A stretch of DNA of 64,000 bases from assembly GCF_032884065.1 (NCBI RefSeq), contig NW_027062649.1, positions 2,153,355 through 2,217,354 on the forward strand. Direction: 5' to 3'. Every line of letters begins with the position of its first letter. The first letter of the stretch is position 1. The notes under the pieces were generated by a model, which worked only from the letters and a program-made list of their open reading frames with translations, was not told where the DNA came from and did no database searches. Both the position numbers and the translations under genes were made by a program. Shown here piece after piece: positions 1-64,000 of the stretch. The DNA is from Artemia franciscana (taxonomy: Eukaryota; Arthropoda; Branchiopoda; Anostraca; Artemiidae).

Positions 1-1273
1 GCTATTAATTCCAGCTGCACCGATAACTCAGAGATCGTCAAGAAACGATGCTAGTCCTGCAAAAGATCCATTTGGTGTAGACCCATTCTTAATATTGATA
101 TTAAAATGGTTTTTTTGCTTGTCAAATAGCTATTAATTCCAGCTGCACCGATAACTCAGAGATCTTCAAGAAATGATGCTAGTCCTGCAAAAGATCCATT
201 TGGTGTAGACCCATTCTTAATATTGATATTAAAATGGTTTTTTGCTTGTCAAATAGCTATTAATTCCAGCTGCACCGATAACTCAGAGATCGTCAAGAAA
301 CGATGCTAGTCCTGCAAAAGATCCATTTGGTGTAGACCCATTCTTAATATTGATATTAAAATGGTTTTTTGCTTGTCAAATAGCTATTAATTCCAGCTGC
401 ACCGATAACTCAGAGATCGTCAAGAAACGATGCTAGTCCTGCAAAAGATCCATTTGGTGTAGACCCATTCTTAATATTGATATTAAAATGGTTTTTTGCT
501 TGTCAAATAGCTATTAATTCCAGCTGCACCGATAACTCAGAGATCGTCAAGAAACGATGCTAGTCCTGCAAAAGACCCATTTGGTGTAGACCCATTCTTA
601 ATATTGATATTAAAATGGTTTTTTGCTTGTCAAATAGCTATTAATTCCAGCTGCACCGATAACTCAGAGATCTTCAAGAAATGATGCTAGTCCTGCAAAA
701 GATCCATTTGGTGTAGACCCATTCTTAATATTGATATTAAAATGGTTTTTTGCTTGTCAAATAGCTATTAATTCCAGCTGCACCGATAACTCAGAGATCG
801 TCAAGAAACGATGCTAGTCCTGCAAAAGATCCATTTGGTGTAGACCCATTCTTAATATTGATATTAAAATGGCTTTTTACTTGTCAAATATCTATTAATT
901 CCAGCTGCACCGATAACTCAGAGATCTTCAAGAAATGATGCTAGTCCTGGAAAAGACCCTGTTTGATACAAACCCATTCTTAATATTAAAATAGTATTTT
1001 CTTGTTAAATAAGTATTAATTCCAGTTGCATCGATAACTCAAAGATCCTCATAAAATAGTGCTAGTCCTGCAAAAGACCGTTTGGTGAAAACCCATTCTT
1101 AATATCAATATAGTATTTTTCTTGATAAATAAGTATTAATTCCAGCCGCACCGATAACTCAGAGATCCTCCAGAAATGGTACCAGTCCTGCAAAAGGGAC
1201 ATTTGGCGCAGACCCATTCTTAATATTGAAATTAAAATATTATTTTTTCTTGATTAATAAGTATTAATTCCAG
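1..1273 (+). repeat. Tandem array of ~127-bp units, each holding an intron 3' end plus half an exon
   Basis: About ten units start near 1, 129, 256, 383, 510, 637, 764, 891, 1012 and 1133, each beginning (G/A)(C/G)TATTAATTCCAG. The period is 127 bp in the left, near-identical units and drops to about 122-126 in the right, diverged ones. Each unit contains an acceptor-like TTAATTCCAG, then about 75 bp homologous to the first half of the exon at 1274-1434, then about 50 bp homologous to the T-rich intron end before that exon. The array runs off the left edge, so total copy number is unknown. Homogeneous units on the left and degenerate ones next to the exon suggest recent expansion away from the exon. 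Confidence 0.95.
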
Positions 1274-1434
1274 CCGCACCGATAACTCAAAGATCCTCAA
1301 GAAACGGTGATAGTCCTGCAAAAGACCCATTTGGTGCAGAACCGTTCTTTGCTGGTAGTTTTGAAAAACAGGTTGATATATTTGGTATGAACAATTTCGG
1401 CTCTGAAGCAAAGCTGACAAAACAAGATGTGCCG
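1274..1434 (+). CDS. Internal coding exon of an unidentified protein with DPF motifs
   Basis: An open stretch of 161 nt (2 nt of a split codon plus 53 codons) lies between acceptor TTAATTCCAG, with T-rich sequence upstream, and donor GTAAGA. It encodes a Ser/Gly/Asp/Phe-rich peptide containing KDPFGAEPFF, then FGMNNFGSE, ending KQDVP. DPF is the motif that binds the AP-2 appendage domain in many endocytic adaptors, so such an adaptor is possible, but I cannot name the protein. The reading frame closes at a stop just inside the intron, as expected for an exon. No partner exon was recognised downstream, and upstream exons lie outside the window. Coding status is inferred from the splice sites and peptide composition only. 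Confidence 0.5.
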
Positions 1435-3180
1435 GTAAGATAATGCTTCTATTTGTTCTGAAAAAAAACAATTAATTTTCCACGAACTTGTTCTTTATAC
1501 ATTTGCAGAGCATAATTTGCACTTAGTGTTTCTATTTTGATAATGTTTCTATTTTTTCAAAAAAAAAAAAAAATCAAAGATCCTGATTTATTTACATTTT
1601 CAGAGCATAATTTGCTCTTTAATGAAAACAAAATACATTTTAGATGTTTTCTATTTTTACTTAAATAAATAAAAAATTATCAAAACTATACGAAACAAAT
1701 ATCAGTATATGTATGTTAAACTGACGGTCCATGTTTTTTAATTATATGCTGTTTTTTTTTTTTCATTTTTTCAGTTAAGTGCAAATTATGTTCTGTTCTT
1801 GAGAAGGTATGTGGGTTGTTAGCCCTACTACTGTTAATTTTCACTCGTTTTGAGCTTTAATCAGTTATTTTTTTTTCTGTTCGTTTTGGGTTTCATTTAT
1901 TTATTGATGATGATTAATGGTAGTTTTACGGTTGTAGGATTATTTTATTTATTGTTGTAGGATTTATTTATTGTTGTATTTATTGTTGTAGGTTGTATTT
2001 ATGTAGTATGTAGGTAGGTTGTATGTAGGTTGTAGGTGTATTTATTGTTTTTATGTTGTATTTATTGTTGTAGGTTGTAGGATTATTTTAATTTATTTTT
2101 GCTCATTTTCAGCTTAATGGTGATCTTTACTTTTCTTTGAAAAACTTGTTTTTTGGATTTTTTTTTTTTTAATTAATCTAGGGAAAAACCATAGATTTAT
2201 TATCTGAACTGGTATCAGATAATACAGCAACGGTATTGCAATACGTGAGTTGATAAACAGCCACCACGCATTTAACTCAGTTGATGTTAATATGTTAAAT
2301 GAAAGCTGGTAACTCATGATAACTGGTAATTCAGATGTAAATGGTACCTCTTATGATGGCAATCAATAATGGTAATAGAAATTTAGACCTTGGAAACCGG
2401 TTTTGCCCAGTTGAAATGCCTCAAGAACCCTTTGTTGCGGGCATGAAAGAAAAGCGATTGGCTATGACAGAAAAGCGGGAGAAGGAGTAGTCAGTGGATC
2501 TTCTTAATGGGGGGGGTATCCAAAAAGGTTTCGTTTGTAGTGTCATAGTGCCTTTCATTTTCATGAAAGAAAAGTGCCAAAAAGTTGCAAAAAGTGCAGA
2601 CAAGTTGTGTTGGTGAATGCTCGGGAAAGTGTCTTCTAAGCTGTCTTTGAGCTTTCTTGATGTTATGCTACTTCTAGCATCTTTCGCCCTCTCCTTTTTT
2701 TCATTTGCTCTAAAATTTGTAAAGATTTAAATATTGAAAAGAAACCACGTAAGTATTAGGACAATAGTCGAAAAAGTCTTCTTCCTCTCGATTTACCTCT
2801 GACCGCAACTAGTAAATTTCGTATTAGCTTTTCTTGTCGGGTGGTATATTTGGTGTCTGAGAATTTTGTTGAATTTTGTTTTAATCTTGTGTCCGCTTGG
2901 ACATCCAACTGCCTTCTTTGAGAGATAAAACGAGAGGTCTTAAAATTTACTTGAAAGCATCCGCATAATTTTATTTAAGATTTGTTTTATAAGTGACTTA
3001 CTTATAAATGACGTACTTATAAGTGACTAAAAAAAAGTCGTTTTTTTCGGTTTAGTATATTTTTGTTCTTCCCGGATCGTATTTAAAATTACAAGGTAAA
3101 TACCTCAGACTAAAGAGAGAAGAGAATGAGAATTTGTAGAATTCAAGTCGACGGGAGTCAAGAGTTAGACTTTTCATGGA
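1435..3180. other. AT-rich non-coding stretch with simple repeats
   Basis: No convincing gene. About 1925-2095 is a degenerate TTTATTGTTGTAGG repeat. Sequence near 1505-1530 reappears inverted near 1783-1800. A 44-codon open frame runs from ATG 2356 to TAG 2490 and is rich in Glu and Lys near its end (EKRLAMTEKREKE). It has no recognisable homology or clear splice site and could be chance or a terminal exon of the gene at 1274. Poly-T tracts are frequent. Confidence 0.5.
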
Positions 3181-3182
3181 CT

Positions 3183-3960
3183 ACAAGCGCAGTGGTTAAC
3201 TAGACCTACGTTGCCCGGGCAACTTGAAGTGTTGCGGCAGCCTTTGTCCGGCTTCGCCGGCTAAAGTGTTGCAAGAGCAACACTTTGGTTTTGTTTCTTC
3301 GCTATCGATCAGTAATCACATGATCAAAGGCTATTCCTCAGCGTTGAAAAAACAACAACAAGATAGTATCAAAAGAAGGGACTAAATTGACTTTGCAGTT
3401 AGTTGAACTTTATCCTTTTCAATCTTAGACATTGTGACGAATGAAAACTCGGAACAATATCTTATATAATCTAGTTGGTATTATAAAGCTATCCCTAACT
3501 TTTCAGGATCAAAATACCATAGATGACATTATATTAATTATTACGGAACTATCTCATTGTTTTACATTCTCGTTTGTGCTTGTTTCTTCACTATCGGTTA
3601 AATGATGAAGTTGTCAGCCTATCGAAGTTTTTAAAACGGTATGTTTTAACAAGAACGCAATCAGTTATCGCATGACCAAAGGCTATTCCTCAGCGTTGAA
3701 AAAACAACAACTACAAAATAATATCGAAAGAAGGGACTAAATTGACTTTGCAGCCAGTTGAACTTTATCCTTCTCAACCGTAGACATCGTGACGGATGAA
3801 AACTTGGAGCAATATCTTATATAATCTAGTTGGTATTATAAAGCTATCCGTAACTTTTCAGGAATAAAATACCATAGGTCACACTAATTATTACGAAACT
3901 ACCCCATTGTTTTACGTTATCGTTTGTACCCGTTGCGTTAACACTTAATTCTGTCATATT
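3183..3960 (+). repeat. Interspersed repeat family A (two tandem units) with clustered hairpins
   Basis: The segment contains two partial units about 350-380 bp apart (compare CTCAGCGTTGAAAAAACAAC near 3338 and 3693). The same sequence, including TAGACCTACGTTGCC and TTTGGTTTTGTTTCTTCGC, recurs at 63683-64000. The left end (3208-3290) holds three successive GC-rich stem-loops: GTTGCCCGGGCAAC, CCGGCTTCGCCGG and AGTGTTGCAAGAGCAACACT. The left unit lacks about 65 bp present in the 63.7 kb copy. No open reading frame is conserved between copies. The class is unknown; a non-autonomous DNA element is likely. Confidence 0.8.
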
Positions 3961-4004
3961 TAAAGAGATCGAATACAATTTGCACCAATTTGCACAAATT
4001 TCTA

Positions 4005-4610
4005 GCCCAATGTGAACAGATTCTTACTTACAAGTCCCTCTCCCGTGATAGACATCAAGTTCACCCGAAAGAAACAAATGGGTACACCAACTAGCAAAAG
4101 TTGCAAACCCATCATCGCTGAAGATGATTGTAGCCCAATAGCCGATTATTCCTTACAAGTCCTCTACATGTCTTACCACTGGAACCAAAATGGCTTAACC
4201 ATCAAATACACCGGAAACAAATAATAGGTAGACCAACTAGCAAAAATGGCAAACCCCTCATTGCCGAAGATTATTATGAGCTAACAGTCGTTTCTCGCCC
4301 AAAGTGATCCGATTCTTACTTATAAGTACCTCTCCCGTGATAGGCATCAAGTTAACCGGAAACAAATAAATGGGTACACCAACTAGCATAGTTGCAAACC
4401 CCTCATCGCTGAAGTTGACTGTAGCCTAACAGCAGATTATGACTTACAAGTCCCCTACATGTCTTACCACTGGAACCAAATTGGTTTTACCATTAAATAC
4501 ACTGGAAACAAATAATAGATACACCAACTAGCAAAAGTTACTAACCCCTCATTGCCTATGGTGATTATTACCTAACAGCCAACTGTTGCTTACAAGTCCT
4601 CTACATGTCT
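4005..4610 (+). repeat. Degenerate tandem repeat, ~292-bp period made of two ~145-bp halves
   Basis: GATTCTTACTTACAAGTCCC at 4019 returns with few changes at 4311. TACATGTCTTACCACTGGAA recurs in alternate halves near 4166 and 4458, and ACACCAACTAGCAAAAGTTG-like sequence appears four times. One half keeps a 70-codon open frame (4012-4224), but the frame is closed in the neighbouring units, so it is read as repeat rather than gene. It lies between the two inverted pieces of repeat A and may be its internal part. Confidence 0.8.
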
Positions 4611-5475
4611 CACAATTTGTATCGGCCTAGATTTTGTTTCAGTGTGTACCTTACTACTGAAGGTGTCAACCCCTCGGAATTTTCAAACTGGTATACCTCA
4701 TGAAGGATTTTTGTACCAAAAAATGGATGTCATACACTTTGATCAGCTCATCAAGAGCTATCGATTGCCGTCGAAAAAAAAATTCTATCTTTCTTAGTTC
4801 AAAAGTTAATTTTTTTTGCCGTAGGCCAACTTTCTAACGTCACCACTTAGAAAGGAGCAAAGGATAAGCTCCAATTTCTTTAACAATGAGAGAACTTTTA
4901 AATGTTATTAGGCACATCTGATACCATTTTTCTACCCAATCCCAAGGCCGAAAAACCGAATGATAAACTCAGCTGAAATCATGAACAGAAATAGATAGAA
5001 ACAATAGATGGCAGCACCTTCGGACCCGTGGGAAAATGCCACATTTCTGTAATTTTGTTCTGTAAATTTTTCTATTTATCACTCAAAGAAGATGTATTGG
5101 CTGTGGGGCCGGGTAACTACCGCATATATTTAACACTTATAGATTTTAGTCCATCTTCAATTTGAAAATGGTGCCTGCCTGCTTGCCTGCTAGAACGGAG
5201 CTTTCCACTCGAAAGCAGAAACATGCTTTGAGGAAACGAAAGCTTGGCTGCACAACTTCAGATACTCCTCTCTGACATAGGTTGTAAAAATCCAGTTCAC
5301 TTCGCACACCATAGGCTCTGGCTCGTGGACAAGTAAAAACCATCCTTTTTGGCCCCAGGCAAGAGTTCTGCGGAGGTTTCCAAAATGTAACGTCATATTC
5401 ATCGATCCGGCCTGAGATACACACTTTCCGTGAAAACCGCAAAGGTTAGACCCTTACCAGTTTCCAGGAATAAAC
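4611..5475. other. No recognisable gene
   Basis: Mixed-composition sequence. A 98-codon open frame on the minus strand (5146-5442) shows no motif I recognise and has no splice or promoter context. It is bounded on the right by the inverted fragment of repeat A. Confidence 0.4.
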
Positions 5476-5600
5476 TGGGACAAAACCAAAGTGTTGCTCT
5501 CGCAACACAATGACACAACACTGAAGTTCATGATTACTGTCTTAAGTAATTAAAAGGAGCAATAGACAGTGTTGATGATTTCTTAGGATTTGTAGATGTG
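5476..5600 (-). repeat. Inverted fragment and end of repeat family A
   Basis: AACCAAAGTGTTGCTCTCGC is the reverse complement of the hairpin region at 3265-3292 and 63750-63780. The adjoining AACACTGAAGTTCATGATTA...AAGGAGCAAT...GACAGTGTT recurs at 14845-14925. Together with 3183-3960 this could bound one roughly 2.4-kb element, with the 4.0-4.6 kb tandem units inside it; that linkage is inference. Confidence 0.65.
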
Positions 5601-5647
5601 TTGCTCCTTTTCCTATCCTTGCATGGACGTTTCCTCATCTACTTAAA

Positions 5648-6450
5648 AGCATTGGGGAAATAAGCTAAGAGCAAGGAGGCAGAAGATGTAGATAAACATT
5701 GGGGAAATAAGCTAAGGGCAAGGAGGCAGAAGATGTAAAAGATGTAGAAAAAACATTAGGGAAATAAGCTAAAAACAAGGAGGCAGAAGATGTAGATGTA
5801 GATGAAGATGTAGAAAACCTACTGGGGAAATAAGCCAAGAGCAATGAGGCAGAAGAGGTAGAAGATGTAGATGAAAATGTAGAAAAAAATTGGGAAAATA
5901 AGCCAAGAGCAAGGAGGCAGAAGATGTAGAAGTAGATGAAGATGTAGAAAAAATATTGGGGAAATAAGCTAAGAGCAAGGAGGCAGAAGATGCAGAAGAT
6001 GTAGATGTAGAAAAACATTGAGAAAATAAGCTAAGAGCAAGGATGCAGAAGATGTAAAAGATGTAGATGAAGATATAGAAAAAACATTAGGGAAATAAGC
6101 TAAAAGCAAGGAGGCAGAAGATGTAGATGTAGATGAAGATGTAGAAAAAAAACTGGGGAAATAAGCTAAGAGCAATGAGGCAGAAGATGTAGATGAAGAT
6201 GTAGAAAAACCATTGGGGAAATAAGCTAAGAGCAAGGAGGCAGAAGAGGTAGATGAAGATGTAGAAAAAACATTGAGAAAATAAGCTAAGAGCAAGGAGG
6301 CAGAAGATGTAAAAGATGTAGATGAAGATGTAGAAAAAACATTAGGGGAATAAGCTAAAAGCAAGGAGGCAGAAGATGTAGATGTAGCTGAAGATGTAGA
6401 AAAAAAATCATTGGGGAAATAAGCTAAGAGCAAGGAGGCAGAAGATGTAG
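5648..6450 (+). repeat. Minisatellite, ~55-65-bp unit, about 13 copies
   Basis: Units read roughly GGGGAAATAAGCTAAGAGCA, then AGGAGGCAGAAGATGTAGAT, then a variable GATGAAGATGTAGAAAAAAC. AAATAAGC occurs about thirteen times. Length differences come from gain or loss of GATGTA blocks. Open frames of up to 154 codons on the minus strand, rich in Ser, Thr and Leu, are products of the repeat and are not called as genes. Confidence 0.95.
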
Positions 6451-6918
6451 ATTTTTATAGGAATACGCAAATACTGGGCCTCGTGTTCATTCCACATGAC
6501 ATTACCCGCATCAGGTTAGTGTTTGATGGGCATATAGGAACATTCAAGCAGACTTTTCGAAAGACCTCTTGAGACCGCTGCTTTTATTTGCTCAGGGAGC
6601 TATCCTATTCAAAGTTTTCAAAGTTGGCAATTCCTCGAACTGTGCAAATTTCACCTTTGCTAGTGCTTTAAGTGTAAGGTCCAGTGGTCTAATATTTCTT
6701 TTCGAAAGTCTCTTAGGGTGTAGGTACCTTTCCACTGTATCTGAAGCTTTCGCCCACTACATTATACTCTACCTGGCTATTGGCTTGGAAGCTTTAATGC
6801 CTCACACCTCGGTAGCTTCATTGTCTGAGGGTTTATAGTGCCTAGCCTCCAAACCCTACTCCCTCTCGACATCAACGACACTGCACCAAATAATATTATT
6901 AATATACTTTAAGGATTG
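6451..6918. other. No gene recognised
   Basis: Roughly balanced base composition. An 89-codon frame on the plus strand (6569-6838) lacks an ATG start and known motifs, so it is not called. Confidence 0.4.
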
Positions 6919-7232
6919 TATGGCCGTCCCGGCTAAGTGGTTAGCGCGCTGGTGTGAGAATTATTTGTCCAAGGGACACGAGTTCAATCCCAGTTGTGAC
7001 CAATGGTTTAGGACGGGGGTTAGTGGTGTGACTCTGTAAGCTCAGTAGGAGTCGACCCATCTCTAAATGGGTATTTGGAGAAATCTGGGGAAGGTAAGCA
7101 GGAAGAGTGTGTGAAAGCACAGGAGGGTTGGCCCCCAGCCCCCCATTGCTCTTCCTAGCTGAAGGGCCATGAAACGGATATCAGCACCGCCAGTTAGGAA
7201 CTTAAGGGTCTAGTGCTGTCATACTTATTTAC
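6919..7232 (+). mobile_element. Full-length tRNA-derived SINE
   Basis: The head resembles a tRNA with internal RNA polymerase III promoter boxes: A box GGCTAAGTGGTTAGCGCG near 6931-6948 and B box GAGTTCAATCC near 6980-6990. The body has AAATGGGTATTTGGAGAAAT, GGGGAAGGTAAGCAGGAAG, GAAGGGCCATGAAACGGA and TCAGCACCGCC, and the end is TAAGGGTCTAGTGCTGTC followed by CTTATTTACT. Partial or diverged copies lie at 8954-9109, 42908-43228 and 59512-59785, which fixes the boundaries. It is non-coding and would depend on a LINE for mobility. Confidence 0.9.
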
Positions 7233-8343
7233 TACCTAAAGACTGTATTTAAAGAAAGAATCCTAAAAAACCTAAATAATTTCGTAAAACTGTACAAACT
7301 TTGATCATTTCTGTCCGTTTTGAGTCCTAATGTTGATCTATACTTTCAGGTTATGATATTTGTTATTTCGTTTAATCAAAAAGCAAGGAATGGCATTAAG
7401 ATCAATCAAACTGAATATAGAATTTACATTGAATGAATTAGTGAAACAGAAAAAATCGAAAATGAATTGAAGAATTAGTTCAAATTCAAACAAGCGTGAA
7501 TTCGAATAAATGTGCCGTGTTTAGTGACAATTTAAAAACATCAACTAATAATTAAAATAATGGTCAGAATGTTTAAATCTTTCATTATTTAAAGGAAATA
7601 TGTTCAGTTGTTGAAAAATTCGGTTGTGTCTTTGGCACTCTTACAGTGAAGTAGCTAAGGAAAGGGTTAAGAGGATTTAGTAATCCCTGCTCTCCTCCTG
7701 AGGAGGATCTGGAATCCCCCTCTGCCCCCTAACTCAAATGGATGAGGCACATGCTAGAGTAGAGCCTCGAATTTTTTACCTACTATTTTTGCCCCAGGGT
7801 AGACTTTTGATCACAATTGAGTAAAAAAAATGTTTTGAAAATGCTGAACAAGCAGTGATATTGCATAAAAGAAACTTAGTTCATAGTACAGTCCCTCCTC
7901 CAAATCCCAGTCGAAGAATTTAGATGTTAAGTAGTACGCAGGAATATAACAATATTCACTACAAAAACTTCACAGCGTACTTTCAATTTCGTGGTTCTAT
8001 TAATCAACTAAAATTTTGCTTTCAAATAAAATGATTTTTTTCCTTTTTTAGAAACCTTCAGTGAAGGACTTTTCACTAGACTCGTTGGATCCACTGAAGG
8101 CGTGAAAATGGACACTATTTTATTTTTATTCGCAGAATTTAAATCGGAGTTGCATCGATGTGTGCGTTTTTTTGTGTGTTTTTGTTGTAGCAACTCTACC
8201 ATCAAGAGACGTAATTTTTGGAAGTATCGAAGAGGTTGATTATGTTTATTCTATTAGTTTTATTTAAATACCTTCTAAAAAAGCTGAAAAATGTTATAGA
8301 CTCTTACTTATCTTGACTTTTCCAACTTTGTCAAACGATCTAA
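7233..8343. other. AT-rich sequence without recognisable features
   Basis: No coding exon, RNA gene or repeat boundary could be supported. Short open frames are not conserved in any copy elsewhere in the window. Confidence 0.4.
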
Positions 8344-8350
8344 GGCTGAA

Positions 8351-9482
8351 CTGGCCAGCCATGACAAAAACAAAGAGAGAAAAATATCCCAAGATGAAGG
8401 AAAGAGACGGGAATATGGCCAGTAGAATAAAACGACGCGGATACGATGGATTAAACGACGCGCCGATATAACGATATAACACGCGGATTAAACAACGTGC
8501 CTTTATAAACAAGGCGTCTTCAACGCTAAGAACAAAGATACAATCCAAAATAATCTAAAACGTAAAATTAAAGAAAATCTAAAAGCAAAAAATAAAAAAA
8601 AAGTATACCATTGATGTTATTGTGACTGAGCACCACAGAAGCTAAACAGAATTACCTTAGGGAGAACATTGAAGCGACCCTACTTGCCAGCCATGACAAA
8701 TACAAAGAGAGAAAAATATCCAAAGATGAAGGAAGCAGACGGGACTACGGTTAGTAGAATAAAGTGACGAGAGAAAACGATGCGGACACGACGGATTAAA
8801 CAGGACGAATTAAACGACGCGCCTGTGTAAAACAAGGCGTCTTCAACGCTAAGAACAAAGATAAAATCTAAAATAATCTAAAACCCCAAATTGAATAAAA
8901 TCTAAAACCAAAAAATAAAAAAAACAATATACCATTGATGCTACTGGGACTGAATGGGTACCTGAAGAAATCTGGGGAAGATAAGCAGGAATGGAGTGCG
9001 AAAGCCAACCCCTCATTGCACTTCCTAGCTGAAGGGCCATGAAACGGAGATCAGCACCGCCGGTTTGGACCTTAAGGGTCTAGTGCCGTCTTACTTACTT
9101 ACTTACTTTACTGTGACTGAGCACCTCAGAAGCTAAACTGAGTTACTTCAGGGAGAACAATGAAGTGACCCTACTGGCCAGCCATGACAAAAAAGAAAGA
9201 GAGAAAAATATCCCAAGATGAAGAAAACAGACGGGACTACGGCCAGTAGAATAAAAACGACGCGGATACGACGGATTAAACGACGTGCCTGTATAACAAT
9301 ATTACAACGACATTACACGCAGGTTAAACGATGCACTTGTATAAAACAAGGCGTCTTTAACGCCAAGAACAAAGATAAAATCTAAAATAATCTAAAACAT
9401 AAAACTAAGAAAAGCTAAAACCAAAAAAAAAAAAAACAATATACCACTGATGCCACTGTAACTGAGCACCACAGAAGCTAAA
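8351..9482 (+). repeat. Three tandem copies of a ~330-bp unit
   Basis: Units begin CTGGCCAGCCATGACAAA (8351), CTTGCCAGCCATGACAAA (8682) and CTGGCCAGCCATGACAAA (9175). Shared blocks include GAGAAAAATATCCCAAGATG, ACAAGGCGTCTTCAACGC and ACTGAGCACCACAGAAGCTA. Spacing is 331 bp between units 1 and 2. Between units 2 and 3 it is 493 bp, which becomes 326 bp once the inserted SINE and one target copy (167 bp) are removed. No conserved open frame. Confidence 0.9.
8954..9109 (+). mobile_element. 5'-truncated SINE inserted into the tandem repeat, with target-site duplication
   Basis: The insert starts at ATGGGTACCTGAAGAAATC and ends in a CTTACTTACTTACTT tail, matching the 3' half of the SINE at 6919. 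It is flanked by ACTGGGACTGA (8943-8953) and ACTGTGACTGA (9110-9120), an 11-bp target-site duplication with one mismatch. The uninterrupted target is visible in the neighbouring units near 8622 and 9455. The truncation and direct repeats fit target-primed reverse transcription. Confidence 0.92.
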
Positions 9483-10135
9483 CATTCCTTCATCTTCAGA
9501 TTTTTTTTTTCTCTCTTGGTTTTTGCAAATGTTTTGTGTAAAAAAATTTATTTAAGGGAAGTTTTAAGAGAAATTTTTATCTAAATAATCTAAATCAAAA
9601 GCTAAAAGGGTTATCTTTTTTTTTATCTTGAAGTGTATATTTAAAATAGTCTCATTTCTAATGTACGTTATCGGGGAGGTTTTAAGGAAAATCTGAAACA
9701 TCCTTTTTAAATTAAGTTTCTGATTGCAGTTTTATCTTTCAGGAGAGGGGTAGGGGTTTATAAGTACCGAGAAACTTCAAATTTTATGGATTAGGTCGCA
9801 TTTTTGGGGTTTAATCTTTCTTGGCTTTTACAAGATCCTATTTTCACACTGCGTTTGTTTTAACTTTGTAAATCCCATGATTTCGGCGATACTGATGTTT
9901 GTGGAATTAAATGACTGAGATGGATTTATGGTATGTTGTAATGCATTTTAACAATAAATATAATTTTTTTATTTATTAAGACTCAGTCTTCGTTTTTATT
10001 AAGGGCAAGATGTTTTTTTTTATTTGAAAACAGCAGAAACTTGTCATTTAGCAAAATGAAATGTGCATCCTGATGGTAACACACCTAATGTGATGTCCAA
10101 ATTCATATTTACACCCCATCTATGACTTGATGGGA
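9483..10135. other. AT-rich sequence, nothing recognised
   Basis: Long A and T runs and no supported gene, RNA or element boundary. Confidence 0.4.
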
Positions 10136-10184
10136 TCATTCAGTATCCAAGGATTCGAATGCACTTTTGAGTTTCTGGGGTTTT

Positions 10185-10350
10185 ACTCCGAGCTTCATGT
10201 ATCCGAATTTCTCCGTGGGGATTTTCTGCGGGGGGATGTTTTCCGGAGGGTATTTACTGCAGGGGGTATTATCTGAGGGAAGGGTATCTTCCGCTTTAGG
10301 TATTTTCTGGAGGTAAGGGTGTTTTCCGCGGGGGGGGGGGGTATTTTTCG
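10185..10350 (-). repeat. G-rich degenerate short tandem repeat
   Basis: About six loose units of the type TTTTCYGSRGGGKRTATTT on the plus strand, ending in a run of more than ten G. The minus strand gives a Pro-rich 102-codon open frame (10136-10444) that follows the repeat and matches nothing I know. Confidence 0.6.
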
Positions 10351-10947
10351 GGGCGTAGAAGCCACAGCTCCCAACCTTTAAGTTCCATAGCCTAGTCTTT
10401 TTCCTACAACGATTCAAATCAAAATTCTTAGGATAGTCGTTCATTATATAGTATACCCTATAATGGAAACTTAGTAAAGACCTTTTTTTCTTCTTCTTTT
10501 TTTTGTCTCATTAGATTGTAATTTTATGATCTAGTCCCCTTTTTCAGCAGTACCAAACATTTAGGGTGCACAATCGCTATTTTTTCACTATTCATCTCCC
10601 AGGGCCCTGCAAGATATCAGACTGACATTTTAAAATATTTTCAATTAGATTATTTGTAGAGCCTCAAAAATACCTCTAGTAGTAACATAATTATTGCAGT
10701 GCTGGGGACGAAAGTATGAAGTATTTGTACGCTGTATTTGTAAAATAAGGTTACATAGACACACCAAACTCTGCGGAAAAGTGTAGACATAGTGGAATGT
10801 AGTGTCTCTACCTTTTCTCTCTTTTTAAAATATTATAGTAGAAATTTGAAAGGAGCTAATTCAATAACAAAACTGAACCCTAGACTCTTTAACAGAGCTA
10901 AAGTCTTCATAGTTTAAGAGAGCTGAATCTTCACAGTTTCTATTTGC
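10351..10947. other. No gene recognised
   Basis: AT-rich filler without supported features. Confidence 0.35.
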
Positions 10948-11178
10948 TTGTCTGAACACCCTTCTGGTTTCTGGTGTTTTTCTTATCTGGACACCCTTCT
11001 GGTTTCTGGTGTCTTCCTTATCTGGATACACTTCTGGTTTCTGGTGTCTTGCTTATCTTGATAGCCTTCTGGTGTCTTGCTTATATGGACACCCTTCTGA
11101 CTTCTGGTGTCTTGCTTATCTGGACACCCTTCTGGTTTCTGGTGACTTGCTTATCTTGGCCTTTCTGGACGCCTTTCT
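10948..11178 (+). repeat. Minisatellite, ~35-bp unit, 6-7 copies
   Basis: Units read CTTATCTGGACACCCTTCTG then GTTTCTGGTGTCTTG with small deletions. Two overlapping open frames (10974-11222 and 11009-11197) come from the unit and are not genes. Confidence 0.9.
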
Positions 11179-11845
11179 GGAATCAGAATCATGCTAGGAT
11201 CAATAATTTTCCTAGTCTCTAGGCGAGGGGTAAGACCCTATCCCCTTTTAGGCCGATTTTTTTTACAGTTTTCTTTTATTTAGTCTTTCGCTGATTGGTT
11301 TTGAAATCAACACTCGGTGTTCAAGGGAAATTTAATAGGAAGGCAGGCTTCTAAAAAATTAAGGTTTCTAAAATGTTTCCATAAATTTAGTTAAAAACAA
11401 TAGACAAACATAGCACATTGAGTTCCAATAATATTCACGCTAGGATTGGAAATTTTTATATCTTGGAGGGCTCAAGTCATTTTCTAGTTGTCAAAGCCCT
11501 ATCCCCGTCCTCAGAGTTTCGTCATATAGACCTTGTCCGTTTATATAGACAGGCTTTAAGAAAATTACGCATACAGAAGATCAGAAGAAGAAGAAACTTA
11601 AATCAGTCTTTAATTAAATTAGTTCTTATCATCAATTTACATAAAAAAAAGTATTATATATGTCCAATTTTAATCTCTCTTAAAATTTTCGACCAAATTT
11701 TTCAAATTCCAGGGCCTGAAAAAATCCTTTAGACAATGAACGTGATTTTGTTAAAGAATAATCCTGCAGTCGGGTTAGATTCAGTTGAACAATATCATAA
11801 GTGCTTTTTGTAATTTCCTTCATATTTAACCAGCCATTTCCGTGT
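11179..11845. other. No gene recognised
   Basis: Contains two loosely similar blocks (ATGCTAGGATCAATAATTTT near 11190 and ACGCTAGGATTGGAAATTTT near 11438), each followed by a CCCTATCCCC motif, so an old duplication is likely. The 104-codon frame at 11418-11732 has no ATG start and no known domain. Confidence 0.4.
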
Positions 11846-12404
11846 TAACAAACACCAAAAAAAATAAGAAGAACAATAGGGAATTTCTCAAGACAGTGGG
11901 AAACAAATTAGAATGAATATTTCGGCCCTATTTCCAAGGGCCGTCCTCAGCAATACAAAAATATATAAGAAGAAAAAACTTACAACAGGATAGAATCAAT
12001 AAAACTAAAATGAAAAATTTTTCAAAAAAGTCCCAGCATCCTTACCTCAGCGAAGTTCAACCAGGACTGATAAATAAATTGTGATGAAACGAGGCTATTC
12101 ATTGAAATGAAAGAGAATGATTTAAAAATCAGATTTTTAATGTCAGCCTTGCTTTTTTGGCTGCTGATCTCATAGGTCTATTTGTGACAGGCTGTGTGTT
12201 AATATCTATTGGTTTTTTATAATATTTCGTAAGGTTCGTAAATTTTTCATTTTAGTTATGTTGATTTTATCCTGTTGTAAGTTTTTTCTTCTTATATATT
12301 TTTGTATTGCTGAGGACGGCCCTTGGAAATAGGGCCGATTCATTCTAATTTGTTTCCCGCTGTCTTGAGAAATTCCCTATTGTTCTTCTTGTTTTTGGTG
12401 TTTG
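11846..12404. mobile_element. Foldback element with ~165-bp inverted arms
   Basis: The left arm (about 11846-12020) and right arm (about 12238-12404) are inverted copies: AACAATAGGGAATTTCTCAA versus TTGAGAAATTCCCTATTGTT, and AAGGGCCGTCCTCAGCAATA versus TATTGCTGAGGACGGCCCTT. About 215 bp separates the arms and there is no transposase. A relative lies at 31879-32264, and both share the right flank ATGGAAAGRCAGTGKGGTCT and TCGTCGCTATTTA. It is a non-autonomous foldback or MITE-like element. Confidence 0.88.
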
Positions 12405-12439
12405 TGATGGAAAGGCAGTGTGGTCTTCGTCGCTATTTA

Positions 12440-12780
12440 CATTTCCTTGTTAGTTTCTATTTTGCATCCATTTATATTCTTTTTAATTAGGTTAGAAACG
12501 AATAGGAAAAAGAGAAAATAACAGATTTTCAATTTTAGTCTTTGTAGAACTGGCCTTAAAAGCTATTTTATCCTTTTGACTGCACTCCTGCATTTATTGT
12601 GTTTTGTTTTTGTTTGACATCCCTTAGTATTTTCTAAAGGATTTACCTTAATGTTTCTAGCCTTTTTGGAGACTCAGAATAAACTTACCACTTTATATAT
12701 AAACAAAGAGCAACTTATGTAACGTACAAAACTTGCTCCTGGTGTTGTGGGGGTTGTGTCATCCCTGGAAGAATAGTTAT
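12440..12780. other. No gene recognised
   Basis: AT-rich sequence between the foldback element and a decayed repeat block; nothing supported. Confidence 0.35.
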
Positions 12781-14330
12781 TTGGCTTTCTGACTATTTTG
12801 AACTAGAGGGCTATGCCAAAACTTTGATCAGATGTCTTTGGGGACATTGCATCTAAAAAGGGCGTGGAAGGGGGGGCTGGTTGTCCTCCCACCTTTTTCA
12901 ACATCTCCCTCGGAACGAAAGTTTAAACTTAATACCTTTACCTGTTCTCCAGATATTGCAAATACAGTCCTTTTGAAAAACTGGATGCACTTAGTATCTT
13001 TTGACCTTGTTAAGCATGTCCCTTAATATTCCAGAAGTTTCAGTTTAATAAACTCAACCTTTTGGAACACAATGAGAATCAGACATTCCTCCTTTTGCTT
13101 AAAGACAACTCCTGTAATTGGAAAAAAAAATTGTATAATTTACATTCCTTGCCCTTGGGCTCTGGGGGGCATTACATTCCAGGAGGTATAGTTACTAGAG
13201 CTTTTTCCTATTTTGAACAGTCAATTTTTCAAAATTTTTATCAGTGTTGAGGGGAGGGGGCATCTAAAAGGGAAACTGAAGGGGTGCATTCCTCCAATGA
13301 CTTTTCAACATCCCCCGTTCCTTAGATATTGGTGATATGCCCTTTTGCTAACCAGTATACACATAGAATGTTTTGATTATGTTCGGCATTCCTCTTCGAA
13401 GATATAAAGGGTCATGTCATTCCCATGCGCATAATCATTTTACCTTTAGACTATTTTGAACAAGATGGCTATTTCAAAATTTTTGTTGAATTTTTTCGGG
13501 GATAGGGGAGTGAAAAAGAGCGTAGGAAGGGGCTGGTAGCCCTCCAACCGCTTCAAAATCCCTCAACACGCCCTGAAAGTTTCAGCTTAATACCTCAGTC
13601 GCTCTTAAGATATTGCAGGTCCGCTTTGATACCTTTTGACTAGTTTGAACGAATGTTAGTTACAAAATTTTGACCATTCTTGAAGAGAGGGGGTGCATAA
13701 AAATGACAAGAAGGGGGGAATGGTTGCCCTCCAATCTTTCTTAAATATCCCATCAACATGCATTGAAAATTTCTACCTAATACTCTCAGCCGTTCCTTAG
13801 ATATTGCTGATATTCCTTTTTCACAACTGGCAAGGATAAAGTGTCTTTTGATTATGTTTTGTATCCCTCTCAACATTTCCTTTTCACTGTAATGCTCTAA
13901 GCTTTTTTGGAGATCCAGGATCAATCTCATCAGTTTCGGATGAAGCTATTTAAAAATTTTGATCTGATCCGTTTGGGTGAAAGGTGTATGTTTAGGGGGG
14001 TGCCCTCCAGTCACATTTGACTCTTAAAAGAGAACTCGAACTTTCGGTTTCCAATCAAATGAGCCACCTTCAAAGTTTATGCTACCACCCCTACCACAAA
14101 AACCTTATTTGCTAGCAATAAGGAACTTGGATGTTTTACAAGTTGTCCCGGGCTGTGAGTAGTTTTTTCAAGCTTGGAGGCATAGTTATTTGAAATTCAG
14201 ACTATCTTGAACAAAATGGTGATATCAAAATTTGATCGGAAGCATTTGGGAAAAGAGGGCGTGGAGCTAGTTCTCCTTTGATTATTTTTGACTCTTAAAA
14301 AGGGCATCAGAACTTCCGATTTTCAATTGA
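12780..14330 (+). repeat. Decayed, tandemly arranged relatives of repeat family B
   Basis: Recurring blocks of the form GACTATTTTGAACAAGATGG...TCAAAATTTTGATC, then a G-rich stretch, then GCCCTCCAA and ACTCTTAAAAAGGGC occur near 12796, 13207, 13449, 13640 and 14204. The order is the same as in the better-preserved family B copies at 19726, 31145 and 35370, but divergence is high and phrases such as CTTAAGATATTGCAGGTC occur only here. No conserved frame. Confidence 0.6.
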
Positions 14331-16300
14331 ATTAGCCCCTTTTGAAATATATACGATCACCCCTCCATATGAAATTTCTCTGGGGAAAAAATAATAAATA
14401 GTAAAATATTGAAGCCTTATGGCTTTTTGCAATTGGCAACGCTATAGCATTGTCTCTAGAAGATAAGAATTATATTTTTAACTACACCTCCTTTCCTTGG
14501 CAAATGCAAGTCAGCCTTCTATTCTTTTTGGCTTCTGGGACATAACTTATGTCTGAATTAAAAGGAAAAATTTGATCAAAGTGGAATCCCCAGCCGCCTC
14601 CCCCCAGCAACGATGACCAGCGTAATTGCCTCTCCCCTTCTTTGAACGGGTCTGTTCCTATTCATATGCTGTTCAAATATCTCATAATATATTTTGCCTC
14701 CAACGGCGTCAGTGAACCGTTTTAATGGGAACAATGTTACGATTTCCTTTTTCTGCTATCTATGAGCCATTTCCCGTTAAAACAAAAAAACATCAAAGAG
14801 AACCAAATGTTAGGCTTTCTATGGAGGGCAAATGCAATGGTTAGTAACACAATACTGGAGTTCATGACTACCGTCCTAGGTAGTTAAAAGGGGCAATTGT
14901 TTGACAGTGTATTTGATTTCTTTACTATTACTGAAATATACCACAATTCACTCAAATTCACAATTAATGGTGTTCTAGCTTTTGTTCTTTAAGGGGATAC
15001 ATATTTAAATCTATTACCGATCGTTCCCACATACTGTCGGTCGTAGAAAGTTGTTGTAGATTTGCGGATCCCGCAGATTTTTTTTTTTGTAATTTTGCGG
15101 GAAAATGCAAATCCGCATGCGTTGAAATATTTCATTTAGCAGATTTTGGATGGTTTGATTTTTAAGCTGACTAAAGAGACATCTGAAACAAAGAGATAGT
15201 GATTTTCGCAATCAATTTGAAATAATACTGCAAGCTATCATTCATGTTCATTAAATAGGCCTAGTCCTTAATTTTGAGTAGAGACTATAGTATCTTAAAT
15301 ACTTCGAAGGTAAAAAAGTTACTATGAGTATTATAAACGGGTGGGACATTCTTGAAAAATTTATAAGTGTTTTGTTGACCTGAGGTAAACTAGAGGATAT
15401 TGGCCACTAAGACATCTAGGCCTAGGGATTGTTTCGGTGACCCTCTTGTGTGAGGCAGGGGTGTAATTATCATTCAATTCCCTAATCAGCTCATTTTCTA
15501 GGTAGGCCTAAAATGGAGGCTAGGCTAAGGTAAGACCACCAGTAAGCTTACTCATGGAGAGATATCCTTATTAAACAGTAGGTTGGCCAATTGCCTAGAG
15601 AACTAACTGGAGAGGAGGAAACTTGGCAAGAAAAACACAATTTTTATCTGTGTCTTATAGCTATCACACTCAAGTTCTGTCAAGAAGGGAAGTTTGGTCA
15701 ATGCTAACAAGAAAAGACAATATAGGACAATGAAAATAGGCCTATAATACTTTATTAACAAAATTATGAAAACTAAACCTTAGAAATATGTGCCCAGAAT
15801 GCAGAAGGTCACTAAGAATCACATTGAAATGAGCTCAGCCTTCTGTTGTTGTTGCCACCTGCCACATTTACCTTGCTAGGTATGATTTTAAATGATGTGG
15901 TTAGGTCATTGTATTCTGGGAAAGTCTATTTGCCTTTTCTTCAGTCCTAGGCAAATGCCAATTTGTCTTTTTAATATCCATGGTCAGGCACTATTTCCTG
16001 CCTACACAATTCACAAACCAAATGATTTTCATCCCATGGTCTGAAAAACTGGTTGCTTTATTGGCATGCACCACTTCTCAACTGAACTTGACTAGGGTTG
16101 CTATAAGACACAAGTACCCAATTTTTACTTCAGAATGTACAGAATAGCCTAATCATAGTTAACACATCTACATGCAGCCTTACTATAGATGCTAGATTTT
16201 TCCACCATCTGAGGGACTGTTACTTAGCCTCATACTATGTTCATATTTTAAGCATTTAACTTGGTTGATTACAACACTCTAATTCATTTATCACTGAAAA
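14331..16300. other. Gene-free stretch with one repeat A fragment
   Basis: At 14845-14930 there is a piece matching the end of repeat A at 5510-5595 (AACACAATACTGGAGTTCAT and AGTTAAAAGGGGCAATTGTT). The rest is AT-rich without recognisable exons. Confidence 0.5.
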
Positions 16301-16329
16301 AATATGAATTAGACCCTCTGTTACTAACT

Positions 16330-16990
16330 TTTATGTATATTTTCTTTCAAATAGATCCTAAGCTGCAAAATCAAAAATATTCTCTCTGAACCCCTTCCTA
16401 ATTAGCATGGAATTCCTCAAGAAAGCATGTTAGGACTACTCTTATATGTAGTATTGACTAATGAAATTGGTAAGATTCCCCCAAAGATATTAATATGTAG
16501 ATGACCTGCTGATCCTTGAAGTATGTCACAGAACTATCAAAAATGACTCCATCAAAATCCTACCCATGTTTTGGATAAAGCTAAGAATTTACACATGAAA
16601 TTAAATTCCACTAAGTCAAATATAATGACAAAAACTTTAAAATTCTTGAAATTCCTTCCTGTTTTCTTAGACCCTATTCTACCCACAATGTAGATGAAAC
16701 ATGTTAAACTCCTTGGTGTCACAAACTTCTAATAAACTTAAGTAGGACATATAGATTTCAAGAATTCTGGACTTTCCAGACAAAGGATAGTCAAAACTTT
16801 TTTTTTTAAGTGGATTAAACTGGTAGATTAAATTGAAATTGCCAAATGGTGATTCACTGTGAACTACAAAGAAATCTTGGCTGGCCCATTAAAGCTGAGA
16901 GAAAGTGGCCATTCTAGACAGAATTTATAGAACCTATATCACATTATTATATCACAAATTATATTATAGAGACCCAGGTCACACAATTAA
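16330..16990 (+). pseudogene. Decayed non-LTR reverse transcriptase fragment
   Basis: Translation across several frames gives RT landmarks in order: NILSEPL, then GIPQESMLGLLLY (the family motif is GIPQGSVLGPLLF), then TNEIG, PKILICR and a broken position where Y-A-D-D would be expected (CRXPADP), then LNSTKSNIMT and HVKLLGVT, and finally FYRTYITLLY-like sequence near 16930. Stops and frameshifts interrupt every part, so the copy is dead. The order matches the palm and thumb part of LINE-type RTs. No ends could be fixed; the limits given are those of visible similarity. Confidence 0.65.
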
Positions 16991-18500
16991 GTCTCATATG
17001 GTTTTTCAATTTCGTTCCTATACTTGAGGCATTTTTTTCAGTTTTTTGCTTTCATTATATGAATAGTGTTTTATACATTTACACATTTAAAAAGTTGAAG
17101 GGAAACAAAGTAAAAAAGAATAGGCATATTGAGTATACCAGGATCCACCCACCTCCCATGTATTTCAACACATGTCAAATTGGGTTATGACTTGCATTGA
17201 AAACAGGTAACTTTTTTGTTCTATTGAATTTGTAGGTGAAAACAATCCAATTTGAGAAAATTGGAGTTTTGTACCCTTTTCTTATAAAACTTCAAAGTTC
17301 TAATCAAACAGATTTGTAGAAATTTCTACTACATACTGAGACCCTTTTCAAACCAAAAGTCTTTAAATTTAGCCTTCTGGAGTAGAAAAAGTGTTTTTTT
17401 TTTACATAAACTGTCAAAGCATTGGTACCCTTACCCTACTTGGACAAGACTTGTTAAATCATAACCCCTTGGCAAATGTACAAATATGTGGCAAATGTAC
17501 CTAACTGTGGCTTGTTCTCTAACACTGATTGTTTGAGCTGTATTGGTGAATTCTTTTCAGGGAAATAAAAAATACAGAAATTTAATAAGAAAATTGTCTC
17601 CTAATTGGTGTTACTTACTAGGCTTATCTTGTAGACAGAAATTAAACTTGACTGATTTGTTAAAAGTATTTCAGGGCAAAAAAACAGGGAAAAGTAGAGA
17701 AGGGCAATGTTTCACTAACTGAAAAAGGCATTGATCTTGGTGAATGAGACTTTCAGGACTAGACTTTCAACCCCAAATTTTGCCTGGTGTAGTATTTTCT
17801 AGTTCTTATGTGCTCCCTATCTCTCTCAAGCACATTGACTTAATGATCATGAAAAGTGTTGGGCTAGGCAAATGAAACTTTAATTAAGAAACCTAAATGC
17901 AAAAATAAGATGCCCAGGATGGTTTTTGAAGCTCCTAACTCTATTCCTCACATTCTTATATGACTAGAAAAATTCTACAAAAATACATTATATAAAAAAA
18001 GTCCTTATTTTCCTAGCTCAAATCCTGTATACTGGTTTGGCAAAGCCTACATATCAAAAGTTCCTGACTCATATCCAAATTTTAAATGTTTTTTTTTTCT
18101 GTATTGAGACAGGTAGTAAACCTGTCAAAGAATTTTGCCAGCCTTATGAGTAGGAAAGCGCTGGAGTTAGGGACAAGGTTATGCCTTTCCAGGCCAAAAA
18201 CTTTGATTTATATTCATTCTTAAAAGATTCATTCACTTGCACTAGAATCTCTGAGGCAGTGATAAAGCTACCACTTTGACCTTTGCAAACACTATTAAGA
18301 AAATTTAGTGCATACTGTTAATAAAGCCTCTTTGTGTGCAAAGTTTTTTTCTTTGTGAAATCCTTTGTCTTAAGACATTTTTTCTCTGTGTGACAATTTA
18401 TTTTGTCTTTTGACAATTTTATTGTCAGAGGGAATTATTGCTCCTACCTGGTGGAAATACCAAAATGAATTATTAGTTTCTTCTTTGGGTGCAAAGTTTT
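16991..18500. other. AT-rich, unrecognised
   Basis: No exon, repeat boundary or RNA gene supported. The block near 18340-18470 (CTTTGTGAAATCCTTTGTCT, TTTATTGTCAGAGGGAATTA) reappears loosely at 20390-20470, indicating an old repeat pair. Confidence 0.4.
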
Positions 18501-18504
18501 TATG

Positions 18505-18960
18505 GCACTTGGTATTTACCAAGTGACATATAGTGATTGCAATTTCTGTCTGTCTGTTGGTCCTGGTTTTGCTAGTTTGGGCACTTCCAGATAAGCTAGG
18601 ACAATGAAATTGGCTGGCGTATCAGGGACCAGACCAGATTAAATTAGAAATAGTCTCCTCCCCGATTTGACCATCTAGGGGGGGGGGGCAAGTAAACGAG
18701 ATAAATGAGAAGAATTTTACTTGCCAATAAAACAAATGATGGTTCTTCTTAAGCATGGCTTAAGAAGTACGATTGCTGAAAGTTGGCTGGCGTATCAGGG
18801 ACTGGACCAGATTAAATTAGGAATAGTTGCTTCCTTGATTCGACCATTTGAGGGTTGGGGGTGGAAGGATAGTTAATTTGGAAAAATTAGGAAAATGAGG
18901 TATTTTGAACTTACAATGGGTTATTGGACCGGAATGAAATTTGATATTTAGAAGGACCTT
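18505..18960 (+). repeat. Repeat with terminal palindrome and a ~171-bp internal duplication
   Basis: It starts near CACTTGGTATTTACCAAGTG, a perfect inverted repeat. TTGGCTGGCGTATCAGGGAC occurs at about 18611 and again at about 18783, each followed by CCAGATTAAATTAGRAATAG and GGGG-rich sequence. No coding potential. Confidence 0.7.
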
Positions 18961-19137
18961 GTGTCTCAGAGTTCTTATTTCAAATCCCACACAGATCTGG
19001 TGACATTGGGGGAGTTGGAGAGGGAAACCAGAAATCTTGGAAAACGCTTAGAATGGAGAGATCATGATAAGACTTGGTGGGACAAACGCTTCAATACTGA
19101 ACAAGAAGGGACTACAGGAACACTCTATTGCAAGTTT

Positions 19138-20290
19138 ATTAAATAAAAAACATCAAGTTTTTTAAACTGAAAGTAAAGAGCAATATTAAAACTAAAAACA
19201 ATTAAAAATATACATAACTTACGAATTAACTTGCATAAGGAACTTCCATATTCGTATATTTTTACTACATATATGAGGGGGTTCGAATGACAAAGAATCA
19301 CAAAGGCCATTGAAGAAATAGTTTAAATTACTAAAAATACTTAAGCGTAAAGAACGACGTATTAGGAGGAGGTGTACCCCTCATATGCGTAATAATTTCT
19401 GTTCGTTTTAAGTTTTAATGCTGCTCCTTACTTTCAGTTGAAAAAAACTTTTTCATATTTATTTTTCATTTTTTTAAATGTTAGAAAATCATGCGCCCCT
19501 TCATGGAAATTTTCTTCCCCCATGACAAATTCCTCCGTGGAAAGTGCTCCCCACATAACCCCCTCCCCCAAACCAAAAAAAAACTCTTGAAAACGTCTGT
19601 ACACTTCAAAATAACCATTATTATATGTAAACACTGGTCAAAGTTTGTAACTTGCAGTCCCTCCCATGGGGACTGTGGGGGAGTAAGTCGTCCCCAAAGG
19701 CATAGTTATCAGGTTTTTCGACTGTTCTGAATAAAATGACTATCTCAGAATTTTGATCTGGTGATTTTGGGAAAAAATTAGTGTGTGAGGGGGCCTAGAA
19801 GCCCTCCAATTTTTTTGGTGACTTAAAAAGGGCAGTAGAACTTTTAATTTCTGTCAGAATGGGCCCTCTCGCAACATTCTAGGACCACTGGGTCGATACG
19901 ATAACCCCTGGGAAAAAGAAAACAAAGAAACACGTATCCATGATCTGTCTTGTGGCAAAAAATGAAAAATTCCACATTTTTGTAGATAAGAGCTTGAAAC
20001 TTCTACTGTAGGGCTCTCTGATTTGCTGAATCTGATGATGTGATTTTTGTTAAGATTCTATCACTTTTAAGGGGTGTTTCCCCCTATTTTTGTAAATAAG
20101 GCAAATTTTCTCAGGGTCGTAACTTTTGATGGGGAAAACTAAACTTGATGAAATTTATATGTTTAAAATCAGCATTAAAATGTGATTCTTTTGATTCGAC
20201 TATTGGAATCAAAATGCCGTCTTTTAGAGTTTCGGTTACTATTGAGCCAGGTTGCTCCTTACTACAGTTTGTTACCATGAACTGTTTGAT
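19138..20290 (+). repeat. Repeat family B, copy 1
   Basis: The left edge is ATTAAATAAAAAACATCAAG and the right edge is AACTGTTTGAT, directly after the near-palindrome CAGTTTGTTACCATGAACTG. Internal landmarks shared with other copies are CCCCTCATATGCGTAATAAT, AAATTTTCTTCCCCCATGA, CAAAGTTTGTAACTTGCAG, ATTTTGATCTGGTGATTT, GGGTCGATACGATAACCC and TCAGCATTAAAATG. The copy is shorter than that at 30.0-31.7 kb because part of the left region is missing. No open frame is shared between copies, so it is non-autonomous. Confidence 0.85.
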
Positions 20291-21669
20291 TGCCAATAAA
20301 CAAAGAACAGTAAAATCGATAACTCTATTCCCAAGTCTAATTTTTGGTTTTTACCTCGTCACAAGTGCCATATGAGCTCTTGGCTCCTGTTTCTTTGTGA
20401 AATGTTTTGTCTTTGTGACAATGTTATTGTCCAAGGGAATCATTGCTCTTACATGCTAGGTATGCCCAAATAAACTATAAATCTAATATTTTGTACAATA
20501 ATATGTTTTTCCTGAGGAGAGAGTTCATATCCTTAAATATTCCCCCTCTATAGGGGAAATAGTTTGTTGATTTGCATGTATAGTTATGTTGATTTATCAT
20601 AGAAAAACTAATATCTGCATACCATACTGAACATATAAGGTAGATCTTACTTTTCACTAACCAGCCTTTTTCTTGCTCAGCTTTTTTTTTTAAGTTCAGT
20701 TGAAAAGCTCTTTTTCTTATAAGAAGAACCCTTTCTCTGCCAATTCCTGTATTTAATAAAAATAATCTTCTCTTGATTCACTGTCAGGGAATGGTTTTAT
20801 TTTCTCTCTGACTGTTAAGTAACTCTTGAATCCAGACTATTTTCCCAGCATTCTGAGAATTTCAAGCTGGTTCACTGCTAAGGGCCATATTAAACATACT
20901 CACATAAACAATGGGAGTTGGACATACCCCCTGCAGCCCCATGATCAAGTACCCTAAATTAAACGAGTAATTCGTTCCTCATACACATTTTTGTAGAAGA
21001 GATTGGCATGCTGCAGGGGCGTTAGTTAGGGGGATAGGGAAATTGCCACTTTATATTTAGAAAAATACTTTTTCATATTTTCATTGAAAAGACATAAAAT
21101 GCATCAAAACTGCCCCTCTTCCCCCGAGATTTTTTAAAATATGTATTTCTGAATCTGTTTATTAAAAATTCAAAAAAAAATCTTTGCCTCCCCCCTCTTC
21201 TCATCTAAGTTTTCAGGAATTGGTGCCCCTTGTATGTTGGACCATGTTGACATTGAAATTGTGTATCCAGAATTTAAATCTTTATGATTGGAGATACAAA
21301 TTAGGTCCATGAACTCCTGGCAAAATTGAAGCTCTTTTTTGTATTGCATAAACCTTGCTTAACATGATGGTTGGGTTGACTTAACCACAATATTGCATTC
21401 TTTTTTTTATTTTATTTGTGGTTTTACTCCCCATGTATAAATTCCTGCAGATTTCCTTTCTTTGCTCTCTCCTAAAAATAGTATCTGTTGTTTTTCTGAA
21501 TAATTCCACAGTCTTTTTTTTCTCTGACCATATTATTTTGTTCATTGCTTTATCTAATTTTTTAGTCTGAGTTAGCTTGCAGTCATGGTTTTAAGTATTT
21601 TGTTTGTTGAAAAAGATATCATACAATGGGGAGGAAGGATGAGAGAGAGAGAAAGGTTTATTTAAAACA
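20291..21669. other. No gene recognised
   Basis: AT-rich, with long T and pyrimidine tracts. A GAGAGAGAGA stretch occurs near 21640, next to the retrotransposon fragment that follows. Confidence 0.4.
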
Positions 21670-22095
21670 ACAACCGTAGCTCAAATGGCTAATTTGATGT
21701 TGAAATACAAAACATGTTATTATGCACCATTATATAATGACTTAAAAAAGGGACGAAAGAGTTCTGGTAGCGGTTTGTCCAAGTACGCACAGGCACAAGT
21801 TTTAGCTTCTGTCTTGTATGGCTGACTGTAGGGGCTTCTGGAGGTAAAATGTCATGATGAGCAGCGTTAGACAGCAGCATTTTGCCAAACCTCAGGATAA
21901 GGTCACCCAAATTGGAGTTCCAAACTTTGGACTTCAAGGGTTGCTAGGGCATTGTGGTAGGAAATGTATTTATTACTTAGAATGATCCTGGTTGCCTGTT
22001 TTTGGACTGGTTCTAGTTCCTTCATTAGATAGGCAGTTCTTAATAGTGACGGGCTCCAGACAGGACAGTCGCATTCAAGTCTCGGGTGTACATAG
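21670..22095 (-). pseudogene. C-terminal fragment of a non-LTR retrotransposon reverse transcriptase
   Basis: Reading leftwards from 22095 the minus strand encodes CPVWSPSLL, then LEPVQKQATRIIL, SYHNALATLEVQSLEL and, after a frameshift near 21935, SHTRQKLKLVPVRTWTNRY and SFVPFLSHY. This is the typical LINE RT C-terminal order: the 'PVWSP' strand, the LE-x-VQ-x-x-ATR helix, and a closing R-T-x-x-N-R-F/Y-x-x-S-F-x-P segment. The reverse transcriptase core is absent, as expected for a 5'-truncated copy. It abuts a fragment of a different LINE on the opposite strand. Confidence 0.8.
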
Positions 22096-22129
22096 AAGAG
22101 GTATGCCCGAAAAAGACTGTGGACGTTGC

Positions 22130-22290
22130 ACCCGAAGCGATTTAAGGGAAAATAGAACTTCTTGGGAGGGTGGCTTTGACCCTCCCAAGAGGGAGGCTTT
22201 GAATAGATTGGGATGGAGGAGAAGCGGGCGTTGCTGTGTTTGCCTCAAGTGCCTTGGTGATGCAGTGAGTAGTTAGTACTAGTAATATAA
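22130..22290 (+). pseudogene. 3' end of a second LINE family
   Basis: GATTTAAGGGAAAATAGAAC, CTTCTTGGGAGGGTGG and AGGCTTTGAATAGATTGGGA match the 3' end of the element at 45964-46420, including the closing GATGCAGTGAGTAGTTAGTA. The peptide ends SWEGG...REALNRLGWRRSG. A short CCTCCCAAGAGGG insertion and loss of upstream sequence break the frame. Confidence 0.75.
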
Positions 22291-22535
22291 TACCTTTTTT
22301 GGTAAATCTCTGCTTTCTATGACAGTCTTTGTTTCACATTTAATCTATTGAGCAAGTAAAATCAAAACTAACTTATTGGAGTTCTTTTTTTTAGAAAAGT
22401 CTCTAAGAGATGGGTATAGAAATGGCAAGGCAAAAAGATAGACATTGAAACGAATGCCGTTAAACCCTCGACACCTGGCACTAAACATGACAATAGTTTG
22501 ACTGATTCAGTTTCCACTTCAGTGTGCCCCTGACA

Positions 22536-22661
22536 ATGAGTCTGTGTGGATATAGCTTGCGAATACGTTTTTTTGCCTTCCTATGTATTGGACTCTCTGT
22601 CCTGGGTATCCTGATTGGCTCTTATTGTGGTGACAGATATTGCTCCAGAACTGATTTAAAG
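22536..22661 (+). CDS. Hs6st: Hs6st exon 1: start codon and signal anchor
   Basis: ATG at 22536 has A at -3 (GACAATGAG) and opens 42 codons ending at AAG before donor GTATGT. The peptide has a short basic N-terminus (MSLCGYSLRIR), then about 20 hydrophobic residues (FFAFLCIGLSVLGILIGSYC), then polar residues. This is the plan of a type II Golgi membrane protein. The exon ends in phase 0 and the next exon begins in phase 0. HS6STs need such an anchor and exon 2 has none, which supports the link across a 10.9-kb intron. It could instead belong to another type II protein, or a further small exon could lie between. TTTCCACTTCAG just upstream (22510-22521) could be the acceptor of a 5'UTR intron. 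Confidence 0.65.
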
Positions 22662-25146
22662 GTATGTTAACAGAAGGTGAAACCTGATTTATTTTTTAAA
22701 TGGTGTATGATGTAGCATACTCTGACCTCCTTAACAAAATGAAAAATTGTTTTTAAAAATGCATAGTTTTCATTTGTATTCATTGAAGTTTTCATTGTAT
22801 ATATAATTACCAACTAAAAACTAAAATTATAAACTAAGACTCCGAGTAGAAGTCGTCAAAATATAATGAAAAAAATTCTCACTTCTAGTCATGCTTGTTG
22901 AAGTGACAAAAAGATTGTGAAAGCGGAAATCATTTTTACCATCTACAATGTCCATTCTCTGGTAAATACAGGAGTAAATTTGTAGGACTATTAATGGAAA
23001 ATCATCTTAGTTTCTAGATTAACAGACATGATAATGCATGTAAGGACACTGCCCTCCTCCCTTGAACAAAGAACTATAACAGCCCTTCCCAAATTAAACT
23101 AGATTCTGGACTGTTCCTCTGGACTCTTTTCATGGATCATATTTATACCTTTAAAAGGAGCAGGAGTCAGCTAGCTTTTGAATTAATTTCCAGGTTAGTT
23201 CATAATCTATGTGGAACAGTTTGTCTGTTCAGTTTCACTGAAATGGATAACCAGTAAGTTCAAGAATTGTAGCCATGCTCTGCATTACTTACATTAAGCT
23301 TCATTCTGAGGCCCTTGGGCAAGTACGTATTAGCCCAAGTGATAAAGAAACTCTGGTGACAGGAATGACAGGAAAAATCACCATGAATATAAAATATTCA
23401 AAGGTTCTAAGGCATAGGGCTTCGTTTTTCGTTGGGGAGGGGGGGATTAGAGCTTTTAATACAAATGCTATTTAGAAAAAAATAATGGATCCATGTTGGG
23501 GAGCCAACACGTACGGTGAGGAGCCCTCTCCCCAATGTTTGTAGCCTGTCGGTAAAATAGTGGCGCAAAGCGTCGCTATTTTACTGGATCAATTTCTTTA
23601 TTTCGTAAATTGTTAATGGAAATTGTTAATTGTTATTGGAATTGTTAATTGTTAAATTGTTAATGGAACGTAAAATCAATGAAAGAAGATCAGTGTCAGT
23701 GGGTAAAGAAAACTGAAGTAATTTTAACAGTAATATAACAGTAATTTAACAGTAATATAACAGTAATTAACAGTAATTTTAACAGTAATATCACCCAAAT
23801 AAGTTGGTAAAAATGATAATCCAGTCAGTAAAATCCATTGCCCTTCCTCCCACCCCTACCAGCAATAATTTGGATAGTGACGCCTCTGCCAGAATAAAAT
23901 ACCTCTTAATATGTTCTCTCTAATCGTTTCAAGGAAGATTGTTCGTCTGTCACTATACCTTTAGGGGATTTCTCTCATTGCTCCACTATAGCTTCTCCTT
24001 ACATGCACCCTTGAGTCCGACTTGTTCACATGCGACGATTATGTCCACCTATGAGTACGACAAACTTCTAAACCATGCTTAAGTCTCATTTGCTAAAAAG
24101 ATTCGTTAATGGAAGGGCTTAGCTAAAGCCAGACCCGATTTATAATAAATTTGTTTAATTGGCTAGTTCTGGTTAGTTGAGATGGAAAATTTCCTAGATT
24201 CTCTTAAGAGTTTTTTTTTCTGTGAAGCTAAAAATTGATAATGAAGCTCTGTTATTGGCTGGTTTTTGCTCCAAACTTTGCTCCAAACTCCAAAAATTTC
24301 AAGTTAATTAAATTGAATTGCTGGCTCTAGGTATGTCCAATTTTTTTTATATTCTAAGTATGCTAAATTTAATACCATTGGCTGGATTCACTTGTGAATA
24401 GGAGTTTAAGATACAGGGCTTGTAATTTCACAAAAAGCCAGAGGGGGCGGAATTTTTTGGATATATTTCAAAAAATATATTTGGATGTTTGAGCCTTCAA
24501 GCCACCCAGAGACATCAAGTTATTTTTCTTTAATTTATTTTTTTGTCACACTGACCTAATGCAAGGGAATTTTTTCTATGTGTAAGGAAATGTTGCAACC
24601 AATATAAGGATGACAATTTATTTATAACCCACAAAAACACTGTACAATAAGTATTAAAATGTGGATTAAAAAAACACAAATAAAACATAAAAAATACAAT
24701 GTGAGGAGAAAGAATTTTGACTACTTATTTTGATAAATTTAAAAGAGCTACATGATAGAAGCCTTTTGTCAATAATGGTGTCAAATGATAGTTTTGTCAA
24801 TTTATAATTTTTTCAACTAATGACAGTAGAGACACTATATTAGTGCACGTTCAAAACTCACTTCTAAATCCTTTAAAATAAAAAGCCTTTGATTTTTTTT
24901 TAGCCTCCTGACTACCGGCATAGATATAGGCATTGAAGACGCATGATTTTCACATAACTAGTGTAAAAAAAATTACTGATTTCACAAATGACCTCCAAAA
25001 TTTTTTAACTCCCTCCACCTCTCCAAAATCCACTGTCCAATCCCGTGGACATGGGTTCCCAACCAAGTAAATCAAAAATATGCGTCGACTGTATAACATT
25101 TTTATTTTAATCAAGAGAAAAAAGAAATTTGTTTTCCACCAGTGGT
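22662..25146. other. Hs6st intron 1, first part: AT-rich with hairpin and short repeats
   Basis: At 23552-23584 GTAAAATAGTGGCGC pairs with its inverted partner GCGTCGCTATTTTAC. At 23610-23660 there are GTTAATTGTTATTGG-type units, and at 23725-23800 TAACAGTAATA-type units. No exon was recognised. Confidence 0.5.
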
Positions 25147-26956
25147 TTACTGGTGGAAACAAGAAAAGCTGTTTTTGTCACCATCAAGACATAGAAACAC
25201 TTTACATTCAATACACCACCACATCGTCTTCATTGAGCAGCCAGGAAGGCGTCACCTCTTTGCGTTCTTTAGGTTGCATTATTCGGGTAAGTGAATGGCT
25301 TCTCTAATTCTCTCAGGCGGTAATGGTTGGCGCTTAATGAAATTACCAGCCGAAAGTACTTCACAATCGTCGTCTTCTTTGATATGCTGCTCCGGTTTTG
25401 GTCGACAGAGAAGGTGCTCTGTAACGTGAAGACGATTTGATATGAGTTCCTCGAAGCTTGGCCTGCTATTTTCTTCATGAGCCTGCATCTCGATAAAAGC
25501 ATTTGAGCATGCAGTATCAATAAAATGATGAAGGAATCTTATGTTCCATTTTCTAGTTCTGAAAGCGAATCAATAATAACTGATCATACGGTCAGCCGTG
25601 TCCGCTCCGCCCGTGCACTTGTTGCAGTCAGCTACAGACCTTGGGCAAGTGATTGTGATCTGCTTCCCCTGCTTTTGTCCCATCTTTTCACTGTTCCCTT
25701 CTTCTACTGCCTTCCAATTTGAGCCTAGTGTCATAATTCTTGGATCAAACCATTCCGTGGTGGCTAGCTTCTTATCTTATCGCACAAATGCAACGTTCGA
25801 CCCTCTTCGTTTCTTCTTCATTTCTTTGTCTGGCTTCAGAGGTATGGTCTCTTCCAAATCTATTTTGTATGATTGTGCCAGTTGCATTTATCTGCATTTC
25901 GCATAGATGGTCGAGTAATTTTGTTGAGTTGAAAAATAGATCAAAACAGAGCTGGATCCAGTTGGGAGAGTTTGAGATAGCCTGAGTACGATTCCAATTG
26001 CAAGGCCATGGGATCGCATACTTTCAGGAAGTGTAGTGGCAACCTGAAAAATCTCGAAGTGAAGTATTAGACCCATTGGATTAGCCAAATCAAAGTTTTT
26101 GAGGCCGGCGGGTTTTGACTTATTGGGTGCATACTGCCTGAACGACGTTTTTCTGTAAAGTGGGATCATCTGCTCATCAATTGAATAATTTTTGTCCCTC
26201 GGGAAAGAAAGGCAAACGGTACGGAAACGGTACGGAAACGGTTGATAATTGACTGAACTCTTCACAATCGATTGTTCTCCTTAATTGTGTCAGAAATTTC
26301 CTCATCTACAACAAATTTTAGATTGCTTCTTAGAATGAAGAAGTGTTTTTTTCCAATATTTTCTAACATCTGGTTTACACGGTACTGTGCCTTCCAGTAC
26401 ATGTCAATTTGAAGATATTTGAGATTATCCATCAATATTACAACTCCAAAAAAATGTCTTAAATTCGTCACTAGACGAACTTATCACTAGACGACCATTC
26501 AGACTCTTGTGGAATTTTTGCTTCATAGGTGTAGTTTGTGGCACATGCCGCCTCATTGAAAAAAGACTGGGAGAAGTACTGTGTGAAAAAATCTTCTGGT
26601 TTCCAATCAGAACGGTCAGTAAAGATAACTTCATCTCTTACTAAACCCAAGTGAATCTCAAACCTCGTGCTTTCCCTGCATTTCGTCAATTTTGGTTGTT
26701 TCATAGGTCGCTGCAATATTCGAGCCTGCTCGGCTAGAGGTATATCATCTCCAAAATTATACTCAAGCTCAGATACTTCCTCGTCGATGATACCTTCATC
26801 ACCTGGAAGGAATGCGCTGTTTGGATCTTCATCTTCACACTTGTATCTTGAAGTTCTATAAGAGAAAACATGGTTCTCAACTTTTGAGGATGACCATAAG
26901 CGAAAGTAAAGAAAACACAAAAAAGTAAAAAAAAATGGTTTTAAAACGTTTTTCAT
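25147..26956 (-). pseudogene. piggyBac-type transposase, frameshifted and stop-ridden
   Basis: Read leftwards, the frames give in order: an acidic N-terminal part (GDEGIIDEEVSELEYNF), a block with YTYEAKIPQ, then FFGVVILMDNLKYLQIDMYW, then LSFPRDKNYSIDEQMIP (the conserved piggyBac segment around a catalytic Asp), RQYAPNKSKPAGLKNF, a TGT-type segment near 25870, and a C-terminal Cys-rich zinc finger (RLPGCSMKT, WWCIECKVFLC, FSCFHQ) ending at 25147. At least three frameshifts and several stops split it, so it encodes no active DDE enzyme. It lies antisense in Hs6st intron 1. The terminal inverted repeats and TTAA target sites expected for intact elements were not identified. Confidence 0.9.
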
Positions 26957-28380
26957 TCATAATGTAGTTTCAAGTTCATTCATTAATAATTTTTCATTAA
27001 GCTTTAGAACCTCTAATCTGGAGTTAGATTAATTTTATGATATCTATGATGTTGGTAAGATAAGATTAGACATTTATTTTTAAAAATCACTACCACATGA
27101 CCACAAAAGGCCGAATTCGGACTTTGGAGCCAAATATCATATGAAAACGCGAAAACCGGCAAAAATGCAAAAACAACAACGAAAAAGTAAAATCAGAATG
27201 AACAATTATTTGTGAAATAATAACTTTACTGCAAAAAGTCAATTAAAAAGCTGAAAGCACAAAAACTGGCCAAGTTAAACTTAAAAAAACGATAAACACA
27301 AGTTAAAAAAACGAATTAAAAGGGACATTAAAAAGGAGGGGGGGGGTAAATAAGTGAATAAGGGATACTAAAAAAGTCTCAATAATTGAACTATATAAAG
27401 TCATTTAAAAAGATAAGTGCTTATGACCTAATATTAAAAACCAAAGAAAGAGAGGTGGCAAATTGCCAGGATAAAAAAATATTTTTTTTTGGTTTGAGTG
27501 CGCCCATTTTTCCCAGCTGCTGCTTTCCATTTTCCAAGTAATTATACCTTATCTGATTTTGGAATGGTTTTCTAATTCGATGAGGTGGCTAGACCTTATT
27601 AGATTAAATGGACATTTCGGAAAACAGTTTCTTTCTCTGCCAAAAATAAACAGTTTCTACTGTTTTGGAACCATTCCTCTTCACAATATACTATTTTGAC
27701 TATTATTTTGGACGTTGAATAGTTGCTCCGAATTTCATCTACGGTAAAGAAAACACAATTAAAATAGGAAGTTCTTCTATTGTGTCAGCTCTTAACTTCA
27801 AAATACTTGATTGAGAACCGATGTACATGTGGGTGGACATTGAACTTTAGTCACTCACCAGTAGATGGCGTAATGGGTATAGGTGGCAAAGTCACTCCCA
27901 AAATGAAGTTGTAATCCTTCCAAGTAAGCTTATTCTTTTCCAGGCTCCACCTTTCATTCAAAGAAAATAGAAATTTTCTTACCTCTTACCCTCCTGCTCT
28001 TTTTCGATCTCGAACTTTCTTCAATTTCTTTAATGCATAAACAACTCTTTCAATACCAATAACAGGCTGAAAAAATCAGAGATGGCAATTCAGATATGCT
28101 GATTCCAACCGTGGTACGTAGATGGCGTTTGGACTAATAGCTATCGTGTTAAAAAATATTAACTGTCAACATTATGTTAGCAAATTTAATGTTGACTTTT
28201 CGGGTAGATTACTAAAACCTTTATTAGCTATTATTGTCCAAAGGTAATTCTTCACTGATTTGAGTATTGAGACATACTATTCATTACTGACAATTGAAAG
28301 AGTCATACCAATCTCTAGATTTTTTATTGCAAGCATTCCCAAGCATGCACAGGGGAAATAAATGGGAAACTCGCAGAAAC
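26957..28380. other. Hs6st intron 1, middle part: nothing recognised
   Basis: AT-rich with A-rich stretches and a G run near 27340. No supported exon or element. It may include the 5' flank of the piggyBac copy. Confidence 0.4.
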
Positions 28381-28384
28381 GAGT

Positions 28385-28945
28385 GTCTTACCTGTCTTGA
28401 CGCACCTCATCAACCTTTCTCTGGATCATAGAGTCTTCCCGCAAGCACTAAAAATTGCAAGAGTGGTTCCTCTTCATAAAGGAGGGAAAAAAGATGACCC
28501 ATCAAATCGAAGACCTATATCTATTCTCTCATTTTTCTCTAAGTTATATGAGAAAGCTGTACATACCCAGTTAAGTTATTGTATTGAAAAGAATAAAATT
28601 CTAATAGAAAACCAATTTGTGTTCAGAAAAAGGCTATCTACATATATGGCAGTTCTGAAATTGGTTGATTGGATTAATGATTCATTTGAAGCTGGTCTTA
28701 TACCTGCAGGTGTGTTTTTGGATATGAGAAAAGCGTTCGATACGGTGGACCACCCAGGGCTTATTCAAGTTCTTGCCTCGATTGGGGTGAGGGGTTCAAG
28801 ACTTGAGTGGTTTTCATCATATCTAAACGACCGGTGTCAGACAGTACAGAATGGATCATTTTTATCTTCAAAAAAGAAAATAGAGTGCGGGGTCCCACAA
28901 GGGTCAATCCTGGGACCCCTCCTTTTCATATCTTTTCATACCCTA
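28385..28945 (+). pseudogene. Jockey/LINE-type reverse transcriptase fragment, truncated
   Basis: A long uninterrupted frame encodes the N-terminal half of an RVT_1 domain: LINLSLDHRVFPQALKIARV and PLHKGGKKDDPSNRRPISIL (fingers), KLYEKAVHTQL, motif A VFLDMRKAFDTVDH with its catalytic Asp, and motif B CGVPQGSILGPLLF. Translation stays open to 29098, but similarity ends at about 28945, before the Y-x-D-D motif, so the enzyme is dead. There is no in-frame ATG at the left end and no endonuclease domain. The open tail runs into the foldback element at 29019. It was probably inserted relatively recently, since the frame is intact. Confidence 0.9.
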
Positions 28946-29018
28946 ATATCATTATATATCAAATTTAATTTAATTTTAGTAGTTCTTTCCAAGACTGTTG
29001 AAAACAAATATGGTTTCA

Positions 29019-29348
29019 CTACAAACAAGAGTTTGGATACTGCCCCACTCCCTAACTATAAAAGTATAAAGCCTACTACGTCATTGGTACTTCACTGAAA
29101 ACGAATTGTATTAAAAATATTTTCTTTTTCAGTTATTGGAGCATTGAAAATGAAAATAAAATTACAGTGAAATAAAATCTTGAATTGATGATCTTTCAAC
29201 AATTAATAACATCATATATCAAACAATTATTTTGATTTTATTTGTATTTTTCAAGACACATATAGTTTTCAGTAAAGCGTCAATGACGCAGTAGGTTTTA
29301 GACTTTTACAGTGAGAGAAGGCAAAATCCAAACTCTTGTTTGTAGTTA
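29019..29348. mobile_element. Foldback MITE with ~110-bp inverted arms
   Basis: The left end CTACAAACAAGAGTTTGGAT is the inverse of the right end ATCCAAACTCTTGTTTGTAG. Further in, CCTACTACGTCATTGGTACT pairs with the region around GCGTCAATGACGCAGTAGG, and TCACTGAAAACG pairs with AGTTTTCAGTAAAG. The spacer is about 110 bp and holds no gene. It follows directly on the truncated reverse transcriptase. Confidence 0.85.
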
Positions 29349-29351
29349 GTT

Positions 29352-29690
29352 TTGTTTGTTTCAAGCTGGATTAGCATATTCAGTTTAATTTTCCCTCGTT
29401 TCAAGATTTATTTACTCATTTATATTAGTACCTATTGTTTGTTTGTTTGTTATGATTCTTTGTTTAATTCTGTTCGTTTTGGATTTCATTTAAGCTTCAA
29501 TAGCAAAATGTTTTATTGGTTTTAAGCTTGATTTGCGTATTCAATTTAATCTTTACCCATTTTAAAATTTATTTATTTATAGTGCCCGTTGTATGTTGTT
29601 TTGCTATGATTATTTATTTAATTTCTGTTCGTTTTGGGTTCCATTTATACTTCAATAGAAAAATATTTTTGTTGGTTAATATGAGTCGGG
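29352..29690 (+). repeat. ~155-bp tandem duplication
   Basis: CTGTTCGTTTTGGATTTCAT at 29470 and CTGTTCGTTTTGGGTTCCAT at 29625 are each followed by a TTCAATAGMAAAAT block. The preceding TTYAAGCTKGATTWGCRTATTC is duplicated too. A related block lies near 1880-1900. Confidence 0.75.
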
Positions 29691-30018
29691 TCAGCTTTGC
29701 TATTTCTATGTGCAAAGTAACAATTTAGTATCATTTAGAGTAATGGTTATTGGGCTGCAATGATGTAAACTTGGGTTGCACTCTTAAAATTTAGTGATTT
29801 AGGATCAAGAGCTGATATGACTTACAAAATTCGTTTATTTTCGGTTAATTTTTGTGTTAAATTCTTCTATGGAGTGTGTCAGCTTGTTCTTGAGTGTTCT
29901 CCCTGAGGTTATTCTCTGCATACTGGATTCAGTGAAAAATTCCTATGAATCAAACTTGTCAGATAATTTCTTAACCATGAAGTGATTTGCTGACTTGATC
30001 ACGGTAGCCTCTGTTAGG
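29691..30018. other. Intronic, nothing recognised
   Basis: About 330 bp of AT-rich sequence before the repeat B copy; no supported features. Confidence 0.35.
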
Positions 30019-31725
30019 ATTAAATAAAAAAAAAACAAGTTTTTTTAAATGAAAGTAAGGAGCGAAATTAAAACTTAAAACGAAAAAAAAACTACTTTGT
30101 ATATGAAAGGGGCTTTTCCTCCTCAACGCCTCGCTCTTTAGGCTAAAGTTTGATCTTTCTCTTAACTCTACTTCTTAAAACAGTAAAAAACTTTAGCGTA
30201 AAGAGCGGGGCGTTGAGGAGGAAAAGCCCCTTTCATATACAAAGTAATTTCTGTTCGTTTTAAGTTTTAATGTCGCTCCTTACTTTCATTTAAAAAAAAC
30301 TGTTTTTTTAATTAATTTCTGGACTTTTTTTAATTAATGCATGTTTTGATCTTGACTCTCCGCACATAAATAATTAAAACGAAATTTGCATATTACATTT
30401 TTTGGCTAAATGGCTTTCTCATAGTTTTAGTCGGAAGATTTTGAGAAAAAAGGAGCGAGGGAGGAAGCCTAGTTGCCCTCCAATTTTTTGATTACTTAAA
30501 AAGGCAAATAGAACTTTTAATTTTTTACGAACATTTTCATTATTAAAAAATATACGTAATTTACGAATTAACTTACGTAACGAACTTCTATATTCGTATG
30601 TTTTTATTGCGTATATGAGGGGGTTCACCCCTAGTCGATACCTCACTCTTTACGCTAAAGCTTAAATTTTGTCCCAATTCCATAAGAATGACCCTTGAAT
30701 CACAAAGGCCGTAGAATAAATAGTTGAAATTACTAAAAATACTTTAGCGTAAAGAGCGAGGTATTACGAGGAGGTAAACCCCTCATATGCGTAATAATTT
30801 CTGTTCATTTTAAGTTTTAATGCTGCTCCTCACTTTCAGTAGAAAAAAACTTTTCATATTTATTTTTTCATTGTTTTTTTTAAATAATGCTAGAAAATTC
30901 TGCACCCCCTTCGTTGAAAGTCTCTTCCCCCATGAGAAGTTTTTCTATGGAAAGATCCTCCCACGTAACGCCCCCTCCACCTCAACTCTCCCTCTCAAAC
31001 CAAAAAAATCCCCCTGAAAACGTCCACACATTTCCCAGTAACCATTACTATATGTAAACACATGTCAAAGTTTGTAACTTGCAACCCCTCCCACGGGGAC
31101 TGCGGGGTAGTATTTCGTCCCCAAAGACATCGTTATTAGGATTTTTGACTATGATGAATAAAATGGCTATCTTAGAATTTTGATCTGGTGATTTCGGGGG
31201 AAAATGAGCGTGGGAGGGGACCTAGGTGCCCTCCAATTTTTTTGGTCACTTAAAAAGGGCACTAGAACTTTTAATTTCCGTTAGAATGAGCCCTCTCGTG
31301 ACATTCTAGGTCCACTGGGTCGATACGATCACCCGTGGGAAAAAAAAAACAAAAAAAAAACAAATAAACACGCATCCGTGATTTGTCTTCTGGCAAAAAA
31401 TGCGAAATTCCACATTTTTGTAGATAGGAGCTTGAAACTTCTTCAACAAGAGTCTCTGATACGCTGAATCTGATGGTGTGATTTTCGTTAAGATTGTATG
31501 ACGTTTGGGGGTGTTTTCCCCTATTTTCTAAAATGAGGCAAATTTTCTCAGGCTCGTAACTTTTGATAGGTAAGACTAATCTTGATGAAAGTTATATATT
31601 TAAAATCAGCATTAAAATGCGATTTTTTGATGTAACTATTGGTATCAAAATTCCATTTTTTAGAGTTTCGGTTACTATTGAGCCGGGTCGCTCCTTACTA
31701 CAGTTCGTTACCACGAAATGTTTGA
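30019..31725 (+). repeat. Repeat family B, copy 2 (longest), with foldback left end
   Basis: The left 290 bp forms a long hairpin: 30028-30150 pairs with 30178-30310, for example AAAGGGGCTTTTCCTCCTCA with TGAGGAGGAAAAGCCCCTTT, around a core of CGCTCTTTA and TAAAGAGCG. A second smaller pair lies at 30642-30668 and 30738-30765. The right end is ACAGTTCGTTACCACGAA followed by ATGTTTGATTA. It lies in Hs6st intron 1 in the sense orientation. No conserved protein is encoded. The class is uncertain: the hairpin before the 3' end recalls Helitron- or Helentron-like elements, but no CTRR end is present. Confidence 0.85.
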
Positions 31726-31878
31726 TTAGTGTCTCTGTCTAGCTAAAATTCTAGACTTACTACCAATATGCCGACCGACACAATATTCAACAAATACTTC
31801 AAGTTGGAGACACTATAAAAAATGTTATTTTAAAAAACGGAGAGGGATAGAGGTTAATAGTAAAAGCGAGGCAATGAA
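31726..31878. other. Short spacer between repeats
   Basis: Spacer DNA between family B copy 2 and the foldback element; no gene. Confidence 0.4.
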
Positions 31879-32130
31879 TATCAAACAAACACAAAGTAGA
31901 GACAATAGAAAAATTCTTTTCAAGACAGTGGAAATCAATTCAGTGGATATTCCAGCCCTATATCCAAGGGCCGTCTTCAGCACAAGACGAGAAAAAAAAT
32001 ATATGTATAAATAAACTTTCAATAAAATGTGAAAATTAAAATTAATAATGTTTTCCTAAAACTTTTTTAAAAAGTTTTTTTAAAGTTTTTAGAAAAACAT
32101 TATTAGTTTTAATTCTCATATTTTAATGTA

Positions 32131-32211
<81 letters not shown>

Positions 32212-32264
32212 CCACTGTCTTGAAAAGAATTTCCCTATTGTTTCTACTTTGTGTTTGTTTGTTA
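31879..32264. mobile_element. Foldback element related to that at 11.8 kb, with (TA)n in its right arm
   Basis: The left arm contains CAAACAAACACAAAGTAGAG, CAATAGAAAAATTCTTTTCA and AAGGGCCGTCTTCAGCA. The right arm contains TGAAAAGAATTTCCCTATTG and TTTGTGTTTGTTTG. The inner arms are AATAATGTTTTCCTAAAA and TTTTAGAAAAACATTATT. About 70 bp of pure TA (32136-32208) replaces the part of the right arm that should carry the GAAGACGGCCCTTGG block. No coding potential. Confidence 0.85.
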
Positions 32265-32298
32265 TGGAAAGACAGTGGGGTCTTCGTCGCTATTTATG

Positions 32299-32760
32299 GC
32301 AATGAATATATAGGAGGCTAAAGGGGGGGGGGACAATGAGTACAAAAGAGAGGGAGAGAGAATTTCTTGCATCCTTTCATGTCAACTGATTGGTAACCTC
32401 TCCACCCTCCTGGCTGATGTTAAAGTGACTTAGTGTGCTTTGGCTACATGTTGCAGTGTGGTTACTCTTCTACTGGTTGATAATTTCAGGTTATCTCTTT
32501 TCTCGGTGTTTGTTTTAGTGTTAGATTCTCCATACTAGATTCGAGGAGCTCTGTTCGAAGAGTCGAGGTGGTGAAACAATCTCTTGAGTTGGAAGTAATC
32601 TGCTGACTTTGTCTTGATAGAGCTCTGCTATCGTTAGTGTGTTTTTCAACCTCATATTCTAGATCTTCAACTATTTAAAATTTATTGATCCATACATTCC
32701 TCGCAAAATCCATCGAACTGACTACACCGTGGAAAAATAAGACGCCACATAATATGGAAC
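32299..32760. other. Intronic, nothing recognised
   Basis: Contains a run of nine or more G near 32324. No exon or RNA gene supported. Confidence 0.35.
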
Positions 32761-32764
32761 AGAG

Positions 32765-33065
32765 AAGGGGGTAGTGATAAAGAGATACAGAGCGAGGAAT
32801 GAATGAGTATGAGAAAAGTATAGGTTCAAGAGAAACTATATACATATAGAGAGAACCTCTGAATTATTTTCATGTAAACTAATTACTAAACTCCCTCGCC
32901 GGGATGCGGAAAACGTCATACAATAAGAAACAGAGGAGGTACTGATGAGTGAGGAATGAATGAGTATGGGAAAAGTATAGGATCAAGAGTGACATATAGA
33001 GAGTACCTCTGAATTAATTTCATGTAAACTAATTACTAAACTCCCTCCCTGGGATGGAATTAAAT
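32765..33065 (+). repeat. ~160-175-bp tandem duplication
   Basis: GAGGAATGAATGAGTATG, AAAAGTATAGGWTCAAGAG, ATTTCATGTAAACTAATTAC and TAAACTCCCTC occur in the same order at about 32795-32900 and 32950-33055. Confidence 0.8.
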
Positions 33066-33209
33066 GATGCTTCTGCTTACTTTAGGGTAGGTTGAATTTT
33101 TGTTTTCTCACAGGGAAACCTAGAAAAGTAACATTTGTCTTTCTCAGAGATGGTGAATTAGACTTACAAATACTAAAAGACATTTATTTGTGATCTTGTT
33201 GGTGAACAC

Positions 33210-33455
33210 TCATTTGCAAGACGCTGACGACTAAAATTACGTTGTCACGTTCAGTAACGTGAAACGATTACTGTAACGTGAAACGTGTTGGCAGAAACGA
33301 TCATTAGATGAAATATTGATTTTCTTTATTGAATTCTTATTTGGAAAATTTGCAAGACGCTGACGACTAAAATTACGTTGTCACGTTCAGTAATTGAACG
33401 TGACAACGTAACGTTGTCAGAAACTTGGCAGAAACGATCATTAGATAAAATTCTT
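33210..33455 (+). repeat. ~140-bp duplication with AACGTGAC palindromes, just upstream of Hs6st exon 2
   Basis: TTTGCAAGACGCTGACGACT at about 33211 and 33348 is followed in both by AAAATTACGTTGTCACGTTC and GCAGAAACGATCATTAGAT. The second copy contains the inverted repeat GTCACGTTCAGTAATTGAAC plus GTGAC. There is no evidence of regulatory function. Confidence 0.8.
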
Positions 33456-33591
33456 ATTTGGAGATATTGAGGTATCGAATTGACCTGTTAGTAATTACTC
33501 CCTTATGGAGTTAGGATCGTTGAAGCTAATGGGGCGGTTTAAATCAACATCAGATTGTTTTAAGCTATTTTAATATATGTCTCTGTTTTAG

Positions 33592-33761
33592 GCCAGCTGG
33601 ATAGCAAGTATGTCCGAAAATTCAAGAAGTTTCGTAAATTCTCTTGAATTTAATTCAAATGAGGCTCTTTTAAATGTTTTTGATGTGGAGAATGTAAATT
33701 TTAGCATAAAAGGAAACGATGTTATGGTTTTTCTTCATATTCAAAAAACTGGAGGGACTCA
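33592..33761 (+). CDS. Hs6st: Hs6st exon 2: stem and 5'-PAPS-binding motif
   Basis: Acceptor TCTCTGTTTTAG precedes the exon and donor GTAAGT follows. It encodes residues 43-98 plus two bases of codon 99: a Ser/Asn-rich stem, then FSIKGNDVMVFLHIQKTGGT. HIQKTGGT is the phosphosulfate-binding loop of heparan sulfate 6-O-sulfotransferases, with Lys94 as the key residue. The residue after GGT, split by the intron, reads Gln (CA|A), where vertebrate enzymes usually have Thr. An internal ATG at 33610 could start translation, but that product would lack a membrane anchor, so I keep this as an internal exon. Confidence 0.92.
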
Positions 33762-33829
33762 GTAAGTATTTCAATGTAAGTTTGAATTTCCAAAGTTTTT
33801 TTTTCCAAAACTTTATACGATATTATCAA

Positions 33830-34380
33830 ACTCTTGCTTGAAATCATGTTTAAATATTACAAAATCTTGTCCTGCCTTTTCAGAATCTTGTGAGATGCTA
33901 TGACAATCCATTCCGGTATTGCCTAAATCTTGCAAGTTATTATCAAAATCTAAAATGATGCTAGCAAAATCGTGTCTGATTTTGTATTATCAAGCATTAC
34001 CAAATTATGCGTGACATGTTCAAAATCAGGCCTGGAATTATCACATATCTTTTGCCACATTATCAAAATCCTAAATGGTATAATAAGAATTCTCTATGAT
34101 ACTATCAAAATTTTACAAGTATTATCAAAATCTTGCAAGTTATTAGCAAAATCATGCATGGTATTATAAAATTCTATCTGATATTAACAAAGATAATATC
34201 ATTTTCAGGTAGTATTAAAACCTGTCTGATATCGTCAAATCTGTCGTCAAGTGCTTCTACCAAATTTAACAGTGAGATGAAATCTTGTCTGTCATTATCA
34301 AGATTACCAAAATCTTGCCTTTTGTTACCAAACTTATGCATGACACTGTCAAGATTAGCCACATTTTGTCAAATATTACC
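33830..34380 (+). repeat. Degenerate short-unit minisatellite (TATCAAAATCTTGC-type), left part
   Basis: About fifteen loose units built on ATTATCAAAATCTTGCAAG or ATTAGCAAAATCATGC. The array breaks at 34380 and resumes at 35947, so it predates the repeat B copy inserted in it. Open frames here (up to 92 codons) follow the repeat and are not genes. Confidence 0.8.
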
Positions 34381-35946
34381 TCAACGCCCCGCTCTTTACA
34401 CTAAAGTTTGACTCTTTCTCTCAACTTTACTTTTTAAAACAGCAAAAAACTTAAGCGTAAAGAGCGCGGAGTTGAGGAGGGAATAGCCCCTTTCATATAC
34501 AGAGTAATTTCTGTTCGTTTTAAGTTTTTATGTCGCTCCTTACTTTCAATTAAAAAACTTGTTATTTTTATTTAATTTCTGAACATTTTTGAATTAATGC
34601 ATGTTTTAATTTTTTATCTCCGCACATGAATAATCAAAATGAAATTTGCATATTAATTTTTTTTGGCTAAATGGCTTTCTCATAGTTTTGATCGGACGAT
34701 TTTGAGAAAAAAGGAGCGGGGGAGTAGGCCTAGTTACCCTCCAATTTTTTGGCTATTTAAAAAGGCAACTAGAACTTTTAATTTTTTACGAACGTTTTTA
34801 TTAGTAAAAATATACGTAACTTACGAATTAACTTACGTAACGAACTTCTATATTCGTATGTTTTTATTATTTATGTGAGGGGGTTCACCCCCTCTTCAAT
34901 ACCTCGCTCTTTACACTAAAGCTTAAGTTTTGTCCCAATTCCTTAAGAATGTCCCCTGAATCCCAAAGGCCGCAGAATAAATAGTTGAAATTAATAAAAT
35001 TACTTTTGCGTAAACAGCAAGGGATTGGGAGGAGGTAAACCCCTCATAGGTGCAATAATTTCTGTTCGTTTAGTTTCAATGCTGTTCCTTATTTTCAGTT
35101 GAAAAAACTGTTTCATATTTATTTTTTCATCGTTTTTTAAAAATGCTAAAAAATCCTGTGCCCCCTTCATGGAAATTTTCTTCCCCCATTACCTCCATGG
35201 AAATTTCCCCCTCCCCTCAACCGAAAAAATTCTCCTGAAAGCGTCTGTACACTTCCCAATAACCATTACTATATGTAAACACCGGTCAAAATTTGTAACT
35301 TGCAGCCCCTCCCACGGAGACTGTGGGAGAATAAGTCGTCCCCAAAGACATAGTTATTAGGTTTTTCTACTATGCTGAATAAAATGGCTGTCTCAGAATT
35401 TTGATCCGGTGACTTTGGGAAAAAACGAGCCTAGGAGGGGGCTGAGGTGCCCTCCAATTTTTTTGGTCACTTCATAAGGGCACTAGAACTTTTAATTTCT
35501 GTTAAAATGGGCCTCTTTCTACATTCTAGGACCACTGGGCTAATACTATCACCCTTGGGAAAAAAAACAACAAAAAAACAAATAAACGCGCATCCGTGAT
35601 CTGTCCCGTGGAAAAAAAAAATACAAAATTCCTCATCTTTGTAGATACGAGCTTGAAACCTCTACTGTAGGAGTTTCTGATACGCTGAATCTGATGGTAT
35701 GATTTTCGTTTAGATTCTATGACTTTTAAAGGATGTTTCCCCCTATTCTCTAAAATAAGGCAAATTTTCTCAGGCTTGTAACTTTTGATGGGTAAATCTA
35801 AACTCGATGAAACTTATATATTTAAAATCAGCATTAAAATGAGATCCTTTTGATGTAACTATTGTTATAAAATTCCGTTTTTTAAAATTTCGGTTACTAT
35901 TGAGCCGGGTCGCTCCTTGCTACAGATCGTTACCACGAACTGTTTG
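34381..35946 (+). repeat. Repeat family B, copy 3, inserted in the minisatellite with a 6-bp duplication
   Basis: The insert starts TCAACGCCCCGCTCTTTACA and ends ACCACGAACTGTTTG. ATTACC flanks it on both sides (34375-34380 and 35947-35952). It is 5'-truncated relative to copy 2: the outer left hairpin arm is absent. Internal order is the same as copies 1 and 2, including a CCACTGGGCTAATACTATC block where other copies read CCACTGGGTCGATACGATC. The insertion gives a clear right boundary for the family. Sense orientation, Hs6st intron 2. Confidence 0.88.
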
Positions 35947-36250
35947 ATTACCAAATCCTGTTCAATATTAAAAGTCATGTGAGATAATATAAAGAATTAT
36001 TTCTGGTATTAACTAAATCTTGCAGGTTATTATCAAAAATTAGAATGGTTTTAGCAAAATTGTGGGTGGTACTATCAAAATATTATCAAAGTCAAAGTAT
36101 TATCAATATTATCAATAATACTAAGTCAAGTATTATCAAACATCTTTCATTACATTATCAAATTTTTGTATGATATAATGAGAATCTTCTATTGTATTAT
36201 CAAAACCTTACGTGGTTTTATCAAAATTATACAACCTATTAGCAAAATCT
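35947..36250 (+). repeat. Right part of the interrupted minisatellite
   Basis: Units such as AAATCTTGCAGGTTATTATC and TTAGCAAAATTGTGGGTGG continue the array seen at 33830-34380. Confidence 0.75.
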
Positions 36251-37871
36251 TGAAAAAATTTTGGTCCCTAGAGAATTCTATACTTATAAATGACACCACA
36301 AATGGTTTGTTTTACTTAGGTTACATTTTCTTAACTGATTTTGAGCTAGGTTCGTTTGGGCTTAGTAAGCATACGCGCGCATGCTTAAAAAGCCCAAATC
36401 TTGCCCATTCCGTAAATCCTCTAATCCTCAAATCTTCCGTAATCCTCTGACTCCTCGTAACATCTTGCTACCTGTGAATATCTGTGGCATCAGTTTTCTA
36501 TCAGTTGGTGACCTTAGGAAAACTAGATGTTTCCAATTATTTCGTCTCTTTATGGAGTATAGCATTCCTCTTTTCTTCACATGAAATTTAGCAACTTAAA
36601 AACTGTCTCTGTTAAAAAATTATTTTGTACTTAATGTATCTTGATTTTGCACTATATTCAAGGCCCTTTTATATTCAAGGGAGCTTTTTTGTACAGGTTT
36701 TTGGACCTAAAGTGTGACCTATCTGTTTTTAAAATTCCAAGAGGGCCAAAGAAACCATATTTTAAACGTAGGGGAGATAACAAAGGGGTTTCATGGAAAT
36801 GTACCTCTTCTTTCCTGAGGGCTAATATTAGAAATTCAAAATGACCTATACCCTAAAATACTACGTGTCTGGAATTGACAAAAAGATGGCTTTGTCCATT
36901 GAACTTTTTTGAGCTACGCTTCTATTAAACTTTCCAAGCATTCAAACCTTGGAGTGAACTAGCATTGGAATCATGGGCGACTATAGGGGAAAAGAAAGCA
37001 CGCTAACTACTTCCAGGGACAGAGGAGCAAAAATACTAATGTTTTATTGCTGTTCTTCGTCCACTTAACACAAATTCTGTATCTGCAATTTAGAATCCAA
37101 ATTAGGGACTAGTTTTATTGCTGTCTCCTCCCGCCCCCTTACCTAACATAAATTCTGTATCCCCTGATTTGGAGTTCCAAAAAAAAGTCAAGCTGGAGTT
37201 CCAAAAAAAAAAGTCGATTCAATCGACAATTTGTTTATATTTGTTTTTAAGTTGTAGAAAATCTGCCTAATACTTATCTTCAGAGCTGTACCGCGGAGAG
37301 GGGCTGGTAAAATTGTTTTTTATATGAAAACTTTCTTTAAAATTCAACAAAAATTCTTATTAAAATTTTCAACACAGTCTTAAAAATAGTAAAATAGTGG
37401 CCTTTGTAAACGTTGCTAGCATCCTCCCTCTCTCCCCCCCCCGACTCCCAGAGAAAATCTTGATCTTCTGTAAGGGCCGGAACTGTATACGTCTATGGTG
37501 ATCAGCGTTTCCGCATCAGTTGAGTGTCTCTGCAAAGGGACCTTAAAAAACTAGACGCCTCTTCGTATTTTGCCTCCATATAAATATATAAATATAATAT
37601 TTCTAATTTTCTCCCATGTAACTTACTGAGTAACTTTAAACTGCAATCATACAATCATAAAATCTTTTTTTATGATTAGTATGCTCTGGTTCAGATTCAG
37701 TGTGATACTACAAATTAAGGTGGTGGAGGAGCGTACGGAGCTCTGATGGCCACAGATAAACTGGTGCTGTCGTAAGTTGTTGTTACCAGCAGTAGTAGTA
37801 GTAGTGTCCTTGTTCTTAGTATCGGTCTAGAAAATGGTCACGAATCCCTGATGTAAAAGATTTTTTTTCAG
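36251..37871. other. Rest of Hs6st intron 2, nothing firm
   Basis: Contains a near-palindrome AAGCATACGCGCGCATGCTT (about 36367), a block near 36765-36835 (TTCATGGAAATGTACCTCTT) that recurs near 40300, a nine-C run near 37434, and GTAGTAGTAGTAG near 37795. No exon recognised. Confidence 0.45.
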
Positions 37872-38096
37872 ATTTGGAAGACACTTAGTAAAAGATTTAG
37901 ACCTTGAGCGACCATGTAGCTGTCATCATGAGAAGAAAAGATGTGATTGCCTTAGACCAGGAAAGAGTCGTGAAATTTGGCTTTTTAGTCGCTATTCTAC
38001 TGGATGGAAATGCGGTTTGCATGCAGATTGGACTGAATTGACAGAGTGTGTAGATACAAAGCTGGATCAAATTGAAGGGGGAAATAAGAATCGAAG
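37872..38096 (+). CDS. Hs6st: Hs6st exon 3: Cys-rich and HADWTEL segment
   Basis: Acceptor GATTTTTTTTCAG precedes the exon. It encodes residues 99 (last base) to 174 (first two bases): FGRHLVKDLDLERPC, a C-x-C-x9-C-x-C cluster, then EIWLFSRYSTGWKCGLHADW and TELTECV. The WLFSR, GW-x-CGLHADWTEL order is diagnostic for HS6STs. The donor is unusual: GTTTTT after CGAAG, far from the GTAAGT consensus used by the other introns. Nonetheless it is the position that joins NRR to YLYVTFLRDP in frame. Reading on past it gives 21 more codons and a stop, so a truncated product would result if it were not spliced. A large palindrome begins 36 nt downstream. Confidence 0.92.
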
Positions 38097-38132
38097 GTTT
38101 TTTTCTGATTTTCATATAAACTTCAGAAAGTG

Positions 38133-38505
38133 GATGACGCATGGATGGATAATAGATAGACATATCTATTAACAAATGAACTAACATCATTTTATACAAT
38201 CCTAATAAGGAAGGGGGATTAATGCAAGATTTGCCTCTGACTCATTTTGACTATGTGTCTTGGCTTTTCTACAATTAGCCGTGGATTGATGCCCACAGCT
38301 ATTCGATTTTAATTCGTTGGTTTTTGAATTAAAATCAAATAGTTGTGGGCATCGAGCCAAGGCTAATTGTAGAAAAAGCCAAGAGAGATAGTCCAATTGA
38401 GTAAAAGGCATGTGTGGCATTGACCCCCTTATTATGATTTTCTAAAGTAATGCTAGTTCATTTGTTAATATGTCTATCTATTATTCGCCCATGCGTCATA
38501 CCTAG
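38133..38505. repeat. ~370-bp palindrome with a 10-bp loop, next to the exon 3 donor
   Basis: The arms pair over about 180 bp around a centre near 38320. Outer arms are GATGACGCATGG and CCATGCGTCAT; middle arms TTAACAAATGAACTAACAT and CTAGTTCATTTGTTAA; inner arms TTTTCTACAATTAGCC and GGCTAATTGTAGAAAA; and at the loop GATTTTAATTC with GAATTAAAATC. Mismatches and small indels increase outwards from the centre in places. There is no transposase. It may be a foldback element or an inverted duplication. Confidence 0.9.
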
Positions 38506-40500
38506 GGCAGTAGAACTAAGGTAGATAGTCATACAACCTATAGTTTTCCAAATGTATGGTTAAATGGCACAGGAAAACGGCGGGAGTAAGTGTGCCTCTC
38601 TTATTGAACCAATACTTATTTGTTATCATTTAGCAAGTCACGCCTGCCTAGAGTCTCAGGCAGGCTGACCAAGAATTTAAAATTGACATAGGACCATTAA
38701 ATTGCCTAGAATGAGAGGTAAACAAGGCACGCCTACCTATGCTCTTAGGCAGGTTGACTCGCAAACATTTTCAGGCCAAATTTTAATAAAATTTTCATTT
38801 ATTAAAAAAAGATTCCTACTGCGCCCTCTACTTGATTTTAATAAAAATAAAATTAAAAAAACACCCAAAGTGATTGTATCGGATTAACGAAGCTTCTTGA
38901 CTACTAAGGTCCCTGCGTCGGCCCTGCAGTGTATTTCTGCAGCATGATTCGATCTCTGGGTCCCGTATTACCAAGCTAAGGTCAAACTCACTGCGCCATT
39001 CACAGGACACTCAAAGGGATTTTACCCGTTAGGTTATTTATTTGAAATCTTACGCCATTGAAATTTATGCACCCGGGGCAAAGGTGTCCTTCTGTCTCTC
39101 CCCTCCCCCCTGAAATGGTCTTTGACTTCAGATGTTAATTTGACCAAGTTATAAGAAACAGCGGAGAAAACTGAGAGAGAAAATATCTTGGGGCTTTTGA
39201 TTTTAAAGCCTCAATCATCTCACGGGAAAAGTATCTAGGATTTTTGGTGTAAATTGAAATAATTCGGAATTTTGCATTGTCTTAGTCAATTTGCTGCTTC
39301 AAAAGTAAATTATGTTTATGGGCTAATTTTTCCTTTTTTTTTGCATCTGTCCTTAGTTTCTTTTGAATTACAAATATATCTTTGAAAACAAATCTAGTTA
39401 AACCATTCAGAATTGAATGGCTTATTGTCGTTTTTCAGTTTAAAATGTAAATCAGCTGATGGAAACATTTTTTGGATGTTTTGGTGCTGAAATTTAATTT
39501 GATGTCAAATAGTTCTGCATTTTAGTATGGACTTACTCGAATTGGCTTGTAAAAAAAGCAACATTGTGATTGGTGTCTAATATTAATCCTTATTTTCAAA
39601 AAAACTTCCTTTGAACTACAAATTTATCTTTGATGAATACAATTTCATGAACCATTCAGAACCAAAGTCGGCCACAAAGTGAAACAGTAGACCAAATTTA
39701 AAAAAGAATACTTACTGGTCGTTTTTTATTTTGAAATTTGAATCAGCGTAGATTACATGGGAACCTTCCTAACTCACAAGCTCCTTGAGCCAAAAACAGA
39801 CGCACAGATATCGAAGCCTGGCCTCTCTTCTGTGTGCTGTTGTGCTGCGGTAAAACATGAATGCTAATATTACTATGAAAAATAATTGAGAATATTCTTG
39901 GATATGCTCGAGCAACGCTTCGAGGTAGCTAGTTATTTTGGCAATGGTGGATATTGGAAGGGTTCACCTTTAGTCACAGAAGAAACGCGTCCTTGTTGGG
40001 GGCGAAATTTGCTTAGGGATGATAGTATTTGTCCTCTCCAACCCCCCCCCCCCCCACCCTAAGACCCTAGTTCCCCCAGCTGAAATTTAGTTTCTTCAAA
40101 AATGTTATAAAAACTAAGATTAGCCTGTGTAATTCAAGCATCCAAAGAAACGGGTCGGTACATCTTTGGCTTTATGGTGCTATAAGGGTCATTTTTCACT
40201 GTGATTTTCACTTGATTTTGGGGGATTGGCTCCAACTTTGCCCCCCTAGGATTTTGATAAAATTACGCCACTGGCTCTTGGGGCGAGGATATATTAAAAT
40301 GGCTTCGTGGGAATGTACCTTCTCTTTCCTGGGGACTAATATCGGGCTTTTAGGCACGTATTGAACTAGGTTGCACCTGGCTATTGTAAACTCACCCATG
40401 GAAACGTCTTCTTTATTTTACTGCCCTTTATTTTACTGACTAATTTAGTCCCAGTGATACATATAGTATCTGTTTCAACCGAACCCACTAAATAAAAAAT
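38506..40500. other. Hs6st intron 3, first part
   Basis: Two ~90-bp-spaced copies of a small hairpin lie at 38640-38675 and 38725-38760 (GCCTGCCTAGAGTCTCAGGC and GCCTACCTATGCTCTTAGGC). A run of 14 C lies near 40044-40057. No exon recognised. Confidence 0.5.
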
Positions 40501-40529
40501 CAGTCTTCGCAAGACTGTGCATATTTAAT

Positions 40530-42105
40530 AGATCAGCCATGTGTTGCTCTGAATTTGAATATTTGAGATTGGACTTCTTGGTATTTTTATTGAATAAGAA
40601 ATAATTTTTGAATGCAAGTTACTTAAAGTCAATCGTAATTTGGTTAAACTCCCGGGTAATGTGGAAAAGTTCTCGCATATAGGGAAATCTAGACCCGTCA
40701 TACAATTATATCCAATTTCTAATGTAAATTCAAGATGATAATTAACAACTGAATTCGGACATTTTTATATTTCTATCGAATAAGAAATAATTATCAAAAA
40801 AATAAATTACTTATTGGTTTATCCTCATAAGGTTAGACTTCCAGGTGGTATGAAAAAGACCCAACATATCCAGATAGATACCCGGCACATCAGGATACCG
40901 CTTTTCTAATCTATTTCTTATATTACTCTGTATTTGAATATCTGAAATTGGACTTTTTTGTATTTTTATTGACTAAGAAACACTGCATGTTCCTTCTCCT
41001 TTATCCAAGCCTGGGACTGGCTACTGACGAGTTAATCCGACAATAGGCGGAGTTAAGTCCTCGCATCCTCGCATATAATGAAATCTAGACCCGTCATATC
41101 ACGATACCCAATTTCTAATATAAATTAAAGCTGAAAATGAGCAACTGAATTTGAACCTTTTCATTTTTTCTATGGTCTAAGAAGTAATTTAAAAAAATAT
41201 ATATTACCTATTGCTTGATTCTCATAAGGCTAGACTCCTGGGTATTGTGAAAAAGACCCAAATATCCAGATAGATACCTGGCACACCATGATACCCCTTT
41301 TCTAATCTATTTCTAATATTTCTCTGTATATGAGTATTTGAAATTGGACTTCTTTGCATTTTTATGGAATTTGAAATAATCGTTGAAAATAAATCACTTG
41401 TTATTAATCGTCGTTAGGTTAAACTACCAGATAGTGTGGGGAAGACCTCACAGATATTGAAATATAGAACCGTCATACCATGATACCCAATTTCTAATAT
41501 AAATTAAAGATGATAGAGAATATGGCATTCGCATCTTTCTATATTTTCTGCGTACTAAGAAATAATTATTGAAAAATAAATTACTTATTGGCCGTTGATC
41601 GTCATAAGGTTAAACTCCTGGATGGTATGAAAAAGACTTGCAATATCAAGATAGTGTAATGTAGCGCCCTGACATACCATGATACCCCATTTCTAATATA
41701 AATTAAAGATGATAGAGAATATGGCATTCGCATCTTTCTATATTTTCTGCGTACTAAGAAATAATTATTGAAAAATAAATTACTTATTGGCCGTTGATCG
41801 TCATAAGGTTAAACTCCTGGATGGTATGAAAAAGACTTACAATATCAAGATAGTGTAATGTAGCGCCCTGACATACCATGATACCCAATTTCTAATATAA
41901 ATTAAAGATGATAGAGAATATGGCATTCGCATCTTTCTATATTTTCTGCGTACTAAGAAATAATTATTGAAAAATAAATTACTTATTGGCCGTTGATCGT
42001 CATAAGGTTAAACTCCTGGATGGTATGAAAAAGACTTACAATATCAAGATAGTGTAATGTAGCGCCCTGACATACCATGATACCCCATTTCTAATATACT
42101 GCTAA
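40530..42105 (+). repeat. Satellite array in Hs6st intron 3, degenerate left half and 199-bp homogeneous right half
   Basis: GATGATAGAGAATATGGCAT occurs at 41509, 41708 and 41907, exactly 199 bp apart. Shared blocks are AAGAAATAATTATTGAAAAA, GTCATAAGGTTAAACTCCTG, GTATGAAAAAGACTTACAAT and CATACCATGATACCC. Left of 41500 the same blocks recur with many changes and variable spacing. The array ends about 265 bp before exon 4. Confidence 0.92.
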
Positions 42106-42370
42106 TATTACCAAGAACTTAGTGAATATTCGGAATTCGGCTTTTAGGCGCTCGTTATTACTACTATTTCCTGGTTGTTATTAATAATAACCAGATCATC
42201 TTTAATTATGAAATACTAAAACTATTTAATTCCCTTTAATGTAATGACGTCAATAGCTCTTGCCCCACTCCCTTCCCCCTAAAAAAAGGCTGTGTGTGTG
42301 CTTCCACATTTGTAAGGCCGTGGTGGTACAACCATATGAAACGTAATTATGATGTATCTCTGGTTTCTAG

Positions 42371-42519
42371 GTACCTTTATGTCACGTTCCTTCGGGACCC
42401 TGTCTCTAGGTTCCTTTCAGAATTTCGACATGTTCAGAGAGGGGCAACGTGGAAGAATTCGAAGCATTCCTGTAACCATCGGCTAGCCACCAAAAATGAA
42501 CTACCACCTTGTTTTGAAG
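42371..42519 (+). CDS. Hs6st: Hs6st exon 4: 3'-PAPS-binding motif
   Basis: Acceptor ATCTCTGGTTTCTAG precedes and donor GTTAGA follows GAAG. It encodes residues 174 (last base) to 224 (first base): YLYVTFLRDPVSRFLSEFRH, VQRGATWKNS, then ELPPCFEG. The YVTFLRDPVSRFLSE stretch is the 3'-phosphate-binding region, with Arg182 and Ser186 at the expected positions, and RHVQRGATWK is diagnostic for HS6ST. The peptide joins both neighbours in frame. The exon lies between the 199-bp satellite and a SINE. Confidence 0.95.
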
Positions 42520-42907
42520 GTTAGACCCTTTTTTCCTTTTAACAAATACCTGACTGGTAGGGTATTTTCAGGATGAAAATAGCTCTTCCTCGATTCTTCA
42601 GATAGCTACTGGAAGGTCACCTTGGGGTTTCTCGCACCTCGAGTAGGAAGATGTGCAGGCAACAGTGACATCATTACGAGATTACCAGAAACTCTGTTGT
42701 GGAGGCTCTAGGTTCCTCTGGGGGCACAGCAGGATTTAAAATAATCTAAAGTAACCAAAATCTAATATTTTAATGACACACAACAGTAAGCCATAGATAT
42801 GTGACATGATATTGGTGGTTTTTTTTCTAATGTAGTTTTTAATGCTGATTACATAACTGAAAACTGTTTTACTTCATCCCTTCTTGTTTTCAATATATAT
42901 TTCATCT
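42520..42907. other. Hs6st intron 4, left part
   Basis: The segment 42785-42900 (AGCCATAGATATGTGACATG, GATTACATAACTGAAAACTG) recurs at 43475-43585 (AGCCATAGATATCTGGCATG, GGTTACAAATCTGAAAAATT), so a SINE-containing block separates two old duplicate copies. Confidence 0.6.
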
Positions 42908-43228
42908 TTTGACGAATGGTTAATGCGCTATAATTGAGACCGTCTCCCCAAGAGGACAGTGATTCGAGCCCTCGTGCTGCTGGTTATTTGGTTGGAACGG
43001 AGGTCAGTGGCTTGACTCTGCAAGCTCAGCCACAGTCGACACAGCATTTAAATGTGTACCTGGAGAAATATGGGGAAGGTAAATAGGGAGGCCGTGCGAA
43101 AGCACAGGATGTCTGACCCCTCGGGTCCTGCTCTCCCCATTTGCAATTCCTGGATGAAGGGGCATGGAATGATGATCAGCACCACCGGTAGGGATTGCAA
43201 AAATCCAACACCGTTGTATTTACCTTTT
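42908..43228 (+). mobile_element. Diverged tRNA-derived SINE
   Basis: Same family as that at 6919: B box GTGATTCGAGCCC near 42958, then GTCAGTGGCTTGACTCTGCA, ACCTGGAGAAATATGGGGAA, GATGATCAGCACCACCGG and a CACCGTTGTATTTACC end. The A box is degraded. It lies within Hs6st intron 4 in the sense orientation. Confidence 0.85.
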
Positions 43229-44025
43229 TTGAGGGGGGGGGGGCATTTTTCGTATATAACACCACAAAGAGATGTTTAAGACCTCACTTGGGATTTAACT
43301 ACATATGCTATGCAGCTTATTGTTGGATGTGTAGTCATTCAATTGAGTACCCAATAATCTCCTTAGGCAGTTCCTCTGGAGAACATCTAGTATTTTATCC
43401 ATGATCTTTTGAAGTTCTTTGTTTCAGAGCTATACTTGACTACTAGAAGGACCATGTGTCGATTAGTATCGACAATAGCCAGCCATAGATATCTGGCATG
43501 GTATTTGTTGTTTTCTAAGAGTTTTGCTTGCTGGTTACAAATCTGAAAAATTGTTTCACTCTACCGCACTACGCTTTCAAGATATCTATAAAAATATATG
43601 TTTTCAAAAAACTTATATTTCGTAATCCCTTTTCGTCGGAATTCCAATGTAAAAATAAAATGTGAGAAAGTATTAAAAACTATTTATAATTAATAGAATG
43701 AAAGTTACCATTAATGTTGCCATAATTATTCTGGAAGCTCTCCATAGAGAGGAAAGTGTATCTTAGGGACATTTCTTGTTATTGCCGTCACATGGTCAAA
43801 AACCGTATGCTCATACATGCAAACATAAAGAGGATTATCCCCCTCCCCCGACTAGCTCGGTCAGAAAGGATTTTATTGTATGTATTCGAGAAAGTTCTCA
43901 TTTCGCTCTTTTCATTAGTACCCAAAAATAATTCAGATTTTCATAGATTTTAGAAAAAACTTTTAAATTTTCTAAATTATAAAGTTTCTATAGCTGTAAA
44001 TAAAGAAGAAACTTTGTTTAAACAA
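43229..44025. other. Hs6st intron 4, no exon seen
   Basis: Starts with a run of ten or more G. The old duplicate of 42785-42900 lies at 43475-43585. Otherwise AT-rich and unrecognised. Confidence 0.4.
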
Positions 44026-44500
44026 GTAAGGGTAATATCTCACATGGTAGTATTTGCTATCAAATCATGAGTCCACAAAGAAAAATACATAGTTTTTCAT
44101 ATAAGGTAATAACATAAGGGTAATAGCTCACATGGTAATACTTGCTGACAAAGTATGAATCAATAAAGAAAAATACGTATTTTTTCATATAAGGGAAATA
44201 GTAAGGGTAATAACATATAAGGGTAATAGCTCACACGGTAATACTTGTTGACAAAGTATGAATCAATAAAGAAGAATCCATAATTTTTCATATAAGGGAA
44301 ATAGTAAGGGTAATAACATATAAGGGTAATAGCTCACACGGTAATACTTGTTGACAAAGCATATATCCATAAAGAAAAATACATAATTTTTCATATAAGG
44401 GAAACAGTAAGGGTAATAACATATAAGGGTAATAGGTCACACGGTAATACCTGTTGACAAAGTATGAATCCATAGAGAAAAATCCATAATTTTTCCAATA
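44026..44500 (+). repeat. Tandem repeat, ~100-bp unit, 4-5 copies
   Basis: TAAGGGTAATAGCTCACACG, GTAATACTTGTTGACAAAG, AAGAAAAATACATA and TTTTTCATATAAGGGAAA repeat about every 86-104 bp. Right-hand copies are more alike than the left ones. Confidence 0.9.
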
Positions 44501-45950
44501 TTTTGTATATTTGACTTAGAAGTTTTCACCCTACCTTGTGTCTCAAACTCTTTAGTATGTCATTAGAGGTTATCCTAAAGGACCAAGGACATCAAAAGAA
44601 AAAATTTTGCCCTTAGACCCGTCCTTTATTAATTTATTCCTGAAAATCGGGATTTTCTAACAGTTTTCTTTAAATAGTTTCATAATTTTGAAGTTTCAAT
44701 GCAGTGCCAGATTCTCGGCAGTGTTGCAATGTTGGAAAGTAAAAATAAAAAAGATATAGACGGTTGTGTAAGTTAACGCTCAACCAATTTAGGTTTGTCT
44801 CTGGTACTTTGGTTAACATTAGCAGCAAGTTCTTTGCATGTTAAAGCATCAACAGTTTTCTGAGGAAAATGTCAGCTCTCGTTGAAATTACCAAGAATTT
44901 CAAAACTGGTAAAACATGTGATTATATGCCTTTTCATACTGCAACTTACTTGTATGGTCTATTACGTGATTGTAATGCCACTGCAAGAATCTGGTCATTT
45001 AAAAAAAAATAATAAAACTGATAAATTTTAAATAATAAAAAAAAAATAAGTCCAATTTCACTCATGTCGGCATTTATCGCTATTTTTTAAAAATAACCTC
45101 ACATTATGAGCTTTGTGTGTGTCATTTTGGTATTTTATATTATTCAATATAAAATTATGCTATTGCAGCTAATATTAAGGAATTTATTTTATCCAAAAAA
45201 TAATAGTTGTTAGAAAATTTATTTTGCCTCACTTTAAGCTGCAGTTGCTTAAGGGTTTAAAATGAAAGCTAACTCAACCAATCAAATATCCTTAACACAT
45301 ACTTCTTCAAATCATGCCCCCTTTTTCCTGCCCTATTCTCTCTGGTATGGCTGTTATTAGTACAAAAAAAAATCTTCTGTGCCACCCTTACAAATGAGCT
45401 CGAATGGGGGATACTCACTGTATTATTGATAAGTAAGCCAATGCTTCGCTGTTCTTGCTTTAATTCCTTTTGCAAATTTAAGCGCCATAGAGTGCATTTT
45501 TTCTGTGTTTGACTATGTTTCATTGGAATATGCATGTTCCCTGTGTTTTGACCAGATTTAGTAGCAATGTTTAGTGATCTATTTTAAGACATCTCAAATG
45601 GACCATACATATTCTAATATTGTTAAGCAAACTATGTCTATATCCTCCATGTATACCGTCCATCTTCGAAAGATCATTCTTTCATCCATCTGTACCTGTC
45701 ATGCCATCTTTCATTAGACTATTCATGTACATGTGAAACCCTGGTGCTTTGATCAAACATAGTGATAATATCGAGTGACCTCATTTAGACAGTATCGTTG
45801 AACAAACTAACATATCGCAATTTTTGCTTGAACTCTGAATAAATTCAAGTGCCAGTAAAAAAAAAATTAACGTTTCACAGTTAGAAAAAAGTTTGAAAGA
45901 ATAGAAAGATCAATAGAAGTCTGCAGACCAAGATTAGAATATTGGAAGCT
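44501..45950. other. Hs6st intron 4, middle part, nothing recognised
   Basis: AT-rich with A runs. Similar sentences such as GAACTCTGAATAAATTCAAG near 45832 and GAACTCCTGAATAAATTCAA near 46608 flank the LINE fragment, showing that it sits in duplicated or repetitive DNA. Confidence 0.4.
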
Positions 45951-45963
45951 ACAATGATGACGA

Positions 45964-46420
45964 GTGTTCAAATATGGCTCTGAAGCATGGGCGCTCCGAA
46001 AAGCAGATGAAAATTTACTAGATGTTTTCCAGAGAAATTGCCTACGGATTGTTCTGCGTACCCGGCTGACTGACCGTATTTCAAACTGTAGGTTGTACGA
46101 AAAATGTTGTTCAATCCCGCTATCTAGGGCTATAATGAAAGAAAGGTTGAGATGGCTAGGCCACGTTCTGCGGATGAAGGATGACAGATTGCCCAAGATT
46201 GTCCTTTTTGGCCAACCGCCTGGGGCTACACAGAAAGCAGGTCGTCCTTGTCTGGGTTGGGAGGATGTCATAAACAAAGATTTAAAGGAAATAGGAACTT
46301 CCTGGGAGGGTGTAAGGCCTTGAATAGATCAGGTTGTAGGAGGAGCGTGCGTAGCTGTGTTGGCCTCAGGTGGCTTGTTGCTGCAGTGAGTTATTATTAG
46401 CAGTAGTAGTAGTAGTAATT
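45964..46420 (+). pseudogene. 3' end of a LINE: reverse transcriptase C-terminus
   Basis: An open frame (to 46323) encodes KYGSEAWALRKADE, LLDVFQRNCLRIVL, DRISNCRLYEKC, MKERLRWLGHVLRM, KAGRPCLGWEDVINKDLKE and SWEGV. This order (Y-G-x-E-x-W, then the F-Q-R-x-x-L-R helix, the R-L-R-W-x-G-H motif, and a closing G-R-P-x-x-x-W) is the C-terminal tail common to RTE/CR1-like endonuclease-reverse transcriptase proteins. Everything 5' of it is missing. The 3' end is GCAGTGAGTTATTATTAG followed by a GTAGTAGTAGTA tail. The same 3' end lies at 22130-22290. Confidence 0.88.
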
Positions 46421-47260
46421 CTACACCTTTAATCTCTGGAAGACCAGCCTTTCATCTGTGTATACTAATCATGTACTCTTTCGTTTGACCATGTCTGTCC
46501 TTGTGAAACTCCGGCATTTCAATCCAACTTAGTAATTATATCAAATTACCTCAACTGAACCATCCCCATTATAGTATTGTTAAGCAAACTGGCCCATTCA
46601 GGAGTGTTGAACTCCTGAATAAATTCAAGCGCCATGAAGTTCCTTTGAGTGTACCTCTTTTCATTGGACTATTCCTTTCCCGTGTGAAACCAAAGTCGAA
46701 CTTAGTAACAGTAAGTTTACAACTTAAAACAAGGGTGCTATATGAATTTATCGAGTCATTGAAATTCTGCGCTAAGCCTAAGAATATGATGCGAGAAAAA
46801 AAAAAAAACCTTCAAAATTCTAGTCCACAAATTGATTAAGCCAAATTATCCAGATTCTGGGTAGCTGTGTGCCTCAAAACATCCGTTTGGCTGCCTGTGT
46901 GGAAAACTTTTTATTTTCTAGCGCAGTTATACAATATGATTAAACATTGATTTAAAAGAGTTCTTGTCTCTATTGCCCGTCTTTCTTTCTTTCTTCTTTC
47001 TTTTTGTCTTTTATATTGAATTTTATGGGATTAATGAACACAGTTATTGCTAGTGATAGTTGGGCTAGTGTAACTTTAGGGAGAGTTTCAAATGCTTAAA
47101 ATCGTTTTAATAGGAAAGAAATATCTTTTTACAACATTATTTGATTTGAGTAAACTATTCTAAATAAGTTTTTAATGTGATTTGAGAAAGTAATATTTTC
47201 CATTTGTTTTTCCAATATACTATTTTTATAAGATACTATTTTATAAGGTACACTGGTTGG
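46421..47260. other. Hs6st intron 4, right part
   Basis: No exon. A TTTCTTTCTTTC tract lies near 46981. Confidence 0.4.
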
Positions 47261-47261
47261 A

Positions 47262-47370
<109 letters not shown>

Positions 47371-47463
47371 TGTGACTGTCGGAAATTCGTGAATGTTTAA
47401 AATACTTTTTTTTTATCTTGAATTTAGTCATCTTAAACTTTTCCAATTTAGCACAAGGTTTGG

Positions 47464-47580
47464 TGATAACAGGTTAGGTTCGATTAGGTTGGGTTAACTT
47501 AGATTTTTAACCCATTTCTGATATTTATAATTTAATCTAACCTAAACTAACATTATCTAACATAACTTAAACTTTTGCAA
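47464..47580. repeat. Foldback with degenerate GGTTAG-type units
   Basis: GGTTAGGTTCGATTAGGTTG and GGTTAACTTAG are followed, after about 45 bp, by inverted-type TCTAACCTAAACTAAC and ATCTAACATAACTTAAAC. The units resemble the arthropod telomere repeat TTAGG but are too irregular to call one. Confidence 0.6.
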
Positions 47581-47657
47581 TCGTAGCTTGCACAAGACTG
47601 AAAAGTAGAGAAAAAGTAATTTCGGACATTCACCAGTGAATGTTGACATTAATCAGA

Positions 47658-47714
<57 letters not shown>
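47658..47714. repeat. (TA)n microsatellite close to the Hs6st exon 5 acceptor
   Basis: About 55 bp of TA ends some 45 bp before the acceptor AG at 47758. Its length may vary between individuals and could affect recognition of the acceptor. Confidence 0.97.
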
Positions 47715-47719
<5 letters not shown>

Positions 47720-47759
47720 GTATTCAATTACGCCATAACAACAATTACTATTATTGCAG

Positions 47760-48274
47760 GTGACAGATGGACAAATATAACTCTGGATAGTTTCATGTCT
47801 TGTCAATATAATTTGGCACTGAATCGGCAAACAAGAATGTTAGCAGACCTAAAAGCAGTTGGGTGTTACAATATTTCCGCCATGAGTAAGAGCGAGAGGG
47901 GTCGATTACTCTTGTCTAGTGCCAAACTCAACTTATCAAAAATGCCCTTCGTAGGCATCACTGAACACCAGCAAATGAGTCAATATATTTTTGAACGAAC
48001 TTTTAAAACGAAGTTTCTCTTTCCATTTGAGCATTATAATAAAACGGTGAGTAGTGAAACTTTGAAAGAACTCACGGAAGAGCAGAAGCAAAAGGTGTTG
48101 GAGTTCAATAGTCTAGACGTGGAGCTGTATGACTTTGCTATGAAACTGTTTAATAACCGATTTGAGAAACTTAAGAAACTTGATGATGATTTTGAAGCTC
48201 ATTATCAAGAAGCTCATAATAGTGGACAAACGTTTGCGTGGGATTTACTTTCTGACGAAGACGTGGAGATTTGA
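47760..48274 (+). CDS. Hs6st: Hs6st exon 5: C-terminal half of the catalytic domain
   Basis: Acceptor ACTATTATTGCAG precedes GTGACAGATGG. Joined to GAAG of exon 4 it gives E-G-D-R-W. Encodes residues 225-394 and the TGA stop. Family landmarks in order are SFMSCQYNLALNRQTRMLAD, LKAVGCYNIS, LLLSSAKLNL, MPFVGITEHQQMSQYIFERT and LNDLD-like FNSLDVELYDFAM. It ends in an acidic, probably helical tail (LLSDEDVEI). Four N-glycosylation sequons are visible (NIT, NIS, NLS, NKT), fitting a Golgi-lumen domain. The open frame runs upstream through the (TA)n tract as Tyr-Ile repeats, but the homology and AG place the border here. Its last ~125 nt are duplicated downstream. Confidence 0.95.
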
Positions 48275-48700
48275 TTAATCTCTTCGAGAAAAGTAAAGGA
48301 AACAGGTATCTTGATATTATATAGTTTGCTTCAATTCTCCATTGTATTATTTTTATTTGTTATGCTTTTTATTCTCTTCTAGAACATAAAAAAAAGAAAA
48401 ATAACGCGAGGGCATCTGAAACTGTCCCATAATCGATTTGAAAAATTTTAAAACTGGACGAGGATTTTGAAGCTTATTATCAAGAAGCTCATAGTAGTGA
48501 ACAAATGTTTCCTGTGGGATTTGCTTTCTGACGTGGAGATTTGATTAATCTCTAGAAGATAAGTTAAAAAAAAATGAGATTATATGATTGGCTTTAATTA
48601 TGCATTGTTTTATTTTTATTTGTTATGTTTTTGTTATTATCTTCTGAGGACAAAAAAAGAGGAAATTAACTCAAGGGCATCTTTCACCTTTGTGTTTTGA
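48150..48700 (+). repeat. ~285-bp tandem duplication of the Hs6st 3' coding end and 3'UTR
   Basis: Copy 1 (about 48150-48425) contains the true last codons and the stop. Copy 2 (about 48428-48700) repeats ATCGATTTGAAAAATTTTAA, GATTTTGAAGCTTATTATCA, GACGTGGAGATTTGATTAAT and the T-rich UTR block. The offset is 285 bp at TTTTGAAGC. Copy 2 has a frame-breaking insertion (TTTCCTGTGGGATTTGC) and lacks a start or acceptor, so it is non-coding 3' sequence. Confidence 0.92.
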
Positions 48701-49145
48701 ATCAAGGGCGTCATACGAGCCCTTCTGAACTCCAGCTCCTCAATAATTCTTCTTTTTCATGACATTATTTTCATGGACAAATAAAATGGTTGAAACTCTG
48801 ATAAAACTTTCAGCAGAAGGGACCTCCATCACGTTGAATCGACACGTCTCTTAAATCTAAAAGTGAAAATTTCTACTTCATCAAGATAATAATTTGGAAG
48901 ATGTTTAAAGATTACCTGATTCGTCTCTTTAGAGCTTACTCTTCGAAAAGAGGTATTGTTTGTTGTTGCCATGTCTGTCTCGAGTGCCATGTGACCCTTC
49001 AGAAGTCCAGCCTACTAATTCCAATTCTCATAGTTTGACTTCATATCATTATTTTCGCGAAAAAATAAAGGGGTTGAAATTGTGATAAAACGGACATCAT
49101 AGGAATCCCCCAACGATTGAAGTCTAGGTGTTGCTAGAAGCTGAA
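48700..49145 (+). repeat. Second ~283-bp duplication in the Hs6st 3' flank
   Basis: GACATTATTTTCATGGACAA with ATAAAATGGTTGAAACTCTG (near 48790) and CATTATTTTCGCGAAAAAAT with AAAGGGGTTGAAATTGTGAT (near 49070) are homologous, as are CCCTTCTGAACTCCAGC and CCCTTCAGAAGTCCAGC. The period is close to the 285 bp of the adjacent duplication. AATAAA hexamers near 48779 and 49063 are candidate polyadenylation signals. Confidence 0.7.
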
Positions 49146-49630
49146 AGTGAGAACTGAGGTGATAATGTTGTGACATTTGTTATATTAACTGGTTTTTCAG
49201 AGCTTATTTTTGAATAAAGACGGAGAAAAAAAGGTCTTACTTAGGTTCAAGAATTTTCTTTCAGTCCTAGGTAGTTGGGTTTACCCTATCTACTTCTCCC
49301 GGTCGTTACTTTAACAAGCAAACAGAGGCAGAAGAGGCACCCCACAGATGGAATTGAGACCTCATTTTTATTTTAAGGGAAAATTGTGAAGTAATCGAAA
49401 TGTTAACCAGCTCTTTCCCTTCTTTTTTAACACCTCGTCTCCCTGTACCCTCCAAAGACATTCGATCAAATTTAGAGATATTCATTTTTTCAAAATGGTT
49501 GAAAGGCCGAAATGTATGCCTGATGACATGACCTCCATATACCGTAGGGTAAGGGTCGTAAATAACTTCAATTGACAATTGTTTAAATGTAGTGACAATT
49601 GCTTTATAATGTAGTGTTAACTGGGATTTT
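49146..49630. other. Unassigned sequence with a minus-strand open frame
   Basis: The minus strand is open for 90 codons (49306-49578) without an ATG at its start. The peptide (YGGHVIRHTFRPFNHFEKMN and on) matches nothing I recognise and could be chance or part of an old element. Confidence 0.35.
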
Positions 49631-49639
49631 GAGCTAAAT

Positions 49640-50240
49640 CAAAAGACACTATCTGCATCTTCGTTCTCAAAGGGCGCATCTGTAATATCTCCTGAATGGT
49701 TAAGGGTATTGTGTTCAAACTTTCAGGAAACGTTTAACTAAATAAAACGACACCTTGTGCATCCAGGTTGTCAAAAGAACGTATCTTTCGTTGAACGTAG
49801 CTCTCGAATGGCTAAGGATATTAAGCTGGAACTAGCAGGGAATGTTCAACTAAATCAAAAGAAATTGCGTGCATCTAGGCTGGCAAAGGCCATATGTGCA
49901 ATATCTTGAGATGGCCACCGAAAAATTTAGTTGAAACTGTCATGGAGTTTTGAGGGGGAAATTGAAAAAAGTAAAAGAAAAAACTACTTGTAACCAGGTT
50001 ATCAAAAGGGCGTATCTACAATACTCAGGAATAGATAAGAGCATTATGCTGAAACTTTCATAAAGTGGAAGGGGGATTCTGAACTAAATCAGAATACACT
50101 ACGTGCATCCTGGTTGGCAAAAGGGCCTATCTTCATTATGTCGTGAAGGACGATGCTGAATAAATAAAAAACACTGTGTATCCTGTCAAAAGGGTGCATC
50201 TGCAATATTTCTTGAACGACAGAGGGCATTAAGTGGAAAT
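49640..50240 (+). repeat. Degenerate ~110-120-bp tandem repeat, about five copies
   Basis: Recurring order: CTCGAATGGCTAAGGATATT, AAACTTTCAGGAAACGTT, AACTAAATCAAAAGAAATTG, TGCATCCAGGTTGTCAAAAG, then CGTATCT or GCATCTGCAATAT. Units begin near 49650, 49770, 49890, 50000 and 50120, with high divergence. Confidence 0.7.
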
Positions 50241-50654
50241 TTTAATGGAAGGTTTTATTCACCTGAAGCCTCGTGAAAAGTAAGCAGTTTGTCCATCAGA
50301 ATGTACTTTTTTAGGAATCTACCCTACCACCACCTAAACAATGACCCCCCCCCCTCATAAGACCTGATACGCAATTACATGTCACCACAGGTAGCATAAC
50401 TTCATTACAAACAAGCGAATCACCTTGGTTGAATCAAGTACTGACACCGTGTGGCATTACTTCTTTTGCAACTGGGAAGCATAAAATATAATAATTGATA
50501 CTTTTAAGTCAATAAGCTTCTCAGAATTTTGAATTGATTGCAAATTCATCTTCTTTGAGGTGAAGTCGTAGTTTGGTGCCCAAAAATGATAAAAAACAAG
50601 ACTTTCCCCTGACCCAATGAGCTCCCTCCCAGTTATATTGGACCTTCAGTACCT
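50241..50654. other. No gene recognised
   Basis: A run of C lies near 50346. Nothing supported. Confidence 0.35.
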
Positions 50655-51345
50655 AAAATATTACGTATATAAGGGGGTTCGTCCCTCCGCAATATCTTGC
50701 TCTTTACGCTAAAGTATTTTTAGTAATTTTAACTATTTGTTCTACGGCCTTTGTGATTCAGGGGTCATTCGTAAAGATTTGGGACAAAATTCAAGCTTTA
50801 AATATAAAGATCTAGATATTGACGAGGGGGGCAAACCCCCTCGTATACATAATAAAAATACACAAATATAGAAGCTCGTTGCGTAAGTTAATTCGTAAGG
50901 TACGTATGTTTATTACTATGAAAAACGTTTGTAAAAAATAAAAGGATCTCATTGCATTTTTAAGTAACCAAAAATTAGAGGGCAACTAGTCCTCCTCCTT
51001 CACCCATTTTTTATCAAAATCGTCTAATCGAAACTATGAGAAAGCCATTTAGCAAAAAAGAATTAATATGCGAATTTTGTTTTAATTACTCATGTGCGGT
51101 GAGCCAGAATCCATACTTGTATTAATTCAAAAACTTTCAGAAATTAAATAAAAAAAAATTTTCAACTGCAAGTAAGGAGTGATATTAAAACTTAAAACGA
51201 ATAGAAATTATTCCGTATATGCAAAGGGTTGCCCCTCTCAACGCCTCGCTCTTTACGCTAAATTTTTTTATTTTAAAAAAAAGTAGAGTTGCGACAAAGA
51301 GTCAAACTTTAGCGTAAAAAGCGGGGCGTTGAGGAGGGTACAACC
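50655..51345 (-). repeat. Repeat family B, copy 4, reverse orientation (left-end part)
   Basis: Reverse complement of about 30160-30840: CAATATCTTGCTCTTTACGC, TTCTACGGCCTTTGTGATTC, AGAAAGCCATTTAGC and ACTTAAAACGAATAGAAATT. The foldback end lies at 51150-51345, where CTCAACGCCTCGCTCTTTAC pairs with GCGTAAAAAGCGGGGCGTTG. It lies outside Hs6st and is inverted relative to the intronic copies. Confidence 0.85.
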
Positions 51346-52828
51346 CTCCTCCTGGGAGGGTTCCCAGTGTGGAGGTACGACCACCAACTATTCTCTTTTG
51401 AAAATTTCATCACAAAAACAATGTTTCCATTTTGTTAGGGCACGGGATCAAATCTTTTTTTCAGCAGCATAGTTTTTCATGAAGCGGGCGGGATTAGAAA
51501 TTACTTTTTTAACCCCTAATGTTTAAGTCTTTTAAGTGCCCTCGTGCAGGGAACACTTTCTAAAGTTGCGTATTATTATTTGTCTTTCTAAAATTATCCC
51601 CGTGTGGTGGCACTGGAGGGTATCTGAAGAGAAAATCCAGATACCCTTGTGTTTCCTCCACCTTTCCCTCCTTGTGTTTCCTCCATCTCTTGATTACTTT
51701 GTTCTGAAGGTATTATAAAAAAAATCACCTCAGAAAGACAAACACTTAGCCTTAAAATCAAGCAAATTTTAAATTGGGATCACGACCCTCTTAACAATTT
51801 TTTTTAGGTAAGTGACCCAATATGGTCTCCCTGGCATTGTGTGTAAGGGGAGAGGGGTTTTTATTTTTAGAAGAAGTACTTTAAGCGCAATTATTCATAT
51901 TTTTGCGTTTTATTGCCTGATTTTGTATGAGTTTGCTATTGTGTGGTTATTGAATGTCTCTTGGGGGAAAATTCCTTTCCCTCCTCTCCTTTCATAGTCT
52001 TTTTTTTTGTACAAGCTTCTCTATGGGTTGGTCCTAAGGCAGTTTTAAGGGAGAAGTCCTTTCCCTTGCACAGATATGACGTCCAACAATTAACCTTTGA
52101 AGATTTCACCACAGAAGTGACCTCCAAAGGACATAAATTCATCCTCGATATGGATGAATTTTTTCTAATTGAGACCGTATTTTCATTTTCCTGGTTGAGG
52201 GATTAGGTCTAATATCAGTGGCATTAGATTTCTAGAGTGGTAGGATATTTTTAAACGTGTAATTTAACCTTCTTGTCTGTGTAAGTTTCCCTCTGAGGTG
52301 GTCACAGAAAAGTCTCTTGAGGAAAAATTCCCTTCCCTCCAGTGGTGTCATTTGGAAGGGTCAAGGGGGAGTCGCCTTCCCCCTACCAATAATTTTAAGA
52401 AAAAGTTACTAACTGACTTTAAACTGTTGCTGTTTTAAGTTTCAACTTTGAGCAGATAATTTTTTTCTTTATTCCATCCTCATTTTTAATACAAAAAACA
52501 CAAAACGGTGATGTCTATTACACTTCCTAATATGCTCCACATTACATTTATACAAATATACCACCTTCGAAACCCAATCTTCAAGTAAATAGGTGAGCCT
52601 AGTAAATAGGTGGTCATACTCCTTGAGTTTTGGATTCAAACACTACCCATAAATATCCAACCGTCTCTATGTACAATACCATGCTGACTTTCGCTATTTT
52701 CTCTTTTCTGAATATTTGTTTTAACCAGCTCTAAAAAAATAATTAACATAAATGTACTGAGGATTGTTTCTGTTATCAGTCGTATTTTATGTAACGCCAG
52801 CTCTACTTGTGTAACATTAATTTGAAAA
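51346..52828. other. No gene; old repeats related to those at 57.7-58.6 kb
   Basis: Phrases such as AAAATTCCTTTCCCTCC, GATTTCACCACAGAAGTGAC and GGTGGTCACAGAAAAGTCTC resemble the 57.75-58.6 kb duplication, so part of this is a decayed relative. Nothing codes convincingly; an 87-codon plus frame (51943-52206) lacks known motifs. Confidence 0.45.
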
Positions 52829-53875
52829 AACAGGGGTTTTCTTAGGGAAGTAAAGAGCGGAGCTGAAGTTTAAAACGGACAAAAATTATTACTTCACAGC
52901 CTATGTAATATATATCGAAAAAAATACTACAAATAAACCAACTAATTGTGTTTCCGAATATTTCTAGGATTATAGAAAATTAGCACTTTACTGAAAACAC
53001 AAAATTCAAGTGTAAAAAACAGGAATATTGGTTTGGGAGTCAAAAGTGAGTATGTTGCCTGACAACAATAAACTGGCTTATAAAACTTTTCATAGTCTTA
53101 CACCGGCTGTGGCATCAGTTACTTCGAGTATACAATTAAAGTATCTTAAAAGCTTAAGCGTAAAATTGAATATTTTGCGTAACAAATTCAAAGTAATTGA
53201 ACAGCATACAGAAATATTGGATTGATTTATCAGGTAGCATTTTGGTCCTGCCACCTATAATACCAATACTGAGTAATATAAAATCTTAAATTGTAATACA
53301 ATATGCTTTACTGTTACTTGAAATGATGATCAAACTAGACATAATATGAATTCTGGAAATCCGGTTATTTCTCTCTATACAACAATGAATTTCGAGCTAT
53401 GATACAAATTCTAAAGCTAGCCTATAGTCCTAATATTATCAAAATGGCTCTACTTTGAACGTCTCTACAAACTGATCATAACATGTCCTTTTCAGAACCA
53501 AAACGAGAGCCAGTCATTAAACTGAGCCATTATGCAGAAGTGATACCAAATTAAACGAAAAAAAAAAATAAAGCAACAATCCTAAAATGGATTGTTGCTT
53601 TATCTTAAAAGGGATTGATGCTGAAAGGGATTGATGATATTTTTATTCTGTAAAAAGTATTCTTAACCAGGTTACTTTTACTGTACCAAAACTCCTATGC
53701 TATTTTGTGTTTTCAGTAAAGCGATAGTTTTCTATAATCCTAGAAACACAGGGAGAAATATAAGTTGGTTTATTTGTGTTAGTTTTACTGATATATATTA
53801 AATAGGCTGTGAAGGAATAATTTTTGTCCGTTTTAAGTTTCAACTTCGCTCTTTACTTCCCTCGGAAAAACTTTG
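52829..53875. mobile_element. ~1.05-kb element with ~175-bp terminal inverted repeats
   Basis: The left arm (52829-53005) reads GTTTTCTTAGGGAAGTAAAG, TTTAAAACGGACAAAAATTA, ATAAACCAACTAATTG, CTAGGATTATAGAAAATTAG and ACTGAAAACACAAAA. The right arm (53700-53875) is its inverse: TTTTGTGTTTTCAGTAAAG, CTATAATCCTAGAAACACAG, AAGTTGGTTTATTTGTG, TAATTTTTGTCCGTTTTAAG and CTTTACTTCCCTCGG. About 700 bp lies between, without transposase motifs. The outer arms (AAGAGCGGAGCTGAAGTTTA) resemble the foldback ends of repeat family B, suggesting a shared origin. Confidence 0.88.
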
Positions 53876-54861
53876 TTTTTTAAGTTAATCTTTATTCGTT
53901 TTTTTTTTATTATTAAAATTTAACGTAGAAACAACGCTGGCATGATTTTTTTTTTATTTGTGTGGGATAAATGTATGTTCATTTTAACTTTTAATGTCCC
54001 TCCTATGTTTCAATTGAAAACTTATTTTTAACATAATTTCTAATTGTCACCGATCTAGGGGAGATAAGAAAACCTCTAGAAAAAAGTGCAGAAAAATTTA
54101 ACAGCTACAAAAATTTTCAGTCTATACCATAAAGTTCATTATCCCAACTTCCCAAAACAATACATTTTTTTCAGAAACGTTTGTTTTTCGGTGAACAAAA
54201 AGTTGTTTTTACTCGGCCGACTTCACCTGAAAAAGTCATAATGAAGGCAAGGCTTTATAAATTGCGTACCGACTAGCAGAAACTAGAAGGCTACTGTAAC
54301 AAAAGAGAGCTGTTTAAGGGCTCATTTATACCTAATCGCTTTTTATGAATTTGACTTGATTACACATTCCCACAAAGTGCACTTTCGGTTGTTTCACCCA
54401 TTTTTTTCAAATGAAAAAAGTGCCTTTTCCAATGAAATGACCAAAAAAGGTGTTTTTCAAAACCTAGACAGGAACAAAAACTAAGGGGCAAGGACGTTCC
54501 ATCCCCTCAGTTACTGCCGTTAGAACTAACACACAGGCTTCATCGCAGAGTAAAGTTTGAAGGTTCAATTCAAAACTGTTGATAATTCAAGCTTGATCTT
54601 TGGTACATTTTTAGTTGAAATTTTTTTAGTTTTAGCTAATTTGTTTTCACAATAATCTTTTACTTCTAAGATGAGTAGGCGACTTATGAATCTTACAAAG
54701 AGGGTCTAAGGGGGAGTATATTTGCGGGATCCTTATAAACCACCATTTAAGGGCTTTGGACCATAATTATTGCAATGGTACCGTTTTATGCTTCCAAACT
54801 CATCCGCTTAAGAAGTGGCAGAAGTGCCGTTTTTAGTGCTATATGGTTCGTGGTCGTGGTT
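53876..54861. other. No gene recognised
   Basis: AT-rich. The first part has T-rich tracts and a TTTTAACTTTTAATGTCCCT phrase resembling family B. No exon supported. Confidence 0.4.
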
Positions 54862-55653
54862 GCGACCCGGCTCAATGGTAACCAAAACTCTAAAAACTGG
54901 AATTTTGATACCAATGGTTACATCAAAAGAATTGCATTTTAATGCTGATTTTAAATATATAAGTTTCATCAACTTTAGTCTTACCCATCAAAAGTTACGA
55001 GCCTGAGAAAATTTCCCCCTTTTTAGAAAATTGGGGGAAACACCCCTTAAAAGTTATAGAATCTTAACGAAAATTTCACCATCAGATTCAGCGTATTGGA
55101 GAACCCTACTGCGTAAGTTCCAAGCTCCTATCTCCAAAAATGTGGAATTTTGTAATGGTACCAAGAATTGATTAGATCTTCAGGACATTCTTAATCAAAC
55201 AAGGCTCAACGACTAAGTTGAAAATGCTCACATCTCCAAGAATTCAAGTGATCAAACAGTTGTGGTAACTGTAGTAAGGAGCGACCCGGCTCAATAGTAA
55301 CCAAAACTCTAAAAACTGGAATTTTGATACCAATAGTTACATCAAAAGAATTGCATTTTAATGCTGATTTTAAATATATAAGTTTCATCAACTTTAGTCT
55401 TACCCATCAAAAGTTACGAGCCTGAGAAAATTTGCCCCTTTTTAGAAAATTGGGGGAAACACCTCCTAAAAGTCATAGAATCTTAACGAAAATTTCACCA
55501 TCAGATTCAGCGTATCGGAGAACCCTACTGCGCAAGTTCCAAGCTCCTATCTCCAAAAATGTGGAATTTTGTAATGGTACCAAGAATTGATTAGATCTTC
55601 AAGACATTCTTAATCAAACAAGGCTCAGCGACTAAGTTGAAAATGCTCACATT
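54862..55653 (-). repeat. Two tandem 419-bp copies of the right part of repeat family B, reverse orientation
   Basis: GCGACCCGGCTCAATRGTAA starts both copies (54862 and 55281), and they are nearly identical through AATGCTCACAT near 55653. In reverse complement they match the right 290 bp of family B (CATCAAAAGTTACGAGCCTG, ATCAGATTCAGCGTAT). Only the second keeps the terminal ATCAAACAG (55251). Both continue into the same non-B sequence (TACCAAGAATTGATTAGATC), so the duplication happened after insertion. Confidence 0.9.
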
Positions 55654-57745
55654 TTTTTTAATGCTTCAGATAAAAACACTGTCGCTTGTTTAAATGTAAG
55701 AAAAATTTCCAGGAGGATTCTCCATGAAGGAGTATTTCTGCATGGGCGGGGAAAATTTGTCCGCCAAGTTTTTTCATTGTACAGCACACTTTTTGTTATC
55801 TTTATTTTTTTTTAATGAAAAAAAAAATCCAAATTGCACATTTTGGGTGCCATTGGTATTTTACGATTGCCCTATTAAGTCAAATTTACAAAGAACCATT
55901 AATCATAAATTAGTTTATAAATGAGCCCATAACTAGCTCTCAATGACGTTCGCGTGTCCGGCCCAAAATGTCCGGCCTTTCCGTTCCAAAATGTTTCCCA
56001 AATTGCGCTTTTAATGCACTATGTTGCACTTTATGACGGCCTTATCGAGTCTAAAATGTTTAAAAAATTATAAGATATAAGGACTAGCTTTTATGAGAGC
56101 TTGAACAGGTCTCTTTGATGTTCCAGTGTCTCAATAGTGACGAAGAAAAAATATGAGAAAAACATATCACTGTTGCCCATGAAAAAAAGTGATTTTTCTT
56201 TTTGTTCAATAAGGGGAGGGGTTGTTATTTTCCTGTGTAAGGTTTCAACAATGGAAGTTGAAAGAGTGTACTTTTTTATCTGTTAAGAGGTCAATTTCAA
56301 ATCAAACAGAGCTGAATGGTGCGATGCACGGGGTGTTGGAATAGTGCATAGTTCAACTGTGAGATTTAGTCACCTACGATGGGTACGGGAGTTTAAGGGA
56401 GTGAAAAGTAAGTATGCAGTTTAATATTAACGGTAAAGCCGGTACAAAATCTAAGCTTATTAAACTCTGTGCCAGCCCCCCCCCCCCTCTTCCCCCGAAA
56501 GCTTGTTAACAGTGCAGTACTGTCGTCTGCAGCAGCTCACTGCTGATAGTTTCAGTAAAAAGCTGAGTGCAATACTTAAATTACATTTGTTTGATGCGTG
56601 TACATTGTTTATTTGTGTATTCTGTAATGTTTTTGATTTTAACAGAGTAACATCTTACTACGTAGCAACTTTTCTTTATTATTGCTTTAAGACCAATTCC
56701 TATTTCAGAATTAGGGATGCAACGGGCTATATTTACTTTTTAACCGCTTGTTACATCCCCCCCCCCCCCATTAGGTGAAAGAGCGCATGCACATGTGGTC
56801 CCAGGATCAGGACAGCTGGGCTGCATAATCTGTAAAATATTAATTCAGAACAAGCGCCTCCGTAGGCTTAGCAATGCAAAATGGCCAAACATCCAGTTCC
56901 TGGATGTTTTGACAATCAGACAATTGTCAAAAAACCAGTTTTGTGACAATCAGCTTTGTCCAGCTCTGAACTTTGATTTGTTTCACAAAGTTATTAAAAA
57001 TATAATTTGTCTCAATTTTATTTAGTTAGAACGTGATAATAAAACAAATAAAATGAGAATCTCATTACTTTCTTTCTTTGGCTCAGACCAACTTTTAAAA
57101 GCAACAGAAAGTGGAACAAGAAAAAAAAACATTTAAAAGGGATTTGATTCCCATCGACATCTTCTTATAGTAACACAATAACAAAAAACGAAAACAATCT
57201 TAACAGTAAAAGCAGCTCACCTTTGAGTAAATTAATTAACAAACGTGATCCAATTAATGATCAACCCCTTGCTTTGGCTCATATTTGTCATGGCCTGCTT
57301 TCAACAAAGAGACTTGATTTTCCCCTACGCTAACGGGAGAAATTTCGGACCAGAATTTTCATATATCTTTAAAACACATTTAGGATTGTGTTCTTCAAAA
57401 GCTTTCCAACACCCATTTCCCCACAAGTGGTTTTAGAGGAGGGGATCAAGGGGAATCGCCCCTGGTACAGAGAATTTAGGGGCGCAAATTTGAAATAATA
57501 ATCTGACATTGATAATCATTTTGTGGTTTTTGAGATTTTATCTTTATCAAAATAAAGTAGAGGTCCTAGCTTGCAGTAAGTTACTTATTTACTGATATTT
57601 ACTGAGAGAATGCTTAATACTTACTGGAACTATAAGCTGATTGAAGAGGCCAGAAACGCCGCTGCCATCACCTGAAGGATAATCCATGCCCGTTGAATAT
57701 TCAGATGTGGACCCCCTCCTGCCCTTCCAATAAAATTAGCGGAGA
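55654..57745. other. No gene recognised
   Basis: Long C runs lie at 56478-56487 and 56757-56770. Open frames at 56503-56778 and 57245-57436 carry no recognisable domain and no clear splice signals. Confidence 0.4.
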
Positions 57746-57749
57746 TACG

Positions 57750-58600
57750 TCCCTGATTTCCTTCCTGTGCACAGGTAGAACCAGTGACTTTAATTCACAG
57801 AAATTTTAGGTGTGAAAGTATTTTCAAAATCTAATCTGATTTTGTTTTGTTTTCTCTGTTTTTAATGAGAATGCAGAAAAACAGTATTTTTCTATGAAAA
57901 TACAAAAAAGTTTAATTAATATAGGGGTGGCCAGACAACCTTAGGGGAGGGACAAATACATTCCCGTATTTAACGCTATGGGTGCAAAACATAGTCATTT
58001 TCCTTTAAACGTTTTACTACAAAAATCACCAAGAACACAAACTCACCCTCAACATGAATAATATTTTTCTTAATTACAACCATACAATCAATTTTCTGGG
58101 CACAGGCTCAAGTCCAGCTCCAATAGCAAAACAATTCCAATAGAGGGAGGTCATATTTTGAGAAGCGGCATTTAGCCCCAACTATTCATATTCCAACGTG
58201 TTATAGCCTCTTTTTTGTACATCTTTCCCTTTGGGGTGATCATGTCTTTACAGGGGAAATTCCCTTCCCGTATACGGGTATAACCAGTAATTGCAATTCA
58301 CCGAAATATTAAGCGGAAAGTATTTTTTAAAATCTTATTAATTAGTATATTATAAAAAAGTATATTTTTTCAGTGAAAATACACCAAAATATGTAATTTT
58401 CAAAATCTAGGGAAGGGACAAACGTTCCCCTCTTCCAATTAGCGCTACCGGGTAAAACCTCACGCTAGTTTCCTTTAAATATTTCACCTCAAAAATTCTC
58501 CGACCCAAACTCACCCTTAACATCAAGAAAATTTTTATTTTAATCACGACCTGTTCCCAATCTTTTGGGCACGTGACCAAACCTAGTTTCAATTCTTATA
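57750..58600 (+). repeat. ~500-bp unit in two diverged tandem copies
   Basis: ACCAGTGACTTTAATTCACA, GGGAGGGACAAATACATTCC, TTCCTTTAAACGTTTTACTA, AACTCACCCTCAACATGAAT and TTCTGGGCACAGGCTCAAG in the first copy correspond to ACCAGTAATTGCAATTCACC, GGGAAGGGACAAACGTTCCC, TTCCTTTAAATATTTCACCT, AACTCACCCTTAACATCAAG and TTTTGGGCACGTGACCAA in the second. Confidence 0.8.
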
Positions 58601-58792
58601 CTACTTGCGCTAAAATTGCGTGATTCAAGTCATGGATGACGTCATCAATCAATACTCCGCGGATTTGAAGGTCGGGAACAGAGAGAGAGAGAGGACGAAC
58701 GGAGGGCAAAGACGAATGAAAAATTGGAAGTTCTAAATAGTTCGCAACTGGAAGCAAACGGAGAAGGATCTTGTTCATTTCGCTTATTCAAT
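58560..58792 (+). promoter_or_regulatory. Ldh: Candidate Ldh promoter and non-coding first exon
   Basis: A less AT-rich, non-repetitive patch lies about 4 kb upstream of the Ldh start codon. It contains GGCACGTGAC (58568-58577, an E-box with the ACGTG core recognised by HIF-type bHLH-PAS factors), TGACGTCA (58637-58644, a CRE), and a GAGAGAGAGAGAGG run (58681-58694, GAGA-factor-like). A strong donor ATGTAAGT lies at 58791-58798. The Ldh coding exon has an acceptor just before its ATG, so an upstream leader exon must exist, and this is the best candidate seen. All of this is inference; no TATA box or initiator was identified. Confidence 0.3.
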
Positions 58793-59511
58793 GTAAGTTT
58801 AAACTTTATTTACATTTGGTTATTTGGAATTGCGTAGTTCATGTTCTCTTATTAGTTAAACTTTATAGCTCAAATATGCTCCATTCAACAATTCCCTAAA
58901 ATATAACAGTTGCTACCATGACTATTAAGTACCCGCCCACCTCCCCAGACTATACACAAAATTTAGCTGATTATATCGGCATGTAGCCTAGCCTATCATT
59001 TTTGTTCTTAAGTCGGTAAATATTTCGCTGTTCACTTTTGCCACAATTGAGTTTTACCCCACCCCTATACATACCAGTTCAGGGTATATATTTGCACACT
59101 AGGGGGTGGGGGTAAAGTTTATTGCTGATGCAAATGAGAAATAACTTTAAACTTTATCCCATTCCCTTAATTTGCAAATATACACCCTAAATTAGTATAT
59201 ATAGGGGCGAGGGTAAAATTCATTTACGGCAAAAGTGATTATTATATTTGGAAAGAGCGTGGAAAAAGGGCATCGAGTAGTATGTTCACTTTACTTGTAA
59301 GTCAATATGAACAGCAAAATATTTATTCTCATTAACAATTGGTTCATATTAGGTAGGCCACGAAATTGTTTTAAATAAATGAAAGCAAAGTTGTATAGCC
59401 TAGAGCTCTATCTGGCCCCATTAGGGTGAGGGGGTGCAGGGACGTATTCGGCACGGAAGTGCCCATTATATTTGAAGAGAGTGATGAATGGGGAATTGGT
59501 TAGTAATACTC
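58793..59511. other. Candidate Ldh intron with a small foldback
   Basis: At 59050-59219 two nested inverted pairs are visible: GTTTTACCCCACCCCTATAC with TATATAGGGGCGAGGGTAAA, and TATATTTGCACACTAGGG-GTAAAGTTT with AAACTTTATCCC-TTTGCAAATATA. Otherwise nothing was recognised. Confidence 0.55.
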
Positions 59512-59785
59512 TTTTGGTCCTAGCCGAGTCGTTAGCACACTGGGATTGAAATCCTTTGTCCAAGGAATGGGGGGGGTCGATTCCTGGTATGGTCGGTTAG
59601 TTGGTTGGGGTGGGGTCAGTGATGTGACTGTAAGTTCAGCCAGAATTGACCCAGCTCTAAATGGGTACCTGGAGAAACCTATGGAAGGCAAGCAGGAAGG
59701 TATAGCCCTGGCTGAAGGGCTACGAAACGAAAATCAGCACCGTCAGTATGGGCTTTTAAGGGGCTAGTGTGGTTATATTTTACAT
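59512..59785 (+). mobile_element. tRNA-derived SINE
   Basis: A box TAGCCGAGTCGTTAGCACAC, B box GGGTCGATTCCTGG near 59575, then GTCAGTGATGTGACTGTAAG, AAATGGGTACCTGGAGAAAC, GGCTGAAGGGCTACGAAACG, ATCAGCACCGTCAG and a GGGGCTAGTGTGGTTAT end. Same family as that at 6919, with an internal deletion of the GAAAGCACAGG segment. Confidence 0.87.
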
Positions 59786-62700
59786 TTTTGTTTTCTGTTT
59801 CACATATTCTGTTGTTATTATATTCCTTAGTCTAGACCTAGTTCAGAAGAGGCCAGGCGTAAGAATAAGAATTTCACCTAATTCTTCATTGCATTCGTAG
59901 ATAGGCTATTTTAATTATTAGATTTGTAGGGTTACGTTCAGTTTAATTGAATTTTCTGATATTCTGATTTTTAATTTTCTGAATATAATGAATGGAAGCA
60001 AGCCTAAGAATTTCGTCCGTATAGCGTTCAGCCCAGAAGAAGACTGTTACCAAAGATGCGGTTGGGATAGGGGGATTGTCATGGTAACAATATCTATATT
60101 TTGGTACAATGTTGAATGGAGCACATTTATTATTTGAGCTATAATGTTTAGTTAATAAGAAAACATAAACTAGATTTTAAAAATACCTTTGTTGGTCTTT
60201 TAATTTAAAAATACATTTTTGGTATTTTCATAGAAAGAAATAAAAAAAAAGAAATGCACCCCCATAAATTTTAAAAAATACATTGCCCCCCCCCCCCTAA
60301 CATTTTAGTGAATTAGTACCCCTGACTGTTACCAAATAATAATTATAAGTCTATCAATAATCAGGCTATGAAATAGTCCAAGAATAGGAATCCCATATCG
60401 CACAAGTCTTTGGATAGTTGTGTCCCTTGATCGCTTTGCTAATTTAGATGAATTATCTTATCCATCAGGTTTGTATTAAAACTCGTTAATGGGCCAAACA
60501 TCACGGGTAAGATGGGATTTCAAACTCGCCGTGCATGGTGAAATCAAACATTTACGCCTTATAGAAGTTTTGTTCGGTCTTGCCTATTACTTTTATTCTG
60601 AATCTAGTTAAATAAGTCCTAGGGTCGGCCTTCAGTCTGGAGTTCCACGTAAATATAATGCTTTTGCCCATAATATCTAAACAAGTCGTCATCTTGTATT
60701 ATTTTGATGACCCCCTGCTCAAGGGTGCATCCGAATATGTACATGTTTATTATTTTTTAAGAATTCGGACAAATTTTGGGAGGGGCTTAAGCCCTGAAAC
60801 ATCCCCCAGGGTACGGTCTAGACCCCCTTCTTCCTTTTCATAGTTATGTGCCTACGTGCATGGACGTACACAGAAGTAGGGTTTGGGGGTTGGCACCCAT
60901 TAGATCCTGAGTTTTTCCAGATTTCAGGACACAAATAATATGTTTTTTTTATGACTGCCCCCCTCAAGGTAAAATATTCTGGCCTACGTGACAGTCTTAT
61001 ATCGACCCAGTAATAAGCTGTTTCTTTGCACATCCGACCCGAGTAAAAGCTACTTATTTATTCTTGTTTAAAAGAATGTAATTGGCGAATCTCCAGTAAA
61101 AAGAAACAAAAAGAAGGTGACGTAACAAACCAAAAGATAGTAGCATGCAGAAACATCGTGATTTTCTCAGTAACAGAATTGTCATATCTGTTAAATAGTG
61201 TTTTCTTTAAGATTTTGATTCCTGTAGGCTACGTAGTATGTATTCCTTCTATATTTTTATTTAAAAAATGTATATTCTCTTATTAGAATATATCCTAGTA
61301 TATGTTATTTTTATTTAGTAAATAGATAGGTACTTACGTATTATACCGACCGCTGTTATTCTCGATCTGTTTAAAACCAGTTTCTCTGTGTTTACTCGGA
61401 GATAAGCAGCTTAGCCTGAGTAAGATAAACTACTATGCAAGTATATTTTAATTTAATACCCAATGTATAAAGTTGGTTAGATATTTATATAATACATTCT
61501 GGGCGGCCCGCTTTCGATAATTCTCTGTTACAGATTCCTTGATTTTGTTGCTCAAGTCTTATATTTTCATCTTGTATTGGTATATTCCATTTAATTAACT
61601 TCACTACTTTAGTGCGGTTGGTATAACGCGTAAGAAGAAATGAAAGTGTAGTCTATATTCTCTTGGGAGGAGTGGAAATGATTGTTATCGTAATTTTTAT
61701 ATACGGTAGAAATACTTTATGTTTTTTTGTTTTTTTTACAAGTCTTGACATTAAAAGAAACGGCTTTACATTGTATCTCCAAAAGTATAAATTATTAAGC
61801 TTAAAATTTTTCATCAAGAGTTATAAAGTCTCGTATGCGAGAACATGTCTCGGGGTTGTGGGGCACAACTAATGAAAAATGTTGGAGATTCAATGCAAGA
61901 GATTTTTTTCAATGTCAAGCATCCTTCAAAAGATATTTAGCAAGTGGATGGGTGTAAGCAGAGCTGCCAACCAGTAAAAAAAATCACTAGATTTTAGTGT
62001 TCTTTTTGGTTGATTTAGTCATTCTCTTCAATAATCTAATGATTTTTGATTTAATGATTTTTTATGCAATGTAAAAAAAAAACACTAGAAATAGTGGTAG
62101 ATCACTAGGTTAGGCAACCCTGGGTGCAAGTCTTCTGCTTATTGGATTGGACCTTACCCTAGCGGCGTAGGAAGGGTTTTATTTGGTGGTTTTATGGGGG
62201 AAGAGGACTCTAAAAAAGACTAAAAAAAGGACAATTAACGTTAGATGGAAAATAAATAGACAATACAGGGAAAAGCTCGATATTTTGGGGAGGACACAGG
62301 CCGAAGCCCGTCCTTCTTTTGTGTGAGTAAATACTAAGACTTATTTTTTTAATGGGTGGCTATGCAGTAAATCAATAGGAGACTATTATAGCGAAAATGT
62401 GGCGAAGTTTAGAATTTTTTGGAAGTGTCTGCTTTGAAAAATGCGCTCATTTGAAGAGTACATTGATAGTTACATAAGAAAAACGCTCAAATGGTGTGAA
62501 TAGGCCCATCTGGTGATGCTGCTACTACTACTGACGTGAGGCTAGTCCAGCTACACATGCCCTCCTTTCATCGGTGGTACAGATACGGCCAGATCTTTGT
62601 GTGGGAAGGGAAGACTTAACCCTAGAGGGATACTGAAGAGTGCATTTGAAACTTGGTTTTTGTGTATTTTAGCAAATATTTCTTAGAAACTCTTGTTTTG

Positions 62701-62901
62701 AGGGTCTTTGCACAATGTTTCCGACTGTTACTCTCTATGTAAAGGTATGCTTTACAGGATTTACCCTCTGTACAAAACGATCGGCTGATTTGACATTTTA
62801 TCCAGTTGTCTTGTCTATCTTTTCTTCTAGTTGTCAACATGATTGTAATATTTCTACCTTCAGTCTCTCTTTAGTTTATGTACATTTTAATTACTTTTGT
62901 A
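59786..62901. other. Upstream or first-intron sequence of Ldh, no exon recognised
   Basis: AT-rich. A run of C lies near 60285-60296. A block at 61965-62125 begins GAGCTGCCAACCAGTAAAAA and ends CACTAGGTTAGGCAACCCTG, with CACTAGA and TCACTAG units repeated inside; it looks like an interspersed repeat with weak inverted ends. No other coding segment was seen. Confidence 0.45.
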
Positions 62902-62914
62902 GAAATAGTTCAAA

Positions 62915-63037
62915 ATGTCCCTCGTCGAAAAACTGATGTACGAAGTTGAACCAGCGGTTCGTGTGTCCGGTGGTAAGGTCACGGTTGTTGGCACTGGCCA
63001 AGTTGGTATGGCCTGCGCTTTCAGTATTTTGACCCAG
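62915..63037 (+). CDS. Ldh: Ldh first coding exon: L-lactate dehydrogenase N-terminus
   Basis: ATG at 62915 follows a probable 5'UTR acceptor (TTACTTTTGTAG, ending 62901). The exon encodes 41 residues and stops at CAG before donor GTAAGT, in phase 0. After an N-terminal arm (MSLVEKLMYEVEPAV) comes the Rossmann-fold start KVTVVGTGQVGMACAFSILT. V-G-x-G-Q-V-G-M-A-x-A-x-S-I-L is the NAD-binding dinucleotide loop of animal L-LDH, and insect LDHs read nearly the same here. The enzyme interconverts pyruvate and lactate in the cytosol. The remaining exons lie beyond the right edge or in unrecognised downstream sequence. Part of this exon is duplicated 240 bp downstream. Confidence 0.93.
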
Positions 63038-63444
63038 GTAAGTCTTCCATCTTTTTCTCTTTCCATAGCTTTGAATTTTTTTAATGTACCCAAAATTTTC
63101 ATAAGCTACTTTTAAACACTTCTAAATGTTGTTTTAATAGTCAAAGATCATATAAAAATTTTCGACATATATGCAATACTTGGATATAAATTTGTAGTGG
63201 CTAGGTCCGGTGGTAAGGTCACGGTTGTTGGCACTGGCCAAGTTGGTAAAGCCTGCGCTTTCAGTATTTTGACCCAGGTAAGTCTTCCATCTTCTTCTCT
63301 TTCCGTAGGTTTGAATTTTTTTTTATTGCACCCAAAGTTTTCATAAGCTACTTTTAAACACTTTCAAACGTTATATTAATAGTCAAAGATTTTATAAAAA
63401 TTTTCGACATATATGCAATACTTGAATATAAATTTGTGGTGGTT
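62964..63444 (+). repeat. 240-bp tandem duplication of the Ldh exon 3' part and intron start
   Basis: TCCGGTGGTAAGGTCACGGT occurs at 62966 and 63206. Copy 1 runs to about 63204 and copy 2 from 63205 to about 63444, including the donor GGTAAGTCTTCCATC and the following intron. The exonic 72 nt differ only at one codon, while the intronic part has more than ten differences. Confidence 0.95.
63206..63277 (+). pseudogene. Duplicated partial Ldh exon with Met-to-Lys change
   Basis: The 24 codons from SGGKVTVVGTGQVG to SILTQ are repeated, with ATG replaced by AAA, so the loop reads GQVGKA instead of GQVGMA. The donor GTAAGT is kept. The only nearby acceptor-like AGs (TTTGTAG, TGGCTAG) have no pyrimidine tract, and neither gives the phase needed after exon 1. 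It is therefore probably not used as an alternative exon. Confidence 0.85.
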
Positions 63445-63682
63445 AAATGAATTGCTCTTTTAGGGGGGGGGGGGGCATAGTGGAGAACAACGCAGCCGCT
63501 ATCTATTCGCTTTTTCTTCCAACCGCTTTGTATAGAAAGAGCCTTCGTAAAAACTTAGAGGGAGGCTCATTCAATTGAAAATGGAAAGTTCGTTCCAATT
63601 TTAAGAGTCAAAAGTGTTTAGATTAAAACAGATTGCGATTTTTCTCATTTTTATGCATCTTTTGTCTATTATGAATTCAGTC
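63445..63682. other. Ldh intron sequence
   Basis: A run of about 13 G lies near 63462. No other feature. Confidence 0.4.
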
Positions 63683-64000
63683 TAAACTAGACCTACGTTG
63701 CCTGGGCAACGTGAAGTGTTGCGGCAACCTATGTCCGGCTTTGCCGATTAAAGTGTTGCGAGAGCAACACTTTGGTTTTGTTTCTTCGCTATCGGTTAAA
63801 TGCTGAAGTTGTCAGCCTATCGAAGCTTTTAAAACAGTATGTTCAAAGAAGAACGCAATCAGTAATCACATGATCACACCCCAGCGTTGAAAAAACAACA
63901 ACAAAAGAATATTGAAAGAAAGGACTAAATTGACTTTGCAGCCAGTTGAACATTATCTTTTTCAATCGTAGACATCGTAACGGATGAAAACTAGGAACAA
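63683..64000 (+). repeat. Repeat family A, second copy, running off the right edge
   Basis: Matches 3195-3460 with the same three hairpins: ACGTTGCCTGGGCAACGT, CCGGCTTTGCCGAT (weaker) and AAAGTGTTGCGAGAGCAACA with CTTT. It also carries GGTTAAATGCTGAAGTTGTC and ACGCAATCAGTAATCACATG, which are deleted from the first unit at 3.3 kb but present at 3.6 kb. Confidence 0.9.

Follow-up and report, generated by a model that had tools for sequence, protein, structure and literature searches.

A tandem array of fifteen decoy acceptors at an intron-exon boundary of a candidate ced-6/GULP1 gene of Artemia franciscana, probably a silent minisatellite mirage

In the current work, a coding exon of Artemia franciscana was found to be preceded by a tandem array of copies of its own acceptor and 5′ half, which, judging from the sequence, is probably a "mirage", that is, a minisatellite spanning the intron-exon boundary of a candidate ced-6/GULP1 gene. 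The explanation considered most likely, with a probability of about 75%, is that this mirage is silent, being spliced out together with the intron. The window under study is the whole stretch of 64,000 nucleotides that was analysed (C63:2153355-2217354), while genome searches were performed on the complete 1.27-Gb assembly (6468 contigs).

Tandem Repeats Finder detected a repeat at window positions 1-1349 (period 127, 10.7 copies, 91% matches, score 2069), which is far beyond chance. Each unit consists, in this order, of approximately 50 bp of intron end, the acceptor TTAATTCCAG, approximately 75 bp of exon sequence and a tail, the latter doubling as the intron end of the next unit. The acceptor TTAATTCCAG is present 11 times within the first 1.5 kb and is absent from the rest of the window; the copy belonging to the real exon (1264-1273, plus strand, as are all array features given here) is identical to those of the window decoys according to the motif count. 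The sequence shared between exon and units extends about 75 bp into the exon and stops at TTCTT near position 1348, and the full exon (1274-1434) is reached by the last copy only. This real exon, of 161 nt and encoding (A)APITQRSSRNGDSPAKDPFGAEPF...KLTKQDVP, was delimited by its open frame, by its 10.1-bit donor and by being the sole full-length copy in the genome. The donor, GTAAGA (1435-1440, in the context CCG/GTAAGA; 10.1 bits), is the sole strong one in or just after the array. Repeat finding, motif count and donor scores agree with the original prediction of a coding exon that follows numerous copies of its acceptor and 5′ half, all lacking a good donor.

The number of such decoys, predicted to be at least ten, amounts to 15 in the assembly from which the window is taken. 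Ten of these lie inside the window (array part 1-1273, defined by repeat finding, motif count, genome search and alignment), and five are located upstream of it, their first exon-like bases being found by genome search, reading and alignment at positions -616, -495, -366, -239 and -112. A one-unit query against the whole assembly retrieved 15 matches, all on contig C63 between 2152849 and 2154703 (1.9 kb); these represent 14 decoys plus the real exon, the fifteenth and most decayed decoy (first exon-like base -616) having been identified by reading and alignment outside the BLAST matches. A dispersed satellite, named in the original prediction as the contrary case, is ruled out, since every unit match is at this one locus. 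Alignment placed seven near-identical central units at 15-852 (exon-like starts 15, 143, 270, 397, 524, 651 and 778), followed by the exon-like parts of U13 (905-980, frame-shifted by a 1-base insertion), U14 (1026-1099, which has lost one base and contains an in-frame stop) and U15 (1146-1220, diverged and adjoining the real exon).

For the analysis of divergence, the intron part (50 bp) and the exon part (75 bp) of 16 copies were compared. Differences within the central ten (U03-U12, three of which are upstream of the window) amount to at most 6%. Divergence is greatest in U01, which lies farthest from the exon and differs by 24-31% from every one of the other 15, and the remaining edge units U02, U13, U14 and U15 are diverged as well. 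The distances of the real exon are 11-17% to the centre, 16-19% to U13-U15, 20% to U02 and 29% to U01, and a tree separates it, together with U01, U02, U14 and U15, from the central units, at support values between 0.26 and 0.90. The idea that the units nearest the exon are the oldest is contradicted by these values, because both edges are diverged around ten near-identical central units, leaving no gradient towards the exon, and because the real exon is at least as distant from its three neighbours as from the centre; ageing of the units towards the exon is therefore ruled out. The pattern, in which both ends would be old or unhomogenised and the centre young or homogenised, corresponds to the usual picture of tandem-repeat turnover.

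The decoys themselves appear to be unconstrained, given that their exon-like parts diverge no more slowly than the intron-like tails (0.189 versus 0.176; 15 pairs from six representative decoys) and that two of the 15 (U13 and U14, the latter with an early stop) are frame-shifted. Little support is consequently left for decoys as conserved coding exons, their exon-like parts evolving like the tails. When four in-frame decoys were compared with the real exon, the differences included fewer amino acid changes than random placement predicts (8/16, P 0.026; 4/9, P 0.047; 4/8, P 0.124; 6/12, P 0.049), a deficit which the real exon's own constraint can explain; in comparisons between decoys, only one of six pairs showed such a deficit at P <0.05. 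The one hint of constraint on the acceptors is the TTCCAG motif, all six columns of which are invariant among seven lineages (permutation P about 0.016 in a test chosen post hoc).

Three exons encoding a PTB (PID) domain are located 10-22 kb upstream of the array in plus-strand frames, and hence on the same strand, at C63 ~2132317-2132552, 2140323-2140460 and 2143740-2143961; each was recognised by a profile match, the third being below the Pfam cut-off when taken alone (E 0.055). Upon joining, their best PDB match is the GULP1 PTB domain 6itu (PTB domain-containing engulfment adapter protein 1; E 2.2e-58), the next-best being LDLRAP1 (E 1.5e-19). All three genome matches of the PTB peptide correspond to these same three exons, and all 13 matches of the array-exon peptide fall at the locus, one being full length (1274-1434) and 12 being partial and within decoys; at the sensitivity of these two peptide searches, the genome revealed no second copy of the gene. 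From its predicted protein sequence the gene looks like a ced-6/GULP1 cell-engulfment adaptor, of which exon 1274-1434 would be a probable C-terminal part.

The array exon shares its strand with the PTB exons, fits their order, has an open frame and is followed by a strong donor, while the linker exon connecting them is drawn from phase-filtered candidates. Considering that PTB exon 3 ends in phase 0 and that the array exon needs phase 1, a further exon is required between them. Among 12 candidates pre-filtered for the needed phase, we propose the exon at C63:2147770-2147953 (…LPPVPPR…LNH/A), preferred for its proline-rich sequence, which we take to be GULP1-like. It ranks tenth by score among the 12, its phase fit is by construction, and a shorter form with the same acceptor exists; the low rank of the preferred linker makes the link between the PTB exons and the array a proposal. 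An FGAEPF motif is, we assume, common to the array exon and GULP1. The probable next exon (2182-2244, plus strand, 63 nt, GKTIDLLSELVSDNTATVLQY, phase 0; acceptor 7.8 bits, donor 5.9 bits) was picked by eye, independently of homology. Pfam searches yielded no match for exon 1274-1434 and no family in the plus-strand frames of window positions 1-9900, and neither Rfam (gathering thresholds) nor a tRNA scan gave a match in the window. Later ced-6 exons and the 3′ end of the gene were not found by a motif search, which gave two chance-like matches, or by a splice scan, which gave nothing convincing.

Several other features were recorded in the window and the assembly. Two plus-strand exons at 42240-42524 and 47609-48274 encode a Sulfotransfer_2 protein, presumably a heparan-sulfate 6-O-sulfotransferase, and a 199-bp tandem repeat (3.1 copies, 99% matches) is present at 41474-42098; this repeat was considered as a second mirage and ruled out, as it ends about 140 bp short of the open frame of the sulfotransferase exon. 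A further tandem array, with a period of ~66-69 bp (11-12 copies, 83% matches), occupies 5682-6452, where the minus strand is open for 161 codons and specifies a repeated SLLLAYFPN-like peptide. The window also contains a reverse-transcriptase fragment (28319-29098, plus strand; RVT_1, E 1.7e-21) and a transposase fragment (25888-26280, minus strand; DDE_Tnp_1_7, E 1.3e-8). In the assembly as a whole, COX1 (PF00115) has 75 matches, many of them within multi-megabase contigs (e.g. L024 on C4 and L028 on C6468) and several of full length with TGA as the only "stops"; these would appear to be nuclear insertions of mitochondrial DNA in large number, some of them recent. In COX1 copies of the assembly, AGA is found at conserved serine positions and ATA at methionine positions, and the C-terminus (PPADHSYEE) looks arthropod-like; as amphioxus has the main code features in common, the tentative conclusion that the host is probably no cephalochordate leans chiefly on the C-terminus.

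Splice sites were scored with approximate matrices untrained on this species. The shared TTCCAG acceptor scores 0.63 bits at the real exon; nine of the 15 decoys have an equal score, two score above it (0.81 and 1.93) and four below it (-0.48, -1.43, -2.55 and -1.43). An extra TAG situated 13 bp upstream of the shared acceptor scores 5.2-6.5 bits in nine of the ten central units, and U01 has a TAG 34 bp upstream with 6.8 bits; in front of the real exon there is an AAG at -12 with 0.2 bits. Set against the 0.6 bits of the real acceptor, the TAG sites of these nine units imply that decoys may be stronger, so that on the predicted acceptor alone nothing favours the real exon and some decoys look stronger. 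The AAG located 12 nt upstream of the real exon (window 1262-1273) is a second possible acceptor, the use of which would lengthen the protein by four residues in frame.

What sets the real exon apart from the decoys, according to these predictions, is its donor: no donor-like site of a decoy unit scores above 3.0 bits, as compared to 10.1 bits at position 1435, and GT dinucleotides scoring at least 10 bits make up 0.4% of the 5392 present in 104 kb. From each of the 15 decoy acceptors, the frame read through to position 1435 is closed by a stop 8 to 81 residues on, and the same holds for all alternative AGs up to 45 nt upstream of the decoys. The earlier claim that each decoy ends in a stop is upheld to that extent, yet in nine of the ten central units the stop is in the following unit and not in the unit's own tail.

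These features can be accommodated in a model in which repeated tandem duplication of a boundary segment (the last ~50 bp of the intron together with ~75 bp at the 5′ end of the exon) would have made the array, and in which unequal exchange or conversion would keep its centre alike. The last acceptor would be chosen through exon definition, since no other copy has a strong donor for pairing across the exon, and the 15 decoys would leave with the intron; occasional use of a decoy would result in a premature stop and, presumably, in a degraded mRNA.

Mirages are a kind of structure already known from amphioxus, and the array described here is apparently one outside the cephalochordates. In the amphioxus report (PMC3087553), mirages are minisatellite-like tandem duplications across an intron-exon boundary, found in the globin genes BflGb6 and BflGb9 and in Adh3. 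The BflGb6 unit of 150-160 bp combines the 3′ end of an intron with the 5′ part of an exon, is present in 6 and 3 copies in two haplotypes with 81-100% identity, and undergoes concerted evolution within the cluster from which the edges are excluded; from Adh3 data and globin RT-PCR the authors conclude that regular splicing is undisturbed. The Artemia array is alike in its minisatellite-like tandem repeats (period 127, 15 decoys), in a unit that includes the intron-exon boundary of its host gene and, with respect to BflGb6, in a homogenised centre (ten units, at most 6%) with diverged edges (U01, U02 and U13-U15), whereas it differs from BflGb6 in its host (a candidate ced-6/GULP1 gene), in its 15 decoys versus 6 and 3 copies and in its unit of ~127 bp versus 150-160 bp. 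The same architecture, homogenised centre and excluded edges in amphioxus, and the undisturbed splicing reported there, are counted in favour of a silent mirage.

Related cases are known from plants and humans. In a potato RdRp gene, a single boundary-spanning tandem duplication gave rise to an intron whose GTAAG donor came from exonic sequence, as confirmed by 106 RNA-seq reads (PMC4974935); the corresponding GT in the Artemia array is weak (1.0 bit, phase-symmetric, in ten central units), and there are 15 copies as opposed to one duplication. Minisatellites at exon-intron boundaries of human duplicated genes can change splicing, though those described (PMC2812944) have ~30-bp units, number four repeats on average and lie in segmental duplications. 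The decoy exon in intron 4 of human OGT, as presented in PMC12017769, which cites Parra et al. 2018, resembles the array in having intronic decoy 3′ splice sites and a premature stop, but its 5′ splice sites are needed for its effect, whereas the array decoys have no donor above 3.0 bits.

The OGT case bears on the alternative that the repeated acceptors engage the splicing machinery and thereby cause intron detention or poison splicing, with copy number setting the level of ced-6/GULP1. Such a role is consistent with the stop met in 15/15 read-throughs, with the nine central units whose predicted acceptor is stronger than that of the real exon, with the invariance of TTCCAG across seven lineages and with the promotion of intron detention by the OGT decoy (PMC12017769). 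It is nevertheless considered unlikely, given that the OGT decoy has both 5′ and 3′ splice sites and requires the former while no unit here exceeds a 3.0-bit donor, that the exon-like parts are under no extra constraint relative to the tails, and that amphioxus mirages reportedly leave splicing undisturbed (PMC3087553). A copy number inflated by the assembly, or a wrong join of the array, would be compatible with the near-identity of the central units, the copy number being taken from the assembly, but appears very improbable in view of the scattered differences between units, the diverged edges and the location of this array of ~2 kb inside a 3.9-Mb contig.

Two further alternatives assign a product to the decoys. 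A weak TTTG/GTGTAG donor (the GT at exon base 61-62) could allow central units to be spliced as in-frame 60-nt micro-exons in part of the mRNA, each adding 20 residues (AAPITQRSSRNDASPAKDPF) with one DPF motif, which is an AP-2 binding motif. This GT is kept in all ten central units, and each 60-nt cassette is open, runs from phase 1 to phase 1 and leaves a residual intron of 67-68 nt to the next acceptor; in the potato boundary duplication, moreover, a donor within the duplicated exon sequence was taken into use for the new intron (PMC4974935). However, the GT scores 1.0 bit, a value attained by 30% of the GTs in 104 kb, as compared to 5.8-10.1 bits for six donors attributed to the gene; the same GT (1.4 bits) lies inside the coding sequence of the real exon, it is missing from U13-U15, and the scores of U01-U02 are below -2, making this alternative highly unlikely as well. 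If true, the count of endocytic-adaptor motifs in an engulfment protein would depend on an unstable minisatellite, and the array would be a mirage caught in transition to a tandem exon family. Less probable still is the use of decoys as alternative last exons, whereby a decoy would be joined and the transcript cleaved inside the array, generating a truncated protein with a hydrophobic tail. Although the array contains 15 ATTAAA hexamers, distributed over 14 of its 15 decoy units, and the reading frame of most central units continues as ...DPFLILILKWFFACQIA beyond the exon part, this hexamer is expected in AT-rich DNA, AATAAA is absent from the array, and in nine of the ten central units the stop is located beyond the unit's own hexamer.

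The silent mirage, which remains the preferred explanation, would constitute a natural competition test, in which fifteen near-copies of one acceptor, together with the same first 75 bp of exon, differ from the real site mainly in the strong donor. It bears on how far exon definition alone decides acceptor choice and on the number of decoys that a gene tolerates. The array shows how an intron may be lengthened by capturing copies of its own exon, and suggests that mirages may occur more widely than in amphioxus.
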